NCBI GenBank assembly: GCA_028284775.1 | Contig: JANQRB010000015.1 | Coordinates: 1-64,000 of the forward strand | DNA from: Candidatus Kapaibacterium sp. | GTDB taxonomy: Bacteria > Bacteroidota > Ignavibacteria > Kapaibacteriales > UBA7675 | Length of the DNA stretch: 64,000 bases | Reading direction: 5' to 3' | Shown: positions 1-64,000 of the stretch, one piece after another | Position numbering within the stretch: position 1 is the first letter of the stretch | How the letters are laid out: every line of letters begins with the position of its first letter | Made by a program: the position numbers and the translations under genes | Notes under the pieces: generated by a model | What the model saw: only the letters and a program-made list of their open reading frames with translations | What the model was told of the DNA's origin: nothing | Databases searched by the model: none

Positions 1-465
1 ATCTGCGATGTGACATCTTTCGATCCCAAGCATTTGTTGTTGATGCGTCCGATGTGGTGCGCGCTACATCGTGACTACTACTTTTTCAGGATCGACTACC
101 TATCTAACTCCCGCGGTCAGTGCACTATTCAAACTGCAACATTACAAAAAACATACCGGCAGTTCAATAGTGCGTAAGCTGTTTGCAATCAATTCAATCT
201 TAACGGGCTGTTCAACAGACTTAACGGTCAGAATGGCGGTCTTTGAGGCAGGAAGTGAGTAGTATCCGTCCGGACTTGCGCCATTCTCTTTTTGCCATGC
301 CTACAAACCGGCTCGCCGCCGCAGCTCTCGGGATTTGTGATCCCGCGGGTGTTATGTTCCATTCCCGCCGGTGCAGTCGGGATGTCCTCATCCAGGGTAT
401 AAGGCTGAAGGCTGTACCTTCAGGACGCTAAGCTTCGCCAAACCGGCCTGTGACAATTCTGTCGT
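1..465. other. No gene recognised
   Basis: This stretch lies downstream of the minus-strand TPR-histidine kinase. Only short reading frames of about 60-110 codons are present, without a convincing ribosome binding site, domain or membrane signal. I see no RNA gene or terminator that I would defend. Confidence 0.5.
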
Positions 466-2451
466 TCAGTCACTATCGCTCGCTGCTTGTAACTCCACGA
501 TAAAACAAGCGCCTTTGCCGCTTTCGCTCTCGCACCAGACACGTCCTCCCATGGCTTCTACAAGGCGTTTCACTATCGAAAGACCGAGGCCGGTGGAGTC
601 CTCGCCGGCGGTGGGGCGGGCCGAAAGGCGGGCGAACTTTTGGAACAGACGCTGCATGTCTTCGGCGCTGATGCCGGGCCCCTGGTCACGTACCTGAAAG
701 CGCAGCAATGCGGGTTGTGCTTCGTTGGCTCCCGCAAGGACATATACTTCGCTGCCGGGCTCCGAATACTTTACTGCGTTGGAGACAAGATTGTCGATGA
801 TGCGAATCGTTGCATCGACGTCAGCGAGGCAGTGCAGCGTCGACGCTTCGGCCTGGTAGTGCAGTGTGATGTTTTTCTCGGCGGCATTGAAGCGCGCGAT
901 ATCGATGTAGGCCGCTAAGGTGGTGTTAAGATCGAAAGGGGCAAGGTTGAGGGAGAGCTGCCCTTGTTCGATGCGATTCAGCTCGAGCAGGTCGGAGACA
1001 ATGTTCAGCATACGGTCGGCGCTGAATTCGATGTCCCGACATTGTTCATCGAAATCTTCCGCGCTTAACATTTTATATTGTGTGCGGAGCAGCTTGGCCA
1101 GCGCTTTGATGGTCGCGATAGGATTTTTGAGATCGTGGGCGGCGATCCCCAGGAATTCGTTTTTTTCGGCCATGAGCTGTTCGAGCTCTTGATTGACGCG
1201 CTGCAGTTCCACGTTTTTCAGGCGGTGGATTTCTGTTTTCTTATGGGCCTGCTCTACTTCGTGGATTACCTGCAGCTTCGAGATTTTTTCCGCCGATTCT
1301 TCGTTAAAGAGCTTGTGCTGTACTTCCTGCAGTCGCCGCTGATACTCGAGCGCCTGGCGGTAATCGCCGGTCTCTTCGTGCAACTGCGCCAAGGCTCCAT
1401 AAATGTCGCGCAGACGGCCGCCCAGGCCGGTCGCAGTCGCGTGGTCGAGAGCGAGCATCAGATGCCGTTCGGCTTGCTCGGGATCGCCGCTATCGAGCAT
1501 CGTCTTTCCGAGCCCCATATGCGCGAGACACACGCTGTTGCGATCACCGATGGCATTCGCCTGCTCGAGGCAGTGCTCCAGTGCCGCCAGCGCTTCGGCC
1601 GTAGAGCCTTGATCCATCAGGCTGATAGCGCTGTTGTGAAGAATAAGGATCTTCCGACGTCTGTCGCCCGCTTCATCCGCAAACTGCAGCGCCTGCCGGA
1701 AATGCCGCATTGCCTCGGCGTGATTGTTGCGGCGCGCCTCGGCGATACCGAGATTGAACAGACACACCAATTCCCTGCTGCGGTCTTTCAACTGCCGAAA
1801 GAGCGCCAGAGACTCGGACAAATAGTCGATGGCTTTGCCATGGTCGTCCAGACTGCTGAAAATCGATGCAATGTTGTTGAGGCATTGGGCCTGAGCGCTC
1901 AGATTATCGCTTTGCCGGAGTAAATCAAGGCCGCGCCGGGCATACTCGAGCGCTTGCGGCAGCTCGCCCAAAACATTGTACACGGCGCCGATGCGGCTGA
2001 GGCAGACCGCGCTGTCCTTAGTGGCGCCCAGCTCTTCGAAGAGCGCCAGAGCCTTGCGATCGGACTCGAGAGACAGGCCGTAGTCGCCGCGTTTGTACTG
2101 CTCGTTTGCGATTAAGGTCAAAGCTTGTGCCGCCGGCAATAATCTGTCGGCCTTGCAGCAGTCGCCTACGAGCCCCTTGAGCAGGTCGATGCCTTCATCC
2201 GTCCGGCCGCTGGCAAAGAGGGCGCGTCCCTGCAGGAGGGTAGCCTTTGTCCGAATCTCATCGTCCCCGCTTCCATCCGCAAGCTCTGATGCCAGGCGAA
2301 GGGCGCAGGAGGCGTCGCGGTCGAGCAAGTCTTCCGCCTGCACGAGAAGCGCCGCAAGCTCGGTACGAGCCGAGGATGAGCGGACTGCCGATACAGTAGC
2401 TTCAGGATTCATGCGCATGCCTGACGTTCCTCCGGATTGTGCAAAGCTCAT
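466..2451 (-). CDS. Soluble TPR-repeat sensor histidine kinase
   Basis: 661-aa cytoplasmic histidine kinase predicted to autophosphorylate and pass phosphate to a response regulator. Residues about 30-385 are TPR-type helical pairs (recurrent A..Y...G....AL.....L). A coiled coil at about 385-430 carries the EIHRLKNVEL string also found in the kinase at 45555-47942. The HisKA phosphoacceptor is H439 in the AAHDLKNP motif. The ATPase domain has an N box (DNLVSNAVKYS, about 553-563), a G1 box (DQGPGIS, about 589) and a G2 box (TGLGLSIVK, about 620). There is no signal peptide or membrane segment, so the TPRs probably sense a cytoplasmic ligand or partner. No response-regulator gene is adjacent. 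ATG 2451 has a weak GGGAA upstream; M12 is an alternative start. Confidence 0.93.
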   Translation of the reverse strand: MSFAQSGGTSGMRMNPEATVSAVRSSSARTELAALLVQAEDLLDRDASCALRLASELADGSGDDEIRTKATLLQGRALFASGRTDEGIDLLKGLVGDCCKADRLLPAAQALTLIANEQYKRGDYGLSLESDRKALALFEELGATKDSAVCLSRIGAVYNVLGELPQALEYARRGLDLLRQSDNLSAQAQCLNNIASIFSSLDDHGKAIDYLSESLALFRQLKDRSRELVCLFNLGIAEARRNNHAEAMRHFRQALQFADEAGDRRRKILILHNSAISLMDQGSTAEALAALEHCLEQANAIGDRNSVCLAHMGLGKTMLDSGDPEQAERHLMLALDHATATGLGGRLRDIYGALAQLHEETGDYRQALEYQRRLQEVQHKLFNEESAEKISKLQVIHEVEQAHKKTEIHRLKNVELQRVNQELEQLMAEKNEFLGIAAHDLKNPIATIKALAKLLRTQYKMLSAEDFDEQCRDIEFSADRMLNIVSDLLELNRIEQGQLSLNLAPFDLNTTLAAYIDIARFNAAEKNITLHYQAEASTLHCLADVDATIRIIDNLVSNAVKYSEPGSEVYVLAGANEAQPALLRFQVRDQGPGISAEDMQRLFQKFARLSARPTAGEDSTGLGLSIVKRLVEAMGGRVWCESESGKGACFIVELQAASDSD

Positions 2452-3384
2452 TTTGTTCCCGGCCTAATCAATCTGATTCTTCGCCGGAGCGCAGTTGAGG
2501 AGGCTGTCGTTGGATCTTCCGCCTCGAAAATTCTCATATGCCGGCTTGCGCTGCTGGCGAGCTCTCCGGAAAGAGGGCTGCGCCGGTAAACAGAATGGGG
2601 ATTGGCGGAGCGTTATCACAGTTGTTATATCAGATCTCGGTGCCGCAGCGCCAATCGATTGCTATCACCGGCAATTGTATCTCCGGAAGACTCCGCCACG
2701 GCGATCCATCGGTCTGTCGACCGCGCCGGTAGCTTGGCGCTTATCTGATCGAAGGCAAACGTTCGGGTACCATCACAGTCCTGCGGCAATAACCGCCGTG
2801 ATCAGGTTCTCGCGACTATTGCATCTTCCGTCTGTCTTGCGCGGCACACTCCTTCCGCATCTGTTCGGCAATCCGCTGCAAGCGGTCTCCAATGGCCTGT
2901 TGATCGCTGTTGCCGCAGGCCATGGTCTTATCATTGCGCACATATTGTGTTGCCGGAATCTTGCTTATCCTGCCCGGCGGTTGCGGTAGATTCCGCCGGA
3001 TGCTCTCTATCAGACAGCAGGGGGCGGCCTCCCAATCGTCGACCTGGATACAATGAGGCAGGCAAAATACAACGGCTGACGACAAATCAAAGTCCGGCGG
3101 CTCTGATATGCGGTGCACAATCCAGAATGTCTTCAGCCTGCGGGACATCAGCGCGATTCCGGCCGGCGCAGTGCGTCAGGTCGTCCCGCTGCGTGCGCAG
3201 CTTCCGGAGCGCTGCCGACGGACAATGCATTTGCATCATAGCGGAACTCATGCAGCATGTATGAAAATTTTTCGATAAGTTCCGCTCGCTCAAATTTTTG
3301 ATTCCCGATTGAATAATTCCCGCGCGGGCCAGCGGGAGTGCCTGCCTACATAATTCTGTCATTTCAATCTACGAGGCGTTCGCG
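2452..3384. other. Long intergenic region, no convincing gene
   Basis: This 0.9-kb gap separates the divergently transcribed histidine kinase and caspase-like genes. Frames such as 2816-3148 (minus, 110 codons) and 2495-2989 (plus) have no recognisable domain or good start signal. It must hold the promoters of both flanking genes, but I cannot assign boxes with confidence. Confidence 0.4.
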
Positions 3385-5580
3385 ATGCAACCTTCGGTTT
3401 CTTCTTGTCACTTCCTGCGTGCATCAGTTTTGTTTCTGGCGATTCTCTGGCTGCCGGTTGAAAGTTCGGCGTTTTTCTGCAATCAGCCCAATGTCACGAT
3501 TCGCTGGGCTAAGTACTCGGAGTTTAAAATTGACGGCGACGACTTTTCGCGCGGCAATTTTACCGTTATCGACCCGGGCGACGAATCGATCATCTCTTTC
3601 GATAAACTGGAAATCAAAGATGCCCTTGAAGCCACTTTCGAGCTGACGGGCCTCAAACCCGGCAGCACGCAGATCCAGGTGGCCTGGGAGTTTACGGACA
3701 ACAGCGATAATGGTGTTTGTACTGCCGATGTAACGGTGGAGGACTTCCCGGTAGGCATCGACGCGGCGCGCAAACAATTTGAAGATTACATCGGCGGCCT
3801 GAAACTCGATCCCGAGCATTGCTGGGCATTTATGCCCTGGCGGCCTTACTGCGCCGGGACCCAGATTCAATCGGCCGATCCGGAAGAATTCGACCTTACC
3901 TTCGACCACGACTTCTGGTTTACGTATCTGGACGGCAGCCAGGACCTGCGCTACGCGCACTATGGCAAGTATCTGTTTATCGATGCCGCGACGGGCGAAC
4001 TGACCGATGTGGACGTTAACTGGTACCCTTTGATCAATGGCGAAGAATATCTTCAGGGAGCGGACGAGCGCTTTACGACGGAGGACCGAATATTCGGTTC
4101 TGTGCCCGAACCGACGCTGGTTACCGACATGGAAACGGTGAGCGAGGAAGTCAGCCCGACGCCGAAAACCGAAGTATGCGCCGTCCTGGTCAGCGGCACG
4201 GCCTCCAACCCGCGCCAGATAGAATCCTTCGAGACCGACGTGGATTTCATGCGCAAAAACCTGATGGGTGAGAAGCTCGGGCCGCAGCTCGCCGACGCCA
4301 ATGTCGAAGTAATGAACAATGCCTCGCATGAAGAGATTCGCGAAAAACTGCGTTCATTCCAGGGACAATACAGCAAGGTGTATTTTTTCTATTCCGGGCA
4401 TGGCACCGAACGTTATATGGTCACCAATGATACGGTCGGCAACCGTATGTGGTATGTGGATCTGGCCCGCTATCTCGACGAAACGGAAGCGAATGACGTC
4501 TGCGTGATTATCGATGCCTGCCACTCCGGCGGCGCTGTGGAAGTATTCAGGAATTCCGACGGACTCCGGGACCAGAGCGTGACGCTGGCGACCTCCTGCC
4601 GGACGGATACGACGTCCTGGACGCGCTACATTGTTACCGGCGGCGGCGACACTGTTCGGACCGGTGAATACACCTGGGCCTTCGTTAAATGTTTTGGCGA
4701 TCCCAATGCCGAGACCGACGGTGAGGAAGGCATCTCGATTCGCGAAGCGCACGAATGGGCCCGCGGTCAGAATCCGACCCTCGACGTCGGCGGCACCCTC
4801 AGAGGGCGCATGGATCCACAACTCTATATGCACCGCGCCGTTGTGCCTGTCGCTCGCGAGACAGTCGTGCCCGATGCCGGCCTGACTGTCGACCGCGGCG
4901 AGGATCCGGTTCTTCCGGAGGGAACGCAGCTCCGGGTTGATTTTGAATTCGATAGCGATGATACCACATTCAGCGACCCCGAGATCTATTATATTTCGCC
5001 GAAAGTTCATTGGCAGATCGAGCTGGTGCCGGATCCCGGCGACTATTCGATGGGATTGAAGTTCGACTATTCCTTCGCCGAAGAAGATTTCACCGGCCAG
5101 GGCGAGCCGGGCGTGGCATGGCGGCCATCTGCCGATCTGGAATGGGAAGTGTGGCGGCCTTCACTGCCTCTGCCGGACGAAAAGTTCGTCTGGGCTTTGG
5201 AAGTTGATAAAATCGGGCAATTCGCGATCGCCGAGGTAGAGCCTGCCGATGTTGTCGAATCCGTGGAGGAAGAAGCCGCCCGCCTTGGATTTACCATGTC
5301 CTCGCCGGCGCCCAACCCGGCAGTTAATCACAGCACGATCCGCTATGCCCTGGAGCAACCCGGCCTGATCAGAGTCACGATCGTCGACGGCCTGGGACGC
5401 AGCGTCCGCAGCTGGGCCTCCGCCTGGCGTGACGCCGCCGAGCATCAGTTGAGCTGGGACGGCAGAGATGACAATGGCCTGGCCTTGCCCGCCGGCGCAT
5501 ACCTCTGTCGGGTCGAGTTTGGGACGCCGGCTGGCGAGCAGGTAGCGCTGACGCGCGGGCTGAGTCTGGTAGGCGAGTAA
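3385..5580 (+). CDS. Secreted caspase-like (peptidase C14 family) protein with T9SS C-terminal domain
   Basis: 731-aa exported protein with a caspase-hemoglobinase fold domain. Residues 1-29 form a Sec signal peptide. A beta-rich N-terminal region (about 35-240) precedes the catalytic part. The catalytic His is in YSGHG (H339) and the Cys in DACHSGG (C379), the standard clan CD dyad. A beta-sandwich follows. The end (about 645-731) carries a PNP motif, a DGLGR segment and a D..G..L..G.Y turn as in FlgD-like/T9SS sorting modules. The mature protein should be at the cell surface or secreted. ATG 3385 is preceded by GAGG. The gene is monocistronic with a terminator at 5609-5634. The substrate is unknown; a surface protease or processing enzyme is plausible. 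Confidence 0.9.
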   Translation: MQPSVSSCHFLRASVLFLAILWLPVESSAFFCNQPNVTIRWAKYSEFKIDGDDFSRGNFTVIDPGDESIISFDKLEIKDALEATFELTGLKPGSTQIQVAWEFTDNSDNGVCTADVTVEDFPVGIDAARKQFEDYIGGLKLDPEHCWAFMPWRPYCAGTQIQSADPEEFDLTFDHDFWFTYLDGSQDLRYAHYGKYLFIDAATGELTDVDVNWYPLINGEEYLQGADERFTTEDRIFGSVPEPTLVTDMETVSEEVSPTPKTEVCAVLVSGTASNPRQIESFETDVDFMRKNLMGEKLGPQLADANVEVMNNASHEEIREKLRSFQGQYSKVYFFYSGHGTERYMVTNDTVGNRMWYVDLARYLDETEANDVCVIIDACHSGGAVEVFRNSDGLRDQSVTLATSCRTDTTSWTRYIVTGGGDTVRTGEYTWAFVKCFGDPNAETDGEEGISIREAHEWARGQNPTLDVGGTLRGRMDPQLYMHRAVVPVARETVVPDAGLTVDRGEDPVLPEGTQLRVDFEFDSDDTTFSDPEIYYISPKVHWQIELVPDPGDYSMGLKFDYSFAEEDFTGQGEPGVAWRPSADLEWEVWRPSLPLPDEKFVWALEVDKIGQFAIAEVEPADVVESVEEEAARLGFTMSSPAPNPAVNHSTIRYALEQPGLIRVTIVDGLGRSVRSWASAWRDAAEHQLSWDGRDDNGLALPAGAYLCRVEFGTPAGEQVALTRGLSLVGE

Positions 5581-5608
5581 GTAATAGAAAGCAACATCGG
5601 ATAATGAG

Positions 5609-5634
5609 ACGGGCTTCTCCTTTGAGAAGCCCGT
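5609..5634 (+). terminator. Rho-independent terminator after the caspase-like gene
   Basis: A perfect 11-bp stem (ACGGGCTTCTC / GAGAAGCCCGT) with a 4-nt loop starts 28 bases after the stop codon, followed by a weak T-rich tail (TGTGTT). Confidence 0.75.
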
Positions 5635-5955
5635 TGTGTTAAGTGGACTATTCGGCTTTGCATTCTGGCTATGTGACGATAGGGCAGCATGGACAAAACT
5701 CGTCAGCACAGTGGATTTGGCGATGCCGGACACCCTGATCGGACTGTCACCCGCTCATCCGACGGTTGTCGGCGTCACGATGATATCCACAATAATCGTG
5801 CTTATTGCAAGAATCAGCATAGAATCAAATATGTTAACTGATGAAAATTTTTCTTAGCTCGACAGGATATCCCGGATTGATATAACTCGTACTTACATTG
5901 TTGCAACGGAAGTTGCTGTTCTGCAGTTGATGGTACCAAAATTGTGAAAAGGGCA
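5635..5955. other. Intergenic, nothing recognised
   Basis: About 320 bases between the terminator and the GNAT gene. It becomes AT-rich from about 5790. No RNA gene or further coding sequence is apparent. Confidence 0.4.
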
Positions 5956-6546
5956 ATGATAGAAACGGAAAGAACCATCTTAAGACCTGTCGCCGGCAAA
6001 GACAAGCATGAGATTTTTAGTTATCGATCGGATTCGCTTGCAAATCAGTACCAGGCCTGGATACCGAAAACCCTGGATGAAGTGAGTGAATTTATCAGCA
6101 ATAATCCGAAAGAGATCAACCTGCCGGGAACCTGGTTTCAATTGGCTGTCGTCAAAAAAATTCAGGGTGTCGTAATTGGCGATATCGGTCTTCATTTTAT
6201 AGATAGCGAAAATCGACAATGTGAACTTGGTATCACAATCAGTAAACACTACCATGGTCAGGGAATTGCTCAGGAAACAATGCGTGCAATCATAGGCCAT
6301 CTATTTGGAGATCTCCAAAAACACCGGATTATTGCTTCCCTTGATCCTCGGAACAGCAAGTCTGTCAGACTATGCGAAGGGCTCGGATTCAGAAAAGAAG
6401 GACATTTCAAAGAGAGTCTCCTTATTGCCGGTCAATGGGTCGACGATGTTATCTATGCGATTCTAAGCAGGGAATGGAATGAAAAAGCTCGCAGCAGACA
6501 CGGGAAGGTAGTAACGCCATCGCGCGAGCAAATGCGAAAACTATGA
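5956..6546 (+). CDS. GNAT-family N-acetyltransferase (RimJ/RimL type)
   Basis: 196-aa acetyltransferase predicted to move an acetyl group from acetyl-CoA to an amine or protein N-terminus. It begins TERTILRPV, the typical first strand of RimJ/RimL-like GNATs. The CoA-binding motif region reads ELGITISKHYHGQGIA followed by T.RAI, and a later L.EGLGFRKEG segment is the classic motif-B end (N.SVRLCEGLGF.KEG). ATG 5956 is chosen because homology starts at once after it; GTG 5944 is an in-frame alternative. The gene is AT-richer than its neighbours, which may indicate recent acquisition. The substrate cannot be deduced. The C-terminal tail of about 25 residues is basic. Confidence 0.88.
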   Translation: MIETERTILRPVAGKDKHEIFSYRSDSLANQYQAWIPKTLDEVSEFISNNPKEINLPGTWFQLAVVKKIQGVVIGDIGLHFIDSENRQCELGITISKHYHGQGIAQETMRAIIGHLFGDLQKHRIIASLDPRNSKSVRLCEGLGFRKEGHFKESLLIAGQWVDDVIYAILSREWNEKARSRHGKVVTPSREQMRKL

Positions 6547-6859
6547 GTTTTAAACAGCAGTGCAGCTAATACGTGAAATACGCTCAGGCGACTGAAACTG
6601 TCACACGACTGAGGTATTGCCGTCTAAGGGATGCTCGTCGAAAGAAGGACGGACAAGCGAAGGCGGCTGATTAATGAACCCGCTATTGAAGCGCCGTTGC
6701 GGAATGCCGGGTACCTGACAGAAGTGTGCAGGCGCATTGTTGTTGAAAGTGCAGGCTTGAGCTTTGCAATATCGACCCGCTTCAGCCTTGATCAGCTCCG
6801 CAGGCGACAAGGGTAGAGACTTTGAATCCGATACATTATTAACACAGGTAATTCACATA
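6547..6859. other. Intergenic, nothing recognised
   Basis: 313 bases between the GNAT and glycosylase genes. Short frames on both strands have no domain. No terminator hairpin with a T-run was found. Confidence 0.4.
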
Positions 6860-7426
6860 ATGGAGACTCCACAATCATATTGCGACGCCGTCGGCCATCT
6901 GCCCGATGATAATGTCCACCGCGTATATCATGACAGCGCTTACGGATTTCCGATTGCCGACGACAATGAACTGTTCGGCCGCTTGATCCTGGAAATCAAT
7001 CAGGCCGGCCTGTCGTGGACGACCATATTAAACAAACAGCGCAACTTTCGGGAAGCCTATGCGCAGTTTGATATCGCGACTATCGCAGCATTCACGGCTG
7101 ACGACAGAGAACGCTTGTTGAACGACGCGGGCATCATCCGCAACCGGCTCAAGGTTAATGCGGCCATTCACAATGCGCAAGTTGTCATCGGCATTCAAAA
7201 AACCTACGGGTCGTTTAAGAACTGGCTCGACGATCAGGGAGTCCTGACAAGGAAGGAATGGGTGAAGCTGTTTAAGCAAACTTTCAAATTTACCGGCGGT
7301 GAAATCACCAATGAATTTCTGATGAGCAGCGGCTACCTGCCGGGAGCTCACGTGGAAAGCTGTCCTGTATACCAACTGGTTGTCGCGCAGCGGCCGGTCT
7401 GGCTGAAGTATGCCGGGCGGCAATGA
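6860..7426 (+). CDS. tag: DNA-3-methyladenine glycosylase I
   Basis: 188-aa base-excision repair enzyme that removes 3-methyladenine from alkylated DNA. The protein has the Tag family core: YHD..YGFP near the N-terminus, then LFGRLILEINQAGLSW, the Tag helix with the substrate-pocket Glu and Trp, then R..F..AFA-like spacing and ND.GIIRNRLKV.A, the helix-hairpin-helix segment. Length matches the family (about 180-190 aa). ATG 6860 (METPQSYCD) is preferred over the upstream in-frame ATG 6764, because the extra 32 residues have no family counterpart. The zinc-binding Cys/His set of E. coli Tag is not clearly conserved. This is probably a stand-alone gene. Confidence 0.87.
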   Translation: METPQSYCDAVGHLPDDNVHRVYHDSAYGFPIADDNELFGRLILEINQAGLSWTTILNKQRNFREAYAQFDIATIAAFTADDRERLLNDAGIIRNRLKVNAAIHNAQVVIGIQKTYGSFKNWLDDQGVLTRKEWVKLFKQTFKFTGGEITNEFLMSSGYLPGAHVESCPVYQLVVAQRPVWLKYAGRQ

Positions 7427-7531
7427 AATCTGTTCCGCTGAGTTGCGGCAAACAGGCGAACTCCGATCGGACTCGATATGATTGACTCGAAGTATGCGAC
7501 GCTTGCTGTTATTCTGTCTGCAGCGGCGGCA

Positions 7532-8779
7532 CTAGGGCGCAATCGTAATGTGCCGGACGTCTTGATGCTGCGCGCTTTGAATGCGCAGGAAATAGCTTCC
7601 GGCAGCCAGGGAAGTCACATCGAGCTGAATGGAAGCACTGCCTGCTTCAAGCCTTGACAGGATCCGGCTTATGCCGCGGGCGTCAAACATTGTCACTGTG
7701 GCGCCGGCAGCATAATGCATCGGTATGCTGAGCGTCAACAGCCTGCGGGCGGGATTGGGATAGACGCGAAGTTTTGAGACCCTTGCTTCACTTACACTCA
7801 CGCTGGCCTCCGGCGAGGGAATAAACCAACCGTCGCGAAACTGCGCCGGCAGGTCGATGGTCCCGGTCTGTGTCTCGTCATTGAGTATCTGGACTGTATT
7901 TGACTCTTCGTGCCAGCGGAAAAGGCTCGCGCTGCGCGAGTGGTAGGCAAAAGGATCAGCCTGGAGCTGCATATCGGGGATAACGGTGTCAGCGGCCGGG
8001 AGGTAGTGGGTCATGCCACCGCCGATATACAAACGATCTACGGCCGCCACCGGTCGCCGCAAGCCCGGAAAAAATTCGACAAGCTTTAGCGTTTCGACCA
8101 CCGGCTCGTTGTCGACAAGCCGCATGAGGAGGAAACGCGGCACGGCGGTGTAGAGCGGAAAATCGACATACAGCTCCCCCGCCAGCTCTACGATATAGGT
8201 GCCCGTGCCCGCGCTCTGAAAAAACTCGTTATCGATCCGATACAGCTTTTCTTCCAGCAGGGAGCGTGTGGGAAGGCCGATAACGCTGACGCCCTTCTCC
8301 GTGACGAGATAAACCCGATCGCCGCGAACCATGAAATGATGGGGCTGAAGATCCACGACGTCGGTATCGAGATTGAATAATGCCTGATGCTCGGCGTCGG
8401 TGGCAAAAGCGCGCACAAAAGGCGCTTCCTCGCAGGAGACCAGCAAAATGTTGTTCCAGAGACCGACATTGCGCGGCCGGGGCATTGCAATGACGGCACT
8501 GCGTTTGCCGCTCGGGATATCGTAGAGCAGCAGCCCTCCGACGTGGGTATAACTCTGTGACCCCGCGACGCAATACAGCGTCGTTTCATGAGCAAGCAGG
8601 TCGTCAATCTGAAGGGTGTCGATAGCCAGGAATGTCGTTTCCGGCAGCTCGACCTGACCGAAGGAGGGCGCTTTTTGCGTAAGCGGCGTCGACAGGCTCA
8701 GATAAAGCGTTCCGCGAGGCGTCTGCGCATAGCTGACCGTCAGAGTTAAAAGAAAGAGAAGGAATACAAAGCGTTGCAT
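7532..8779 (-). CDS. T9SS-exported hypothetical protein, propeller-like (paralogue of 8947-10170)
   Basis: 415-aa secreted protein of unknown function. ATG 8779 gives a clean signal peptide (hydrophobic LLFLLTLTVS ending at AQ); the frame is open 41 codons upstream but without a signal there. The body (about 20-320) is beta-rich with repeated short strands that could form a propeller. The C-terminal 85 residues hold a YPNPA start, a MFDARG segment and an SLAAGSYFLRI ending, a typical type A T9SS sorting domain. It shares the pattern RPVAA..R.Y.GG..TH and overall layout with the next gene, so the two are tandem duplicates. No catalytic motif is visible. Confidence 0.8.
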   Translation of the reverse strand: MQRFVFLLFLLTLTVSYAQTPRGTLYLSLSTPLTQKAPSFGQVELPETTFLAIDTLQIDDLLAHETTLYCVAGSQSYTHVGGLLLYDIPSGKRSAVIAMPRPRNVGLWNNILLVSCEEAPFVRAFATDAEHQALFNLDTDVVDLQPHHFMVRGDRVYLVTEKGVSVIGLPTRSLLEEKLYRIDNEFFQSAGTGTYIVELAGELYVDFPLYTAVPRFLLMRLVDNEPVVETLKLVEFFPGLRRPVAAVDRLYIGGGMTHYLPAADTVIPDMQLQADPFAYHSRSASLFRWHEESNTVQILNDETQTGTIDLPAQFRDGWFIPSPEASVSVSEARVSKLRVYPNPARRLLTLSIPMHYAAGATVTMFDARGISRILSRLEAGSASIQLDVTSLAAGSYFLRIQSAQHQDVRHITIAP

Positions 8780-8946
8780 ACGATAGCCGGTTGATTTTGA
8801 TAGACAATCGCCGAAGTTTGGGAATATAAAGTATGCCGCACTTTCATGCTGCGAAAATGCCGGTCGACGGTACAAAATTTGTGCGCAACAAGGATACAGC
8901 ACTCATGGGCAAGAGGCCAGTGTGCTTTGTTCGTTTGATCGTGCAA

Positions 8947-10170
8947 TCAGCGCAGGACAACAAAGCTGCGGCTGACCGGCTTTGCTAGGTCTTGCAGCAG
9001 CAATTGATAGGCCCCGGGCGCCAATCCCGTAAGGTCGAGCTGTGTTTGATTATCGGGGCTTTCGACAGTCCGGCGGAGTTGCAGGCGGCCCCTGGCATCG
9101 AAAATGAGAAGCTCGGTTTTCTTGAATTCGCCCTCGATCGTGATGTGGCCGGTCGCGGGATTCGGATGCAGGCGCAGGGGCCTTGACGGATCGGCCTCCT
9201 GGTCCACGGATACCAGGTCGCCGGGGAGGTACTGAGCAACACCCACGACGCCGGGCAGCTCGACGAGTTGCCTTGCTTCTTCTTCGATATAGTAGCGAAT
9301 GCCGACCGGCTCCGTGCTGGCGGCGAAGAGAGTCCCGCTGGCCTCGTCGTAGGCGATCGGCTGGTCATTGACCTCGTCGCGCTGAACGAACTCCGCCTGT
9401 AGTAGGTCGAAGTGAGTGAAACGGCCACCCATGTAAATCCGATTCGCGGCCGCCACCGGCCGCTTGAAGTTGTTAAAAAGCGTGAGACCGCTCAGTGACA
9501 GATTGAGCGTATTGCGGCTGACGTGGATCAGCGCCTGCTGCGGCAATGCTGTCTGATAGCGATAATCAACGAAAATCTGACCGTGGGCCTCAAAAATATA
9601 TTGTGCTCTGGCGAATGACTCGACGAATTCAAGGTCGGCGAAGCGCCTGCTTGCTACGTGGCTGCGTGTCGCAGGGTTGAGTACAATGAGCGTGCTGTCG
9701 GTCAGCAGCCATACGAACTCATCGGCAATTAGAAAATCATTGGGCGGCTGGGGGACAAGATCGGCGTTGTAGCCAAAGCGCAGGGCGTGATCTGCCGTGG
9801 CATCGTATTCGGCGAGATAGGGCGGCAGGTCGCTGCTGATGAAGACTGCGTCACCCCAGCGCTGCACCTTGCGCGCCTGACTGACGGCGATCGATCCGCT
9901 GCCTTGCAGGCTGACCGCATCATAGAGGAGAACTTCCTTGTTGTCTTCCTGGGGCAGCGACTGAACGACATAGACGAGATCGCGATATACGCTTAAATCA
10001 GCGACTCGAATGTCGGCAATCTTTTGAAAAGATGCTTCAGGGAAGCTAAGGACTCCCAGAGCATCGACGCTGTTATCATAATTGGCATTGGTGCCGACAA
10101 ACATACGGCCGGAAGGCTGACCGGCGACATTCAGCGCCGCCAGTAAAAATACAGGAATGATTCGCAACAT
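8947..10170 (-). CDS. T9SS-exported hypothetical protein, propeller-like (paralogue of 7532-8779)
   Basis: 407-aa secreted protein, 167 bases upstream of its paralogue on the same strand. The start at ATG 10170 gives a signal peptide (MLRIIPVFLLAALNVAGQ). The body alternates short beta strands with motifs such as VLLYDA, VWLLTD and IYMGGRFTHF, suggesting a beta-propeller. Residues about 330-407 carry LHPNPATG, LLIFDARGRL and LTGLAPGAYQL, a canonical T9SS type A sorting domain. No enzyme signature is seen. Likely located at the outer surface. Co-transcription with 7532-8779 is possible. Confidence 0.8.
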   Translation of the reverse strand: MLRIIPVFLLAALNVAGQPSGRMFVGTNANYDNSVDALGVLSFPEASFQKIADIRVADLSVYRDLVYVVQSLPQEDNKEVLLYDAVSLQGSGSIAVSQARKVQRWGDAVFISSDLPPYLAEYDATADHALRFGYNADLVPQPPNDFLIADEFVWLLTDSTLIVLNPATRSHVASRRFADLEFVESFARAQYIFEAHGQIFVDYRYQTALPQQALIHVSRNTLNLSLSGLTLFNNFKRPVAAANRIYMGGRFTHFDLLQAEFVQRDEVNDQPIAYDEASGTLFAASTEPVGIRYYIEEEARQLVELPGVVGVAQYLPGDLVSVDQEADPSRPLRLHPNPATGHITIEGEFKKTELLIFDARGRLQLRRTVESPDNQTQLDLTGLAPGAYQLLLQDLAKPVSRSFVVLR

Positions 10171-10929
10171 GATGAAGTACCCGGTCAATAATGTCAAATT
10201 CGGAAGATTCCTACCGGTGATGGAGGAAAGGAAGCCCCGCAATTCGAACAGCTGCCTACAACAAATTTTCCGCTCGATTGTTCCGACGCGATGCTAACTT
10301 GTTCCCAATTGATGAGCGCTCAAACTGCAGGCGCGTGTTGTCATTGTCGCCATTGTAAAACAAGTACAATGGTAAAAAAGGATACCGCTGCTTTTTCAAT
10401 TTAGTTTATTATAGTTTCCCTCTTTTGAAAGAGGGGCCAGAGGAGTTAGAAAGACCTTGAGAGTTCATAATCCCTCCCAGCCTCCCCTTTTTCTAAAGGA
10501 GAGGAGAATGCTAAAAAACTTATTTGAAAAGTATTACTGTAAGTGTGGTAAATATTGTTATAGTAATCAATGTTAGCGATCGCATTGCTCGGCTCCTCTA
10601 AAACAATTATTAGTAAAGCCAATGGAAACGACTGTTTAATCGATGCGGAAACTCCCGAAGTTCATTCTTCCGACGCGGCGAATAGTCGCATAATTGGCGT
10701 CGGCCCTGATATTCAGACTGTACAGTTCAGAGCAGTCGATCGATTTCACAATCACAGTACAAAGCTAGCGATCGGGCGCGTAGCCGCATTGTCAGGACGT
10801 TCAAATAACTTGTCCCGGCGTCCAAATCAGGTGCCGGTAGGTGAAGAATTAAGATCCGTTCAGTTGCAGCAGTCGCAAAGTGTTGAGCACATAGCGGCCG
10901 TGCGGTAGACTTTTGGTGTCAAAGAAGTT
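10171..10929. other. Intergenic region with hairpin repeats
   Basis: 759 bases between two minus-strand genes. It holds the hairpin repeat at 10416-10506. On the minus strand, 10640-10910 contains short frames with protein-like composition, which could be remnants of a decayed gene, but nothing I can name. Confidence 0.4.
10416..10506. repeat. Paired-hairpin intergenic repeat
   Basis: A hairpin CCCTCTTTTGAAAGAGGG (stem 7-8 bp) lies about 50 bases from an imperfect hairpin CTCCCCTTTTTCTAAAGGAG. This two-hairpin C/T-rich then G/A-rich layout resembles dispersed intergenic repeats of other bacteria. Only one copy is in this window, so its repeat status is inferred. Confidence 0.4.
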
Positions 10930-11856
10930 TCAGTCTTCGATTTCGATTGTCAGATACTTTCCCGCCGACCAGAACCTCGCCCAGTTCGTAATAATGAGCC
11001 GGTTTTCTTCGATGCGATAGGCATTGTCAACTTCGGCATGTCCCGAGTGGATACGTTCGATATTACCGTCGGCGGTGTATTCGCTCCAGCTTGTGATATC
11101 ATCGATCATGCCGAATACTTGCTGGCGGTTCATCGAACTGCCCGGCGCCAAATGACCGCCGAAAGATAAGAAAGACTCGTTAACCCAGGCGAAGCCGCGC
11201 TCTTCCAGCCCCTCGCGGGTGTCGGCCACGAACCAGGCCCGACGTTCCTTTTGCAGCGAATCCAGTGCTTGCGAGCGATCGGCGAGCGCTTGCTCTTCAC
11301 CCTGCCGGGCTTCGGATTCGCGACGCAGAGCGGCCAGCTTCTCCTCCCGTTCCTGCGCCAGCGCGCTTTCCGCAACGATACGCGCATCCAGAGCCTGCTG
11401 CAGACGGCTTTTGGCGTCGCTCAACTGGTTGTGTAACTCGCGAATCTGCTTGTCCTTTTGTTTTAAAACATTTTCCAGACTCTTGATCGTCCGCGCGTAG
11501 TTAGAATTCCGCGACTCTTTCGAGCCTTGCAACAATTCGCGGTTTTTGCGAAGCTGTTCGGCAAGCGAATCGCGATAGCCGTCCAGGCGATTCATCACGA
11601 TGTTGAGCTTACGCTGCAGATTTTCTCCCTGCGTTAGCGAATAGTCGTTCTCCGTCGTAAGATCGATAATATTGCCGGTCTCCTGATTGAGTGTGTCTTC
11701 GAGGGCGTTGAGCAGCTCGGCGGCGTCGGCGATCTGCTGCAGCATCGCGTCCCGGTCGTCGACCGCCGGTCGTCCCGGGAGCTCGGCCGGACCGTCGTCC
11801 GCGGGCTCGCAAGCCAGCAGCACAAGACTCAGGAAGAGGAGCATTGGTGTTTTCAT
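10930..11856 (-). CDS. Coiled-coil lipoprotein
   Basis: 308-aa predicted lipoprotein. ATG 11856 gives a signal peptide with lipobox LVLLAC. Residues about 45-220 are a long, nearly unbroken coiled coil rich in E, K, Q, R and L. The last 90 residues (from about W218) form a mixed globular domain ending TIEIED. Its start overlaps the stop of the zinc-ribbon gene as ATGA (11853-11856), so the two are translationally coupled. GGAGG lies 10 bases upstream of the ATG. The partner is likely the membrane zinc-ribbon protein, possibly in an envelope complex. No family recognised. Confidence 0.82.
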   Translation of the reverse strand: MKTPMLLFLSLVLLACEPADDGPAELPGRPAVDDRDAMLQQIADAAELLNALEDTLNQETGNIIDLTTENDYSLTQGENLQRKLNIVMNRLDGYRDSLAEQLRKNRELLQGSKESRNSNYARTIKSLENVLKQKDKQIRELHNQLSDAKSRLQQALDARIVAESALAQEREEKLAALRRESEARQGEEQALADRSQALDSLQKERRAWFVADTREGLEERGFAWVNESFLSFGGHLAPGSSMNRQQVFGMIDDITSWSEYTADGNIERIHSGHAEVDNAYRIEENRLIITNWARFWSAGKYLTIEIED

Positions 11857-12503
11857 CGCTGGACATCCTCCAGTTGCCAATAGGGTTGCGCCGCAGAGTC
11901 GGCGGAAACAAGAAAGAATCGTTCGTCACTGTGATGGACACGAAGTAAGGAGAAATCCTCCGAATACACAAAACCTTTACTGGGCGTCAGCACGCCAGTG
12001 CCGCGCAGACGCCGGGCCGGGAGATCGAGATTGAGGTTGTAGCTGAATTCCCACTCGTCCTCCCCGGGCGTCCAGGTCGAATCGATCGTCAGCACCACGC
12101 TGCGGACGTTGCTGTCCGAGCGAATTGTGCCGACAAAGCGCGCGGCAAAGAAACGGTCCGACTCCACATCGTCGCCTTCGGCGATCACGATCTCGCTGCT
12201 AATATCTTCCGGCAGTTCATCCACGTCATGCGAGGGTGGGACAGCTTCACTCGTGCTGTTATTGCCGAAGAGCTTCCAGTCTTTGGGCATCCAGTAATAC
12301 GCCAGACTGCCGGCGATGAGAATTAGGGCGACGACGATGAGAATCTTCGGCAGGGTGTTTGAAGGCGCTTGAGCTTCCTTCACCTTTAGGCTGCCTCCGC
12401 ATTGCGGACAGTGGGCTTGAGAAGGCTCCGGAATGTCGATCAGAACATTTTCCCGACCGTTGCTGCACTCCGGATTCGTACATCGGCCCCATTGTGTTGC
12501 CAT
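11853..12503 (-). CDS. Zinc-ribbon single-pass membrane protein
   Basis: 216-aa protein with a short N-terminal zinc ribbon (CTNPEC at about 8-13 and CPQCGG at about 32-37), one transmembrane helix (about 53-70, ILIVVALILIAGSLAYYW) and an extracytoplasmic beta-rich domain of about 140 residues that includes an acidic linker. Topology by eye is cytoplasmic zinc ribbon with periplasmic C-domain. The stop codon overlaps the start of the coiled-coil lipoprotein gene, suggesting a two-gene operon. A GGAGAA ribosome site precedes ATG 12503. Function unknown; the layout suggests a signalling or envelope-sensing role. Confidence 0.82.
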   Translation of the reverse strand: MATQWGRCTNPECSNGRENVLIDIPEPSQAHCPQCGGSLKVKEAQAPSNTLPKILIVVALILIAGSLAYYWMPKDWKLFGNNSTSEAVPPSHDVDELPEDISSEIVIAEGDDVESDRFFAARFVGTIRSDSNVRSVVLTIDSTWTPGEDEWEFSYNLNLDLPARRLRGTGVLTPSKGFVYSEDFSLLRVHHSDERFFLVSADSAAQPYWQLEDVQR

Positions 12504-13294
12504 CGATTGTTTCTCCTGCTGTACTGCCGCAGATGCCTCGCTGAAATTTCAACTGCAGCGGGTAATAGTCGAAAAAGCTCAGTCGGTTCAAGCTTTTTGA
12601 AGTGTATGGACACTACGCAGCCTGGACTTCAAAGTTAGCGAAATGACAAGGAAAAGTTTCAGATCAGTATATGTGGAGCGTTGGAAATTCGTGCTGGCCA
12701 TCTCGTTCGACTTCATCCGAGTACAAGGTCTATTTCCCGGCAATCATACTTGTCCGCGACTCAGGCCTCGCTGTAGTCAGTCAGCAGGGATTAACAACCA
12801 GCTGCCTGTGGAACATTGTCACGTCACAAAGCGACGTGTACTCGCAATCGTAGGCGAACGGTCTCAGCAGCCCGAGCTCGATTGATTACTACAGCGGATG
12901 ACAATCAGGTCGGAATGAACACGATTCATTGTCGCCGCCGCAAACTTTATCTCGTATCGGCCGATAAGTGCGAGTGGTGCGGGGCCGATAAGTCCCACAC
13001 TACCGAAAATTTGCTGTAGGCATGAGCTAATCCGCCATCCATATACCCAAAACCGCCATCCATATATTCATTCACCGGTCCAACCGGTTGTGGATTGAGC
13101 GGAAGTCAATATAGCAGTATGCTTGCAGGCGTTGGTACCCACTCAGCGACCCGGCGAAACTTTTTACCGCTCCTCTGCTCTTCAACTCTAGCGCAATGGC
13201 GCAGGGTGACGGAGGCGGCAGCGACAGGAATATGACTGCGTTTCCCTCTGCGTTAACTCCCGGCCTTCAGACAACTAAATCAGAGGAAATAGCA
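12504..13294. other. Intergenic region with short direct repeats
   Basis: 791 bases between divergent genes. It contains two pairs of short direct repeats (12959-12993 and 13032-13066). Frames here are short and lack domain signals. Confidence 0.4.
12959..13066. repeat. Two short direct-repeat pairs
   Basis: GGCCGATAAGT occurs at 12959-12969 and 12983-12993 (24-base period). CCGCCATCCATATA occurs at 13032-13045 and 13053-13066 (21-base period). The near-helical-turn spacing would suit a regulator binding site upstream of the beta-barrel gene, but this is speculation. Confidence 0.45.
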
Positions 13295-13990
13295 ATGATT
13301 CGGAATTTTGTCGTTTTGACCATAGGATGCCTGATCCTGCCCTTGATTGCCGCCGCGCCCGCCGCCGCGAATAACGATGACCCTTTGCGATTGGATGAAC
13401 CCGAACCCCGCAATCAGACGATCATCAAGCTGATGCGCAATTCATCAAGTTTATTTGTGGAAGACCTCGACGACGACATTGCCCTCGACCGCCGTCAAAG
13501 CTGGTCGGGCGGGATCGGCTTTTCCTTTGCCTTAACGCGGGCGATCGCGATTCAGCCGGAGCTGCTCTACAGTTCAAAGGGCGTAATCGTGCGGCCGGGC
13601 GAGCTGGAGAACGAACGATACAGCAGAGTAGGCTTACGGCTCGATTATGTTGAGCTGCCCTTGCTTTTCAAATTTTCCGTGCCGTCGGAGAGTATTCTGA
13701 CGGGCTCGATTTATTTCGGTCCCTTTGGCGCGCTGAAAGTCGACCACGGCCTTTCCGGACGCAGAACACGTGACAGCGAGGAGCTTGAAATCGATGACAA
13801 CGAGCTTAACGATGAATTGACGCCAGGTGACGCCGGGGGGATCATCGGCGCGAGCCTCAGTATCGGGACCGGCCTGGTCGATGTGATTCTCGACGCACGT
13901 TTTACGGTTGGCGCTGTGACAATATTTGAGGATGACTACGACTACACCGGTAACCAGACGCTGTCATTCTCTCTCGGTCTGGGATTTTGA
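13295..13990 (+). CDS. Outer-membrane beta-barrel protein
   Basis: 231-aa exported protein. ATG 13295 has an AGAGGA site 8 bases upstream and starts a signal peptide (MIRNFVVLTIGCLILPLIAAAPAAA). The mature part alternates strands ending in aromatic residues (GIGFSFALTRAIAIQPELLYSSKG; LRLDYVELPLLFKF; IYFGPFGALKV) and ends with LSFSLGLGF, a typical C-terminal strand of porin-like PorT/OmpW-type barrels. The body matches the common Bacteroidota outer-membrane beta-barrel layout. The frame is open further upstream (to 13196), but that extension is not signal-like. Specific role unknown. Confidence 0.82.
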   Translation: MIRNFVVLTIGCLILPLIAAAPAAANNDDPLRLDEPEPRNQTIIKLMRNSSSLFVEDLDDDIALDRRQSWSGGIGFSFALTRAIAIQPELLYSSKGVIVRPGELENERYSRVGLRLDYVELPLLFKFSVPSESILTGSIYFGPFGALKVDHGLSGRRTRDSEELEIDDNELNDELTPGDAGGIIGASLSIGTGLVDVILDARFTVGAVTIFEDDYDYTGNQTLSFSLGLGF

Positions 13991-14220
13991 GCCACGGGCG
14001 TTGTTCGTGCAGCGAGCTAGTATCGCTCCGGATGAAGGGCGCCACGGCCAGGAAGCCAATGCTTGATGCGGGTTCAAGCTGTCTTTCTGGTCGCTGCGTC
14101 CTTCGTATTTAGTTCTTTTCCTCAGCAGCATCCCTTCTCCTCAACACCAATACCGCAACATTTTTATTTACGCCGCTGAGCGCGTAAGTTAGGCCCGTCG
14201 CGCAACAATCCTGCGAGGGT

Positions 14221-16302
14221 ATGACCACAAAAACGGAACACGAAGGAAGGCCTCCCATCCACTGGGCCATGGTCGGGCGGCAGCCGGAACAAGAGACCTT
14301 TCGTGCTTTGCTTGACGAGGGGCAGCCTGCAACGCAAGCCCTCTATGTCTATGGGCCCGGCGGTGTCGGCAAAACCACCTTATTGAAGGAATTCAGATCA
14401 CTCTGCCGCGCGAGGGACGTGGATCATACGCGGATTGACGGACGCGATACCGACGCTACACCGGATGCCTTTCTCGGCGTCCTGGCGGCATGGCTTGGAC
14501 TCGACTCGACATCGACGGTCCAGGAGGCACTTGCCACCCGCACGAGCAAGGCCGTTATCATTGTCGATACCTATGAAAAATTAGCTCCCCTGGACAACTG
14601 GCTCCGCGAAAATCTGCTGCCGGAGTTGTCGGCACAGGTAATCGTGGTGCTTGCGGGGCGGACGCCGCCGGGTGTAGCCTGGAAATCCGATCCGGCCTGG
14701 CGTCGCGGGATTCAACCGCTGGCCCTGCGTAACCTGGCGCCGGCGGATTGCCGTGAGTTTTTCGATCGTCACACGATTCCCGAAGGCCAGCGCGAGGCGG
14801 TGCTGCGCTTTACGCATGGCCATCCGCTGGCCCTGGCTCTGGTAGCGGATGCTTTTGCCCAGCGGCCCGAGCTGCAGTTTCAGCCCGAAGCGACACCGGA
14901 TGTCATTCAGGCTTTGCTGGACCAGTTTATCAGCAAGGTGCCGGGGCCGGCGCATCGTCGCGCTCTGGAAGCCTGCGCCTTGCTGCGTTCCACCACCGAA
15001 AGTCTGCTGGCGGCGATGCTTGCGATGCCCGAAGTAAGCGAGCTGTTTGATTGGCTGCGCAATCTCTCGTTTGTTGATATGGGGCCGCAGGGCATTTATC
15101 CGCATGACCTTGCGCGCGAGGCACTCGTTGCCGACCTTCGCTGGCGCAATCCCGACTGGTACGCCGAGCTTCACAATCGCGCCCGCGGCTATTACCAGCA
15201 GCGCCTGCAGCAGGGAGGTTCGCAAGAGCAGCACATTTTGTTTGATTACATATTTCTGCACCGGGACAACCCGGTCGTTCGTGCCAGCTTCGACTGGCAG
15301 AGCTCGGGATCGGCCTACAGCGACATAATGCGGCCGGACGATCTTCCGGCATTGCGGGCGATGGTCAGCGAGCATGAAGGTGAGGAATCGGCTGCTGTTG
15401 CAGCGATGTGGCTCGATATGTTTCCTGAACACTGTGTCGTCTTTCGCGAGGGCGGCGGCGTACCCGCAGGCTTTTTGCTCTTACTTCCGCTGGAACAGAT
15501 TGATCGCGCTCGCCGGCAGGACGACCCGGGCGTTGAGGCTGCGCTCTCATTCCTGGATCGCAATGCGCCGCTCCGCGAAGGTGAGCGAGCCACTCTCTTT
15601 CGCTTTTGGATGGCGCGCGACGGATACCAGCAGGTTTCGCCTGTACAAAGCCTGATTGTCGTCAATGTTGTGATGCATTATCTCATGACGCCAGGCCTGG
15701 CTTATACCCTGATGCCCTGCGCGCAGCCAGATTTCTGGATGCTTGCTTTCAGCTATGCCGACCTGGCGCGACTTAAAGAAGCCGACTTCGAGCTCGGCGG
15801 CAAAGCATACGGCGTGTATGGACATGACTGGCGCGTCCGGCCACCGATGGCTTGGCTCGACTTACTGGCCGAGCGCGAATTGGCGATGAGTCCGCAAGTC
15901 AAGCCGGCGGCGCGCAGTGGCGGCCTGGTCGTTCTCAGCCAGCCGGACTTTGTGGAATCGGTGCGGGAAGCGCTGCGGAAATATTTGCAGCCGGCGGTAC
16001 TGCGCGAGAATCCACTGCTGCAGTCGCGTTTACTGCTGGACAAAAGTGGCGGTGATTCCACCCCGGCCGATGCCATTGCGGCCTTGCAACAATTGCTGGC
16101 AGAAACCGCCGAAGCATTGAAGTCAACGCCACGGAAAGAAAAGCTCTATCGCGCTCTACACATGACCTATTTCAATCCGGTCGGTAACCAGGAAGATGCA
16201 GCCGAAGCTCTTAATCTGCCCTTCTCCACCTACCGCCGTCATCTCCGCCAAGCTATCGATGAACTGACTGACTTGCTGTGGCGACAGGAGATTGGAACCT
16301 AG
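14221..16302 (+). CDS. STAND-type ATPase with GNAT-like middle region and C-terminal HTH
   Basis: 693-aa multidomain protein. A P-loop NTPase (about 17-330) shows Walker A GPGGVGKTT (45-53), Walker B AVIIVDTYE (D116) and a sensor-like VVLAGRTPP segment, followed by a helical region with HGHPLALALVADAF as in NB-ARC/STAND ATPases. Residues about 365-560 look like a GNAT-type fold (RPDDLPAL start, GFLLLLPL, FRFWMARDGYQ). The last 50 residues read NQEDAAEALNLPFSTYRRHLRQAI, a helix-turn-helix. STAND ATPases with HTH tails act as ligand-gated switches or regulators. It faces the TIR/VWA/kinase cluster convergently and may or may not belong to it. ATG 14221 has GAGGG just upstream. Confidence 0.82.
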   Translation: MTTKTEHEGRPPIHWAMVGRQPEQETFRALLDEGQPATQALYVYGPGGVGKTTLLKEFRSLCRARDVDHTRIDGRDTDATPDAFLGVLAAWLGLDSTSTVQEALATRTSKAVIIVDTYEKLAPLDNWLRENLLPELSAQVIVVLAGRTPPGVAWKSDPAWRRGIQPLALRNLAPADCREFFDRHTIPEGQREAVLRFTHGHPLALALVADAFAQRPELQFQPEATPDVIQALLDQFISKVPGPAHRRALEACALLRSTTESLLAAMLAMPEVSELFDWLRNLSFVDMGPQGIYPHDLAREALVADLRWRNPDWYAELHNRARGYYQQRLQQGGSQEQHILFDYIFLHRDNPVVRASFDWQSSGSAYSDIMRPDDLPALRAMVSEHEGEESAAVAAMWLDMFPEHCVVFREGGGVPAGFLLLLPLEQIDRARRQDDPGVEAALSFLDRNAPLREGERATLFRFWMARDGYQQVSPVQSLIVVNVVMHYLMTPGLAYTLMPCAQPDFWMLAFSYADLARLKEADFELGGKAYGVYGHDWRVRPPMAWLDLLAERELAMSPQVKPAARSGGLVVLSQPDFVESVREALRKYLQPAVLRENPLLQSRLLLDKSGGDSTPADAIAALQQLLAETAEALKSTPRKEKLYRALHMTYFNPVGNQEDAAEALNLPFSTYRRHLRQAIDELTDLLWRQEIGT

Positions 16303-17219
16303 TAGCCGCTGAAAGATTTATCGCGCCGGGCTTCGGCGACAAAATTGTGGTAGAAGTTGTCAGTCACTGCTTGTACTTACCGTCTTCGGTCGAACTGGAC
16401 TCGACAGCCAGACTTCATCGACTGCCTCTTCCGGCTTTCGTCGCACTGACCCCGATTTCCGGCTTTAGTGACTCTCCGTCTGCACTGAGTAGTACAACTA
16501 TGAGATCTAGCTGGTCATCACCGAACGAACCATCGTCTTGAGAAAATGCAGCAAATGCTTTGCGCCGGGCATTACGCCGATAGACCGTCGGATTGGATTG
16601 AGCTAATACAAGGCCGATCCCGAGATTGTACAGACCGAATGTGGGGCCGAGATTCGAGATGAACCGTGGCAATGCTCGGACTGGAATATTGAGCGGGGCT
16701 AATTTCGATGTGCGTGGAACAATCGATTGTTGTAGCAACTGTCGATGCGGTTTAGAACGCCCGAGGGTCCCTCCCCCGCCGAACCGCCACCATCTTCAGG
16801 CCTTGCGACAAGGCAACACCAAACCACCACCAAATCCCATCAATTCAGTGTAGTCTTGTGCTTATCAGATATCGAATTCCCAACAGGCGCCAGTGAAAGC
16901 ACAACAATACGAATACTTCATGCACAATTCAAGCGGCCCGAGATGCAGAAGCTTCACAAATGAATAATCGTACTGCTCCGAGCGCTGAGCGGGCCGGGGG
17001 ATGCATTAAACGGTAAACAGATTTCAAAATCATTCTCGAACAGTTTCGATTTGAGATTACTGACAACAACACATTAATCGAGCGGAACTCCGACAGACAT
17101 ATTTGGCGTTAAGTGCCCGTTTGCCAGTCTCACCGATCGCAACCGGCTGCAAGACCGAACTGCAATAGATACATGATTCGAAGCCTGACGATCGATCAAT
17201 ATGTGGCGATTAAACATCG
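16303..17219. other. Intergenic, no gene recognised
   Basis: 917 bases between convergent genes. One minus-strand frame (16415-16738) has protein-like composition but no start signal or family. No clear terminator was found for either neighbour; a weak GCGAT/ATCGC hairpin lies at about 17206-17220. Confidence 0.4.
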
Positions 17220-17969
17220 CTAGCCGGCATCCAACAGATACTTCAGACGCCGCAGCAAAGCAACATCATACAAGCCTGCCGGCAATTCAAGCGTAACGGC
17301 CGGCATGCAAGGATTCCGGCGACGCGCCTGACTCAAGGTCAGCAGCGTCAACAGCAGCATGTCGGTGTCGGCTGCCGCGCTGCGCTGAGCGCCGATGCCG
17401 GGCAGAGGAATATATATATCGGCAGCGCCGGCAACCGGGGCCAGATCCGCAAGCACGCTCCACAGACAATCAAGAATCCGCGCATACTCGCCAAGCGCCG
17501 GCGGCGGTTTTGCATCGGCTGCTACTCCCTCCGACACAGCTAAAAGGATGAGCAGACCATCGTCGGTCCGAAGAGTGGCGCTGCGCCCTGCCCGATACTT
17601 GCGGCGTGTGACGCCGTTCACTTTTTCCAATGCGAACGGCGTCCCTTTCAGCGCTTCGTGAAGTTGCCACGCTTCGACTTTAAAGGCCGCGGCACGCGCC
17701 GGACTCGGCAGTGAAATGACGCTGCCGGCCGGCGTATTGTCGCAGTCGGCCGGCAGGTTGAAAAAGCAGTCCGTCGCAACGACGTAGTGCTTGCAGCCAT
17801 TAGCATTGTTTTCGGCAAAACCCGCACAAAGCCTGATACCCTCAGCCATGGTAACCTGCCTGCCCTTTTGGTTCGCACCCTCGACATAGGCCAGCAGACT
17901 TCGCCACAGCCTGGAAAAGTAGGATGATATTACCAGCGAACCTGCCGCCCCATCCGGCAACTTTTTCAT
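17220..17969 (-). CDS. Putative macro-like (ADP-ribose-binding fold) protein, last gene of the signalling operon
   Basis: 249-aa protein, not firmly recognised. The layout suggests a macro-type alpha/beta fold: a strand with YVVATDCFF and acidic/Asn residues near the N-terminus, LLILLAVSEG in the middle, then ADIYIPLPGIGAQRS, which resembles the phosphate-binding PL.G.G loop of macro-like domains in conflict systems. ATG 17969 (MKKLPDG) has AGGAA 6 bases upstream, better than ATG 17984. It lies 28 bases after the 471-aa gene and closes the VWA/kinase/phosphatase operon. If the fold is right, it may sense or process the ADP-ribose-type products made by TIR enzymes. The family call is tentative. 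Confidence 0.6.
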   Translation of the reverse strand: MKKLPDGAAGSLVISSYFSRLWRSLLAYVEGANQKGRQVTMAEGIRLCAGFAENNANGCKHYVVATDCFFNLPADCDNTPAGSVISLPSPARAAAFKVEAWQLHEALKGTPFALEKVNGVTRRKYRAGRSATLRTDDGLLILLAVSEGVAADAKPPPALGEYARILDCLWSVLADLAPVAGAADIYIPLPGIGAQRSAAADTDMLLLTLLTLSQARRRNPCMPAVTLELPAGLYDVALLRRLKYLLDAG

Positions 17970-17997
17970 AGCTTGTTCCTGCATTCAGTTGTTTCAG

Positions 17998-19413
17998 TTA
18001 TATTCTCACCGCTAATGCTGCCGTATCGATCGCTTCTCCCAACAGGATGGAAAAGTCTTTGGCTTCATAACACGTTCGTTCGGCGCCAAGGCATGACGCG
18101 CTGCCATTGCATATCAAATCGTCATACTGTCCGTTCGTCCGCAGCTCCGCGCGCCAGACCGATTCGCCTTCGCGCTGCAGCAGCAGGTCGCAGAATGCCA
18201 GCCAGACGTTGTTAAACAGGCAGGCTCCCCGGTAGATAGTAGTGCTCTGCAGTACGGGATCATAGATTACCACAAGCGCAGGTATTCGCCGCTTGTTAAC
18301 ATCGCGCAGCAAGGCGATCTGCGGCGATTGATCGAAAGGACGTCGGGTGTAATGTAGCAGCGTATAGTCGTCATAGCCGAGCTGCGTCACCTTCGCATGC
18401 CGTAGCGGGAGATTGATAGCCGCCTGCTCGGCCTGCAGCAGCGCTTCGAAGAGAAAAGCCATAATAAACGAAACAATCTCCGGCCGCCAAACCTGTTGCA
18501 GAGACCAGAAAAGTCGCCGCACGCTACAGCAGGCGGCACGCTGTTCGCCATCGCGCGTACATAGTTCGAATTCATTGCAGCGGAACAATCTGGCGGTGAC
18601 GGCATTAACCGCCTCGAGCTCGATTCGACCGAGATAGCCCTTCTTGCTTAAGTTGACATTGGTCCGCAGATAGCGTTTCCACTCGTTTTCAAGACTGTGA
18701 AGCACACGCTCATTGTCAAACTCTTCTTCTTCCTGGTTCAGCGTGACGGCTGCCGACATCAGCAAGGCTTCGCAGATCGCGCGTTTCCAGTTCGAATGAT
18801 AATACTCGGGCAGCGATGCCGGTCGGTGGAATTGCGCGCTGTGCAGCTTGGGAATTATGGCAAAAAGATGGTCGTAGGGCAGTCGGCGGCAGGCGCTCAG
18901 TTCCTCCACCTCTTCGAAAAGCGGCTGCAGAGACCCGATGGCCTCGCGTTCCTGAAACGATTCCAGATGCCTGCGAAAGACGGCGTTGGTGGCGCTATAG
19001 GTGCTTCCCACACCGGCAGACGGACATTCGTCATAGACTGCCTGGAAGTCATCCTGATTGCCGTTGCCGGCCAGGCCGATCAGTGCGGCCTGGCGCAGAC
19101 GCGGATTGAGATCGGCATCCGGATCGTCGCGCTCACCGCGAATCGTGTATTCGCCAAACTGCGGCAGGCTTTTGTCATCCGCGTAACAGGCACGCAAGAG
19201 CAAGTCAGCACAATAACAGTCGCCTGTCGGTTGCCTGCCCACGATTACATCAGGAGCCGCGCCCTGGACAAGCTCCTGATCGTGCAGGCCGAGCAGGGCA
19301 CGCAAGCGGTTGGAGCTTGCGACGGCAATCCGGTCGATCAGGACTGTGCCGCTGTATTCTTCTGTCGTCACATGCCGGGGCAGCAGTGAGCCGCTTAACA
19401 ATTCATCATTCAT
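17998..19413 (-). CDS. Unknown 471-aa protein in the VWA/kinase/PP2C operon
   Basis: No family recognised. The protein is soluble, with no signal peptide or membrane helix. The N-terminal third is mixed, the middle (about 165-350) mostly helical with an acidic run (NQEEEEFDNERV), and the C-terminal part has a strand-rich VVIYDPVLQSTTIYRGACLFNN stretch (split around YDP) and several cysteines. ATG 19413 has GGAGAG upstream, and only 22 bases separate it from the PP2C stop. Its fixed position between phosphatase and macro-like genes suggests it is the phospho-substrate or effector scaffold of the kinase/phosphatase pair. That is inference from order only. Confidence 0.8.
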   Translation of the reverse strand: MNDELLSGSLLPRHVTTEEYSGTVLIDRIAVASSNRLRALLGLHDQELVQGAAPDVIVGRQPTGDCYCADLLLRACYADDKSLPQFGEYTIRGERDDPDADLNPRLRQAALIGLAGNGNQDDFQAVYDECPSAGVGSTYSATNAVFRRHLESFQEREAIGSLQPLFEEVEELSACRRLPYDHLFAIIPKLHSAQFHRPASLPEYYHSNWKRAICEALLMSAAVTLNQEEEEFDNERVLHSLENEWKRYLRTNVNLSKKGYLGRIELEAVNAVTARLFRCNEFELCTRDGEQRAACCSVRRLFWSLQQVWRPEIVSFIMAFLFEALLQAEQAAINLPLRHAKVTQLGYDDYTLLHYTRRPFDQSPQIALLRDVNKRRIPALVVIYDPVLQSTTIYRGACLFNNVWLAFCDLLLQREGESVWRAELRTNGQYDDLICNGSASCLGAERTCYEAKDFSILLGEAIDTAALAVRI

Positions 19414-19435
19414 TTTTGCTCTCTCCGGGAGATTG

Positions 19436-20266
19436 TTAATTGTTTGTAGAATTGGACTTAAAAATCACTATGGCAAGATCGTCGACAAGTCGCGGAAAAC
19501 GAGCATTGTCCAGGCGACGTCTGAAGGCTTGCAGGGTGGCGTCTTCACCCAAGCGATTGAGAGTGCAGGTCTGTTCGTCATCCAGGAAGCCATCGAACCG
19601 CCGTCTGCCATCATCGCTGTTAATTACATGCGCCAGACCGTCGCTGGCAATCCAGATTCGTGACGTCCGCGGCAGCGCGCCCGCGGCATAGATCCGAAAC
19701 TGTTCCCGATCCGGCTGACGCCAGCGCAACAGCGACTCATTAAGATAGGCCGCCGCCGGAACCGCGTGCAGTTTGTCGTCAATGCCATAGTAGCCGTCGC
19801 CGACGCCGAAAATCCAATAACGCGAGCCGAGCAAGGCACATCCGACAACCGTAAACATCAGCGTATCGAGCACAAAAGCATGATAGCGCTCACGATCGCG
19901 TCGCAGGCTGAAACCCATACCGTTGCAGAGCTTGCGGAAGCGCTCATGAAGTTGCCGCCGCAAGCTCGCAAGGATCGGCTGTATGTCGAGTCGATCCCGA
20001 TCAACGGCATCAGCCAGGGCCCGGGCAAGCTCATTGGCAATCAGCTCAGCGCCAAGCCGCGCGCCGACGAGGTTGTGCGAGTAGCCGTTGCCTGCAGTAC
20101 TGCATCCATCGCAGACCACGGCTACTCTTACATCTCCGGCCGTTGCATGCCAGCAGGCGTCCTGCAGACCGAAGCCAAGCTTATGGTGCAAGGGCCCCTG
20201 ACGGACAACCGTGCCGATTGCAAAGTCTTCGGCTCCCTGGGCTTTCCTGTTGGCTGAAGCATTCAC
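19436..20266 (-). CDS. PP2C-family Ser/Thr protein phosphatase
   Basis: 276-aa metal-dependent phosphatase that should reverse the adjacent kinase. All PP2C metal positions are visible: QD near residue 36, VCDGCS (D53, G54), VGDGYYG (D157, G158), ASDG (D209, G210) and the C-terminal VDDLAIVIF (D262, D263). It is cytoplasmic, without a membrane helix. Translation probably starts at GTG 20266, which overlaps the kinase stop as GTGA (20263-20266), a strong sign of translational coupling. Together with the VWA and kinase genes it forms a TerY-P-like triad described by comparative genomics in stress and phage-response loci. Confidence 0.92.
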   Translation of the reverse strand: MNASANRKAQGAEDFAIGTVVRQGPLHHKLGFGLQDACWHATAGDVRVAVVCDGCSTAGNGYSHNLVGARLGAELIANELARALADAVDRDRLDIQPILASLRRQLHERFRKLCNGMGFSLRRDRERYHAFVLDTLMFTVVGCALLGSRYWIFGVGDGYYGIDDKLHAVPAAAYLNESLLRWRQPDREQFRIYAAGALPRTSRIWIASDGLAHVINSDDGRRRFDGFLDDEQTCTLNRLGEDATLQAFRRRLDNARFPRLVDDLAIVIFKSNSTNN

Positions 20267-21390
20267 GTTCGATCTTCCCCATGTTGAAGTTCACGAAGAA
20301 AAGACTCCTGCAGACTGGCGCGGATTCGCCGCCGTCGCGCCGGAACGCGTCTGATCATTGTGTGCATTAGTTGTTTAACAAAACCCTTCATGGACTCATC
20401 GCGCATATCGGGCTTCTCTCCTGCAAACAAGTCACTGCTTAGGGGCGTACTGTCTTCACGGGGCAGGTAGTCTTCGAGAGCGCTTGCGATCGGTAGCCGC
20501 GCCGCGGGGTCCGGCGAGAGAATCGCCACGAAAAAATCGAGCAATGCCGGTTTGTTCAGAAGCCAGTCGGCGCTGCGAACTGCGCTGCCCTTGTGAGCCA
20601 GCAGAGAGTGTTTAATAAACGGCCGGTAGTCACAAGCTTCGCCGCCCGGTGCTTCTTTCCAGGTGGCGGCCAGCGGCGCGCTCCAGGGATGATAACCCAT
20701 GAATAGCTCGAAAGCGATTACCGCCAGGGCCCACCAATCGCTTTGCGGACTAAACTGCGGCTGTGAAGCAAGTTGTACGGGACGCAAGGCGCGTGCCAGC
20801 GGATCGAGGTACTCGGGCGTATAAGTTTCACCCTCATAGTTCGGCATGGCGCATGAATCGAAATCGATAAGATAGGGCCGTTGATCGGCGATCAGGACGT
20901 TTTCCGGCTTCAGATCGCAGATTATAACCCGTTGGCGGTGCAGCGTCGTTATCACATCGCAGAGGTCGTACAGCACATTGGCTATCCGGCGATCCTGAAG
21001 GGATTGCTCGGCCTCGCTCAGGCCGGGATGCCAGCGCAGTGCATCCAGTGTCGCCGACTCCGGCAGGTAGCGCATACAGAAACCCGCCACGCTGCCTTCG
21101 ACATCGTTCTTAAAACGCAGCAGACGCTGCGGCGCCACCGCCAGACGATGAAAAACACCCAGCTTCTCCTGCGCACAGAGGATCGTCAGCTTTTCGTTCA
21201 GTCGCGTTGCCAGTGGCGCTTCGTAGTAGAGCTTTGCCACGCTTTCATCGCTGATCTTAAACACTTCGCCATCTTTGCCGCCGCCAAGGTAAGAGGCATT
21301 CGACAAGGTGTAATGCCGGCCATCGCTGTCAACAACTTCAGCGCCGGCATAATGGGCCTGAAATTCACGCTCATTAGTTTGCAAGTTCAT
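20263..21390 (-). CDS. Ser/Thr protein kinase (Hanks type)
   Basis: 375-aa soluble kinase. The glycine-rich loop is GGGKDGEV (36-43), the ATP lysine K53 (VAKLYY), the catalytic loop CDLKPEN (D159, K161, N164) and the metal-binding motif DFD rather than DFG (176-178). The C-lobe contains SDWWALAVIAFELFMG. The basic C-terminus has no zinc ribbon, unlike many TerY-P kinases. ATG 21390 has GAGGA upstream at 5-base spacing and overlaps the VWA stop by 17 bases; the frame is open to 21432. It overlaps the PP2C gene by 4 bases. It probably phosphorylates a component encoded in the same operon. Confidence 0.92.
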   Translation of the reverse strand: MNLQTNEREFQAHYAGAEVVDSDGRHYTLSNASYLGGGKDGEVFKISDESVAKLYYEAPLATRLNEKLTILCAQEKLGVFHRLAVAPQRLLRFKNDVEGSVAGFCMRYLPESATLDALRWHPGLSEAEQSLQDRRIANVLYDLCDVITTLHRQRVIICDLKPENVLIADQRPYLIDFDSCAMPNYEGETYTPEYLDPLARALRPVQLASQPQFSPQSDWWALAVIAFELFMGYHPWSAPLAATWKEAPGGEACDYRPFIKHSLLAHKGSAVRSADWLLNKPALLDFFVAILSPDPAARLPIASALEDYLPREDSTPLSSDLFAGEKPDMRDESMKGFVKQLMHTMIRRVPARRRRIRASLQESFLRELQHGEDRT

Positions 21391-22276
21391 GGTTGTCCTC
21401 AATAGATTCCTGGTTCGTAGCATTGCCGACAAGCATCCGAAGCGTATGCTGACTTGCAGCGGCGGATTCGGGCACTACGTCGCTCACCCCTTGCTCTGAT
21501 ACTCCCTGCTCTGTTGTTGTCGCGGAGCCGTCCGACTCAAGTATCCGGCTGGATACGAGGTCTATCATTTCCCGAATAGTCGAACTGGAAGCGTTGGCGT
21601 CGATCACTTCGTCTATGCCGATGCGATTGCCGATGGCGCGGTAGTCATAATTGCCAAGGCCAACAAGCGTTATGCGCGTGACAAAACCCTTTGCTTTAAC
21701 TTCTGCAACCACGTCGCGCAGCGCTTCGGCGCTCGTCTTACTGTGTTCGTCCTTACCGTCCGTCAGCACGACGATGCTGGAAACTACTTCCTGCCCCAGC
21801 TCACGGGCATTAAAGTGAACGGCTGTCAAAACCGCGATCGCTCTCATAATTGCATCATAAAGCGCCGTGCCGCCCGAGGGCTGATACAGCTCGTTGTTAA
21901 GGATCTTAACATCGGCATGTCGCGCAAAAGCGTCGGCGGGATCACACAAGGGCGAGAGTCCGTTCAGGATGTCGTCTACATTGTGATTAAAGAGAATCTG
22001 CCCGAAGTAGATTTCACGCGAGCGCTGCACGCCGAGCAGTGAATTAACAAGATGCTGCTGTGCGAGAATGAACTCGCGGCGCAGATCGCGTTCCTTGAAG
22101 CCGATTGAGGCGGACTTGTCAAGCAAGAGAATTGTAGGGCGGATCGTATTGCCGTCGAGGTATTCTTTTGCGATCGGCACAGCATCGGCTACTGACATCA
22201 GGCGCTCCGCCGTGCTGCGTTCCAACTCATCCATTGCCGTCAGTTCTTCGAGAATCTGCCGTTCAGTCTTAGACAT
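21374..22276 (-). CDS. TerY-like von Willebrand factor A domain protein
   Basis: 300-aa cytoplasmic VWA protein with a complete MIDAS: DKSAS (D53, S55, S57), T137 in GGTALYDA and D173 in LTDGKDE. The preceding 45 residues are helical, and the tail contains a duplicated EQGVS. Such single-domain VWA proteins pair with a kinase and PP2C phosphatase in TerY-P triads, where they are thought to scaffold the complex. ATG 22276 has TTAGGAG upstream and is preferred over the upstream ATG 22324. The gene is first of the tight five-gene run and starts 41 bases after the TIR-WD40 stop. Confidence 0.92.
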   Translation of the reverse strand: MSKTERQILEELTAMDELERSTAERLMSVADAVPIAKEYLDGNTIRPTILLLDKSASIGFKERDLRREFILAQQHLVNSLLGVQRSREIYFGQILFNHNVDDILNGLSPLCDPADAFARHADVKILNNELYQPSGGTALYDAIMRAIAVLTAVHFNARELGQEVVSSIVVLTDGKDEHSKTSAEALRDVVAEVKAKGFVTRITLVGLGNYDYRAIGNRIGIDEVIDANASSSTIREMIDLVSSRILESDGSATTTEQGVSEQGVSDVVPESAAASQHTLRMLVGNATNQESIEDNHELAN

Positions 22277-22316
22277 ACATACTCCTAAAGTGTTAAACAA
22301 AAACACCGTTAGGTGC

Positions 22317-24038
22317 TTACACAATTGTAAAATTCGATCGCTTGTGCGTTCGTTTGATTTCTATTTTACCGCAAAAGCCGAGATAGCGCTCATAGCCCTC
22401 GCCGACAACCTGATGCGCGGCGTTGAGCGCAAACCATTTGCCGCCTTCCAGAGCCAGGATCGTACCGAGCACATGACCGGTAGCCGCCTGACGTATCTCG
22501 ATGCTGCCGTCGCTTTTAACAATTCCCACGCCGCGTCGGCCCAATGCCGCCGTTGCGACCGGTGCGCCCGCAAATCGAGCCGACCAGCGGACGGAACCTT
22601 TCATCAGCTCGCGGGCCTGCAGGGAACGATCTTTCAGCCCTACAAAAAGGAGTCCCGCCGGGTGACGTGCCATGCAGCTAGGCAATACCGGCAGTTCAAT
22701 GCGTTTGCGAATGCCTTCGCCAACGCAGGTTCGCAGCACATAGGCCTGATCGGACTGTGTTGTTGACAGGTAAACGCCATTGTTGTTAAAGCCGATGAGA
22801 GCTGAAATGGCAGCTTTGTCATGTTCCCTGATACCGGGCAGACCTTCACCGCTTTGCCGGTCCCACACCAGCACTTCGCCGCGTTCGCTGCCTGCCAAAA
22901 CGTAACGGTCATTGCTGCAGAATGCGCCGCTTGTTAAATTCTGACCGACAGCCCGAAATGACTGCAGCGTGTGGTTAATGTCGTCGGAAGAAACGATCTG
23001 GATATGCTCGCTCTTGTTGATGAGGAGAAGCTGACTGCCCTGTTGGGTGTACTGCAGCGCTGCCAGAGATTCATGCGCGCGTTTTGCCTGCCGCTGTGTG
23101 GTGCCGTCGCGGGCGATGCGCCATATCTGCAGGCCGTGTTTCATTCCCGCCGCAACTTCCCAGCCGTCCGTCATCGTGCGAACCGCCAGCGAATGGGGAG
23201 CACCGAAGTCACGCTGCAGCCGATAAAATTTGTGCACGGAAAAGTCGCCGATCTGCCAGAGGTGAATAGTCGCATCATCGTGCAGCGTAGCCAGAAGTCT
23301 CCCGTCGGCGGAGCTGGCGATACAGCGGGCCGGAGCACAATCGCGGATCAGATCCGGGAGGTCCAGGAAGTCAGTCCGGGTGCCCTCGTACATGCGCCGA
23401 ATCTTGACAGCCGTATTTTGAGATACAGACTTTACGTTACGGCGCGTCAGCAGTTTTTTGCATTTGGCGTCGCTCAGGATGCGACGCAGTGGTTTGTTTA
23501 AGTCGCGCGCGAGTTCGGCAAGCCGTACCTCTTTCGCTGTCGTATTGTCAAGCGCCGCCTTTTCCCGCCCGGCACGGATGCGTATCGCCTGTCTCAGAAT
23601 ATGATCGTAGATATCCTTAAACAGCGCCTTCTGTTTGCCCGGCTCGGTGTAGTGCTCTTCTAGCGTGCCTTCGGTGGGCAAAAACTTATGCTGACGTAGC
23701 CAACGATAATCCCGCCAGTCGCAGCGCGATAAAATAACCGGCAGAACTACTTTGTCTTTTTCGTCGAAAGAGTCGAGGAATTCACGCACCTGCTGGCTGA
23801 TACAGTAGGCCGAACCCAGAAACAGATGACTGACGAGAACCAGAATGATATGCGACTCCCTGATCTGCAGTTCAATCGTCTCGTTCCATACATCGCCGGC
23901 TGCAATCTGTTCTTCCCACCAAAACTCAAGACCGCGATGTTCAAGAGGACGCAGATAGGAAAACAGACAATGTCGGCCTTTGACGTATTTTTCGTCACTC
24001 TGATCGTAGGCAACGAATACTTTAATTGTTGAAGCCAT
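22317..24038 (-). CDS. TIR-domain protein with C-terminal WD40-like propeller
   Basis: 573-aa protein. The TIR domain (about 5-150) has KVFVAYDQSDE, FWWEEQIAAGDVW, ILVLVSHLFLGSAYC and VVLPVILSRCDW, then the extension FLPTEGTLEEHY also found in the TIR of 24174-25931. At the position four residues after the YC cysteine, where many bacterial TIRs carry the catalytic Glu, it has Gln (Q83); E86 is nearby. Residues about 195-545 contain WD40-type repeats (ATLHDDATIHLWQI, YVLAGSERGEVLVWDR). ATG 24038 (MASTIK) is the likely start. Bacterial TIRs typically consume NAD or make signalling nucleotides; this one may instead be a sensor or partner TIR. Confidence 0.9.
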   Translation of the reverse strand: MASTIKVFVAYDQSDEKYVKGRHCLFSYLRPLEHRGLEFWWEEQIAAGDVWNETIELQIRESHIILVLVSHLFLGSAYCISQQVREFLDSFDEKDKVVLPVILSRCDWRDYRWLRQHKFLPTEGTLEEHYTEPGKQKALFKDIYDHILRQAIRIRAGREKAALDNTTAKEVRLAELARDLNKPLRRILSDAKCKKLLTRRNVKSVSQNTAVKIRRMYEGTRTDFLDLPDLIRDCAPARCIASSADGRLLATLHDDATIHLWQIGDFSVHKFYRLQRDFGAPHSLAVRTMTDGWEVAAGMKHGLQIWRIARDGTTQRQAKRAHESLAALQYTQQGSQLLLINKSEHIQIVSSDDINHTLQSFRAVGQNLTSGAFCSNDRYVLAGSERGEVLVWDRQSGEGLPGIREHDKAAISALIGFNNNGVYLSTTQSDQAYVLRTCVGEGIRKRIELPVLPSCMARHPAGLLFVGLKDRSLQARELMKGSVRWSARFAGAPVATAALGRRGVGIVKSDGSIEIRQAATGHVLGTILALEGGKWFALNAAHQVVGEGYERYLGFCGKIEIKRTHKRSNFTIV

Positions 24039-24071
24039 AGTTTCAGTCTGTTCAATTAGCAAACACGATTC

Positions 24072-24138
24072 AAAAAGCGGCCCCCGACGCCGGGAACGTG
24101 GGCATCAGGCAAGTGTCCGATTGTGACGTCAGGGGCCG
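24072..24138 (-). terminator. Terminator or attenuator between the two TIR genes
   Basis: On the minus strand CGGCCCCTGACG pairs with CGTCGGGGGCCG (12 bp, one G-U) across a 37-base loop and is followed by CTTTTTG. It lies just after the deiminase-TIR stop. The long loop makes it less typical, so it may reduce rather than stop read-through into the TIR-WD40 gene. Confidence 0.5.
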
Positions 24139-24173
24139 TGCGTGCGGACAGAGCACAGTTCCGGGCCGGCGGA

Positions 24174-25931
24174 TCAGTCTTCAGCGGCGCGTATGCGCTC
24201 GCCGATCACACGCAGATTTTTACGTATTTCCAGAAACAGTCTGGCCTGCCTTCCCTTGTCGTTATAATGCTCCTCCACCGTTTCGCCGTCGGTAGGTAGA
24301 AAGCGAATGCGGCGCAGCCACTCCGCGCGCTGCCACTCGCAGGCAGAGAGTATGATGGGTACGATCGGCATTCCGCGCCGCGAAGCCTGCTCTAAACACT
24401 CCCGCACTTCGGTGTTGCGGCAATAGTCGGAATCGAGAAAGTGTTGGCTGATCAGAAACAGCGCGATGTCGGCCTGTTTAATCTGACGGATGATAACCTG
24501 ATGCCAGACATCGCCTATGAGCAGATCGCGGTCGAACCAATACGTGAAGTTATCGTGCCGCAAGCCATCGAGTACCGTCAGCAGACGTTCTTTTGCCAGA
24601 TGCTGCGCGTCGGCGTGGCTGTAGCCGACAAAGATCTTAAGAGGACGCTGCGCCGAATCATTGACGGTCGCCGCAGAGCTCACTCGATCCTGCCATGGCT
24701 CATCCTGAACCTGGTCCCTTAGGTATGCACCGCGCCGCAAGACTTTGGTAATGCAGTGAAAGGAGCCCTTGTTGGCCGAACGATGAACGAAGGATTCGTC
24801 AACCATACGCACGCTGAAACCCTCGGCCCGGAAGACACGCCGTGCATCCTCTTCCGCCTGCGCGAAGACGTTTTTCCGGCCGTTCGCCGATCGTTCGTAG
24901 CGCGGCAGGTATACATTGCGCTGATCGTCGTAAACTTCGATTAAACAGTTGTTGTAGGGGCGGGCGATGAATCCGGTCGTGCCGCCCTCATCGTAGTCGA
25001 CAATCAAGGGCAGGCGAACAACGCGAAATTTCGTGCTTTGCGCGATACCTTCTTCCAGGCGCAGTGCAAGCTCATCCAGTCCGTCGCGCAGCAGCGCCAC
25101 CTGTTGCTGCTGCGTGCCGATGTTGACACAATAGCGTTCACGCACTTCACCGACAAAGATCAGCTCGCGCCCCGAAGGGTCTTTGCCGCCCAGCGTCAGG
25201 TAGAGATCGATATGATGCAGCAAGCCGTCCAGGCTGCGTAAAGCGCTTGGATTGCGCCACTGCTGTCCGCCATCCGGCGTCTGGTCGATCCAGATAACTT
25301 CGCGCACGCCAAGCCGCCGTTGAAAATCCTCCGTTAAGCGGCTGCGCACAAGTTCCCGATCATCACCGCGTACGAGATTGCGGTCAAGCAGGGTCCGGCC
25401 CGCAAGAACATAAGCGTCGCCGGCCAACAAGTCGCCTCCTTCGAACATGTACTTGGTCTTCGTGCTGCGCAGGTTCAGCTCGGCGGCCAGCATATCCGTA
25501 ATCCATGCGTTGCCGTCGCCGCGGCGCGGCTTGGTATTAAGCGCGCTCAACAGGGTCGGCGCGCCCTCTTCCTGCAGCACTGCCAGATGGTCCTGAGCCC
25601 ACTCCGAAATGCTGAGTTTTAGCCTGTCGTCGTAAACGACAACGCTCAGTCTGGGATCGTGGCAGCCGGCATACTCCAGCAAGTCCGCAGGCAGAAGTTG
25701 TACGGTCTGTTCGCGCTGAAAGCGCGAAGCATAAAAACCGGCTGCGTCATAGGGCGCCAGCAGCACATAGTGGACATCCGGCGGCAGACCGCGCTGAATG
25801 CCGTTGTAGATCCGGATCACATCCTGCGGTTCGCGCAGCAGACCCGGGTAGGTAAACAAAAGCTGCTTAATCTTGCCATAGACTGATGATACAACCGTAC
25901 TGCGCGCTAAGCCCATTGCTCTGTCCCGCAT
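24174..25931 (-). CDS. Pentein (agmatine/arginine deiminase-like) enzyme fused to a TIR domain
   Basis: 585-aa fusion. Residues about 15-405 match the guanidino-modifying pentein fold of agmatine deiminase/PAD: WAQD (111-114), FEGGD (E164, D167), HHID (H240, D242) and KGSFHCIT with the nucleophile C393. All expected catalytic positions are present, so an active hydrolase acting on a guanidino compound is likely. Residues 431-575 are a TIR domain (KIFVGYSHAD, YWFDRDLLIGDVW, LFLISQHFLDSDYC, IVPIILSACEW) with the Glu (E508) four residues after the YC cysteine, then RFLPTDGETVEEHY as in the neighbouring TIR-WD40 protein. Cytoplasmic. ATG 25931 or 25916 is possible. I know of no described system with this fusion. 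Confidence 0.88.
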   Translation of the reverse strand: MRDRAMGLARSTVVSSVYGKIKQLLFTYPGLLREPQDVIRIYNGIQRGLPPDVHYVLLAPYDAAGFYASRFQREQTVQLLPADLLEYAGCHDPRLSVVVYDDRLKLSISEWAQDHLAVLQEEGAPTLLSALNTKPRRGDGNAWITDMLAAELNLRSTKTKYMFEGGDLLAGDAYVLAGRTLLDRNLVRGDDRELVRSRLTEDFQRRLGVREVIWIDQTPDGGQQWRNPSALRSLDGLLHHIDLYLTLGGKDPSGRELIFVGEVRERYCVNIGTQQQQVALLRDGLDELALRLEEGIAQSTKFRVVRLPLIVDYDEGGTTGFIARPYNNCLIEVYDDQRNVYLPRYERSANGRKNVFAQAEEDARRVFRAEGFSVRMVDESFVHRSANKGSFHCITKVLRRGAYLRDQVQDEPWQDRVSSAATVNDSAQRPLKIFVGYSHADAQHLAKERLLTVLDGLRHDNFTYWFDRDLLIGDVWHQVIIRQIKQADIALFLISQHFLDSDYCRNTEVRECLEQASRRGMPIVPIILSACEWQRAEWLRRIRFLPTDGETVEEHYNDKGRQARLFLEIRKNLRVIGERIRAAED

Positions 25932-26090
25932 TGAGTGTTATGATACTAATAGTTGTTATACTAAATACCAGGCAGCGGGACACTGTGCGCGTTTGCTCCT
26001 GCAAAGCGATGGCAGTGACGCTCGGGCAGGACGCACGAAACATGCCCCGCCGCCTATTTACGGACCGATTTCCCTGTTCCTAAAGCTTCG

Positions 26091-26633
26091 TCAGACCGTC
26101 TTCACGAGAAAATCATAACCCGAGTTAAAGGCATTGGCCTGGAATGTCACACGCAACATATTGTTGCCGCCCTCCTGCTCGACCTTCAAATGAACAAAGG
26201 CCTTGGAAAGCAGGAAGCGATGGATTTGAGGGTTTTGAGAGACGCCCAGACCACAGTCGTCGCGGATATCGTCTATACTGAGAAATTCCGCGTCAACTCC
26301 CGGAGTTTCCGAGAGATTCGGCGAAAAGACGTTCGAAAGACCATGATGCTGAAAGCTTGCTCTATCCGAACCGGCAAAGACCGAGATTGATTTTGTAGAT
26401 GTCGGACCGTTGAGTGTCAACGAGCCGATGCAAAAATTGCCGTTGATGACACCGATGCCTTTTCCGGCACCTTCCAAATTGAACACATACTCGTTACCTC
26501 CGCTGGTGCATTCGCGTATCTTGATTTCTTTTTCATTTTGATAGTACGCTTTGAATGTCGTTAGCGGAAATTGCGCCAGACCACCCCCACCGGGAAGTTG
26601 TTCGACTGTTAGCAAGGCAGAGTTAGAATTCAT
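26091..26633 (-). CDS. Unknown 180-aa beta-rich protein upstream of the TIR genes
   Basis: No family recognised. ATG 26633 has AAGGAG upstream at 8-base spacing; the frame is open to 26669. The protein is soluble and rich in G, N, S and short strands (LTTFKAYYQN, KGIGVINGNFCIGSLTLNG, FVHLKVEQEGGNNMLRVTF), with no signal peptide. It lies 160 bases upstream of the deiminase-TIR gene on the same strand, with an AT-rich region before it that could hold the promoter of the whole set. Membership in the system is inferred from position only. Confidence 0.7.
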   Translation of the reverse strand: MNSNSALLTVEQLPGGGGLAQFPLTTFKAYYQNEKEIKIRECTSGGNEYVFNLEGAGKGIGVINGNFCIGSLTLNGPTSTKSISVFAGSDRASFQHHGLSNVFSPNLSETPGVDAEFLSIDDIRDDCGLGVSQNPQIHRFLLSKAFVHLKVEQEGGNNMLRVTFQANAFNSGYDFLVKTV

Positions 26634-27222
26634 TGAATAAACTCCTTGAAATATTACAAAGTGAAACATCTGAAAATCTCACGCTATTCTTCGTCTAAAC
26701 GTTCGTTCACTCAGCAAAGATATAGGCGAGAACATTAGCTATTATGTTACTCGGTCATTCGGACTCACAGCGTAAATCTACACGCTTTGTGAACCTCTTT
26801 TCAAACAAAAAACTGCTTGTTATTGATACAAGTTTATCAGGATTTCAATCGAAAAACGGACCTATCACGAAATCGAGATTCATTGTCTTAGACTATCGCA
26901 GCAGAAGAAATAGTGGGCATTTTTTCGCAAAAACGTCAATTTTTCTGTAAGCTGATTGATGTCGCTTGGGTATAATCTGATAACATAGTGGCAACAAAAA
27001 GTAGCTGGTTATTGACCAAAAATGAAATCGTACTGACATTCAATTAGGAGATGATAATGACCGTTTTGTTTTTGTAATAGTGCTTGTCATGTTATTTTCA
27101 CTCCGCGCTAGTTAGCTCATACAGTCACGCACTCATTTGCAATAAGAATCGATGCCTTTATACTGTAAGCATCTCGTGTTAATGCGGCTGTTTTGTAAAT
27201 GTAAAAATTTAGAAGAGTCTTT
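26634..27222. other. AT-rich intergenic region between divergent genes
   Basis: 589 bases, clearly richer in A and T than the rest of the window. It should hold divergent promoters for the TIR cluster and the helical-repeat gene. A ribosome-site-like AGGAG precedes a 6-codon frame at 27057-27077, too short to call. No tRNA or repeat is evident. Confidence 0.45.
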
Positions 27223-28740
27223 ATGCGACCTCATAAACAGGAAGTCTATCTGTTGGTGAAAGCACTTTCGAAAAGTGAGACCAGGTGGATTCGAAAGTAT
27301 CTGAAGTCAAACGACAAATCAGAAGGAAGTCTTAAACTGTTCAACTTGTTCAAGTCATTGAACTCTTACAACGTTGAACAAATTGGCACTGCATTCAAAC
27401 CTAAGCTCGAAGGGAGCCGTCTCGCACATGCAAAGAGCCGTCTCGGAAAACTTATACTTGATGGAATGAGAGATTTCAATGCTCGCAATTCAAGCGACAA
27501 GGAACTTCTAAATTTACTGGCGGACTCTCGTCTACTCACAGAGAAAGGACTTGTACGTTGGAGTGAGAAAGTTCTTATCACAGCAAAGTCAAAAGTAATT
27601 GAAGAAGAAAAGTATTGGGCGCTACCACCACTATTGGACACGGAAAGGGCTCTTCTACAAGCACGGCAAGAAAGCGGAGTCCAAAATTCTCTCCAAGAGA
27701 TTCTCCAAGAGACAACTTTCGCTCTCGAGACTCTACAAAGAGAGTATGAGCTCAAAGACATTCACGCCAAGCTGTTGCAGCGGATTCGGACAAATTTATA
27801 TGAACCACGAGAGTCGAAGAAAAAGTTTCTTAACGAAGTATTGAATCACGAGCTTATACATGTAGTTAAAGGCAAAGAGACATTTACAATTCGAAAATTG
27901 GTTCTGGTTATCAAAGCGAATGCGAATCACTTTTTGGGAGAGTATCCTCAAGCTATTAAGAATCGCGAAGAACTGGTTGAGATGTGGGAGAAAAATGCGA
28001 CATTTCGAAAACTGTACAAGTCGCAATACATTATTGCACTTGCAAATTTGGCGCAACTGTACGTCCGATATCGTACGGATAACTTCCAACAGGTTCGGAT
28101 AATAATTAAGAAAATAAAAGCGATTGACACACGCAGCTACAACGAGAGACTCGAGAAATTTCAAAATTTGGCATTTACTGAACTGTCACTTCATCTGAGG
28201 GAGGGCTCTTTTAGTGAAATCTTGTCTGAAATATCATTCTACGAAGCGGGACTGGCTGAATTTAGTGATAGCCTTAGTCGCGCACGCAAAATTTCAATTA
28301 TGGATATTATTTCGACTGTCTATTTTCTAATTCATGACTACCGCACCTCTCTGCTATGGCTACAGAAGATTTCAGACACCGAAAAACTTGATCCGCACTC
28401 TGTCAGGCAGGACGTCAAAATTAACGCAATGATAGTTAAGCTTCTCGTGTTTTACGAGCTCAATGATACAGATAACGTCATTTCATTGAGCAGATCTATT
28501 AAATATCATTTACCCAAGCTAGGGACTCATTTTCCGCTCGAAGATGCTGTCCGCCAGTGTATTGTCAAACTAAGCAACTCGAAAGGCTCGGAAGCAAAAA
28601 TGAAGATTCTCGAAGATCTAGATCTGAAAATTACAAAAATGCGCAATGACCGTTCAATTTCTGCCAAATACAGCTATAACATTGTTGCGAAATGGTTGAG
28701 TACAAAACTTAAACAGTCTCGCAGCCCAAATCATAATTGA
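27223..28740 (+). CDS. Helical-repeat protein of a Bacteroidota-type family, function unknown
   Basis: 505-aa protein, almost entirely alpha-helical. The N-terminus (EVYLLVKALSKSETRWIRKYL) resembles a recurrent opening of uncharacterised Bacteroidota proteins with TPR-like repeats (consensus LSKSEKR). Later segments (NHFLGEYPQAIKNREELVEMWE) look like TPR helices. There is no signal peptide, membrane helix or enzymatic motif. Codon use is AT-rich, unlike the flanking genes, suggesting a different origin or recent transfer. AGAAGAG precedes ATG 27223. It may be an accessory gene of the same island as the TIR cluster, on the opposite strand. Confidence 0.82.
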   Translation: MRPHKQEVYLLVKALSKSETRWIRKYLKSNDKSEGSLKLFNLFKSLNSYNVEQIGTAFKPKLEGSRLAHAKSRLGKLILDGMRDFNARNSSDKELLNLLADSRLLTEKGLVRWSEKVLITAKSKVIEEEKYWALPPLLDTERALLQARQESGVQNSLQEILQETTFALETLQREYELKDIHAKLLQRIRTNLYEPRESKKKFLNEVLNHELIHVVKGKETFTIRKLVLVIKANANHFLGEYPQAIKNREELVEMWEKNATFRKLYKSQYIIALANLAQLYVRYRTDNFQQVRIIIKKIKAIDTRSYNERLEKFQNLAFTELSLHLREGSFSEILSEISFYEAGLAEFSDSLSRARKISIMDIISTVYFLIHDYRTSLLWLQKISDTEKLDPHSVRQDVKINAMIVKLLVFYELNDTDNVISLSRSIKYHLPKLGTHFPLEDAVRQCIVKLSNSKGSEAKMKILEDLDLKITKMRNDRSISAKYSYNIVAKWLSTKLKQSRSPNHN

Positions 28741-29133
28741 ATATTAGCACAATTATGCATTCTTGCCCATCAGTTTAAATGAGCCGACCATCTCATCTTC
28801 TTAACACTATCAGCGATGCTTGTTAGATATAGCGCTACATTCTAAGCGGTTGATGCTGACTAAAGAGTGCTCGCCGGCGTACATAATCACGGAAGAGTTG
28901 CTATAACGGCTGTTCTCTTAGGAATCAATTACGTGACAATGATACCAAATGCCAACAATCTGCATGAGTTCCCGGTAACAGGGCTGCCGAGGCTAAGCCA
29001 TCCAAATTAGATCATGTGCAAATCATTTTAGTGTCGCGGGAATAGAGTTTAAGATTGTAATTGCAGTTGTGTAAAGACTAACAGTGGATAGCTCGTAAAG
29101 AAGCTAAAGTACGGAGCAATTGGCCTCACGCAG
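28741..29133. other. Intergenic, nothing recognised
   Basis: 393 bases between convergent genes. No hairpin with a T-run, no RNA gene and no open frame of note. Confidence 0.4.
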
Positions 29134-29874
29134 TTATCTAAAGGTATTAATGGCATTACCGGGCTCCAGTCGTTCACACAAATCACCCAGCGGCGGCTCA
29201 AAGCGCTCCTGGAAGAATTCGAAGATCACGCGGCGGCCGATCCATTTTTTGATCTCTGTTTTTTCAATGACTGCCTGAAACGATCGATAACAGTCGAGCG
29301 CGCGTTTGACACGCTCGATATCCTGCTCGTCTACCTCGACAACGCAGTCGATAGCCTCTGGCTTGCTGCCGCGCAGACCGTACGCCCGTTCGGGAGATGC
29401 TTCGTCTTCGCTGATCGAATACATAGCAAAGCGCTGTGGCAGTCCCTCGCGCTCCCGCAGTTCACAACAAACGCGCTTGACGACCGCATGCGTAACAAGG
29501 TGATCGGGAAATCCACTGACGCCGAAGACATTGTAACTGACAATGATCTGCGGCCGCAACCTCAGAATTTCCTGCCGTACTACTTCTTCAATTGCACGCG
29601 GATCCATTTCCGCCAGACCGCCATCCGGCAAATCGAGGACTTTCATTCCGCTCAGGCCCAACACTTGTCGTACTTCAAGCATCTCCCGGTAGCGCAGCTC
29701 GCCCATTTCCTCGACCGACAGCTTGTGTCTGAAACGCTGCTTTGTCGCGCCACCCCTGGTAAGCGTCAGCAGATGCACCTCATGGCCCTGCCGCCTTTGC
29801 AGCGCCATCACATGCCCCGGTCCGAAGGACTCATCATCTGGATGGGGAAAGATATACAGGATTTTCATTGGCAT
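29134..29874 (-). CDS. PIG-L/LmbE-family deacetylase
   Basis: 246-aa zinc hydrolase of the PIG-L family, which removes acetyl groups from N-acetyl sugars and related conjugates (for example N-acetylglucosaminyl-inositol or bacillithiol precursors). The signature PHPDDES lies at residues 10-16. LLTLTRGG with a conserved E.R..E segment, and FPDHLVTH with the metal-binding histidine, follow at family spacing. It is cytoplasmic, without a signal peptide. ATG 29874 and 29868 (MKIL) are both plausible. The gene has no close partner, so the substrate cannot be inferred; a thiol- or glycoconjugate-related role is possible. Confidence 0.9.
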   Translation of the reverse strand: MPMKILYIFPHPDDESFGPGHVMALQRRQGHEVHLLTLTRGGATKQRFRHKLSVEEMGELRYREMLEVRQVLGLSGMKVLDLPDGGLAEMDPRAIEEVVRQEILRLRPQIIVSYNVFGVSGFPDHLVTHAVVKRVCCELREREGLPQRFAMYSISEDEASPERAYGLRGSKPEAIDCVVEVDEQDIERVKRALDCYRSFQAVIEKTEIKKWIGRRVIFEFFQERFEPPLGDLCERLEPGNAINTFR

Positions 29875-30487
29875 ATTGCGGTATGAATGAGATTGCTCGA
29901 AAAGGTATGAATACTCCGGGTCGTGTGTCTATCACGGGCCAGCAATCACCCGATTGTAACGGGAAAGCATCTTCACCTTTCGCATACTCGATGAGAGTGA
30001 GAACATTCACCAGGACTTCTCCCACCACAGAGAGAATCACACTGAAAAGCGACTGATTTACGACTGATACTACTATTGTTCAATATATTCTGAATCTATG
30101 ATCTTCAAGCTTATAACTGAAAGCTCTGTAAATTGTCTTTTTGGCAGAGGATGCGCACCGAAACGCAATACGCATCAATTAGCGTTATAACCGACATTTT
30201 TGCGGAAAAAGGCTCATTCTCCTTAAGAATGACAAGCAAGGTTGCCTAATGCTACTATACATTTACGGCTGCTGCCGCTCGCTAATTCGTCGCTTGTGGC
30301 TCAGCACTGCATTCTTGTCAGCCACGGTTTTCACTAAGAGTCGGCATTTCATCTACCATTAATCATGCACAATCGTGCCTATTGCATTAAATTCAACAAG
30401 TTAGTACCTTCCACCTGTCCTGATTGTCTCATGCCAATACGGAAAATATGGAAAGCACGGGGATGCATTTAAGCGGGAGAACCAGTT
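29875..30487. other. Intergenic between divergent genes
   Basis: 613 bases. Promoters of the PIG-L and peptidase-like genes should lie here. No RNA gene or repeat was recognised; 30050-30200 is AT-rich. Confidence 0.4.
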
Positions 30488-31636
30488 ATGAGTTGCAATG
30501 TAATGTTTCGGACGACGCTATTTCTGATGTTGATTTGTCTCGTCTGCCAGATGCCTGCTCAGGCACAGGCAGACAAGGGTGAGCTACAACTAACGCTGCG
30601 AGTCAACAGTTCGAACAATGAAGTACGGTCAGTTCTCGAAATATGGCAAAACTATCTCGCGTCCCGACCCGATTCACTCTACGATAACCCATATTGGACG
30701 CCGGAAGAGAAGGACGCGGACAAAGAGTTCGATTTGACCCGCACCTGGGTCTTCTTCGCTCCCGACATCTTTCAGTATTTCACACCAACCGTTCTGAGCG
30801 TGGAGGCCGAATCGCCGGATCTGTATAGTATTCGCACCCTGTTTCACGGCTTGAATGCCGCCGATGGCGTGTTGCTGCCGATGGCACTGCACAGAGTGTA
30901 TGCCAGGAGAAATGAAAACGGCGAATGGAGACTTAGCTCCGCCTTACCCCACCTGACGGCCGATTGGCAGCGGCGCAGTATCGGCCGGATCAGCTTTGTG
31001 TACCCGCCTACCCACACATTCGATAAGGAACTGGCACGGCGGGCGAATGACTATTGCAACAAGGTACGGCGGAAATTCGATTTACAAGATCCCGGTCATA
31101 TCTACTTTTACATCTGCGACAGCAAAGACGAACTGGCTCGCATCCTTGGGCTGGACTACTACATTCGGCCGGTGCATGGCCTGGTGTACGAACGCAACGG
31201 GATTCTTCTTAGCGGCTTGGGCAGCGAATTCTACCCGCACGAACTGGTCCATGTCTTGTTCAGAGAATTTAGTGATACGCACCGCTTTCTGCACGAAGGA
31301 GTCGCCACGTGGCTCGGCGGCAGTCTGCGGGAATCCCTGGATGAACTCGTACTTCAGTTTGCGGCGTCGCTCGAAGACGGAGGATCCTTTTCCTTCAAAC
31401 GCATGCTGAACAATGTAGCCGAAGAATCAACCACGTATTATACAGTCGGCGGTATGCTCTGTCGCGAAGCCTATCGACGCGGCGGCAACGTATTGCTCAA
31501 GCGGCTGCTGCGCGCACCGGCTGAAGAAGAAGAAATGTTGCAGCGCATCGAAGCGGTTTTCGATGTTCCGCAGAGTGAGTTCGAGGCTCTGGTTGTCAGC
31601 CTGCTGCCGGAAAGTGTCGTGACGTCGATTGAATGA
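30488..31636 (+). CDS. Secreted HExxH zinc metallopeptidase-like protein
   Basis: 382-aa exported protein. The first 27 residues form a signal peptide (LFLMLICLVCQMPAQAQA). The catalytic region has HELVH (251-255) and a downstream HEGVATWLGG with E270 as third zinc ligand, the gluzincin (peptidase MA-like) pattern. The N-terminal domain (about 30-160) looks like an NTF2/SnoaL-type alpha+beta module. The ribosome site GGGAGAA precedes ATG 30488. There is no T9SS tail, so it is probably periplasmic. The substrate is unknown; it may also be an inactive or very specific relative. Confidence 0.83.
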   Translation: MSCNVMFRTTLFLMLICLVCQMPAQAQADKGELQLTLRVNSSNNEVRSVLEIWQNYLASRPDSLYDNPYWTPEEKDADKEFDLTRTWVFFAPDIFQYFTPTVLSVEAESPDLYSIRTLFHGLNAADGVLLPMALHRVYARRNENGEWRLSSALPHLTADWQRRSIGRISFVYPPTHTFDKELARRANDYCNKVRRKFDLQDPGHIYFYICDSKDELARILGLDYYIRPVHGLVYERNGILLSGLGSEFYPHELVHVLFREFSDTHRFLHEGVATWLGGSLRESLDELVLQFAASLEDGGSFSFKRMLNNVAEESTTYYTVGGMLCREAYRRGGNVLLKRLLRAPAEEEEMLQRIEAVFDVPQSEFEALVVSLLPESVVTSIE

Positions 31637-31859
31637 GGTCCCGTAACTAAAGTCTGCTTCAAAAACAAGAACGAGTGTTTCTTGAGCGTTCGCAGAAGAC
31701 AATCCGAGCGATGTTTATCGGGGTTGCCATCCTCCCGAAAGCTTCGTGGTTCTATTCATCGCGACAAATGATGGCCTCAAGGTGGGAGATCAGGTGGCAT
31801 ACAGGCAGCAACTTCACCCACCGATCATACTAGATAGATGTCGCGCTGGCCTCTCCCGT

Positions 31860-32441
31860 TTATACGCGCAGGCCCTCCAGGAGAATTTCCATTGTCCGCT
31901 GTGCTTCTGCGAGGGCAGCTTGCGGGTCGGGCGCTTCTGCAATCCACAGGGCGGATTCATTCATTGCGCCGATGAGAAGTGAGGCCAGGGCATCAAGAGA
32001 AAGCTCCGGGAGCAAACCGGCGGCAGCGAGTTCTTCCAGACCTTCACGCAGCAGCTGCGAGCCATTGCGCGCATCCAGTTCACGCCAGCGACGCCAGCCC
32101 AATACCGCCGGCGCATCGATAATGACGATTCTCTGCAGCGTGGGATCGGCCGCCGCCGTCAGGAAAGCCCTACAGCCAGCCGTGAACCCGCGCCATAGAT
32201 CTTTTTCGCTCTCAACCGCCTGTAGAATCTGTTCGGCGATCTCACGCAGTGCATCTTCGAATACGGCTTCAAATAAACCCTTTTTGCCCGCGAAATGGTG
32301 GTAGAGTGCGCCGCGGGTCAATCCCGCCAGCCTCACCAGCTCCTCAGTTCCCGTTTGCGCATAGCCATGCTCGCTGAATTGCCGCCTGGCGATGCGGATG
32401 ATTCGCGCGACCGTTGCACGCGCCTGTTCCGCCTTGGTCAT
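31860..32441 (-). CDS. TetR-family transcriptional regulator
   Basis: 193-aa repressor. The N-terminal HTH (about 10-55) reads ARRQFSEHGYAQTGTEELVRLAGLTRGALYHHFAGKKGLFEAVF (split motifs: TGTEEL, GLTRGALYHHF), a textbook TetR DNA-binding domain. The C-terminal helices bind ligand or dimerise. It is divergent from the glyoxalase-like gene, with three overlapping palindromes (32469-32530) between them, so it very likely represses both its own gene and that one. Its inducer is unknown. Confidence 0.93.
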   Translation of the reverse strand: MTKAEQARATVARIIRIARRQFSEHGYAQTGTEELVRLAGLTRGALYHHFAGKKGLFEAVFEDALREIAEQILQAVESEKDLWRGFTAGCRAFLTAAADPTLQRIVIIDAPAVLGWRRWRELDARNGSQLLREGLEELAAAGLLPELSLDALASLLIGAMNESALWIAEAPDPQAALAEAQRTMEILLEGLRV

Positions 32442-32465
32442 TTCTTATTCTCTGAATAATTCCAC

Positions 32466-32495
32466 TTGACATACAGCTTGTATGTTTATTATATT
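32466..32495 (+). promoter_or_regulatory. Promoter of the glyoxalase-like gene
   Basis: A perfect -35 box TTGACA (32466-32471) and a -10-like TATATT (32490-32495) with 18-base spacing, or TTATAT with 17, lie about 70 bases upstream of ATG 32563. The operator palindrome sits in the spacer, as expected for repression. Confidence 0.6.
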
Positions 32496-32530
32496 CGTGA
32501 CATACAAACTGCATGTATGCAATATACATG
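32469..32530. promoter_or_regulatory. TetR operators in the divergent promoter
   Basis: Three palindromes share the ACATACA/TGTATG core: ACATACA-GCT-TGTATGT (32469-32485), CATACA-7 bases-TGTATG (32501-32519) and CATGTAT-GCAAT-ATACATG (32512-32530). The core resembles AcrR-type TetR operators. They lie between the divergent TetR and glyoxalase-like genes. Confidence 0.7.
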
Positions 32531-32562
32531 AAAAATTTCATGCACAACAAACAAGGTCGGCA

Positions 32563-33003
32563 ATGAAAATTCAGAGCATCTATCCCGTTCTTGCAAGCGA
32601 CAAATTGGAAGAGACTACATCATTTTACCTGACACACTTTCCCTTCAAAACCAGCTTTGCAAATGAATGGTATGTCAGCCTTATAAGCGATACCGAGCCT
32701 GCGCATCAACTGGCAATAATGAATGCCAGGCATCCCAGCATTCCCGAAGGATTTCGCGATTCAGTCCGCGGCGGATTGCTGATCAATTTCGAGATCGAGG
32801 ATGTGGATGCGGCCTATGAACGGATGCGCGATGCCGGGCTGCCGATCCATCTGGAATTACGAACAGAAGCCTGGGGGCAGCGCCATTTCATTAGCGCTGA
32901 TCCGAATGGCGTGCTGATCGACATCATTAAGCTGATTCCGCCTTCGGAAGAATTCGCGGCAAGCTACTCGCAGGAGGCCCTGGACTCGTTCAACCAGCCC
33001 TAA
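32563..33003 (+). CDS. Glyoxalase/bleomycin-resistance-fold (VOC) protein
   Basis: 146-aa protein of the vicinal-oxygen-chelate superfamily. It begins [23 protein letters not shown], the usual first strand-helix of VOC domains, and has a second half with [23 protein letters not shown] and [19 protein letters not shown], the typical DP.G..i motif. Such proteins detoxify or bind small electrophiles and antibiotics. ATG 32563 is preferred over the frame opening at 32482, because the upstream codons cover the operators. Divergent from the TetR gene, it is the obvious regulatory target. Confidence 0.88.
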
Positions 33004-33224
33004 AGCCAAGCGGTCCAACAATCCTGATATACTCGTCCCGAACCGTCTGGTGCGCTATCGGAACACAGTCAGCTTGTGCCAATGGTCGGGACGAGGCATT
33101 CTCCTGGACGCCCGATTGATGCAGCCGATTCTTGTAGGGAAATCGACCGTCAGCTACACTCCGAAAAAGAGTCTAAAGAGCGGGCAGAAATACCAATCTC
33201 CGGGAACCGGGCCGCGGCGTGCGC

Positions 33225-33764
33225 TTATGTTTCTTTGATGCTGCTAGTATCGATCGGCTTGCTGTCCCGCGTTGCGCCCCCGCCTTCTCTAGCCGATATC
33301 TTTCCGACGATTAGGACAATTAACAGAACAGAGGCAGCAGCAATCGTTAAGATCCTGCCAAAGCTTTGAAGGGGAAACAAGGGTGCATTGATTGCCAACA
33401 AGAAAAGCAGTGCTTTAACTACTCGTCGGTGGGCTTCGGGATTGTTCATGCTGATCGATGAAGACTGGCGGACGAGCTGCAGCGCCGGCGGCAAGGAGAC
33501 GAGGCCAAACAGAATAAGGGAGTAAAAACGAAAATCATAGCTGAATGCCGGATCGATCGCAAATCCGCTGAAAGGTGTTGCCAGAACCGTCACCGTATGT
33601 AAAACCAGTAACACTGTTGTCGTTAATCCGAAAAGGAGGGTCGTGGAACCGGCAATAATACCTGGGATCGTAATTTGTGCGCGATAGGCGCGGAAAGAAA
33701 AAAACGCGGCAAAGATCATCGCCCCCGCAATAGCCGCTCCATTCGCTGAAAGTATGTAATTCAT
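33225..33764 (-). CDS. Small integral membrane protein, divergent to LysR
   Basis: 179-aa membrane protein with five or six hydrophobic segments (AAIAGAMIFAAFFSF, TTLLFGLTTTVLLVLHTVTVLA, FYSLILFGLVSLPPALQL, ALLFLLAINAPLFPL, ILTIAAASVLLIVLIVG). ATG 33764 has AAAGG upstream and begins MNYILSANG; the upstream extension to 33956 is polar and unlikely. No family recognised. Its promoter region faces the LysR gene, so it may be the regulator's target. Confidence 0.75.
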   Translation of the reverse strand: MNYILSANGAAIAGAMIFAAFFSFRAYRAQITIPGIIAGSTTLLFGLTTTVLLVLHTVTVLATPFSGFAIDPAFSYDFRFYSLILFGLVSLPPALQLVRQSSSISMNNPEAHRRVVKALLFLLAINAPLFPLQSFGRILTIAAASVLLIVLIVGKISAREGGGATRDSKPIDTSSIKET

Positions 33765-34084
33765 GGAATGCCTTTCAGGAAAAGTGTTTAGAATTCGAAC
33801 CGGACTGGCGTCAACAGGGAGCTGCCCATCAGCTCGTGCGCCGAGAATGCGTTCGACATTATAACAAAGTATTCTCAATTTATTGAATGGGCCGCGTATG
33901 AATAACACGGGTTTTTCATTACAAGCTGTTTTTGGACTAAACACAGGAAGACACACGATTCGATCGCATAGATGTAGCGTCTAATCCCGCAAAAAGGCAT
34001 ATTTGTATGATAGCCGGCTCTCGATCTTGTACTGAGGAACGGCAAATGGCACGATTCCTTCGTGCCTTTACACAGCTCCATGCT
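33765..34084. other. Divergent promoter region of LysR and the membrane protein
   Basis: 320 bases. A LysR-type operator should lie here, but I could not single out a convincing T-N11-A palindrome. Confidence 0.4.
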
Positions 34085-35005
34085 ATGAACTTTGCCCAAC
34101 TCAAATACATCGTTGCGCTCGACCGCTTTCGTCACTTTGCCGCCGCCGCCGTCGACAGCAATGTCACACAGCCGACACTCAGCAAGCAGATTCAACGCCT
34201 GGAAGAAGAGCTGGGCGTCATCATATTCGACCGCAGCAAACAACCGGTGCTGCCCACTGAGCGGGGTACCCGGATCATCGCCCAGGCCAGGATCATCCTC
34301 GAAGAACTAAACACCCTCAAGAGCATTGCGACTGACGACAGCCAGGTCCTCAGCGGCGAGCTGCGTGTCGGCGTGCTGCAAACACTGGCGCCTTATTTGC
34401 TGCCCCTGTTTCTTAACGCCTTCTCCGAGGCACATCCCGGGCTTCAGATCGTAGTAAACGAGCTTAACATGGCGCAAATTCTAAGTCAGCTCAGAAGCGA
34501 TCAACTGGATGCCGGCATTGTGATCGCTCCCACCGGCGCCAGCGGCTTTTACGAAACGGAGGTGTTTAACGAACCTTTCGTCGTTTACGTTTCGGCTAAC
34601 CACCCCCTCGCCGCTCATTCAACTATAAGGGTAGACCAGTTAAACGAAGGTCCCTTAATCATCTCGCAGGAAATCGCGGCCAGCTTCAACGCCCTGCCGG
34701 AATTCAAAACACTACAACAGAGCTTTCGCGACTCCATCAACCTGAACTACGAAAACGGCTCGATCGAAACTATCCGGCGTTTTATCGAAACCGGCGGCGG
34801 CGCTACGCTCCTTCCAGAGCTGGCTACACTGTATATGGGGCCGCGTCGCCTGGAGTTCGTCCGCCACTTCGCTCCTCCCCAACCCACTCGCAGTATCAAC
34901 ATTATTACTCAACGCGGCTTCCGCAAAACCTCAGTTCTGACAGCCTTGCAACAGGCCATCAAAGCGAACCTGCCCACCACCGTCCAGGGCAATCAGTCAC
35001 GTTAA
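34085..35005 (+). CDS. LysR-family regulator, OxyR-like
   Basis: 306-aa LysR-type regulator. The winged HTH (about 1-60) reads FAAAAVDSNVTQPTLSKQIQRLEEELG and continues into a linker helix. The effector domain starts at about GELRVGVLQTLAPYLLPLF and ends with a PTRSINIITQRG-like segment. The sequence is close in style to Bacteroidota OxyR-like proteins, but I found no cysteine in it, so peroxide sensing by a disulfide is excluded. ATG 34085 matches the family start (MNFAQLKYIVAL); the frame is open to 34007. It likely regulates the divergent membrane-protein gene and itself. Confidence 0.9.
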   Translation: MNFAQLKYIVALDRFRHFAAAAVDSNVTQPTLSKQIQRLEEELGVIIFDRSKQPVLPTERGTRIIAQARIILEELNTLKSIATDDSQVLSGELRVGVLQTLAPYLLPLFLNAFSEAHPGLQIVVNELNMAQILSQLRSDQLDAGIVIAPTGASGFYETEVFNEPFVVYVSANHPLAAHSTIRVDQLNEGPLIISQEIAASFNALPEFKTLQQSFRDSINLNYENGSIETIRRFIETGGGATLLPELATLYMGPRRLEFVRHFAPPQPTRSINIITQRGFRKTSVLTALQQAIKANLPTTVQGNQSR

Positions 35006-35049
35006 ACAATCAAATCGCCCTACTACAGCTCAAGCTCCGTGCCCTCAAT

Positions 35050-35846
35050 TCAGCCTCCGTGAGCTCCGTGTCCCTGTGGTCTTCTAACAGCTGTATAGTT
35101 TGTGGTTGCGGATTGCCAGTGGGTTAAACGTAATAGAAAGTATGACCACAGAGATCACAGGGGACACGGAGTTTAATTCAGCCTCCGTGAGCTCCGTGGC
35201 CCAGTGGTTTTCTATCAGCTGTATTGTTTGTGGTTGCGGATTGCCAGTGGGTTAAACGTAGTAGAATGTATGACCACAGAGATCGCGGGGGAAACGGAGA
35301 TTGATGCAGTCACCGTGAGCTCCGTGGCCCTGTGGTTCTATTTCAACTGAAATACATGTGGTTGTTTATTGCCAGTGGGTTGAATGCAATAGGAAGTATA
35401 ACCACAGAGATCACGGGGGACACGGAGTTTGATGCAGTCACCGTGAGCTCCGAGGCCCAGTGGTTATTTTTCTACTGAAATACATGTGGTTGTGTATTGC
35501 CGGTGGGTTGAATTCAATAGAAAGTATAACCACAGAGATCACAGGGGACACGGAGTATGATTCAGTCTCCGTGATCCCCGTGGCCCTGTGGTTCAATTCA
35601 ACTTGACTGCTTGTGGTTCCGGATTTCCAGTGGGCTAAAAGCAATAGAGAGTATGACCACAGAGACCACAGGGGACACGGAGTATGATTCAGTCTCCGTG
35701 AGCTCCGTGGCCCTGTGGTTCAATTCAACTTAACTGCTTGTGGTACCAGATTTCCAGTGGACTAAAAGCAATAGAAAGTATGACCACAGAGATCACGGTT
35801 GACACGGAGTTTGATACAGTCTCGGTGAGCTCCGTGGCCCTGTGGT
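35050..35846. repeat. Tandem array of 127-128 bp units with internal hairpins
   Basis: Units start with ACCACAGAGA at 35145, 35273, 35401, 35529, 35656 and 35783 (periods 128, 128, 128, 127, 127), preceded by a partial unit from 35050. Each unit has a left arm ACCACAG...CACGGAG, a short variable core (TTNRATNCAGTC-like), a right arm CTCCGTG..CTCCGTGG..CTGTGGT that can pair with the left, and a linker containing TGTGGTT..GATTGCCAGTGGGTT. Copies differ by scattered substitutions, some compensatory in the arms. No gene lies inside. Confidence 0.88.
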
Positions 35847-35984
35847 TCACCACTCAAAGCACCACAAAGACCATCTGATATAGCCTCTATCTATCAGGCA
35901 AATAGCTCCCATCACTTTGACCTACATCGCCGCCTCTGCGTAGTTTTGCCGCTGTATGTTTAACACAGCAACCCGGAGGACTGC

Positions 35985-37370
35985 ATGACTCAGGTACAAA
36001 AGCTCGCGGCTTTCGTGCATCAATCAAGCTACGAACAGCTCTCAGAGGTGGCGCAGCGCGAGTTGAAAATCCGTCTGCTCGACGCGCTGGCATGTGCGAT
36101 CGGCGCGGTCGAAGGCTCACCGGTGCGAAGCATAAGAGAACAAACGGAGGACTTTGGCGGCAGGCCGCTCGCCACCCTGATTGGCGGCGGCAAAAGCGCT
36201 CCCGACCGGGCGGCTTTTTACAATGCGGCGCTCGTGCGATACCTGGATTTTAATGACAGCTATCTCGCTCGGCACGAAACCTGCCATCCGTCGGATAATA
36301 TCGGTGCCGTTCTCGCTGCATGCGAATATGCCGATTCTGACGGTAAAGATTTCCTGACAGCCCTGGCCGTAGCCTATCAGGTGCAGTGCCGGCTGAGCGA
36401 CGTTGCGCCGGTGCGTGCCAAAGGATTCGATCATACGGTACAGGGCTCTTATGCGGCGGCGGCGGGCAGCGCGAGAGCACTCGGCCTCACAGCAACTCAA
36501 ACTGCCAACGCCATGGCGATCGCTGGCACTGCCTACAATGCTTTGCGTGTCACCCGGACGGGTAATCTTTCCAACTGGAAGGGCTTGGCTTATCCCTCCA
36601 CGGCATGGACTTCGACACATGCGGCATTCCTGGCACTTCGCGGGATCACCGGACCTGAAGAAGTCTTCGAAGGCAACAAGGGTTTTAGCGACGCCATCGC
36701 CGGTTCATTTTCGATCGACTGGGAGCGGGAAGACCTCGAACGCGTTACCCGCACTATCATCAAGAAGTTCAATGCCGAGATTCACTCGCAATCTACGCTG
36801 GAGGGGCTGATCGAACTTCGTCAACAACAGGAATTTACAGCGGAGGACATCAGTGCTATCTATCTGGAAACTTTCGACGTAGCCTTTAACATCATCGGCG
36901 GTGGGGAAGAGGGCGACAAAAAGAACATCCGTCGCAAGGAAGAAGCCGACCACAGTCTCCCCTACATGATGGCGGTGGCGCTACTGGACGGCAATGTTCT
37001 ACCCGCCCAGTATACTCCCCAGCGCATTGCGTCCGAAGATGTTCAGAAACTGCTGCGCAAGGTGTCGGTGCGGGAGAACGAGGAGTTCAGTGCCCGCTTC
37101 CCTGATGAAGAAGCCTGCCGCATTCGCATCGAGTTTAACAATGGCACAAGTATTGCGATCGACAAACGCGATTACGAAGGATTTTACACTCGACCGGCAT
37201 CGTGGGAGTTTGTCGAATCCAAATTTACGAATCTGGCAGCGCCTTATTCCAACGCAGTGCTTCGCGAGCAGATCATAGCGATGGTTAAAAACCTGGAGAA
37301 TTTTCAGGTTCGGGAGCTGATGGACTTACTGGCGAAAATCGAGCTTGAGGCCCAAGATACGGGAATTTAG
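35985..37370 (+). CDS. MmgE/PrpD family protein
   Basis: 461-aa protein of the 2-methylcitrate dehydratase/cis-aconitate decarboxylase/immune-responsive gene 1 superfamily. The all-helical N-domain begins FVHQSSYEQLSEVAQRELK and contains LLDALACAIGAVEGSPV, Y..A.V.RYLDFND and HPSDNIGAVLAACEY, which are the family signature blocks with the catalytic Asp/His. The C-domain (about 270-400) includes the KFNAEIHSQSTLEGLI segment. ATG 35985 has GGAGGA upstream. It is followed by a phosphosulfolactate-synthase-like gene, with which it may form a pathway. The exact substrate (a tricarboxylic or sulfonated acid) is unknown. Confidence 0.9.
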   Translation: MTQVQKLAAFVHQSSYEQLSEVAQRELKIRLLDALACAIGAVEGSPVRSIREQTEDFGGRPLATLIGGGKSAPDRAAFYNAALVRYLDFNDSYLARHETCHPSDNIGAVLAACEYADSDGKDFLTALAVAYQVQCRLSDVAPVRAKGFDHTVQGSYAAAAGSARALGLTATQTANAMAIAGTAYNALRVTRTGNLSNWKGLAYPSTAWTSTHAAFLALRGITGPEEVFEGNKGFSDAIAGSFSIDWEREDLERVTRTIIKKFNAEIHSQSTLEGLIELRQQQEFTAEDISAIYLETFDVAFNIIGGGEEGDKKNIRRKEEADHSLPYMMAVALLDGNVLPAQYTPQRIASEDVQKLLRKVSVRENEEFSARFPDEEACRIRIEFNNGTSIAIDKRDYEGFYTRPASWEFVESKFTNLAAPYSNAVLREQIIAMVKNLENFQVRELMDLLAKIELEAQDTGI

Positions 37371-37498
37371 AGGGGCAGGTTGAATCGCTCTTTCCTACAC
37401 TTAGCTCCCATTAGTTTGGAATGAGGCCTGGTGAATACGATTGATAATTTGAGTTGGTTAACAGCATTTTGGTTAAACGATTTTTAGGGAGACTCTAT

Positions 37499-38332
37499 AT
37501 GACAAAAATCAAAACAAATCCGATTGCGTTTGAATGGCTGCAGCGCAATCATCGCGAAAACAAACCGCGCAGCCGTGGACTGACCGAAATTCGGGCTGCC
37601 TACTATTCGAACTTCGGACCGGGCTATTTTCGGGATATCCTGGAGCTGAGCGGCAACTACGTTGACTCGATCAAGTTTGCGGGCGGCTCCTTCACCTTTA
37701 TGAATCCCCAGCGGATTCGGGCGATTAACGAGTTGGCTCATGAATACGGCACACTGGTATCCACCGGCGGCTTTATCGAGTATGTGCTTCGCTATGGGCG
37801 GGAGGCTGTCAGGAAGTACATCACCGAATGCCGGGAACTCGGATTCGATATCATCGAAATCTCGACCGGCTTTATCACGATTCCAACCGATGACTGGCTG
37901 CGTGTGATTGAAGATGTGCAACAGGCCGGGCTGAGAGCCAAGCCGGAGATAGGCGTCCAATTCGGCGCCGGCGGCGACACGTCGAAATCGCAACTGGAAG
38001 CGGAGGGACAACAGGATACGGGCTATGCGATTAAACAAGCGCGGCGTTTTCTGGATGCAGGCGCCTATATGATAATGATTGAATCGGAAGGTATTACGGA
38101 GAATGCCGATCCCTGGCGGGTTGATGTACCTGCGGCATTTATTAACGAGCTGGGGCTGGAAAGCCTGATGTTTGAAGCGGCCGACCCGGCTGTTTTTGAA
38201 TGGTACATCAAAAATTACGGCCCCGAGGTTAACCTCTTTGTCGACCACAGTCAGCTTGTGCAACTGGAATGTTACCGCCAGGGTATTTGGGGGACTAATG
38301 CGATATGGGGTAGAGTGACAACCTATCGCTAA
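37499..38332 (+). CDS. Phosphosulfolactate synthase (ComA) family protein
   Basis: 277-aa TIM-barrel protein. Family blocks are SIKFAGGSFTFM near the N-terminus, LVSTGGFIEYVL, ECRELGFDIIEISTGFITIP, GVQFGAGG, and DAGAYMIMIESEGITEN toward the end. ComA condenses sulfite with phosphoenolpyruvate in coenzyme M synthesis, and plant HSA32 proteins share the fold, so the actual reaction here is open. ATG 37499 has TAGGGAGA upstream. It lies 129 bases after MmgE/PrpD on the same strand and may be co-transcribed. Confidence 0.88.
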   Translation: MTKIKTNPIAFEWLQRNHRENKPRSRGLTEIRAAYYSNFGPGYFRDILELSGNYVDSIKFAGGSFTFMNPQRIRAINELAHEYGTLVSTGGFIEYVLRYGREAVRKYITECRELGFDIIEISTGFITIPTDDWLRVIEDVQQAGLRAKPEIGVQFGAGGDTSKSQLEAEGQQDTGYAIKQARRFLDAGAYMIMIESEGITENADPWRVDVPAAFINELGLESLMFEAADPAVFEWYIKNYGPEVNLFVDHSQLVQLECYRQGIWGTNAIWGRVTTYR

Positions 38333-38648
38333 ACCCGGTCGATCAGGCAGTATAGATCACGACAGCAAAACTGACGCGATTGCTGCCTTGAGTCATCAAA
38401 CCGGCGAATTGTCGGAACTTAGCGCGGAGGCAGACCTGGCTACTACCTGCCTCTGCGGCCTTTCGGACCTTTGATAAGGAACAGAGATACCTCGGCGTCA
38501 CAACATAAGCCGCCTCAAGGCCCGCGGCTTCCCATCATAATCCAAATTTGCAAAACAATCGACAAACCGCTAATATTGTCGCTTCCCGGTCGATTTTGGT
38601 GCGCCCTGCCGGTCTTCACGCACCTTAACTCTATTCTTAGTCCGTCCT
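38333..38648. other. Intergenic with a hairpin after the ComA-like gene
   Basis: 316 bases. The main structure is the GCGGAGGCAG/CTGCCTCTGC hairpin at 38424-38456. Nothing else stands out. Confidence 0.4.
38424..38456 (+). terminator. Possible terminator hairpin without U-run
   Basis: GCGGAGGCAG pairs with CTGCCTCTGC (10 bp, one G-U) around a 13-base loop, about 90 bases after the ComA-like stop. The following bases are only mildly T-rich. Confidence 0.3.
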
Positions 38649-39152
38649 ATGGCATTTGGCAAAGAACGATACATCAAGAAGCTGCCTCATCCAATAGCCG
38701 GCTTTGCGGTTACGGCCGTGTATTTTTTTGCAGGCATACCCCTAGGCTTTATCGTCAGAGCAATCATAACACCCGATGCCGGATTGGGTTCCTTCCTGAA
38801 TTTCGGGATGTTTCCCTTGAGTTTCATCGTGGGCCTGAACCTTTGGTGGGGCATCGTAGGCCTCAAAGAACTCTGGAAGGAGTTCCAGTGGCTGTTCCGC
38901 CCCAGCAAGCGCAGAGAGCTGGAATTGGACGATCCGCCCGGCAGTACCGAGCTCGGCTATAAGATACCCGCCGGTGCCGGTTGGCTTATCGTCACAAGCG
39001 TTGTTTTCGCGGGCATTGCAGGTCTGATCAACGGCTTTTTCTCCGAAACAGCGACGGCGCTTGGCGCGGGCCTCGGCTATGCCATCTTCGGCCTTTGCTA
39101 CGGCTTCGTCAACTGGCAGCTGGCCATTCACGGCTATCATCAGCCTCATTGA
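38649..39152 (+). CDS. Small multi-pass membrane protein
   Basis: 167-aa protein with four hydrophobic stretches (PIAGFAVTAVYFFAGIPLG, GMFPLSFIVGLNLWWGIVG, AGWLIVTSVVFAGIAGLI, ALGAGLGYAIFGLCYGFV) and a charged cytoplasmic-like loop (LFRPSKRRELELDD). No family recognised. ATG 38649 has no strong ribosome site. Its stop lies 20 bases before the convergent minus-strand gene end at 39172. Confidence 0.72.
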   Translation: MAFGKERYIKKLPHPIAGFAVTAVYFFAGIPLGFIVRAIITPDAGLGSFLNFGMFPLSFIVGLNLWWGIVGLKELWKEFQWLFRPSKRRELELDDPPGSTELGYKIPAGAGWLIVTSVVFAGIAGLINGFFSETATALGAGLGYAIFGLCYGFVNWQLAIHGYHQPH

Positions 39153-39171
39153 AGATCGAGCGGCCACGGCG

Positions 39172-40074
39172 CTAAAAATTAACATCGATTTCAAGCAGCA
39201 AGCTTCGCGAGTGAATCGATTCATCCGACTGCCTTGCCAAATGGGCTATGGCTATTTCGCTGTTCGTCTCCCTGATATCTGATCCTTCACTGAGGACAAG
39301 TTCCAAAAAGTTAATCATACTAACGCTGATTTCCAGGCGGTCAAAACGATGCGCCAGCGATAGGTCAAAAGCCAGGCTTTCTGCAGCATGACCGCCGGTG
39401 GGATCTTCTTCCGATGCATTACTCACACAATATCCCATCAAACCAATCTCAATTCCGGCTGGCAGCTCCGTCAATAGACCGCCGCTTAGCTCAAGGGCCG
39501 GTGCGAGCAAAATTCTATGCCCCGCAGGCAAGGCAGAGCGGAACTCACCAAAACTCAGAGCCAGGTCGGCAGCGACATACAGCGAGGGCAGGAGTGACGC
39601 GCGAGCCTCCAAAGTAACGCCCAATTCCCGCGAATGGCCTCGGAAAGGGTTTGATCCGTTCTGGATCGGATAGCTGGCCAGGGGTAAGCCGTCCGCAGCG
39701 ATTGACACAACAAAGCGCCTGCCGAATTGCAATTGTTCCGGCAATTGACCCGGCTTCGTCTGGCGCAGATGCGCAAGGCGCAGCAGGGTTGCCTCCGACC
39801 TGGCCTGTGAGTCATCCGACTCAGCATCCATTGTTCGCGGGGACTGCGTCGCGCCAATGAAGACGTGGTCCCTTGCAACATCCACTCCTGCATTGTGTAG
39901 TGCGGTAGGAAGGCCGCAGTTGCCGACGGCATTGACGGCGAATTGCACAGTGTCGGACTTGTCGGCGACAGGGCAAGTAGTTTCCAGCGCCAAGGCCGCA
40001 TGACCGTGCCATGTCATTAACAGAAGCAGAATGACAGAAAATCGTCGTCGCTCAAGAAAAAGCAAGTAGTTCAT
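39172..40074 (-). CDS. Predicted secreted beta-barrel-like outer-membrane protein
   Basis: 300-aa protein. ATG 40074 gives a signal sequence (FSVILLLLMTWHGHAALA); the frame is open to 40164, but that extension is not signal-like. The C-terminal half alternates strands (GVTLEARASLLPSLYVAADLAL, LLAPALELSGGLLTEL, SRSLLLEIDVNF) and ends in a phenylalanine, as in OM barrels. The N-terminal part has DESD-rich turns and a CGLPTAL segment. Function unknown. Confidence 0.7.
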   Translation of the reverse strand: MNYLLFLERRRFSVILLLLMTWHGHAALALETTCPVADKSDTVQFAVNAVGNCGLPTALHNAGVDVARDHVFIGATQSPRTMDAESDDSQARSEATLLRLAHLRQTKPGQLPEQLQFGRRFVVSIAADGLPLASYPIQNGSNPFRGHSRELGVTLEARASLLPSLYVAADLALSFGEFRSALPAGHRILLAPALELSGGLLTELPAGIEIGLMGYCVSNASEEDPTGGHAAESLAFDLSLAHRFDRLEISVSMINFLELVLSEGSDIRETNSEIAIAHLARQSDESIHSRSLLLEIDVNF

Positions 40075-40318
40075 TGTATGCAGTTTCGATAAATAAACAG
40101 AATGCAAGTGTAATCCTTGACAGTCCGGCGCAGTCGCCGTCGAGAGTTGAAGCCGAAACGACAAAACAGGTTTTCACAGCAACTTGTAGCGGCAGAACTC
40201 TTTGGTAACTGCCTGGCAAGCGAATCAGATTCAATATGTACCAGAAGTGCAGGGGAGCTTAACCACTCCGTTCGATCAGTCAAGAATGAAATGCAGGTAA
40301 CAAACAGATCATAACACC

Positions 40319-41722
40319 CTATGATTTGTCAGTCCCTGACGCTCCGCCGATTTCATAAACATCTTCTCCACTGGCTGTCCGGCTCAGCTCGGTGATTGCC
40401 GACCGAACCTCGCTGCGCAGCAGTGGCGGCAGATAAGTGTTTTCGGCGAGCGACGCAGTCAGCAGGCGCCGGGCACGATCCTTCAGGCCACGCGCGTTTT
40501 CGATCAGTCCTTCCAGAGCCAGCATTGAATCGCTGCCGCTTCCCAGACGCTTTGCCTGCTTAATGCATCGCAATGCTTCCTGTTGCCGGTCACTGCGATA
40601 ATGCAGTAGAGCGGCCGTATGCAGGGCATCGAGATTGTTCGGACGTTGGCGCATGACTTTGGCGGAGCGTTCGGCTGCCTCCTTCATGTTAACATCGTGG
40701 TAGGAATACAAGAGCGCAATATCCAGATCCATCGTGTGTCCGCTCTGCTCGTCTTCCTGCAACATTCCGGCAATCACGGCGATAAGAGAGTCCGCGCGTT
40801 GCGTTTCACCACCTGCGCGATAAATCTCGGCCTGCTGAGCAACGAATGAAAACTCGGGTGCAAGAGCATAGGCCGAGTCCAGCAGGTCTAGGGCCTCGGT
40901 GGTACTGCCGCCCAGTTCCGCCAGCTTTGCAAGTCCCTCCAGGGCAAACGGATAGCTTTCGCGTTCGAGACCGGCCATGCGGTACTGATCGTGCGCGGCA
41001 TCCGGATTGCCGCTGTGCAGATACAGATTGCCCAGCGTCACCCGCGCCCAGGCTTTTGCCTCACTTCCCGGCGCGCCGGCCTGTACCGCCATCAGGAGGG
41101 CATCGATAGCGCCGTCCACATCGCCGTGTAGCTCGCGGAGGTAAGAAACTCGCGCATAGGACTGCAAACCGGGACGGAGTGCGACCATCCTGTCGAGAGC
41201 CGCAACGGCAGCCTGATAGTTACCCAGCTCGACATTGGCGTCGCAGAGTACGCCATAGCCGCCAGCGCTCTGCGGTGCAAGGCTCACGGCGCGATCTGCA
41301 TATTGCAGCGCTTCAGCAAAGCGGTGCTGCGAGAGCATGACGGAACCAAGCAACAGAACCGTGGCGTAGTCATTGCTGTCCAGTTCAAAGGAGCGCAGGA
41401 GCAGGGATTCCGCCGCCGGATAATAGTATGGGTGCTCGCCGGTAACACGCGCTTCCCGCATGTAAATATCAGCCAGTGCCTGCATGGCTTTAACATCATT
41501 CGGCCGTTCCCGCAGCGAACGCTGCAGTTCGATGCTTCGCCGTTCGCGCAACTTAAACTCGGCTTCCGGCAGTCCGGCGGCGCGCGGCAACAATGCGGGA
41601 GTTTCGGACGGCTGCTGCATCTTCTGATGCTCGCAGGACGCAGTCAGAAACAAGAGCAGTATAAGGACTGATACATTGGCGATCGGTAGCAACATTGAAG
41701 AGAAGAAAGGAAAAACAGACAT
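40319..41722 (-). CDS. TPR-repeat lipoprotein
   Basis: 467-aa lipoprotein. The signal peptide has lipobox LTASC (C30 from ATG 41722; ATG 41695 gives a shorter one). The mature protein is a solenoid of TPR pairs from about residue 55 to 430 (AMQALADIYMREA, AVSLAPQSAGGYGVLCDAN, LDLLDSAYALAPE). Such proteins scaffold envelope complexes. It is exported to the periplasm or outer membrane. The gene lies 160 bases downstream of the DUF4331 gene on the same strand. Confidence 0.85.
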   Translation of the reverse strand: MSVFPFFSSMLLPIANVSVLILLLFLTASCEHQKMQQPSETPALLPRAAGLPEAEFKLRERRSIELQRSLRERPNDVKAMQALADIYMREARVTGEHPYYYPAAESLLLRSFELDSNDYATVLLLGSVMLSQHRFAEALQYADRAVSLAPQSAGGYGVLCDANVELGNYQAAVAALDRMVALRPGLQSYARVSYLRELHGDVDGAIDALLMAVQAGAPGSEAKAWARVTLGNLYLHSGNPDAAHDQYRMAGLERESYPFALEGLAKLAELGGSTTEALDLLDSAYALAPEFSFVAQQAEIYRAGGETQRADSLIAVIAGMLQEDEQSGHTMDLDIALLYSYHDVNMKEAAERSAKVMRQRPNNLDALHTAALLHYRSDRQQEALRCIKQAKRLGSGSDSMLALEGLIENARGLKDRARRLLTASLAENTYLPPLLRSEVRSAITELSRTASGEDVYEIGGASGTDKS

Positions 41723-41882
41723 AAGGCATCAGAGAATTGTGTTTGGAAGATTGCTTGTTTAGAACAATTGTCGGGTAGTTAAACGCAGGCCAAGGAAACC
41801 GGGGCTATTCCTTGTGTTTAAGCGACACATCGAGTTTGCCATCGCTGCGTCACAACGAGCAGCCCCGGATGGTACATTGTGA

Positions 41883-43958
41883 TTACGGTAACAGCTCAAA
41901 CTTCATGCTGTCGACGGCGCGCCCGTCCAGCAATAGCTGAGCGATGTAGCTGCCGCCCGGCAGGTCGCTACCCGGCGTCCACTCAAGATTATGCGTGCCA
42001 CGCTGCCGATATCCTGCCTGAAGTGTGGCCTGGCGCTGCCCCTGCAGGTTGTAAATCACAAGCTCAACGTCGGCATTGCCGCTCAGGTGCACGGGTATGG
42101 TCAATGCGCCGCCCCTGCTCGGATTAGGATAGCTCTGGGCGCTGAAAAACCCGGGTTTCGGGCTGAATCCAAGCGTACTGCCACTATGCGGATTATCTTC
42201 CTGCAAGCTGGTAGGCGTGCTGCGCTTCGTACCATAACCGCTGTGCGGGGTCGCCATATAGGGAAAGCGGTCGAGAATCGGCAAGTCGTTTGCTTCCGGG
42301 CCGGCCGAAAATGTCAGAACGTCCAGCAAATCCTGCGTTACAGGCGTACTGCCGTCGAAGTCATCATACCACAGTCCGATTGCCGCCAGTACCACACCGC
42401 TAACCGCCTGCAGCTCGATTCGCGTGACATCATCTTCCAAACGGCGGCCGTTGGGAAACCCGTCCATATTCGGAATAAACTCGAGATCGCTGTTGTCATT
42501 GAATCGCGGGTCGGTCAGGCCGAGGACGGCAGCCTGCACCAATCCGAGCGATGAAAAGTCACTGCTGTTGCGGTCGGTGGGCGGCACGGCCATGTTTAAG
42601 CGCAGGAGGTCTCCGACCGTCGGCAGGAAGTTGTTAATAAAGGGTTTGCCGGCACTCAGCGGACCGCCGGTTTTGCCGGTCGCCAACTGGTAGGGCGGAA
42701 TATTCGGAACACCCGTAAAAAATATCGGCAGAATGTCGACGGTTCGAGGGGCATCCGAGCGCAGCAAAAAAGGACCGAAGGTATCTTCGGCCAGGGCGGT
42801 GCCTGCACGTTCCTCGGGCGAAAGCACCGAAAGACCTGCCTTGCCGTTTCGGAAGTCAAAACGGCCGAGCGAATTCGTCTGGATACGCAGCGGCGCGAAT
42901 CCCGGCACAGCCCCGCCAAACTGGCTGTCATCCATATACAGAGCAAGTTCGGGATTGGCGAAGAGCAGGAGATGCTCTAGTTGTTCATCCTGCGACTGCG
43001 GCGAAATCGAATTCCAGCGGTCTTTCTGACCGAGAGGGATGATAACTTCGTTGGTCAGGGGCATGCCGAGGCGGGACACCTGTATCCAATCGCCGGAGAC
43101 ATCGGGCGGACCGCCATCGGAACGCAAGGTTCTTATCTGCGGACGGGAAGCGCTCGCCCACACGCCGATCACAAAGTCGGGGTCCAGAATATCGGTAGCC
43201 TCCGAGACCTGCTTACCGTCTTTCTGGAGATTTGCGATGGGTACCTGCAGAGCGATACTGTGACAGTTAAAGCCCGCCAGGCCGTCACGCGCGCGATCCG
43301 CGCCGGTACCGTCCAAGCTCCGCACGCCGCCCAGATCAAAGATACCGCCCAGATCGACGAAGAAGGGGTCGTCCCGCGGACCGCAGAACACTTTTTCACC
43401 CTCGCTCGTGGTCGCGATGGCCTGTTCCACAAGCGCATCGTAGGTAGTATTCAGGCCGACTTCCGATTCGATCGAACGCGGCCCGATATTCGGCGGCGGC
43501 ACTGTGCCGTTTTCAACGATGTTGATGAAATTCTGACCGCCATCGACGCTCTTTTCGGCCAAATAAGTGGTTTTAAGGTTTTGCTTACCGAGGCGAATGT
43601 TAAAAAAGGTCGTCGGGTCTTCATTGCTCCGGTTAAAAGTAAAGCGATAGATTATCTCATCACCGGGTTTCGTCACGTCGTTGTCCACGTGAATCTCATA
43701 GCGGATATTCTCGCCGAAGTTAAAGTAGTTCGGACCGCCGTCCGGCAGCTCGAAGGGTACGTAGTTTGCGATAATCGTCACCATGTCTGGATCGTCGGGC
43801 GAACGAAACGCGTAGACGTCCGTATTGTCCGCCAGCGGGTCATTGGCAATCAATGGCGCTTCGCGGTGGCTGGAGGCAAAGACGCCTGCAATTCCCAGGC
43901 AGAATGTCGCCACCGCCATAACGGCTGTGCGCAGTGAAATCAAAGTCTGTCGTTTCAC
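41883..43958 (-). CDS. DUF4331 secreted protein with T9SS sorting domain
   Basis: 691-aa exported protein. GTG 43958 with GAGG upstream starts a signal peptide (AVMAVATFCLGIAGVFA). The mature N-terminus SSHREAPLIANDP and the DNTDVYAFRSPDD block are diagnostic of DUF4331, which spans most of the protein (repeated PD..T...NY pieces, DPF.VDLGGIFD, FSSLGLVQAAVLGLTDPRFN). The C-terminal 90 residues carry SYPNPSRGGAL, VIYNLQGQR and SDLPGGSYIAQL, a T9SS type A domain. Function of the family is unknown; likely surface exposed. Confidence 0.9.
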   Translation of the reverse strand: MKRQTLISLRTAVMAVATFCLGIAGVFASSHREAPLIANDPLADNTDVYAFRSPDDPDMVTIIANYVPFELPDGGPNYFNFGENIRYEIHVDNDVTKPGDEIIYRFTFNRSNEDPTTFFNIRLGKQNLKTTYLAEKSVDGGQNFINIVENGTVPPPNIGPRSIESEVGLNTTYDALVEQAIATTSEGEKVFCGPRDDPFFVDLGGIFDLGGVRSLDGTGADRARDGLAGFNCHSIALQVPIANLQKDGKQVSEATDILDPDFVIGVWASASRPQIRTLRSDGGPPDVSGDWIQVSRLGMPLTNEVIIPLGQKDRWNSISPQSQDEQLEHLLLFANPELALYMDDSQFGGAVPGFAPLRIQTNSLGRFDFRNGKAGLSVLSPEERAGTALAEDTFGPFLLRSDAPRTVDILPIFFTGVPNIPPYQLATGKTGGPLSAGKPFINNFLPTVGDLLRLNMAVPPTDRNSSDFSSLGLVQAAVLGLTDPRFNDNSDLEFIPNMDGFPNGRRLEDDVTRIELQAVSGVVLAAIGLWYDDFDGSTPVTQDLLDVLTFSAGPEANDLPILDRFPYMATPHSGYGTKRSTPTSLQEDNPHSGSTLGFSPKPGFFSAQSYPNPSRGGALTIPVHLSGNADVELVIYNLQGQRQATLQAGYRQRGTHNLEWTPGSDLPGGSYIAQLLLDGRAVDSMKFELLP

Positions 43959-44074
43959 CGAAAAACCTCGTGCATTTGTAGGATAAAACACTCCCAGGCG
44001 AGCAGGCCCCGAGCCACTCACAGCGGAGTTTATTATTTAGACTTGATTAAGTATTACGTGTGTAGTCTGTCTAT

Positions 44075-44512
44075 TCAGAGTTCGGGCAACAGGTTGATAG
44101 TGCGTAAGAAGCCGGCTACATCCCAGAATTGCAGCCCGCGGCGCAGCAAGCCTGCTTCAATCGTCAGGACAGAGATACCGTGAATACACACTTCGCGGCC
44201 GGTAGGCGGGATTTTCATAAACATACCCCGGTGCGTACCAAGAGCCGACCAAATCAGAACAGCTTCATTACGGCACAGCTTTACGGACTCCACCTGTAGG
44301 CAGATGTCCGGAAAGGCATGAAAATAGCCGCATATGCTCCTGCGAACGCTATCGCGTCCCCGGTGTCGCTGTGCTTCGCCGACATCCTGTCCTTCATAGT
44401 CGCCGTCATAGAGCGCAATCACCCGATCTACGTCATGTGCATTCCATGCCGCGATCAGTTCGTCGATAAGAGATTGCACTTCTGTTGAACCATTCATAGT
44501 CGCACTATTCAT
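44075..44512 (-). CDS. SnoaL-like (NTF2-fold) protein
   Basis: 145-aa protein of the SnoaL polyketide-cyclase/ester-cyclase type. It shows LIDELIAAWNAHDVDRVIALYDGDY, RGRDSVRRSICGYFHAFPDI, and IPPTGREVCIHGISVLTIE with a terminal WDVAGFLR segment, the normal order for the family. The length is typical (about 130-150). Cytoplasmic. The substrate is unknown. ATG 44512 is used; ATG 44497 is an alternative. Confidence 0.85.
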   Translation of the reverse strand: MNSATMNGSTEVQSLIDELIAAWNAHDVDRVIALYDGDYEGQDVGEAQRHRGRDSVRRSICGYFHAFPDICLQVESVKLCRNEAVLIWSALGTHRGMFMKIPPTGREVCIHGISVLTIEAGLLRRGLQFWDVAGFLRTINLLPEL

Positions 44513-45554
44513 AATCGCACCATCTGTTTGTTTGGAACGGCAGCGAAAATAGGCGCCAAACTGCTCACTCGACAGTTCACTTTCTGCTCATTTTCAGATC
44601 ATTTTGATAAAAACCTGAAAAAAAGAGCTGTTATTCGGATCTTGCGGGAGTCGCGTTCGCTGACATCGGCCGCATTCGGAGTCTTCGCATGGCTCTTTGC
44701 GCGGTAGATACTATTCCTCGATCTGTCAATTCGGATAGGCGAATGGGCGCTGAGATATCCCCAGGCTCATGCCTGGCTTCGACAATCATTGTTCGCCCCC
44801 GCCATCTATTAGCAGGCATGGATTCTCGCCCCATTTATTGCGACCTCAATTTCAGCTGTCCCTGCTATGGGTGAACTGTGGAGTATAAGCAATACCGACC
44901 CCGAGCGAACATCTTGCCTCGGAGTACTTTCGGAACGAGATTGGCCGCTGCATCGCCACGACATATCAAGAGCAGCTTGACAGCGAATCGTTAAACCATA
45001 CAGGACCATGAGCCGATTTGTCACACTGCCAATCGCTTATCCGGTGTTCTCTCGCGGCGGAAAAGTGGTCATGGAATGGAACTGAAACTTGCAATTCCCA
45101 ATGCGATTCCAGACCTCCAATTATTGCCGACCTTGCTCGGAAGAAAACTTGAATACGCCGTTCCACGTTTCGACATCGGCAAACTCGGACCGGTGAGTGC
45201 CATGAGCTGACCGCTCAGCACTTCCTCGCGCCTAAAGGCTTCAGCTCTTTTGTAAAGTAATCCGGCATTCGTATTGTTGTAGCTGTTAAGTGCACCGGCG
45301 TTTCAATTCAAATCGAGACAGAACACGGTAAACGTTAAATTTTATTGAATTTGGCGATGGTGGCGTGTGGTCTTGGCTCAAAGTCCGAAGTTGGTGGCGG
45401 CGAGAGGAGGAGGGCCCTTCGGACACATTTTTAATGATTACCGTTGCTGCAGCAACTACCAACTATTATCTTCAATCCACCAATAAACAACAAGCTTCTT
45501 ATAAACATCCATCCGACACGAATGAAACAGCTCTACATTTTAGCGCAAGGAAAT
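44513..45554. other. 1-kb intergenic region, no gene recognised
   Basis: Only short frames (about 60-100 codons) are present and none has a domain. No terminator, tRNA or repeat was found. Part of 45370-45550 is the downstream region of the second histidine kinase. Confidence 0.4.
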
Positions 45555-47942
45555 TCAGGACTCAACTGGCAGCGCCACGAGAAAAACCGCACCCTTTCCC
45601 GGCTCGCTTTCACACCATACTTCGCCTTGCATTTCTTCCACCAGGCTTTTAACAATCGAAAGGCCAAGGCCGGTCGAGCTTTCGCCTGCGGTGGGACGGG
45701 CGGAGAGGCGGGCGAATTTTCCAAAGAGCTTCGGCATGTCCTCTGTTGAGATGCCGGGGCCTTCGTCGCGCAGCTCGAAGAGGATCCGCTCAGCATCAAG
45801 GCGCAGGCTGAGGACGACGCGTTTGTGGGCCGGTGAATATTTGATGGCGTTGGAAACGAGGTTGTCGAGCACGCGGGCCAGCAGAGCTTCATCAGCGCGG
45901 ACAGGGGTGAGATCCTCTGCGGCGCGCAGTTGCAGTGCAATGTCTTTGTCACCGGCGGCGATCGTGAATCGGGCCAGCGCCGCGCGGGCCTGCTCGGCCG
46001 CATCCAGACCTTGAAGCCGGATAGACAGCTTACGGCGCTCGATGGCGTTGATGTCCAACAAATCTTCTATCAGCCGCAGCATGCGCTGCGAACTGCCCGC
46101 AATGTCTTCCATCAATTCGCACAGCTCGGCAGGAGGTATTGTGGCGTGACTTTTGTGAACAATGCGCGCTATCGATGAAATGTTGCCTAAGGGGTTTTTC
46201 AGGTCATGCGATGCAATGCCCAGGAAGTTGTCTTTCTCGTCATTTAATGCACTCAGGTCGCTGTTGGCTTGCTGCAACTCGTGCAGAGCTTGCCGGAGCT
46301 CAACATTCTTGAGCCGGTGGATCTCGGCTTCTTTTCTGGCCCGCTCTACTTCATGCAGGGCACGCAGATTGCGTAGCTTTAATTCGTTTTGCGTTGCCGT
46401 TTCTTTGTCGCGCGACTCGACATACTGCTCGTGACATTGAAGTGCTCTGTCAAAATCGCCGCTAGTCTTAAACAACTGATACAGTTCGTAGTATGCCTGT
46501 GAAGCGATGTTGCGAGCATCGAGTTTCGCAGCGAGTGCGAGGGAGTGCTGCAACAGCATTACACAGGGTGCTGTAGAGGTGTCGCTTGGTTTTTCGCCGA
46601 CAACAGCTAAAGCACGCGTCAACAACTCCTCGGAAGATTCGAAGTCACGCTTGCAAAGTTTGCCTAATTGCAGAAAACACTGCGCCTTGCCCCGCGCATC
46701 ATCAATCTCCTGGCAGAGAGTCAGATGCTGCAACATGTAATCGGCTGCGAGCAGATAATGTCCTAAATGTCGGTAGGTTCGGCCGATATTGGCGAGCGCT
46801 ATTGCAACGCCTTGCTTGTGACCGACGGTGCGTTGTTGTTCGAGACTGGTAAAGAAATACTCTAAAGCTTCTTCATACTTTTTCTCATGAAGCAAAATAC
46901 TGCCGATGTTGTTAAGTGCGGCGGCACTGTTATGTTTTTCCCCAACCCTCTTGGAAACCTTCAGGCATTCGTGATAACAGTCCAGCGCGTCCTGAAAGTG
47001 TTCGAGTTTCTCATAGGCCCGCCCTAACTCAAGCAGGGCGATAGCTTCGCCAAGTACATCGCCGACCTCGCGATAGATACTAAGGCTTTGTAACTGATAA
47101 TCGATTGCCGTTAAGTTGTCGCCCAGGTTGTAATAGTTACTGCCGATTGCCGTCAGCGTCGCCGCCTCATCCTGCTTGAATCCCCTGGCGCGCTGCAGCT
47201 CCAGCGTTTCTATGAGAATCCGGGTACCCTCAGCGATTTCACCACGCATATTGTGAGTTACAGCGATGTTGCGCTGCAGAACGTTAAGTGAACGCCGGTT
47301 GCCTGTCGCGCGGAAATGCTGCAGGCTTTCTCGATAGCAGCGCAGTGCTTCTGCGTAGTTGCTCAGACAGAAGAAGTTAAGTCCCCGGTTATAGAAGACT
47401 TCGCCGATGCCGTTGCGATCATCCAGGTCTTCGAAGATCCGCAGGGCGTGTTCGCAGCGCAGCTCCGATGTTTTGATATCACCCTGGACACGTTCGATCG
47501 CTGCGAGTCTGACCTGCGCGCGCGCCTTGTCGGCCAGCGCCACATCTTTGTCACCGGTGCTAAGCACCTGCTCAAAAATTGTTCGCGCCCCAGGCGTATC
47601 CCCTTTGGCATGGAGATTGATACCTTTCTCAACGAGCGTCGCCGCAATTCCGACCGGATCATTACGCTTTTGTTCCCCGGCGAGCACCTCGTCAAGCAAC
47701 TCAATAGCCTCGGTGAACTGTGCGTTCTGACGCAGGTGCCAGGCCAGAATGCGTTGCGCCCGGGCCGCCACCGCCCCATTGCCGGCTGACCGGGACTGCT
47801 GTAATTGTTTTTCGGCAAGACGACGGGAATGCGCGGGTTGTTCACCTCGTAAGCGCCAGGATTCATCAAGCACATCATGCCCGGCGGCGGCAGTGCCGGC
47901 CGCCACTTCCTTATCCATCTGAGTCGACTGGTAGTTGTTCAT
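45555..47942 (-). CDS. Soluble TPR-repeat sensor histidine kinase (second copy)
   Basis: 795-aa kinase related to the protein at 466-2451. A dozen or so TPR units occupy about 55-520 (LNNIGSILLHEKKYEEALEYF; IGRTYRHLGHY). A coiled coil (about 515-575) includes the shared EIHRLKNVEL. HisKA H579 lies in ASHDLKNP; the ATPase domain has DNLVSNAIKYS, DEGPGIS and TGLGLSIVK. No membrane segment is visible, so it is cytoplasmic. ATG 47942 is taken because the open frame further upstream overlaps the end of 48101-48928 and has no domain signal. No response regulator is adjacent. It probably senses a cytoplasmic or protein signal. Confidence 0.92.
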   Translation of the reverse strand: MNNYQSTQMDKEVAAGTAAAGHDVLDESWRLRGEQPAHSRRLAEKQLQQSRSAGNGAVAARAQRILAWHLRQNAQFTEAIELLDEVLAGEQKRNDPVGIAATLVEKGINLHAKGDTPGARTIFEQVLSTGDKDVALADKARAQVRLAAIERVQGDIKTSELRCEHALRIFEDLDDRNGIGEVFYNRGLNFFCLSNYAEALRCYRESLQHFRATGNRRSLNVLQRNIAVTHNMRGEIAEGTRILIETLELQRARGFKQDEAATLTAIGSNYYNLGDNLTAIDYQLQSLSIYREVGDVLGEAIALLELGRAYEKLEHFQDALDCYHECLKVSKRVGEKHNSAAALNNIGSILLHEKKYEEALEYFFTSLEQQRTVGHKQGVAIALANIGRTYRHLGHYLLAADYMLQHLTLCQEIDDARGKAQCFLQLGKLCKRDFESSEELLTRALAVVGEKPSDTSTAPCVMLLQHSLALAAKLDARNIASQAYYELYQLFKTSGDFDRALQCHEQYVESRDKETATQNELKLRNLRALHEVERARKEAEIHRLKNVELRQALHELQQANSDLSALNDEKDNFLGIASHDLKNPLGNISSIARIVHKSHATIPPAELCELMEDIAGSSQRMLRLIEDLLDINAIERRKLSIRLQGLDAAEQARAALARFTIAAGDKDIALQLRAAEDLTPVRADEALLARVLDNLVSNAIKYSPAHKRVVLSLRLDAERILFELRDEGPGISTEDMPKLFGKFARLSARPTAGESSTGLGLSIVKSLVEEMQGEVWCESEPGKGAVFLVALPVES

Positions 47943-48100
47943 TAGCAGAACAGCCTGGTTTGCGCCCGTGCGCCTGCGCTCCTGTTGCCAAAATCCGGTC
48001 TCGGATCCCAAATTTAGTCGAAAAATCCGGAGCGGCAAGAATGAGGCTGATCCCCGGCAAAGCCAGGTAGTTCCCCCCGGGAGCGCCGGCATTCGATCAC

Positions 48101-48928
48101 TCAAGGCACAAGCAGCGCTGTCCGCCTGATTTTGCCTGTCGCGAGCGTCAACAAACAATGCTGTTGCGGCAGTAAAACAATTTCCTCCGGGCGCACTATG
48201 CGGCGTGACAGCAATAGGCGTCCGGTCAGGTCGTGGAGCGTCATGCGAGCTCCCTGCCATTCGCCGCCGCCAAATTGAATCATGAGTGAATTTCCCTGCT
48301 GAACGGAATGCCAGGCTTGCTGCGGTTTGGTAGTCGCAACATCGGTGGTCCTGCCGCTGCCGGCCCGGATCATTGTGCCGGCCTGATTCTGAAAGGCAAA
48401 ATCCTTGATACTGATACTGCTGGTATCGGCGGGGATAGCGACGCGAATCCATGCATAGTGCCAAGCCGCCGCCTTACGGAAGCGCAGCCCGAGATAAGCG
48501 TCATCCACTCCCGGCCAGTCGCCATACAAGAAAAGGGCCTCACTGGAGATTTGAGTAGCTGTATTGTACCAGGTCATGCGCGCATCGCTTATGTCATCGC
48601 CGGAATTCAAGAGGACAGGCGTTCCGTCCGGATCGATCAGAATCTCCGCGCTGCGGCCGATCGAGGTATAGACTTCGGCTGCCTGAAAATCATCGAAGGG
48701 GTGAAAGTGCTTGAAATAGAAATCGAAAGTACCGTCGCCATCAAGATCCATGTCGTATCGTACCGAAAGATCATCGGTAGTGGCCGTTAGTGTGACATCG
48801 GGCTCGAGATCGGTATAGACGATTTGTGCTGAAGATGGGACGCTTGCAGCGCTGAAGCCCGTAATTATTACTATTAACAGGGCAGTCCAAATGAAATTTG
48901 CCCGCGGCAAGATAGTCAGCAAATGCAT
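48101..48928 (-). CDS. Secreted protein with T9SS-like C-terminus
   Basis: 275-aa exported protein. ATG 48928 begins a signal peptide (FIWTALLIVIITGFSAASVPSSA). The mature part starts with a DLDGDGTFDFYF element (a calcium-binding-like loop). The end (about 215-275) contains MTLHDLTGRLLLSRR and a QHCLLTLATG-like segment, a divergent T9SS sorting domain without the PNP element. It lies 158 bases upstream of the histidine-kinase start, same strand. Function unknown. Confidence 0.72.
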   Translation of the reverse strand: MHLLTILPRANFIWTALLIVIITGFSAASVPSSAQIVYTDLEPDVTLTATTDDLSVRYDMDLDGDGTFDFYFKHFHPFDDFQAAEVYTSIGRSAEILIDPDGTPVLLNSGDDISDARMTWYNTATQISSEALFLYGDWPGVDDAYLGLRFRKAAAWHYAWIRVAIPADTSSISIKDFAFQNQAGTMIRAGSGRTTDVATTKPQQAWHSVQQGNSLMIQFGGGEWQGARMTLHDLTGRLLLSRRIVRPEEIVLLPQQHCLLTLATGKIRRTALLVP

Positions 48929-49103
48929 GTGTGAAATTCCATCAATGATGAGAAAAGCCAAGGCTGCCTGTATATTCCGCAACCTGAAAATTGGATACCG
49001 GAGAATAATCTGCAAGACCGCAAATTGTTTCACTCTTCTCAACCGAGTATGGCGCTCCCGGCTTGCATCCGCTCTATGATGGTACTTCCTTGCTTCGTAT
49101 GAG

Positions 49104-51329
49104 TTATTTGACAAGCAGGATTTGTTGAATTTTTCTAGCGGATTCAGTTAGCAGTTCGCAGTAATAGACAGCTTGTGTCGATCTGAACGGTTCCCAGGAA
49201 TAATTATGCTGTCCGGCGGGCAGTACACCTTCGGCAATAGTAGCAATGCTGCGTCCGTGCAGGTCAAATACTTTCAGAGTGAAATGGGAATCCTTGTGAA
49301 GTCCGATACTAAACGTGGCGCGTTCTCTCAATGGATTTGGCGAGATGTGTAGTGTCGGTGGTGGTGAACCAGCATTTTGCTGTGCTGGAGATTCAATACC
49401 CGCAACCGCAAGAGTCTGCCGATAGACGCCATTATAGTATGTTGCCGCAAACATTCTGCCTTGTGGGCTGCAGGCGATCTGCAGTACAAAAAGCGGATTG
49501 GGGCCAGGTGTTCGCCGCCAGTTGTCGCCGAAGTCGTCCGATTGATAAATGCCGGCATCCCCGGTACTGATATAGAATTTGCCGCGCCCGTCGGCCGCAA
49601 GTCTTGTTTGCGAATATATAACATCCGATTCAAAGGGTACTTTCAGTTGAGTCCAGGTTGTTCCGAAATCCTGTGAACGATAAATGTCATCGTTCTTTAC
49701 TACCAGTGTAACTCCATCGGCGTTGCTGGCCATATGGTCGATGAATTCAGGAAAGGTTGCAAAGCGGTAAACATTGTGCCAGCTTGTGCCGTCGTCGGTG
49801 GAGCGGATCAGCATCGGAATACTCGCTGTGTAGGATGCGGCAAATAATTGACCCATGGGACTGGCGTGCAACCAGTAAATGAGCTTGTGGGGAGTCCCGC
49901 CAACCGTGAATCCGACATTAAGGCTGTGCCAGCGTTTTTCTTCTTCCGCAAAGCGCCATATACCATCCCTATGAGTAGCGACAAGTAATTCATTTCGTCG
50001 GTTGACGACAAGAGAGGCAACACCGCCACCGTTAAAATTCAACGACTCCCAGGATGCACCACTGCCGTCCGGCGAGCGATATATATCCGAGAAAGTTCCT
50101 ACAACTACAGCCTTGCCGGCCTGAATCGCCAAGCCTCGTATGCCGTTAGACAATTGTCCATTGTTGAAGTCGGCGCCGATGTGGAATTCAACGGGGTCCC
50201 AGCTCTGGCCTTCATCGCCGGAACGAAACACCGTGCTATTCCAAAGAGACGCCGCGAAGAGGCTTCCATCCGGATGAAATGCAAGTAGAGACGTCGATGC
50301 GTTCACCAACCCTGATTGGCTTGGAATAAAGCTGATTCCGTCGTTTGTCGAGCGGTAGACGCCATTCGAAGTGCCGGCAAACAAAGTGCCGCTTGCATCG
50401 AAGGTTGCATGAAGTATGTTAGTCAGGTGAAAAGAACGGCGCTCGCGTGGCGTTAATTCCACGGCATGCTTTTGCCAGGAATCGCCGCGATCCCGCGAAA
50501 TGTACAGGCTGGCGTCATCGCCGTCGAAAAAACCGACAACGATGCCGCGGTCGGGGTGAGCAACAACAAACGAAGGTTCGTCGCTCAAATCGATCTTCAG
50601 GCCGGAGCGCCATGTAGCGCCCTCATCGGAAGAAATGAACAGCTCGGTACTGCGTGCCGCATGACCTGAGTTGTAAACGAGCGCGTACAGCGTGCCTCTG
50701 CTGTCGCGAGTTAACTGTTGAAACCGGGCATTTCTTGAGAATACTTTAGTCTTTACCCAGGATTCCGCCGCTTGAGAAGAACGATAAATGCCTTCCGCAT
50801 CGACTGCCGAAATCAGTATTTCACTATTTGTCAGCACGATATCCAGGACTGGATTGTTAACAGGGCTGATCGAAATACGGTCCCAGTTTTGTCCGCCGTT
50901 ATCAGAGCGGAATATCGCCTTGCCCCGCGCGAACATCCTGCCTTGGGAAGTGACGATCAATTTATGAATGTTGGCGGCCCGTGTATCGGCATCGCTAAGC
51001 CGTTGCCACGTTGCGCCATCATTCAGTGATCTGTGAATTCCGGCGCGCAAATTTCCGGCATAGAGAACATTGTCCCTGCCGACAGTCATTGGGAGGCCAG
51101 TCGATTGGCGGAAGAGATCGCCACCGCTGATAGTCCAGTGCAAGCCGCGGTCGTCAGAGCGAAAAATACCACCCGGCCCGCTGACAAACATGTAGCCGTT
51201 GACATCGGCAAGAAGCGCGTACACCTGATTGCCCTCCGGCCCCCTGGACTGTTCCCAAAAATCCTGCGCCCGAAGCGGCGCAAAGACAAAATTGAGACAG
51301 ATAAAGAAGCCTAAGAAAAGCCATTTCAT
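49104..51329 (-). CDS. BNR-repeat (Asp-box) propeller protein with T9SS sorting domain
   Basis: 741-aa secreted protein. ATG 51329 has CGGAG upstream and a signal peptide (LFLGFFICLNFVFAPLRAQ). The body carries many Asp-box repeats (IFRSDDRGLHW, IHRSLNDGATW, VFRSGDEGQSW, IYRSQDFGTTW), indicating one or two beta-propellers like sortilin/VPS10 or photosynthesis-system BNR proteins. The C-terminus (about 665-741) has ISPNPLRERATF, VFDLHGRSI and VLPAGQHNYSW, a T9SS domain. It is a paralogue of 56508-58664. Ligand unknown; no sialidase catalytic set was found. Confidence 0.88.
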   Translation of the reverse strand: MKWLFLGFFICLNFVFAPLRAQDFWEQSRGPEGNQVYALLADVNGYMFVSGPGGIFRSDDRGLHWTISGGDLFRQSTGLPMTVGRDNVLYAGNLRAGIHRSLNDGATWQRLSDADTRAANIHKLIVTSQGRMFARGKAIFRSDNGGQNWDRISISPVNNPVLDIVLTNSEILISAVDAEGIYRSSQAAESWVKTKVFSRNARFQQLTRDSRGTLYALVYNSGHAARSTELFISSDEGATWRSGLKIDLSDEPSFVVAHPDRGIVVGFFDGDDASLYISRDRGDSWQKHAVELTPRERRSFHLTNILHATFDASGTLFAGTSNGVYRSTNDGISFIPSQSGLVNASTSLLAFHPDGSLFAASLWNSTVFRSGDEGQSWDPVEFHIGADFNNGQLSNGIRGLAIQAGKAVVVGTFSDIYRSPDGSGASWESLNFNGGGVASLVVNRRNELLVATHRDGIWRFAEEEKRWHSLNVGFTVGGTPHKLIYWLHASPMGQLFAASYTASIPMLIRSTDDGTSWHNVYRFATFPEFIDHMASNADGVTLVVKNDDIYRSQDFGTTWTQLKVPFESDVIYSQTRLAADGRGKFYISTGDAGIYQSDDFGDNWRRTPGPNPLFVLQIACSPQGRMFAATYYNGVYRQTLAVAGIESPAQQNAGSPPPTLHISPNPLRERATFSIGLHKDSHFTLKVFDLHGRSIATIAEGVLPAGQHNYSWEPFRSTQAVYYCELLTESARKIQQILLVK

Positions 51330-52056
51330 ACAAACTCCGAGATTATCAGCGAAAAATGCTCGTTGACGTCCGGACCGTCTTGGTCGACATAATCGCAGAG
51401 ATGAGAGTGGGGCATTGAGAGTAATGCAATCAGAACACAAGAAGCTACAACGAGGATGCATTCAGTTGCAACAAAAAAGGACGTTTCGGATAAGGGCCCT
51501 GAATCAGGTCGAGAGTTCGGTCAGATTCGATAAACTCGGGAAGTCTGTGAAATCAGCGAACGATTCCAGCTGGTCCGCGCTAGACTGCTCAGCCACAAAT
51601 TTCACATTGGCATTGCCAATGCTCTGATGGAGTCCTTTAATGAAGATTTCCGTATTGTGCCAGGCGGAAAAGCGTGCTGACGCGATAACATCGATAGACC
51701 CTACAGGACCACAACGGCCCTTAGCTTTTGTTCGGCAAAGCCTGTCTGCTTGCCGACAACGACAGGACAAAAAATGCGTTAACCCGCAATCAGATCGGAT
51801 GAGATCTGAAGTAAGGCAAATGGCCACTGCGGGGAGGTTTACGCATTGTTGCTGCCGGTTAAGGCAATATACCCAACGTGCCTGCCAGTGGATGCACGAC
51901 CGCCGCTTATTGTGCTGCCCTTCGATGAGGGAAATGCGCGAAGTAAAGGGCCCGTAAACGATGTCAGAGTTAAGGCCTCGAGATCTGTTAACATCTGAAA
52001 TTCAAGCGAGCGGCCGAGAAAGTTCGCGGGATGCCCTGCCGTCCCTTTCCCATTGC
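51330..52056. other. Intergenic, possible gene remnant
   Basis: 727 bases. The minus-strand frame 51504-51827 has a protein-like tail (around TEIFIKGLHQSIGNANVKF) but no start signal or family, so it could be a decayed gene. Nothing else is recognisable. Confidence 0.35.
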
Positions 52057-52965
52057 CTAGGGCGTTGAGAGATAGGGTTTGCTGTCGCCTACGAATCCCA
52101 GGCTCCGGTCAGGATACAGCAGCGCCTTGGGGAAGCCGTCAAAGCTGAAGGATTCAACCGTCAGGCGGTGAATATAGCTGTCGAGATCGTCTTCCGCATT
52201 TAGTTGGATCGTAAGGACGTGCGGAATCTCGACGCCCGCTATCGCCCGATAGTCTGAGTAGCGAATTGAACCGTACCAGTTCGGCGGCGCCGGCTGGTAG
52301 TTTTCGCGGACAGTGAAGTTGATAAGCTCCATTCGACCGGAGCTTCGGTTAATCCATAATAAATATTGATCGAATTTGTCATTGGCGCTCAAGGACTCCC
52401 AGGTCACAAACACCTGGTCGTAGAGCTGCCCCTCGAATTCTTTTTCGCCGGCATAGTAGATGATAGGAGCTTTCAGCAAGCGACCCGGCGATTCGAGAAA
52501 ATAGCTATATGCCGCCAGGGCAAAGCCGATCCCCTCATTCTCTTCAAAACGCAGACTGTCGCCGGGCTCGTGCATGTAGGTTTGCCACGATTGCAGGCCC
52601 CAGATTAAACCCGTGTCATCGCCTTCAAGTATCTCCATCCGGCTGTCGAAGCTGTTAACAGCGAACTGCAGACGCATACGCTCATTGTTGACTGGCCAGG
52701 GATTACCGAAAGAGCCGAGCAATCCCGCCCATTCATCTTTGCCGATTAACTCGAAAGTCTCGAATGTTAACAGCTTTTGATAACCATGTCTGGCAGCGGC
52801 CTGCTCCAGAATTGCTCGTCCTTTTTGAGCCAGCGCGCTGGAGCCGCCCTGCTCCTCCAGATATGCGGTGCGCAAGTCGGCCATTTTGCAGCTCTGAAGT
52901 GTCAAAGCTGCTATGGCTCCCAACAAGCAAAATCGCAGTGCTCTTCGCAGGTGAACTATTAGCAT
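52057..52965 (-). CDS. Lipoprotein, likely TetR target
   Basis: 302-aa lipoprotein with signal peptide and lipobox TLQSC. Residues about 35-290 are beta-rich (FELIGKDEWAGLLG, LQFAVNSFDSRMEILEGDDTGLIWGLQSW, FTVRENYQPAPPNWYGSIRYSDY, VLTIQLNAEDDL), suggestive of a LolA/LolB-like or START-type cavity protein. Ribosome site GAGGAG precedes ATG 52965. A TetR-type operator (52991-53006) sits directly upstream, and the TetR gene follows upstream on the same strand. It could bind hydrophobic molecules in the envelope. Confidence 0.82.
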   Translation of the reverse strand: MLIVHLRRALRFCLLGAIAALTLQSCKMADLRTAYLEEQGGSSALAQKGRAILEQAAARHGYQKLLTFETFELIGKDEWAGLLGSFGNPWPVNNERMRLQFAVNSFDSRMEILEGDDTGLIWGLQSWQTYMHEPGDSLRFEENEGIGFALAAYSYFLESPGRLLKAPIIYYAGEKEFEGQLYDQVFVTWESLSANDKFDQYLLWINRSSGRMELINFTVRENYQPAPPNWYGSIRYSDYRAIAGVEIPHVLTIQLNAEDDLDSYIHRLTVESFSFDGFPKALLYPDRSLGFVGDSKPYLSTP

Positions 52966-52990
52966 GAAAAACTCCTCGCAAAGTAAAACT

Positions 52991-53006
52991 TAGACCGGTC
53001 TGTCTA
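52991..53006. promoter_or_regulatory. TetR operator upstream of the lipoprotein gene
   Basis: TAGACCGGTCTGTCTA, with outer arms TAGAC/GTCTA and an inner AGACCGGTCT palindrome, resembles NemR-type operators. A related site TAGACCAGTCGGTACA lies at 53659-53674, upstream of the TetR gene itself. Confidence 0.65.
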
Positions 53007-53024
53007 TTTGACGATCAAAAAAAT

Positions 53025-53609
53025 TCACGAAACGCTAAGAATGTTCATTGACACCTGTAGAAAGTGTTGCAAAGGTTGAGAACTGCGAAGGCCCTTCATT
53101 CGCACCAATGCGCCGTAAAAGCTCGTGTGCAGATAATCGGCCAGTTCCGGGGCCGGATAGGCCCTTGAAATTTCGCCTTGCTTCTGTCCTTCGGCGATAC
53201 ATTCGGCGATAATGGCAACGATGCGCTCAAAATGCTGTCGCAAGGCAAGGGCTACTGCGTCATTATTGCCGGCGATTTCCTGGGTCAGATTGTTGATGAG
53301 GCAGCCATAGCGGCAGCCTTCGCTTTCATTGCCGTTTATCAGTGATTCGTAAAAGTGTTTGAGGCGATTGAGGGGCGTTCGGCTTTTATCCCGCAGTTTG
53401 CCTGCCACATAGGCGTCGTAGATGTCGGCATAACGCTGCATCACCTGCAGGCCGAAGTCTTCCTTGCTCTTGAAAAAATTGTAGAAAGAGCCCTTGGGAA
53501 TGCCGCCGGCCCGCAGGATATCCTCCACGCCGGTATTGTTGAAACCCTGCCGGCGGAAAAGGTCGATCCCGCTGTCCAGAATGTCGTCGATATTGTGTTT
53601 GCGCCGCAT
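53025..53609 (-). CDS. TetR-family regulator of the 52991 operator
   Basis: 194-aa TetR repressor. The HTH (about 5-50) has LFRRQGFNNTGVEDILRAGGIPKGSFYNFFKSKEDF (split motifs NTGVEDIL, PKGSFYNFF). The C-terminal part contains the YGCLINNLTQEIA segment of the YcdC/NemR-like subgroup. ATG 53609 is used because the frame upstream (to 53657) begins with TTG and would overlap the operator. It is expected to bind 52991-53006 and 53659-53674, so it controls itself and the lipoprotein gene. Confidence 0.92.
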   Translation of the reverse strand: MRRKHNIDDILDSGIDLFRRQGFNNTGVEDILRAGGIPKGSFYNFFKSKEDFGLQVMQRYADIYDAYVAGKLRDKSRTPLNRLKHFYESLINGNESEGCRYGCLINNLTQEIAGNNDAVALALRQHFERIVAIIAECIAEGQKQGEISRAYPAPELADYLHTSFYGALVRMKGLRSSQPLQHFLQVSMNILSVS

Positions 53610-53658
53610 CGTAATCGTTGGCGGGAATATCTGATTCTGATCGATTTGGATTATCAAT

Positions 53659-53674
53659 TAGACCAGTCGGTACA
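53659..53674. promoter_or_regulatory. Second TetR operator, upstream of the TetR gene at 53025
   Basis: TAGACCAGTCGGTACA matches the 52991-53006 operator at 12 of 16 positions and lies about 50 bases upstream of the proposed TetR start, fitting autoregulation. Confidence 0.55.
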
Positions 53675-53734
53675 AAACTAGTGAATCTGATTTTTCTTCC
53701 AAAAGTATTTTCCAGATTACGAAAAATTACCGTC

Positions 53735-53769
53735 AAAAAAATTGCGACCGCCCTGTTGAAGGCGGTCGC
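53735..53769 (-). terminator. Rho-independent terminator of the SDR gene
   Basis: On the minus strand GCGACCGCC and GGCGGTCGC form a perfect 9-bp stem with an 8-base loop, followed by a T-tract of seven. It lies about 40 bases after the SDR stop. Confidence 0.85.
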
Positions 53770-53810
53770 GCGAAGAGGAGAGAATGTTCGAATCTGAAAA
53801 TGGATGAGGG

Positions 53811-54560
53811 TCAGGCGATGGATATCCCGCCGTCCACTACCAACTCCTCGCCGGTGATGAAGCTCGCCTCGTCCGATGCGAGAAAGAGAGCCGCCTTGGC
53901 GACTTCTTCGGATTGGCCGAAGCGCCGCAGCAGCACTTTTTGCGAGACATTGGCGCCGAATTCATCCATTTGTTCCTGCGTGAGCCCGACCTTGCCGAAA
54001 AGCGGTGTTTCAACCGGGCCAGGGCTGACGGCATTGACCCGAATGTTGCGTTCGGCAAGCTCGGCGGCGGCCACCTGCACCAGCGAGCGCAAACCGGCTT
54101 TGCTTGCGGCATAGGCTCCCAGCATCGGCATGCCTTTCTCGTTGGCAATCGTCGTGGTCGCAATGACTGACGCGCCGTCATTCAGATAAGGCAGCGCTGC
54201 CTGAATCGTAAAGAACGGTCCCTTGAGGTTGATGTTCGTTATCTCGTCGAAGACTTCCTCCGAGGTTTGCGCCACCGGTGCAAAGCGCGCGATGCCGGCG
54301 TTGAGGAACAGTATGTCCAGCTTGCCGAAGCGTTCCTGGACGGCGCTGAAGAGCGGGGCGTTGTCGCTCAGTTTGGCGGCATCGGCGCGCAGTGTCAGGA
54401 CTTCGCCATTGAATTCTTCATTTAGCCTGTCCAGCGTCTGCTGATTGCGTCCCGAGATGGCTACCCTGGCGCCGGCCGCAAGAAATGCCTTTGCCGAAGC
54501 CAGACCGATGCCGCTTGTAGCACCGGTGATGAGCGCTGTTTTTCCTTCCAATCGATTCAT
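53811..54560 (-). CDS. Short-chain dehydrogenase/reductase
   Basis: 249-aa NAD(P)-dependent oxidoreductase of the classical SDR type. TGATSGIG (12-19) is the cofactor motif, NAG at 87-89, and Y150-x3-K154 the catalytic pair. The usual serine 13 residues before the Tyr is Thr (T137), a conservative change. RVNAVSPGPVETPLF and the DGG end fit SDRs of the YkvO-like group. It follows a TetR gene on the same strand and has its own operator-like palindrome (54602-54619), so it is the likely regulated target. Substrate unknown, probably a carbonyl compound. Confidence 0.93.
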   Translation of the reverse strand: MNRLEGKTALITGATSGIGLASAKAFLAAGARVAISGRNQQTLDRLNEEFNGEVLTLRADAAKLSDNAPLFSAVQERFGKLDILFLNAGIARFAPVAQTSEEVFDEITNINLKGPFFTIQAALPYLNDGASVIATTTIANEKGMPMLGAYAASKAGLRSLVQVAAAELAERNIRVNAVSPGPVETPLFGKVGLTQEQMDEFGANVSQKVLLRRFGQSEEVAKAALFLASDEASFITGEELVVDGGISIA

Positions 54561-54601
54561 AACAATGTTTTCCCTTTACTGAGTTTTACAAAACTGAAAT
54601 A

Positions 54602-54619
54602 AATATGACCAGTCGTATT
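54602..54619. promoter_or_regulatory. TetR operator upstream of the SDR gene
   Basis: AATATGACCAGTCGTATT: arms AATA/TATT and GAC/GTC. It matches the site at 254-271 of the 55-kb region (55254-55271), AATATGACCGGTCGTCTT, next to the TetR gene. Confidence 0.65.
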
Positions 54620-54645
54620 AAGTTCAGGCAAAAAAAAGCAAACCC

Positions 54646-55245
54646 TTAAACGAGGATGCGCGAGAAAAGATATTTGCGAAAACCTTCCAAAGGTTGAGGA
54701 GTGCGCCGGGCCTTTGCGGTTGTAATCACGCCGCGCCAGCTATTATCGATAAACTCCGCCAGTTCGCCGATGTTATGCTCCTGGCTGATCGCCTTTTCGT
54801 CCTGCGCTGCTTTCAGGCAGTCTGCGAGAGCAGAGTTCAAATCATGGATCGACTCATTGACGGCCGCGGCGATAGCTTCGCTGCTGTCGGCCATCTCCTG
54901 GCAAAGCGTGTTCACAAAACAACCCTCACGGTAGCACATCTGATGAATCACGGCATCGATGCGCATAGTCACGAATCGTCGGATGCGTTCTAAAGGGTCC
55001 AGGCTCTGATCGCGTAAGACATCACTATAGGGAGCGGCGTATTCATTGTGATACATCCGCAGCGCTTCGACTGCGAATTCTTCCTTGCTTTCAAAATAGT
55101 TGTAAAACGAACCCTTGGGTATGCCCGCCGCATCTGTGATGTCTTTGACACCCGTAGCGTTGTAACCCCGGCAACGCATGATGTCGAGCCCTTCCCGCAG
55201 GATCGTGGCTCGTTTAGCATCTTTTTTATCGGCTTTGATATTCAC
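54646..55245 (-). CDS. TetR-family regulator of the SDR gene
   Basis: 199-aa TetR repressor. HTH residues about 10-55 include CRGYNATGVKDITDAAGIPKGSFYNYF (split motifs GVKDIT, PKGSFYNYF). It shows the CYREGCFVNTLCQEMAD block shared with the TetR at 53025. It probably starts at GTG 55245. Its operator-like sites (54602-54619 and 55254-55271) flank the gene, indicating control of itself and of the downstream SDR. Inducer unknown; an aldehyde or electrophile is common for this subgroup. Confidence 0.92.
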   Translation of the reverse strand: MNIKADKKDAKRATILREGLDIMRCRGYNATGVKDITDAAGIPKGSFYNYFESKEEFAVEALRMYHNEYAAPYSDVLRDQSLDPLERIRRFVTMRIDAVIHQMCYREGCFVNTLCQEMADSSEAIAAAVNESIHDLNSALADCLKAAQDEKAISQEHNIGELAEFIDNSWRGVITTAKARRTPQPLEGFRKYLFSRILV

Positions 55246-55253
55246 GGCGCTAA

Positions 55254-55271
55254 AATATGACCGGTCGTCTT
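55254..55271. promoter_or_regulatory. TetR operator upstream of the TetR gene at 54646
   Basis: AATATGACCGGTCGTCTT contains the perfect GACCGGTC palindrome and matches 54602-54619 at all but two positions. It sits directly before the TetR start. Confidence 0.65.
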
Positions 55272-55386
55272 GCTTTGCAAGAACTTTATTCCCGCCCGCT
55301 GAAATTTTTACTCAGACCGCAGGATCAGCGCGACTAGCAGGCCGGTCGAGCTTTAATAATTTTTACCTGTTGCAACTGTCGGCTTA

Positions 55387-56268
55387 TCAATTGCCGTCGA
55401 AGCTAAGCACACTATTGTCGAAGCGCCGACGCGCCAGGTCGTCACGATGAATGCCGTAAGCAGCGAAACAATCCGGGTAACCCAGCTCGTCCGCCAACAG
55501 ATGAAAGAGCAGAACAAAGTCTTGCTTGAGCTGCCCCAGATTTTCGATACCGGTCGCCGACGGGCTGTGCGAAGCATCAGAATCTTTTCCGGCGCGACCT
55601 TCATACTTTTCCGCCCAATCCAGAACGACATTGTCATCGGCGTTTCCCAGCATACGGTAAGCCCCGCCCTCGCCAACAATCGCATCGAAGCCACCGCATG
55701 CCAGGTCAATCAGCGTATCGCTTTCATGATCACCAAGCTCAAGTTCTTCAAAAACCAGATCGGTGGCGGCGGCAATCGAAAAGCCGGGGATGACATCGAG
55801 ATGCGATTCCTCCTGCAGCAAAAACTCCGCTTCGCCCGACGGCAGAGAACGCGGCTGCAGGCTTGCGGCATCTTCATCAGTATACAGCACCCTGTACTGT
55901 CCCTCGGCGTCGGGCAGGCCGTCCGGCTCCCGCTGTTTGTGGATGAAGAGATATATAATTCCGGATGGAGGCAATGGCGATTCTTCAATTTTACCCTGCA
56001 GCTCGCTGAAATTGACCTGTGCCACAAATGAGAGCGCTGTTCCCTGATACACCGGCCAATCAATAGCCGGCGGCAAATGCGGCAGTCCACCCAGTTTGCT
56101 GCCGCCGGGCGGAATCGTCCGTGCACTCGACTCCGAGCTGAGCTCAATACATTCGCGCAAAGATGAAACGGCGGCTTCAGCGGCCCTGTGTCCAAGCCTG
56201 CGGCGAATCTCGCGCTCAGCCTGATCGCGAAGAGACTTGGGCTTTTTGAAGCGATCGAAAATTTTCAT
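55387..56268 (-). CDS. DUF1963 (YwqG-like) protein
   Basis: 293-aa soluble protein. The SKLGGLPHLPPAIDWP motif, followed by LSFVAQVNFSEL and later LLFHLLADELG with a short final strand, identifies the YwqG/DUF1963 family of unknown function. A ribosome site AGGGAGG precedes ATG 56268. The N-terminal 30 residues are basic (KKPKSLRDQAEREIRRRLG). No signal peptide. Family members often occur singly; here it stands between the TetR operon and a T9SS gene. Confidence 0.88.
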   Translation of the reverse strand: MKIFDRFKKPKSLRDQAEREIRRRLGHRAAEAAVSSLRECIELSSESSARTIPPGGSKLGGLPHLPPAIDWPVYQGTALSFVAQVNFSELQGKIEESPLPPSGIIYLFIHKQREPDGLPDAEGQYRVLYTDEDAASLQPRSLPSGEAEFLLQEESHLDVIPGFSIAAATDLVFEELELGDHESDTLIDLACGGFDAIVGEGGAYRMLGNADDNVVLDWAEKYEGRAGKDSDASHSPSATGIENLGQLKQDFVLLFHLLADELGYPDCFAAYGIHRDDLARRRFDNSVLSFDGN

Positions 56269-56507
56269 AGGCCTCCCTTAGCCGGCACATACAATTGCTG
56301 TTGCCGAATTATACCGTCGTGAAGATTGACAACTGTCGAAAGATTGAGCTGCCGTGGGAGGTAAGGGTGACTGAACTTACGATTGAAATCCTAAACTACC
56401 CAATTGAAAAATCGGCCAGCTGCAGCCAGGGAAACAGGGAACGATTTGAACAATAGGCGTTAACAGTGAAACGACACAATCCGGCAGCGGCGTCGCGAGG
56501 GCGAAGC

Positions 56508-58664
56508 TTACCTGCTACAATTGATCAACCCTGAGGCATGCGCCATCCCCGCGTCCAGACGATACAGGTAGCAGCCCGCAACACCGCCCGAATTATCCCA
56601 CTCGATCCAATGATCGCCGGCCGGTAAAAACTGCTCTTTCGTTTGGTAGACTTTCCGGCCGTGAACATTATATACTGTCATGCGCAGCTTTGACGGTTTG
56701 CTGAGCCGAAATGAAATTCTGACCGTGGATGAAAACGGATTGGGCCCAACATTGCGCAAGGCAATGACTGCATCAGATCCGGTCGGCGTATCTTCGACAG
56801 CGGTAGTCGGATTGGACGTGACAAACACCGGACGATGATCGGTGCCTGCAAACAGGCGATTGTTTCGGTCCATTGCCAGTGCAGCGATCCGTCCGCTTGT
56901 AAGTCCGCTGCCATAGGGCTGCCAGGAAACTCCGAGGTCGGTGGAGCGGAGCACGCCGTTATTGCTCGTGGCGGCGAAGAGATGGTTAGCGCTGTTAACA
57001 GTTAAGTCATTAACGTCGAAGTCACTTAACTCACCATCGACCAACTCCCAGGACTGCCCGTCATCGCTGGAGCGATAAAGGCCATTTTTATCTGAAACAG
57101 CTGCGAAGAGTATGCCCGAAGCGGTTTGCGTGAAAGCATAACGGCGCTGCGAATGATTTCGTTCGAAAACCCTGTTCCAGGTCTCGCCATTATCGAGTGA
57201 AAAATAGATGCCCTTGCGCGTTGAGCCAATCACAATCGTCCCGGATTGCGTTATGAGGATATCTGTCAGTTCGCTGACGTTGTCGTCAATCAGGCGCTGC
57301 CAGGAGTCGCCATAATCCGTGGAGCGCGCAACACCGCTGTTAAATGTGGCGGCGAAAATCTCATCTTCGTCGTTGACCGCCAACGATAACACGCGCTTGC
57401 TCGTTATACCTTCAAACGCCTGCTGCCAGGTGCCGCCATCGTCGGAGGAACGGAATACGCCGCCAGTGCGATAGCCCGCAAACAAGCTTCCATCGGATGT
57501 AAACGCCAAATCGTTCACTCTGCCGGCAAAGCCAAGCCCCGCCTGCAGTCGAGACCAGCTACGGCCTTCATCATCTGAGCGAAAGATGTCGCCATTCTCA
57601 GCGCCAGCATAAACACGGTCGCGTCGATCTATGCCGATAACTGTCACGCTCGGTGCATGCAGGCCATCGTTCGCTTCGGCCCAGGCTGCTGAATTGCCGT
57701 CGAAGCGCCAAAGGCCGTAATCAGACGATCCCGCGAGCAGGCTGTTCGACGGCATTGTTGTCAATGATCCGATACCGAGCTCATTCGGCCAACCGTCGGA
57801 CAGACGCTCCCAGCTTGCACCGCGATTGTCAGAACGATAAACGCCGCGCTTGCCGCGGAAAGCTGATATATGAGCAAACAATACTCCATTTCTTCCAAAC
57901 TCCACAGGATGCGCAAGTCCGATCGCGCCGGCGGCGTTCGTGTCTATGCGAGTCCAGGTCAAGCCGTAATCTTCAGAACGTATCAAACCGCCGGCGGCTG
58001 TTCCCAGGTACATAGTGTCATCGGAATCGATCGCAAGATCGATCAACCATCCACTGCCGATATTACGAGCGAGCGCCGACCAGGTAGCGCCGCCGTCGCG
58101 GGAGACAATCAGCATGGTGCTGACATCTACGTGAGCAGTGACGAAGATGTCGCCGGTAGAAGAAAACGAGAGCGATTCAAACTCGAGCGGACCGGCAATT
58201 GATGTTGTGTCGAAATCCGTCAGACCCTTGATCCAGCTTCCTCCGTCATCAGTGGAGCGAAAAAGACCCCGTCCCGCGCTGCCGACTATGATGTCGTTGT
58301 TATCGGCAACACCCAGGGTGCTGACCCAGCGCTGCCGGTCGAAGTTTGTGAGCTGCCAGCTTAGCCCCAGATCGGTGGAGCGATACAATCCACGACGACT
58401 GCCGGCAAAAACATCGCCATCCGGAGCCTGCGCCAGGACGGTGACGCCTAAAGAGCCGATTCCCTTGTCGGCGGATCTCCAGGAACGCCCTTGATCTTCG
58501 GAGCGAAAAACGCCGCCGCTCGTTGCTGCCAAGGCGATTCCTTCAGACGTGAACAGCAGGTCATTGATCCAGGCGCCACTCGGTCCGTTTGTAGGCTGCC
58601 AGATTGTTTGTGCGCTCAGAAATGTCTGAAAGGCGCAAAGGAAGACAAGAATCATGGCTTTCAT
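56508..58664 (-). CDS. BNR-repeat propeller protein with T9SS sorting domain (paralogue of 49104)
   Basis: 718-aa secreted protein. ATG 58664 has GAGGA upstream; signal peptide ILVFLCAFQTFLSA. Asp-box repeats fill about 20-625 (VFRSEDQGRSW, LYRSTDLGLSW, LIRSEDYGLTW, VARSTDYGDSW, LYRSSDDGQSW). The C-terminus (about 640-718) carries NVGPNPFSSTVRISF, VYNVHGRKVY and a W.D..G turn, a T9SS domain. Same architecture as 49104-51329; the two probably arose by duplication. Ligand unknown. Confidence 0.88.
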   Translation of the reverse strand: MKAMILVFLCAFQTFLSAQTIWQPTNGPSGAWINDLLFTSEGIALAATSGGVFRSEDQGRSWRSADKGIGSLGVTVLAQAPDGDVFAGSRRGLYRSTDLGLSWQLTNFDRQRWVSTLGVADNNDIIVGSAGRGLFRSTDDGGSWIKGLTDFDTTSIAGPLEFESLSFSSTGDIFVTAHVDVSTMLIVSRDGGATWSALARNIGSGWLIDLAIDSDDTMYLGTAAGGLIRSEDYGLTWTRIDTNAAGAIGLAHPVEFGRNGVLFAHISAFRGKRGVYRSDNRGASWERLSDGWPNELGIGSLTTMPSNSLLAGSSDYGLWRFDGNSAAWAEANDGLHAPSVTVIGIDRRDRVYAGAENGDIFRSDDEGRSWSRLQAGLGFAGRVNDLAFTSDGSLFAGYRTGGVFRSSDDGGTWQQAFEGITSKRVLSLAVNDEDEIFAATFNSGVARSTDYGDSWQRLIDDNVSELTDILITQSGTIVIGSTRKGIYFSLDNGETWNRVFERNHSQRRYAFTQTASGILFAAVSDKNGLYRSSDDGQSWELVDGELSDFDVNDLTVNSANHLFAATSNNGVLRSTDLGVSWQPYGSGLTSGRIAALAMDRNNRLFAGTDHRPVFVTSNPTTAVEDTPTGSDAVIALRNVGPNPFSSTVRISFRLSKPSKLRMTVYNVHGRKVYQTKEQFLPAGDHWIEWDNSGGVAGCYLYRLDAGMAHASGLINCSR

Positions 58665-59285
58665 AGGAGTCCTCGTCATTTGACCTTAACCTGAAGTGTT
58701 GGAACTAATGTGTCCAATACACATGAAAATAGTGATGGTTACAAGCGCGGGTTCTCGGAAATTGTCAGATGATGGCGTAGGGGTGGTGCTGAGAATTCCT
58801 GCGCAGTGTTTGGAGCCAGATTATTGTTGGCGTAGGGACCGTGCTATTGATAGTCTTTACCAGGCAACGAGGTATCGTTCACAGATAAATATTCTTTGCT
58901 GCGCAGACAGAGAATTGGTGGCGTGTCAGTGCAGATTTGCAGGTCGCCGACATCGAAGCCGGTCCGAAGGAGTTTTAATCAGCGATCAGAAAGACTGCAT
59001 CCCGGAGGCGGACTGAGTATTCAATAAAACATCCGGAGTTATGACGGCAGCGATAATGGTGACATTCTAATTTATCGTGCAAGGTCACATAACTTCTGTA
59101 GAGTCAAAACTACGTATCAAGCACGTATAGCTGATTCGCAGTCCCTCACCTTCGTTGCCGGGGGAAACGCAATAACGAACATTAGCGGGCGGCCTCGCAA
59201 GGAAATTTGATGCAAGTCATTTGCAATAACGAATGATTCGCAGTAAATTTGCCTCTCATTTTGAAACCCGAACTCATTTACCGAA
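58665..59285. other. Intergenic region with repeated sites before the Fur gene
   Basis: 621 bases between divergent genes. The 59133-59244 part has repeated motifs described separately. Otherwise no gene, RNA or terminator recognised. Confidence 0.4.
59133..59244. promoter_or_regulatory. Repeated motifs upstream of the Fur-family gene
   Basis: GATTCGCAGT occurs at 59133-59142 and 59235-59244; GCAATAACGAA occurs at 59169-59179 and 59223-59233. The second cluster forms CGAATGATTCG, an 11-base palindrome (59230-59240). Position fits autoregulatory Fur/Zur-type binding, but the sequence is not a consensus Fur or Zur box. Confidence 0.45.
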
Positions 59286-59702
59286 ATGCTGGCTGACATT
59301 TTCAATGAATTGCGTCGCAAGCTACCGCGCCTGACACATGCGCGTAAATGCGTTGTGCGCTGTCTCTATGAAGCTGATGCGCCGCTTACCGCACAGGAGC
59401 TGCACGGGCGGATCGGCGACGACAGCATCGACACCGCTACCGTCTATCGCAATCTGGAAACCCTCTCCGGCCTCGGTATCGTGCACAAAGTAGAGCACTC
59501 CCAGCATGGATTGCGCTTCGCGCTGAAGGGCGCTACGCATTCGCATGCGATCGAATGCGAAAAGTGTAAATCGCGCCGCGATATCGGCGAGTGTTTTATG
59601 CAGGAAGTGGAAGAGCTGATTTTTGAGCGCACCGGATTTCGAAATATTCATCATATCGTGAACTTCAGCGGAGTATGTCCCTCGTGTCAACAGAAAATGT
59701 GA
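59286..59702 (+). CDS. Fur-family metalloregulator
   Basis: 138-aa winged-helix repressor of the Fur/Zur/PerR family. The DNA-recognition part contains LYEADAPLTAQELHGRI and IDTATVYRNLETL. The metal part has HSHAIECEKC and VCPSCQ (C91, C94, C131, C134), the structural zinc site. Which metal it senses cannot be told from sequence alone. ATG 59286 starts the family domain. It overlaps the MerC-domain gene, so the pair is probably one operon for metal homeostasis. Confidence 0.93.
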   Translation: MLADIFNELRRKLPRLTHARKCVVRCLYEADAPLTAQELHGRIGDDSIDTATVYRNLETLSGLGIVHKVEHSQHGLRFALKGATHSHAIECEKCKSRRDIGECFMQEVEELIFERTGFRNIHHIVNFSGVCPSCQQKM

Positions 59703-60118
59703 AAGTTGAAAGCCGTTCGCTGGGCCGTTGGGACCGGGTGGGCATGTTTGCCTCGATGCTGTGTGCGGTACACTGCGTCGCTCTGGGACTGCTTGCGGGA
59801 ATCTTACCACTTGTCGGCACGGCCATTGTGTTGAACTGGATCTGGGAAATCACCTTCGTCGCCGGCGCCATCATTATCGGCGGCTACACAGTTGTGCGCA
59901 GCTATACCATCCATCGGCGTCGCCTGCCGCTGACGATGTTAATCGTCGGCGTTGTTTTGCTGATCGGCAGTAAAATATGGCACCTGGAAGCGCATGTGCA
60001 TCACGGTCATGTTCACGTGCATGCGGGCGAGGCAATTCTGGCGGCGCTGGGCGGGATTGCGATTGCGGCTGCCCACTTCATTAATCTGCGCTTTCGTGCC
60101 GCTTGTTCGGCGGTCTAG
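59675..60118 (+). CDS. MerC-domain membrane protein
   Basis: 147-aa membrane protein of the MerC type. The N-terminal helix carries ASMLCAVHC (C30 and C34), the heavy-metal-binding CAVHC motif. Four hydrophobic helices follow, and the C-terminal loop is His-rich (HVHHGHVHVH). It overlaps the Fur-family gene by 28 bases; GTG 59699, which overlaps the Fur stop as GTGA, is an alternative start. Likely a metal-binding or transport protein under control of that regulator; zinc is a reasonable guess, mercury is not required. Confidence 0.87.
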   Translation: MSLVSTENVKVESRSLGRWDRVGMFASMLCAVHCVALGLLAGILPLVGTAIVLNWIWEITFVAGAIIIGGYTVVRSYTIHRRRLPLTMLIVGVVLLIGSKIWHLEAHVHHGHVHVHAGEAILAALGGIAIAAAHFINLRFRAACSAV

Positions 60119-60598
60119 ATTTGCCCGCCTCGAAAGAACCACAATTTCTGTCCTGGCAGATCACAATCCTGGTTTGAATGTAGAGTGATGTAGCTGAGCG
60201 ATCGTGCCGCCGGTGAAAGTTTGTCTTGCGCATTCTTCATTTTTTCGATAACCTTGCAGCCTACTAACAAACAGGGAGGTGCCGCCATGACCACATATTT
60301 ATCCATTTCGTCCTGCTTCCCTGCCTGACCGTCTATCGGCTTCTTTGCGTGAATACGCCCAGACTTTATTTAACAGGTTCTGGCCGATTTCCAGCGACGG
60401 TTTAAATCAGCTTGTAGACTCTGGCCTTTGATAATGGTCGGGATGCCCGATCGTTCTGTTGCGCAGCGTCCGTCACTCGTTGCTGCAAGAGAACACCATC
60501 AATGGCGGGATAGATTGTGCTTCATGACGATTGCACTTCGATTCGAGCAATAGCCTGCAAGGGCTGCTGCTGTTCATTTTCTAATCGTTGAGGCACAC
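60119..60598. other. Intergenic, nothing recognised
   Basis: 480 bases between MerC and the RIO-type kinase. No hairpin terminator with a T-run and no RNA gene found. Confidence 0.4.
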
Positions 60599-61471
60599 AT
60601 GGCGCGAAAACAATCTTTTGATGAAATCAATTTCGAAAAATTTAGCGGCCGTCGCCGCAAACCGCGAGGGCGACAAAGCATACGACAGCTGTCGCTCCTT
60701 GCCGAAGAGCCCGGGAGACTGGACTACGAGCAGACTTTTCGGGACGGCGACTTACAATCACTCTATGAAAACGGTCTGATCAATGAACTGCTGGCGGAAA
60801 TCAAGAGCGGTAAAGAGGCGACGGTGTATCTGGCGCGCGGCGACCATGGCCTCCTGGCCGTCAAAATGTACCGTGATGCCGAGCTGCGTTCCTTTGGCAA
60901 TGACCAGCTTTATCGCGAAGGTCGCGCGATAGTCGACAAACGCCTCCGACGGGCGATTACAGGCAATACTCGTAAAGGTCGCAGCGCCCGGCAAGGCATG
61001 TGGGTCGCCGAGGAATACAGCAAACTTTGCAAATTGCATGCTGCCGGTCTTGCCTGTCCGCGGCCACTAGCCATCGCCGGTCGGACAATCGCAATGGAGT
61101 TTATCGGCGAAGACGGCGATCCTGCTCCCCGTTTAGCTGATGTCAGCCTATCGCCGCCGGAAGCGGAACAGGCATTCGCGCAGTGTATGGAACTCGTTGC
61201 CTGTATGCTGGCCTGCGACTGTGTGCATAGCGATTTGTCGGCCTTTAATATTCTCTGGCATAAACAGCGTGCGATAGTCATAGACTTTCCGCAAATGGCC
61301 GACTTTCACCTGCACCCCAGAGCATGGTACCTGTTGTGGCGCGATGTTGAAAATCTCTGTGCTTCTTTCGCGCGTCTGGGCCTGATCCGCGAGGCTGAGA
61401 ATGTTATGGAGCTGGTGAACGAGCGGGCCAGAGTACTTCGATGGCAGCAAAAGAGCGACGGTAACTCCTGA
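60599..61471 (+). CDS. RIO-type Ser/Thr kinase
   Basis: 290-aa atypical kinase of the RIO family, common in archaea and eukaryotes and sporadic in bacteria. The P-loop is SGKEATVY (70-77), the ATP lysine K89 (AVKMY), the catalytic loop HSDLSAFN (D212, N217) and the metal motif IDFPQ (D229). The N-terminal 45 residues are basic. A GAGGC site precedes ATG 60599. Eukaryotic RIO kinases help small-subunit ribosome maturation; the bacterial role is not established. Confidence 0.9.
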   Translation: MARKQSFDEINFEKFSGRRRKPRGRQSIRQLSLLAEEPGRLDYEQTFRDGDLQSLYENGLINELLAEIKSGKEATVYLARGDHGLLAVKMYRDAELRSFGNDQLYREGRAIVDKRLRRAITGNTRKGRSARQGMWVAEEYSKLCKLHAAGLACPRPLAIAGRTIAMEFIGEDGDPAPRLADVSLSPPEAEQAFAQCMELVACMLACDCVHSDLSAFNILWHKQRAIVIDFPQMADFHLHPRAWYLLWRDVENLCASFARLGLIREAENVMELVNERARVLRWQQKSDGNS

Positions 61472-61614
61472 CGGCAGGTGAGACAGATTTGATTCTGGAG
61501 CTGCTCGGGCCAAAATTTGGATCGATCCGTGATAGGGCTGTGGCTGAGCAAATTTTAATTACAGAAATTGACAGTATGCTGTCTTAATCGGGACAGAGCA
61601 ATTGACATGAGAAT

Positions 61615-61938
61615 ATGAATGCCGAGCTAGAATATTTCGAAGCGATTCGTCGCCGTTTTCAAAGTCTTGACGAAGCTGTCAACGCCGGTCGCATGATGAG
61701 TTCGCCTGCCATATGTTATCGAGGGAAAGTTTTTGCCTTCTTTGCAACTACGCGCATGATGGTGTTCCGCCTCGGCAAAGATTTTGACCCTGAACAGTAT
61801 GGCTGCAAGGATATCACTCCATTTAACCCATTCAAAAACAAAGGGCCATTAGGCGGCTGGTACCAGGTTCCTTATGTTCATCGAGACCAGTGGGAAGCGC
61901 TGACGCGCGCGGCGCTGCACCGGATGAAACACAAGTAA
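61615..61938 (+). CDS. TfoX/YjbR-like small protein
   Basis: 107-aa protein with the TfoX-N/YjbR alpha/beta layout: F..LDEAVNAGRMMSSPAICYRGKVFAFF followed by RLGKDFDPE and GGWYQVPY...W..L...AL. Length and order fit small single-domain relatives. These often act as DNA-binding or competence-linked proteins, but the role here is unknown. ATG 61615 lies at the start of the domain. Confidence 0.65.
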   Translation: MNAELEYFEAIRRRFQSLDEAVNAGRMMSSPAICYRGKVFAFFATTRMMVFRLGKDFDPEQYGCKDITPFNPFKNKGPLGGWYQVPYVHRDQWEALTRAALHRMKHK

Positions 61939-62318
61939 TCCGCCTATTCCAAGGCAAGGTCGTACAGCCTGCCTTGACTTATTGCGACGCCAGGTTTAAG
62001 CTCTGCCATGCGGGTGCCGAATGTCGCGCGCATTCTGCGAACTACAGCGGCATGGAATCGAATCAGCCCTTGTTCTGCCGGGTATAGTTGCAGCGTGCCA
62101 AATTTTCTTATTGGCAGAGTGGCGGGAGAACGGAAAAATCTTATATTATGCCCGAATTGTTTCCAACGACATTTAGTACGATTGGCAGTATCAGGCGTAC
62201 CAGCGCTGAGTTGTACTGCAATAGATCATAGCTCCTAGTCTACCAGTTTGGAGCGTGAAATCGATCTGAATTTCACCCTTACTGCTTGAAATTATCGCAA
62301 TAAGAGCAGTGTGGCGGG
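61939..62318. other. Intergenic, nothing recognised
   Basis: 380 bases between the TfoX-like gene and the PAS signalling gene. No gene or structure of note. Confidence 0.4.
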
Positions 62319-64000
62319 ATGCATTCCATACTTTTTTTGGATGATAATCAGGACAATCGGCAGCTTTTGCGTTCACAGAATGCGGCCTCGATGCGGGTTT
62401 ACGAAGCGCAAAACGTTATCGAGTCACTCGAGTTGTTTGCCGATAAGGAGGTATGCGTCATTGTTGCTGCCTGGCGCTGTCTTAGTGCCGGTACTTTGGA
62501 GTCCTTACTGCAGGGCACAGCGGATTCGGTGCCAGTAATAGTATTAGGCTCTCCAGATTGCCAATATCCGGAAGGAATCACCAGAAACCCTCGAATATTC
62601 CAGATTCTTGATGAACCATGGCATGAAGAATTACTGCGAAAAACGATTCTCAATGCCTGCGAGAGTTCTACGCTGCGGAAACGAAATGCAGCGCTGACGC
62701 AGCAACTAGCGCGATTACAGCCGAAGCTGAAAGAAGGTAATACGTCGCTGCCCAGTCTGCACACTTCCAAATCAATGGAGGCAAGTGATGCGATACCATC
62801 CGCTGCAAAAGGTGAAGGTCTGCCGGATGCCAACCGTAGTGAAGCAGACCAACAACTGCGTACATTACTGCCAAACATACCTGCGGTTGTTTTCCAGTGT
62901 CAGGTTGACGATGATCGCACCATGCTGGTAATGAACGAGCGTATTGAAGAGATTGCGGGTTATACCGCCTCCAATTTTCTCGACAATCAAGTGCTGAGCT
63001 TTAGCAGCATTATCCATGAGGAAGATCGTGATCAAGTGCTGAGCTCAATCAAGAAGGCTGCAGCTAACAGCAATTCTTACCAGTTAGAGTATCGTATCGT
63101 GTGCCGAAACGGAAGCGAGCGTTGGCTTGGCGAGCAGGGACAGGTGCTCGAAGAAAACGGATCGACGCCGGTATTGGCCGGCATACTGTTTGATATTAAT
63201 TCCCGCAAGCAGAGTGAATTTCGCTATCGCGACTTGTTGGAAGTTGCCCCCGACGCAATAGTGACTGTTGATGAGGACGGCAAAATCATCCTTGTCAACG
63301 CCCAGTCGGAGCGTGTGTTCGGGTATTCGCGCGATGAAATGATTGGTCAGTCGATTGAAATGTTGATGCCAAGGCGCTATCGGGCGGCACACCCGATGAA
63401 GCGCCGAAGTTTTATGCAGAACTCTCAGTTCCGCGCGATGGGATCTGGTCTCGAACTCTATGCTTTACGTAAAGACGGCGGAGAATTTCCGGTGGAAATT
63501 AGTCTTAGCCCATTGAAGTATGATAATGAGTTACTGGTGTCCGCCGCGATTCGCGATATCACCGAGCGCAAACGGGAGACGCAACGCTTTAAAGATTTGC
63601 TTGAATCGGCGCCCGATGCTACGGTTTTGGCAAATCAAGAGGGTCGGATCCTCATGGTTAACTCACAGACGGAAGTACTGTTTGGATACCGTCGCGATGA
63701 GCTGATCGGCAAAACGGTCGAAATGCTCTTGCCCGAAAGTCTCAAGCATGCCCACAGCAAACACCGTCAGGCGTATTCCCGAAAGCCGACAGTACGTAAA
63801 ATGGGTGTTGGACTGGACCTGAAGGGCAAGCGCAAAGACGGCACGGAGTTTTCAGTCGAGATCAGTTTGAGTCCCCTGGAATCAGAAGGGGAGCTTTTGG
63901 TGTCCGCTGCGATACGCGACATTACCGAGCGCAAGCGCCAGGAAGCACTATTGCTCGAGAATTTCAATGAATTGAAAGCGACACAGGCTCAGCTGATTCA
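62319..64000 (+). CDS. Pseudo-receiver/multi-PAS signalling protein (truncated by window end)
   Basis: Open from ATG 62319 to the window end (560 codons visible). The first 110 residues look like a response-regulator receiver (ILFLDDNQDNRQLL), but the usual phospho-Asp position reads VIVAAW, and the normally conserved Lys before Pro is Glu (LDEPW), so it is a degenerate receiver. Three PAS domains follow: about 190-300 (with a PAC-like end), 305-425 and 430-550, the last two near-identical in structure (VNAQSERVFGY, EMIGQSIEMLMP; VNSQTEVLFGY, ELIGKTVEMLLP; both with AAIRDITERKR). A coiled coil begins at the right edge, so a histidine kinase or similar output probably follows. Confidence 0.85.
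   Translation, partial: MHSILFLDDNQDNRQLLRSQNAASMRVYEAQNVIESLELFADKEVCVIVAAWRCLSAGTLESLLQGTADSVPVIVLGSPDCQYPEGITRNPRIFQILDEPWHEELLRKTILNACESSTLRKRNAALTQQLARLQPKLKEGNTSLPSLHTSKSMEASDAIPSAAKGEGLPDANRSEADQQLRTLLPNIPAVVFQCQVDDDRTMLVMNERIEEIAGYTASNFLDNQVLSFSSIIHEEDRDQVLSSIKKAAANSNSYQLEYRIVCRNGSERWLGEQGQVLEENGSTPVLAGILFDINSRKQSEFRYRDLLEVAPDAIVTVDEDGKIILVNAQSERVFGYSRDEMIGQSIEMLMPRRYRAAHPMKRRSFMQNSQFRAMGSGLELYALRKDGGEFPVEISLSPLKYDNELLVSAAIRDITERKRETQRFKDLLESAPDATVLANQEGRILMVNSQTEVLFGYRRDELIGKTVEMLLPESLKHAHSKHRQAYSRKPTVRKMGVGLDLKGKRKDGTEFSVEISLSPLESEGELLVSAAIRDITERKRQEALLLENFNELKATQAQLI

Follow-up and report, generated by a model that had tools for sequence, protein, structure and literature searches.

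Descriptions of regulatory protein citrullination come mainly from vertebrates. The PADI gene was reportedly transferred to animals from cyanobacteria (PMC8826395), and PPAD, AgDI and PAD4 have equivalent catalytic residues: an Asp (D130, D96 and D350, respectively), a His (H236, H218 and H471), a second Asp (D238, D220 and D473), an Asn (N297, N306 and N588) and a Cys (C351, C357 and C645), all of them essential in PPAD (PMC4487231). Among bacterial systems, the NTP-dependent conflict systems of multicellular prokaryotes have in common with the locus described here their variable effectors, including caspase and TIR, and their vWA components (PMC7159879), but neither that source nor PMC8195603 mentions a deiminase or a pentein. 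Our search of the open-access literature on bacterial conflict and anti-phage systems turned up no mention of a pentein, a deiminase or citrullination, and PADLOC has no model for the pentein (one weak, unrelated match among 18 members). This agrees with a first-pass annotation of this DNA, which knew of no described system with a pentein-TIR architecture.

The pentein-TIR fusion

The window, that is, the whole stretch of 64,000 nucleotides that we analyzed, comes from a 7.9-Mb metagenome-assembled genome of Candidatus Kapaibacterium sp. (G000). By ORF scan, Pfam, Foldseek and hhalign, it encodes on the minus strand of a 187-kb contig a pentein-TIR fusion of 585 aa (24174..25931), with an ATG start and no stop throughout. 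As had been claimed from the first reading, an intact pentein is thus joined to an apparently intact TIR in one open frame, and the residue positions given then (W111-A-Q-D114, EGGD at 164-167, H240-I-D242, H392-C393 and E508) are exact. Across the junction of both domains the coding phase does not change, and the two alternative frames contain stops there, so a frame error at this point is unlikely. One could argue that an assembly or frame artefact wrongly joined two adjacent genes, since the fusion was seen once among 39 penteins and the fused TIR is similar to that of the adjoining TIR-WD40 gene. Yet the single open frame, the length of the contig and the TIR genes that follow a pentein on the same strand in Aureispira make such an artefact hardly credible. 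The first-pass annotation had considered a unique fusion caused by a frame error: the fusion is indeed the only one among the 39 penteins, while the error is not supported at the junction. We therefore rejected a recurrent pentein-TIR fusion, a possibility it had raised; TIR genes lie near the pentein at 4 of the 39 loci (the window, L039, L186 and L176). The G+C content is around 0.49–0.50 at positions 24001-32000, versus 0.53–0.57 in most of the window, and this DNA was possibly acquired.

Regarding the pentein domain (residues 1-405; 24717..25931, minus strand), the Pfam PAD_porph family (PF04371) matched residues 140-218 of the fusion protein below the cut-off (E=2e-4), and its identity therefore needed profile and fold comparisons. 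With hhalign, the entire domain aligned to five Bacteroidota agmatine deiminases (98.1%, E=6.5e-14), and a profile of 14 paralogs matched solved agmatine deiminases in the PDB colinearly (E=2e-4). The AlphaFold model of the fusion protein (pLDDT 70, pTM 0.62) retrieved agmatine deiminases and PPAD with Foldseek at 8e-15 to 2e-12, and plant and SARM1 TIRs at about 1e-4. The profile and structure searches proposed at first reading thus support a pentein at the N-terminus.

Among 39 relatives, which share about 20–34% identity with the window copy, D114 is conserved in 38/38, H240 in 36/38, D242 in 38/38, N328 in 39/39 and C393 in 38/39. These five residues align onto the catalytic residues listed above (PMC4487231) and make up the complete PPAD/AgDI/PAD set. 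Both Asp, the Asn and the Cys are present in every intact copy, the sole loss of the Cys being in a disrupted one (L023), and His240 is replaced by Asp in two paralogs. In that copy (L023:9192-12714), the C-terminus including the Cys is apparently gone just before transposase-like ORFs. All catalytic elements listed earlier are present in the window copy, but the Glu of EGG is not conserved, being found in just 14 of the 39 relatives.

By its AgDI/PPAD-related fold and its Asp, His, Asp, Asn and Cys set, the domain belongs to the pentein superfamily of the agmatine deiminase type. It shares both with the agmatine deiminase/PPAD family (PF04371), but the Arg of WxRD and the Glu of EGG, invariant in the agmatine deiminases compared, are not conserved in window-type penteins, which mostly have WxQD. 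These also carry signatures of their own (SxVYGKI, YNNCLVE and GSLHCxxKVL) and belong to a partner-bearing cassette. Together with the sub-threshold PF04371 match and the lack of an NCBIfam match, these differences set the domain apart from agmatine deiminase as an enzyme. PADI-type PADs (PF03068) form another subfamily of penteins and have a PAD_M domain; Pfam found neither PF03068 nor PAD_M in the window protein, and the PADs of this genome are separate genes.

The TIR domain spans residues about 431-560 (24252..24641, minus strand), with a Pfam TIR_2 match above the cut-off at residues 433-546 (E=2e-14). Its D467, S501 and E508 align with D33, S68 and E74 of Cat1, which line the Cat1 NADase site; E508, the Glu candidate of the first-pass annotation, thus corresponds to the catalytic E74. 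According to this alignment, the predicted NADase site is apparently intact and the domain may cleave NAD. In Cat1 and other TIR NADases a non-TIR domain is likewise joined to a TIR with equivalent residues, but the domain is a CARF ligand-binding one in Cat1 and a deiminase fold in the window, where the pentein may plausibly gate the TIR. TIR_2 domains are few in the genome: six, two of them in the window operon.

A recurrent cassette with a small DxR protein

The pentein normally stands alone, and the recurrent unit is a cassette with a gene that we call DIV and a small adjoining protein. Seven further pentein copies were found in genome G000, all without TIR, four in G001 and three in G011, a relative of the same order. 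In our Saprospiraceae sample, 16 of 248 genomes carry one or more, and single copies lie on Vibrio, Paenibacillus and Aureispira plasmids. A viral or phage origin was rejected: pentein relatives were found neither in IMG/VR nor in phage records, and TIR relatives were not found in IMG/VR. In the window, DIV is a divergent, TPR-like gene of 505 aa (27223..28740, plus strand). Genes of this kind (about 510 aa, usually divergently transcribed) are present at 15 of the first 19 loci and at 15 of 20 Saprospiraceae loci. All 15 members compared match the NCBIfam BT2802 family (BT_2802_fam), with E values down to 6e-46; the window DIV, at 101 bits against a cut-off of 550 bits, is a distant relative. 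That DIV is specific to the pentein was rejected, as the genome holds about 50 matches, most of them without a pentein. Many of these BT2802-like genes adjoin a small protein ending in WTIGxxDx, followed by a varying gene, and the three together perhaps form a much larger modular family.

Immediately adjacent to the pentein are small proteins, one or two per locus, that are poorly conserved and apparently rich in beta structure. The one in the window, assigned by position and motif, is SM170, an ORF of 192 aa (26091..26669, minus strand), whose true start is probably an internal ATG. It contains the motif FLSIDDIRDD with the invariant D134 and R136 (Arg codon at 26262-26264). Such partners are nearly unalignable, with 22% mean column identity; nonetheless, in 27 of them picked by position alone, the Asp and the Arg are present in 27/27 and a Gly in 26/27, while the next best column reaches 19/27. 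We defined a strict pattern of two hydrophobic residues followed by G-x-x-D/E-x-R (hhGxxDxR) in a flanking small ORF. Of 41 deiminase loci, 34 have such an ORF, compared with 6 of the 304 other large genes in the fetched loci (p=6e-34 in Fisher's test, a value that overstates independence, as loci within one genome are paralogs). The seven misses include the window partner, which keeps the Arg and has Ser for Gly, a variant at L188, and L173 and L177, where the pentein continues at its C-terminus into the partner, with a DFRERY/H motif. Only the Vibrio, Paenibacillus and L184 loci, among the 41, have no recognisable partner.

The partner lies upstream of the pentein in Ignavibacteria-like genomes, the lineage of the window, and downstream in Saprospiraceae, so the linkage survives reordering. 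In the lineage of the window, the distances between penteins are correlated with those between their partners (r=0.63, p=2e-4); within Saprospiraceae there is no such correlation (r=0.05). The structure prediction gave the partner no confident fold (pLDDT 56, no PDB match), too weak to place R136. Small proteins at deiminase-free DIV loci have a similar C-terminal motif, WTIGxxDx, with an Arg in 0 of 11, and this short motif suggests that they may be homologous to the DxR partner.

A second deiminase family occupies the same slot. At a DIV locus of genome G000 (L073:4558-6726, plus strand), a PAD that matches PF03068 at E=2e-113 and also has the PAD middle domain takes the place of the pentein and adjoins a 145-aa protein with FIGTDDIRDD. 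The second PAD of this genome (L076:5472-7598, minus strand) is also at a DIV locus, with a partner containing VFVGADDMR. The DxR partner is thus kept with PADI-type enzymes, and these two loci offer a possible clue to the role of bacterial PADs. In plasmids, the search for PADs gave only distant Streptomyces and Embleya matches, and the annotated Streptomyces neighbourhood does not contain the cassette.

Protein-arginine deimination as a candidate switch

We favour, tentatively, a reading in which the pentein is a protein-arginine deiminase that acts on the Arg of its partner as a switch, the TIR being one attached output. The main ground for taking protein arginine as the target is that two different deiminase families share the DxR partner. 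The pentein would then be a peptidyl-arginine deiminase with a dedicated target, its small neighbour. D114 and D242 would form the guanidinium pocket that takes up the invariant Arg of the G-x-x-D-x-R loop, and C393, with H240 and N328, would convert this Arg to citrulline. We infer that this charge loss would switch the partner and, by way of the partner, the output attached to the cassette or encoded after it. In the window the output would be tethered, with the deiminase fused to a TIR whose predicted NADase site is intact, so that binding or citrullination of the partner would decide whether the TIR assembles and cleaves NAD. The tethered pentein-TIR is encoded next to a probably non-catalytic TIR-WD40 protein and a vWA-kinase-phosphatase-macro operon, described below.

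In favour of the deiminase switch we count the catalytic set, the linkage of the partner and its invariant Arg, the reordering between lineages, the fusions at L173 and L177 and the replacement by PAD, as well as the Arg-less motif at deiminase-free loci (0/11), the distance correlation (r=0.63) and the intact Cat1-type residues of the TIR. Against it stand the partner without a confident fold, the partnerless copies, the Saprospiraceae value (r=0.05), the two paralogs with Asp for His240, the deiminase-free small proteins tied to the partner by a short motif only, and the lack of an obvious effector near most Saprospiraceae loci.

The invariant Arg of the partner could also be structural, or the pseudo-substrate of an inhibitor. 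The latter leads to the nearest rival, an enzyme-inhibitor (toxin-immunity) pair, in which the pentein would harmfully deiminate other proteins and would be held by the partner Arg in its active site until infection frees the enzyme and the fused TIR. A partner that is small, fast-diverging, one per paralog and tightly linked, with DxR alone invariant, is in keeping with this, as are the positions of the Vibrio homologue near an S-type pyocin gene and of the Paenibacillus homologue beside a gene for a DNA/RNA non-specific endonuclease. However, these two copies have no partner, and the single chain of partner and enzyme at L173 and L177 fits autoregulation equally well; we regard such a pair as unlikely, though deserving consideration. 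Among solved structures, agmatine deiminases are nearest in sequence, and W-x-x-D, H-x-D, N and C are the AgDI set. One could hence think of a small-molecule guanidino hydrolase whose substrate would be agmatine, arginine or a modified signal nucleotide, and which would feed or deplete a metabolite connected with what the TIR produces. This is rather improbable: the EGG Glu and WxRD Arg of those enzymes are not conserved, and the DxR partner, its fusion to the pentein and the replacement by PAD would be left unexplained. The metabolite-depleting toxin or free-guanidino sensor of the first-pass annotation accordingly becomes less likely than a protein-arginine deiminase, because the pentein travels with an Asp/Arg-invariant partner and the cassette also carries true PADs. 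Finally, the pentein fold might bind the Arg loop and gate effectors as a catalytically idle scaffold or sensor. The loss of His240 in two paralogs, and the permanence of pentein and partner while effectors vary, would agree with it, but the Cys, both Asp and the Asn are essentially invariant despite the low identity to the window copy, and the substitute is itself a deiminase of another family, which makes an idle fold very improbable.

Returning to the deiminase switch, what is new is the cassette, as its parts belong to known superfamilies. It is possible, although we would not rely on it, that it represents an undescribed bacterial protein-citrullination switch, made of a pentein or PAD, a one-Arg substrate protein and interchangeable TIR, caspase or SAVED-CRISPR outputs, here fused to TIR. 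If true, it would place bacterial PAD-like enzymes in a context and provide a candidate for their native substrate. The pairing of two deiminase families with an Asp/Arg-invariant small protein makes this candidate concrete and testable.

Effector-like genes around the cassette

Downstream of the fusion, the window encodes on the minus strand a TIR-WD40 protein of 581 aa (22317..24062), identified by Pfam and residue alignment. Its TIR is probably non-catalytic, because Gln replaces the catalytic Glu and Glu replaces the active-site Asp, and it may join the pentein-TIR protein in mixed TIR assemblies. It is followed by Pfam-assigned genes for a von Willebrand A protein (21374..22324), which overlaps its neighbours in the same operon, a Ser/Thr protein kinase (20263..21432; Pkinase, E=1e-18) and a PP2C-type phosphatase (19436..20266). 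Next come a protein of 471 aa with neither a Pfam match nor a plasmid homologue (17998..19413) and, at the end of the putative operon, a 254-aa protein with weak, sub-threshold similarity to the ThsA macro domain (17220..17984; E=4e-4). The genes from 17220 to 22324 overlap or are tightly spaced, apparently in a single operon with TIR-WD40. Scanning the window for Rfam families and tRNAs gave no matches. When we compared the locus with Thoeris (ThsA/ThsB), the PADLOC ThsB model matched the TIR (1e-18), and no N-terminal effector domain was recognised in the protein with the sub-threshold ThsA-macro match. The window operon thus likewise has a TIR gene and a weakly ThsA-macro-like one, but the pentein, the partner and the BT2802-like gene are all foreign to Thoeris.

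Beyond the cassette, effector-like genes vary by locus: TIR, caspase, SAVED/type III CRISPR and asparaginase. The outputs in the window are the fused TIR, TIR-WD40, vWA, kinase, PP2C and the weak macro match. A caspase with WD40 is near the pentein at three loci, and other loci have an asparaginase with a nucleoside phosphorylase-like gene. At L030:8866-9432, a stand-alone SAVED protein of 188 aa lies between the pentein and apparent RAMP-like CRISPR genes. The Aureispira cassette has NDT-like, ThsB-TIR and SLOG-TIR genes and adjoins a type III-B CRISPR locus; ThsB-TIR and SLOG-TIR, the Thoeris-like element of both cassettes, are also near the pentein in another Saprospiraceae genome (L186). 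The TIR fusion and the caspase, SAVED/type III CRISPR and ThsB-type neighbours would tie citrullination to bacterial cell-death and defence circuits. Nevertheless, most Saprospiraceae pentein loci have no evident effector nearby, and a defence output, if there is one, is therefore not general.

Subtilase or matrixin genes are near the pentein at further loci. Altogether, protease genes (subtilase, matrixin, weak trypsin-like and caspase) were seen near penteins at L174, L178, L192, L189, L019, L020 and L028, a proximity that recalls the pairing of gingipain and PPAD, where cleavage exposes the Arg first. In addition, two TIR fusions, one with WG repeats and the other with an FGE-sulfatase domain, lie about 3 kb from the pentein at L176:1137-5088.
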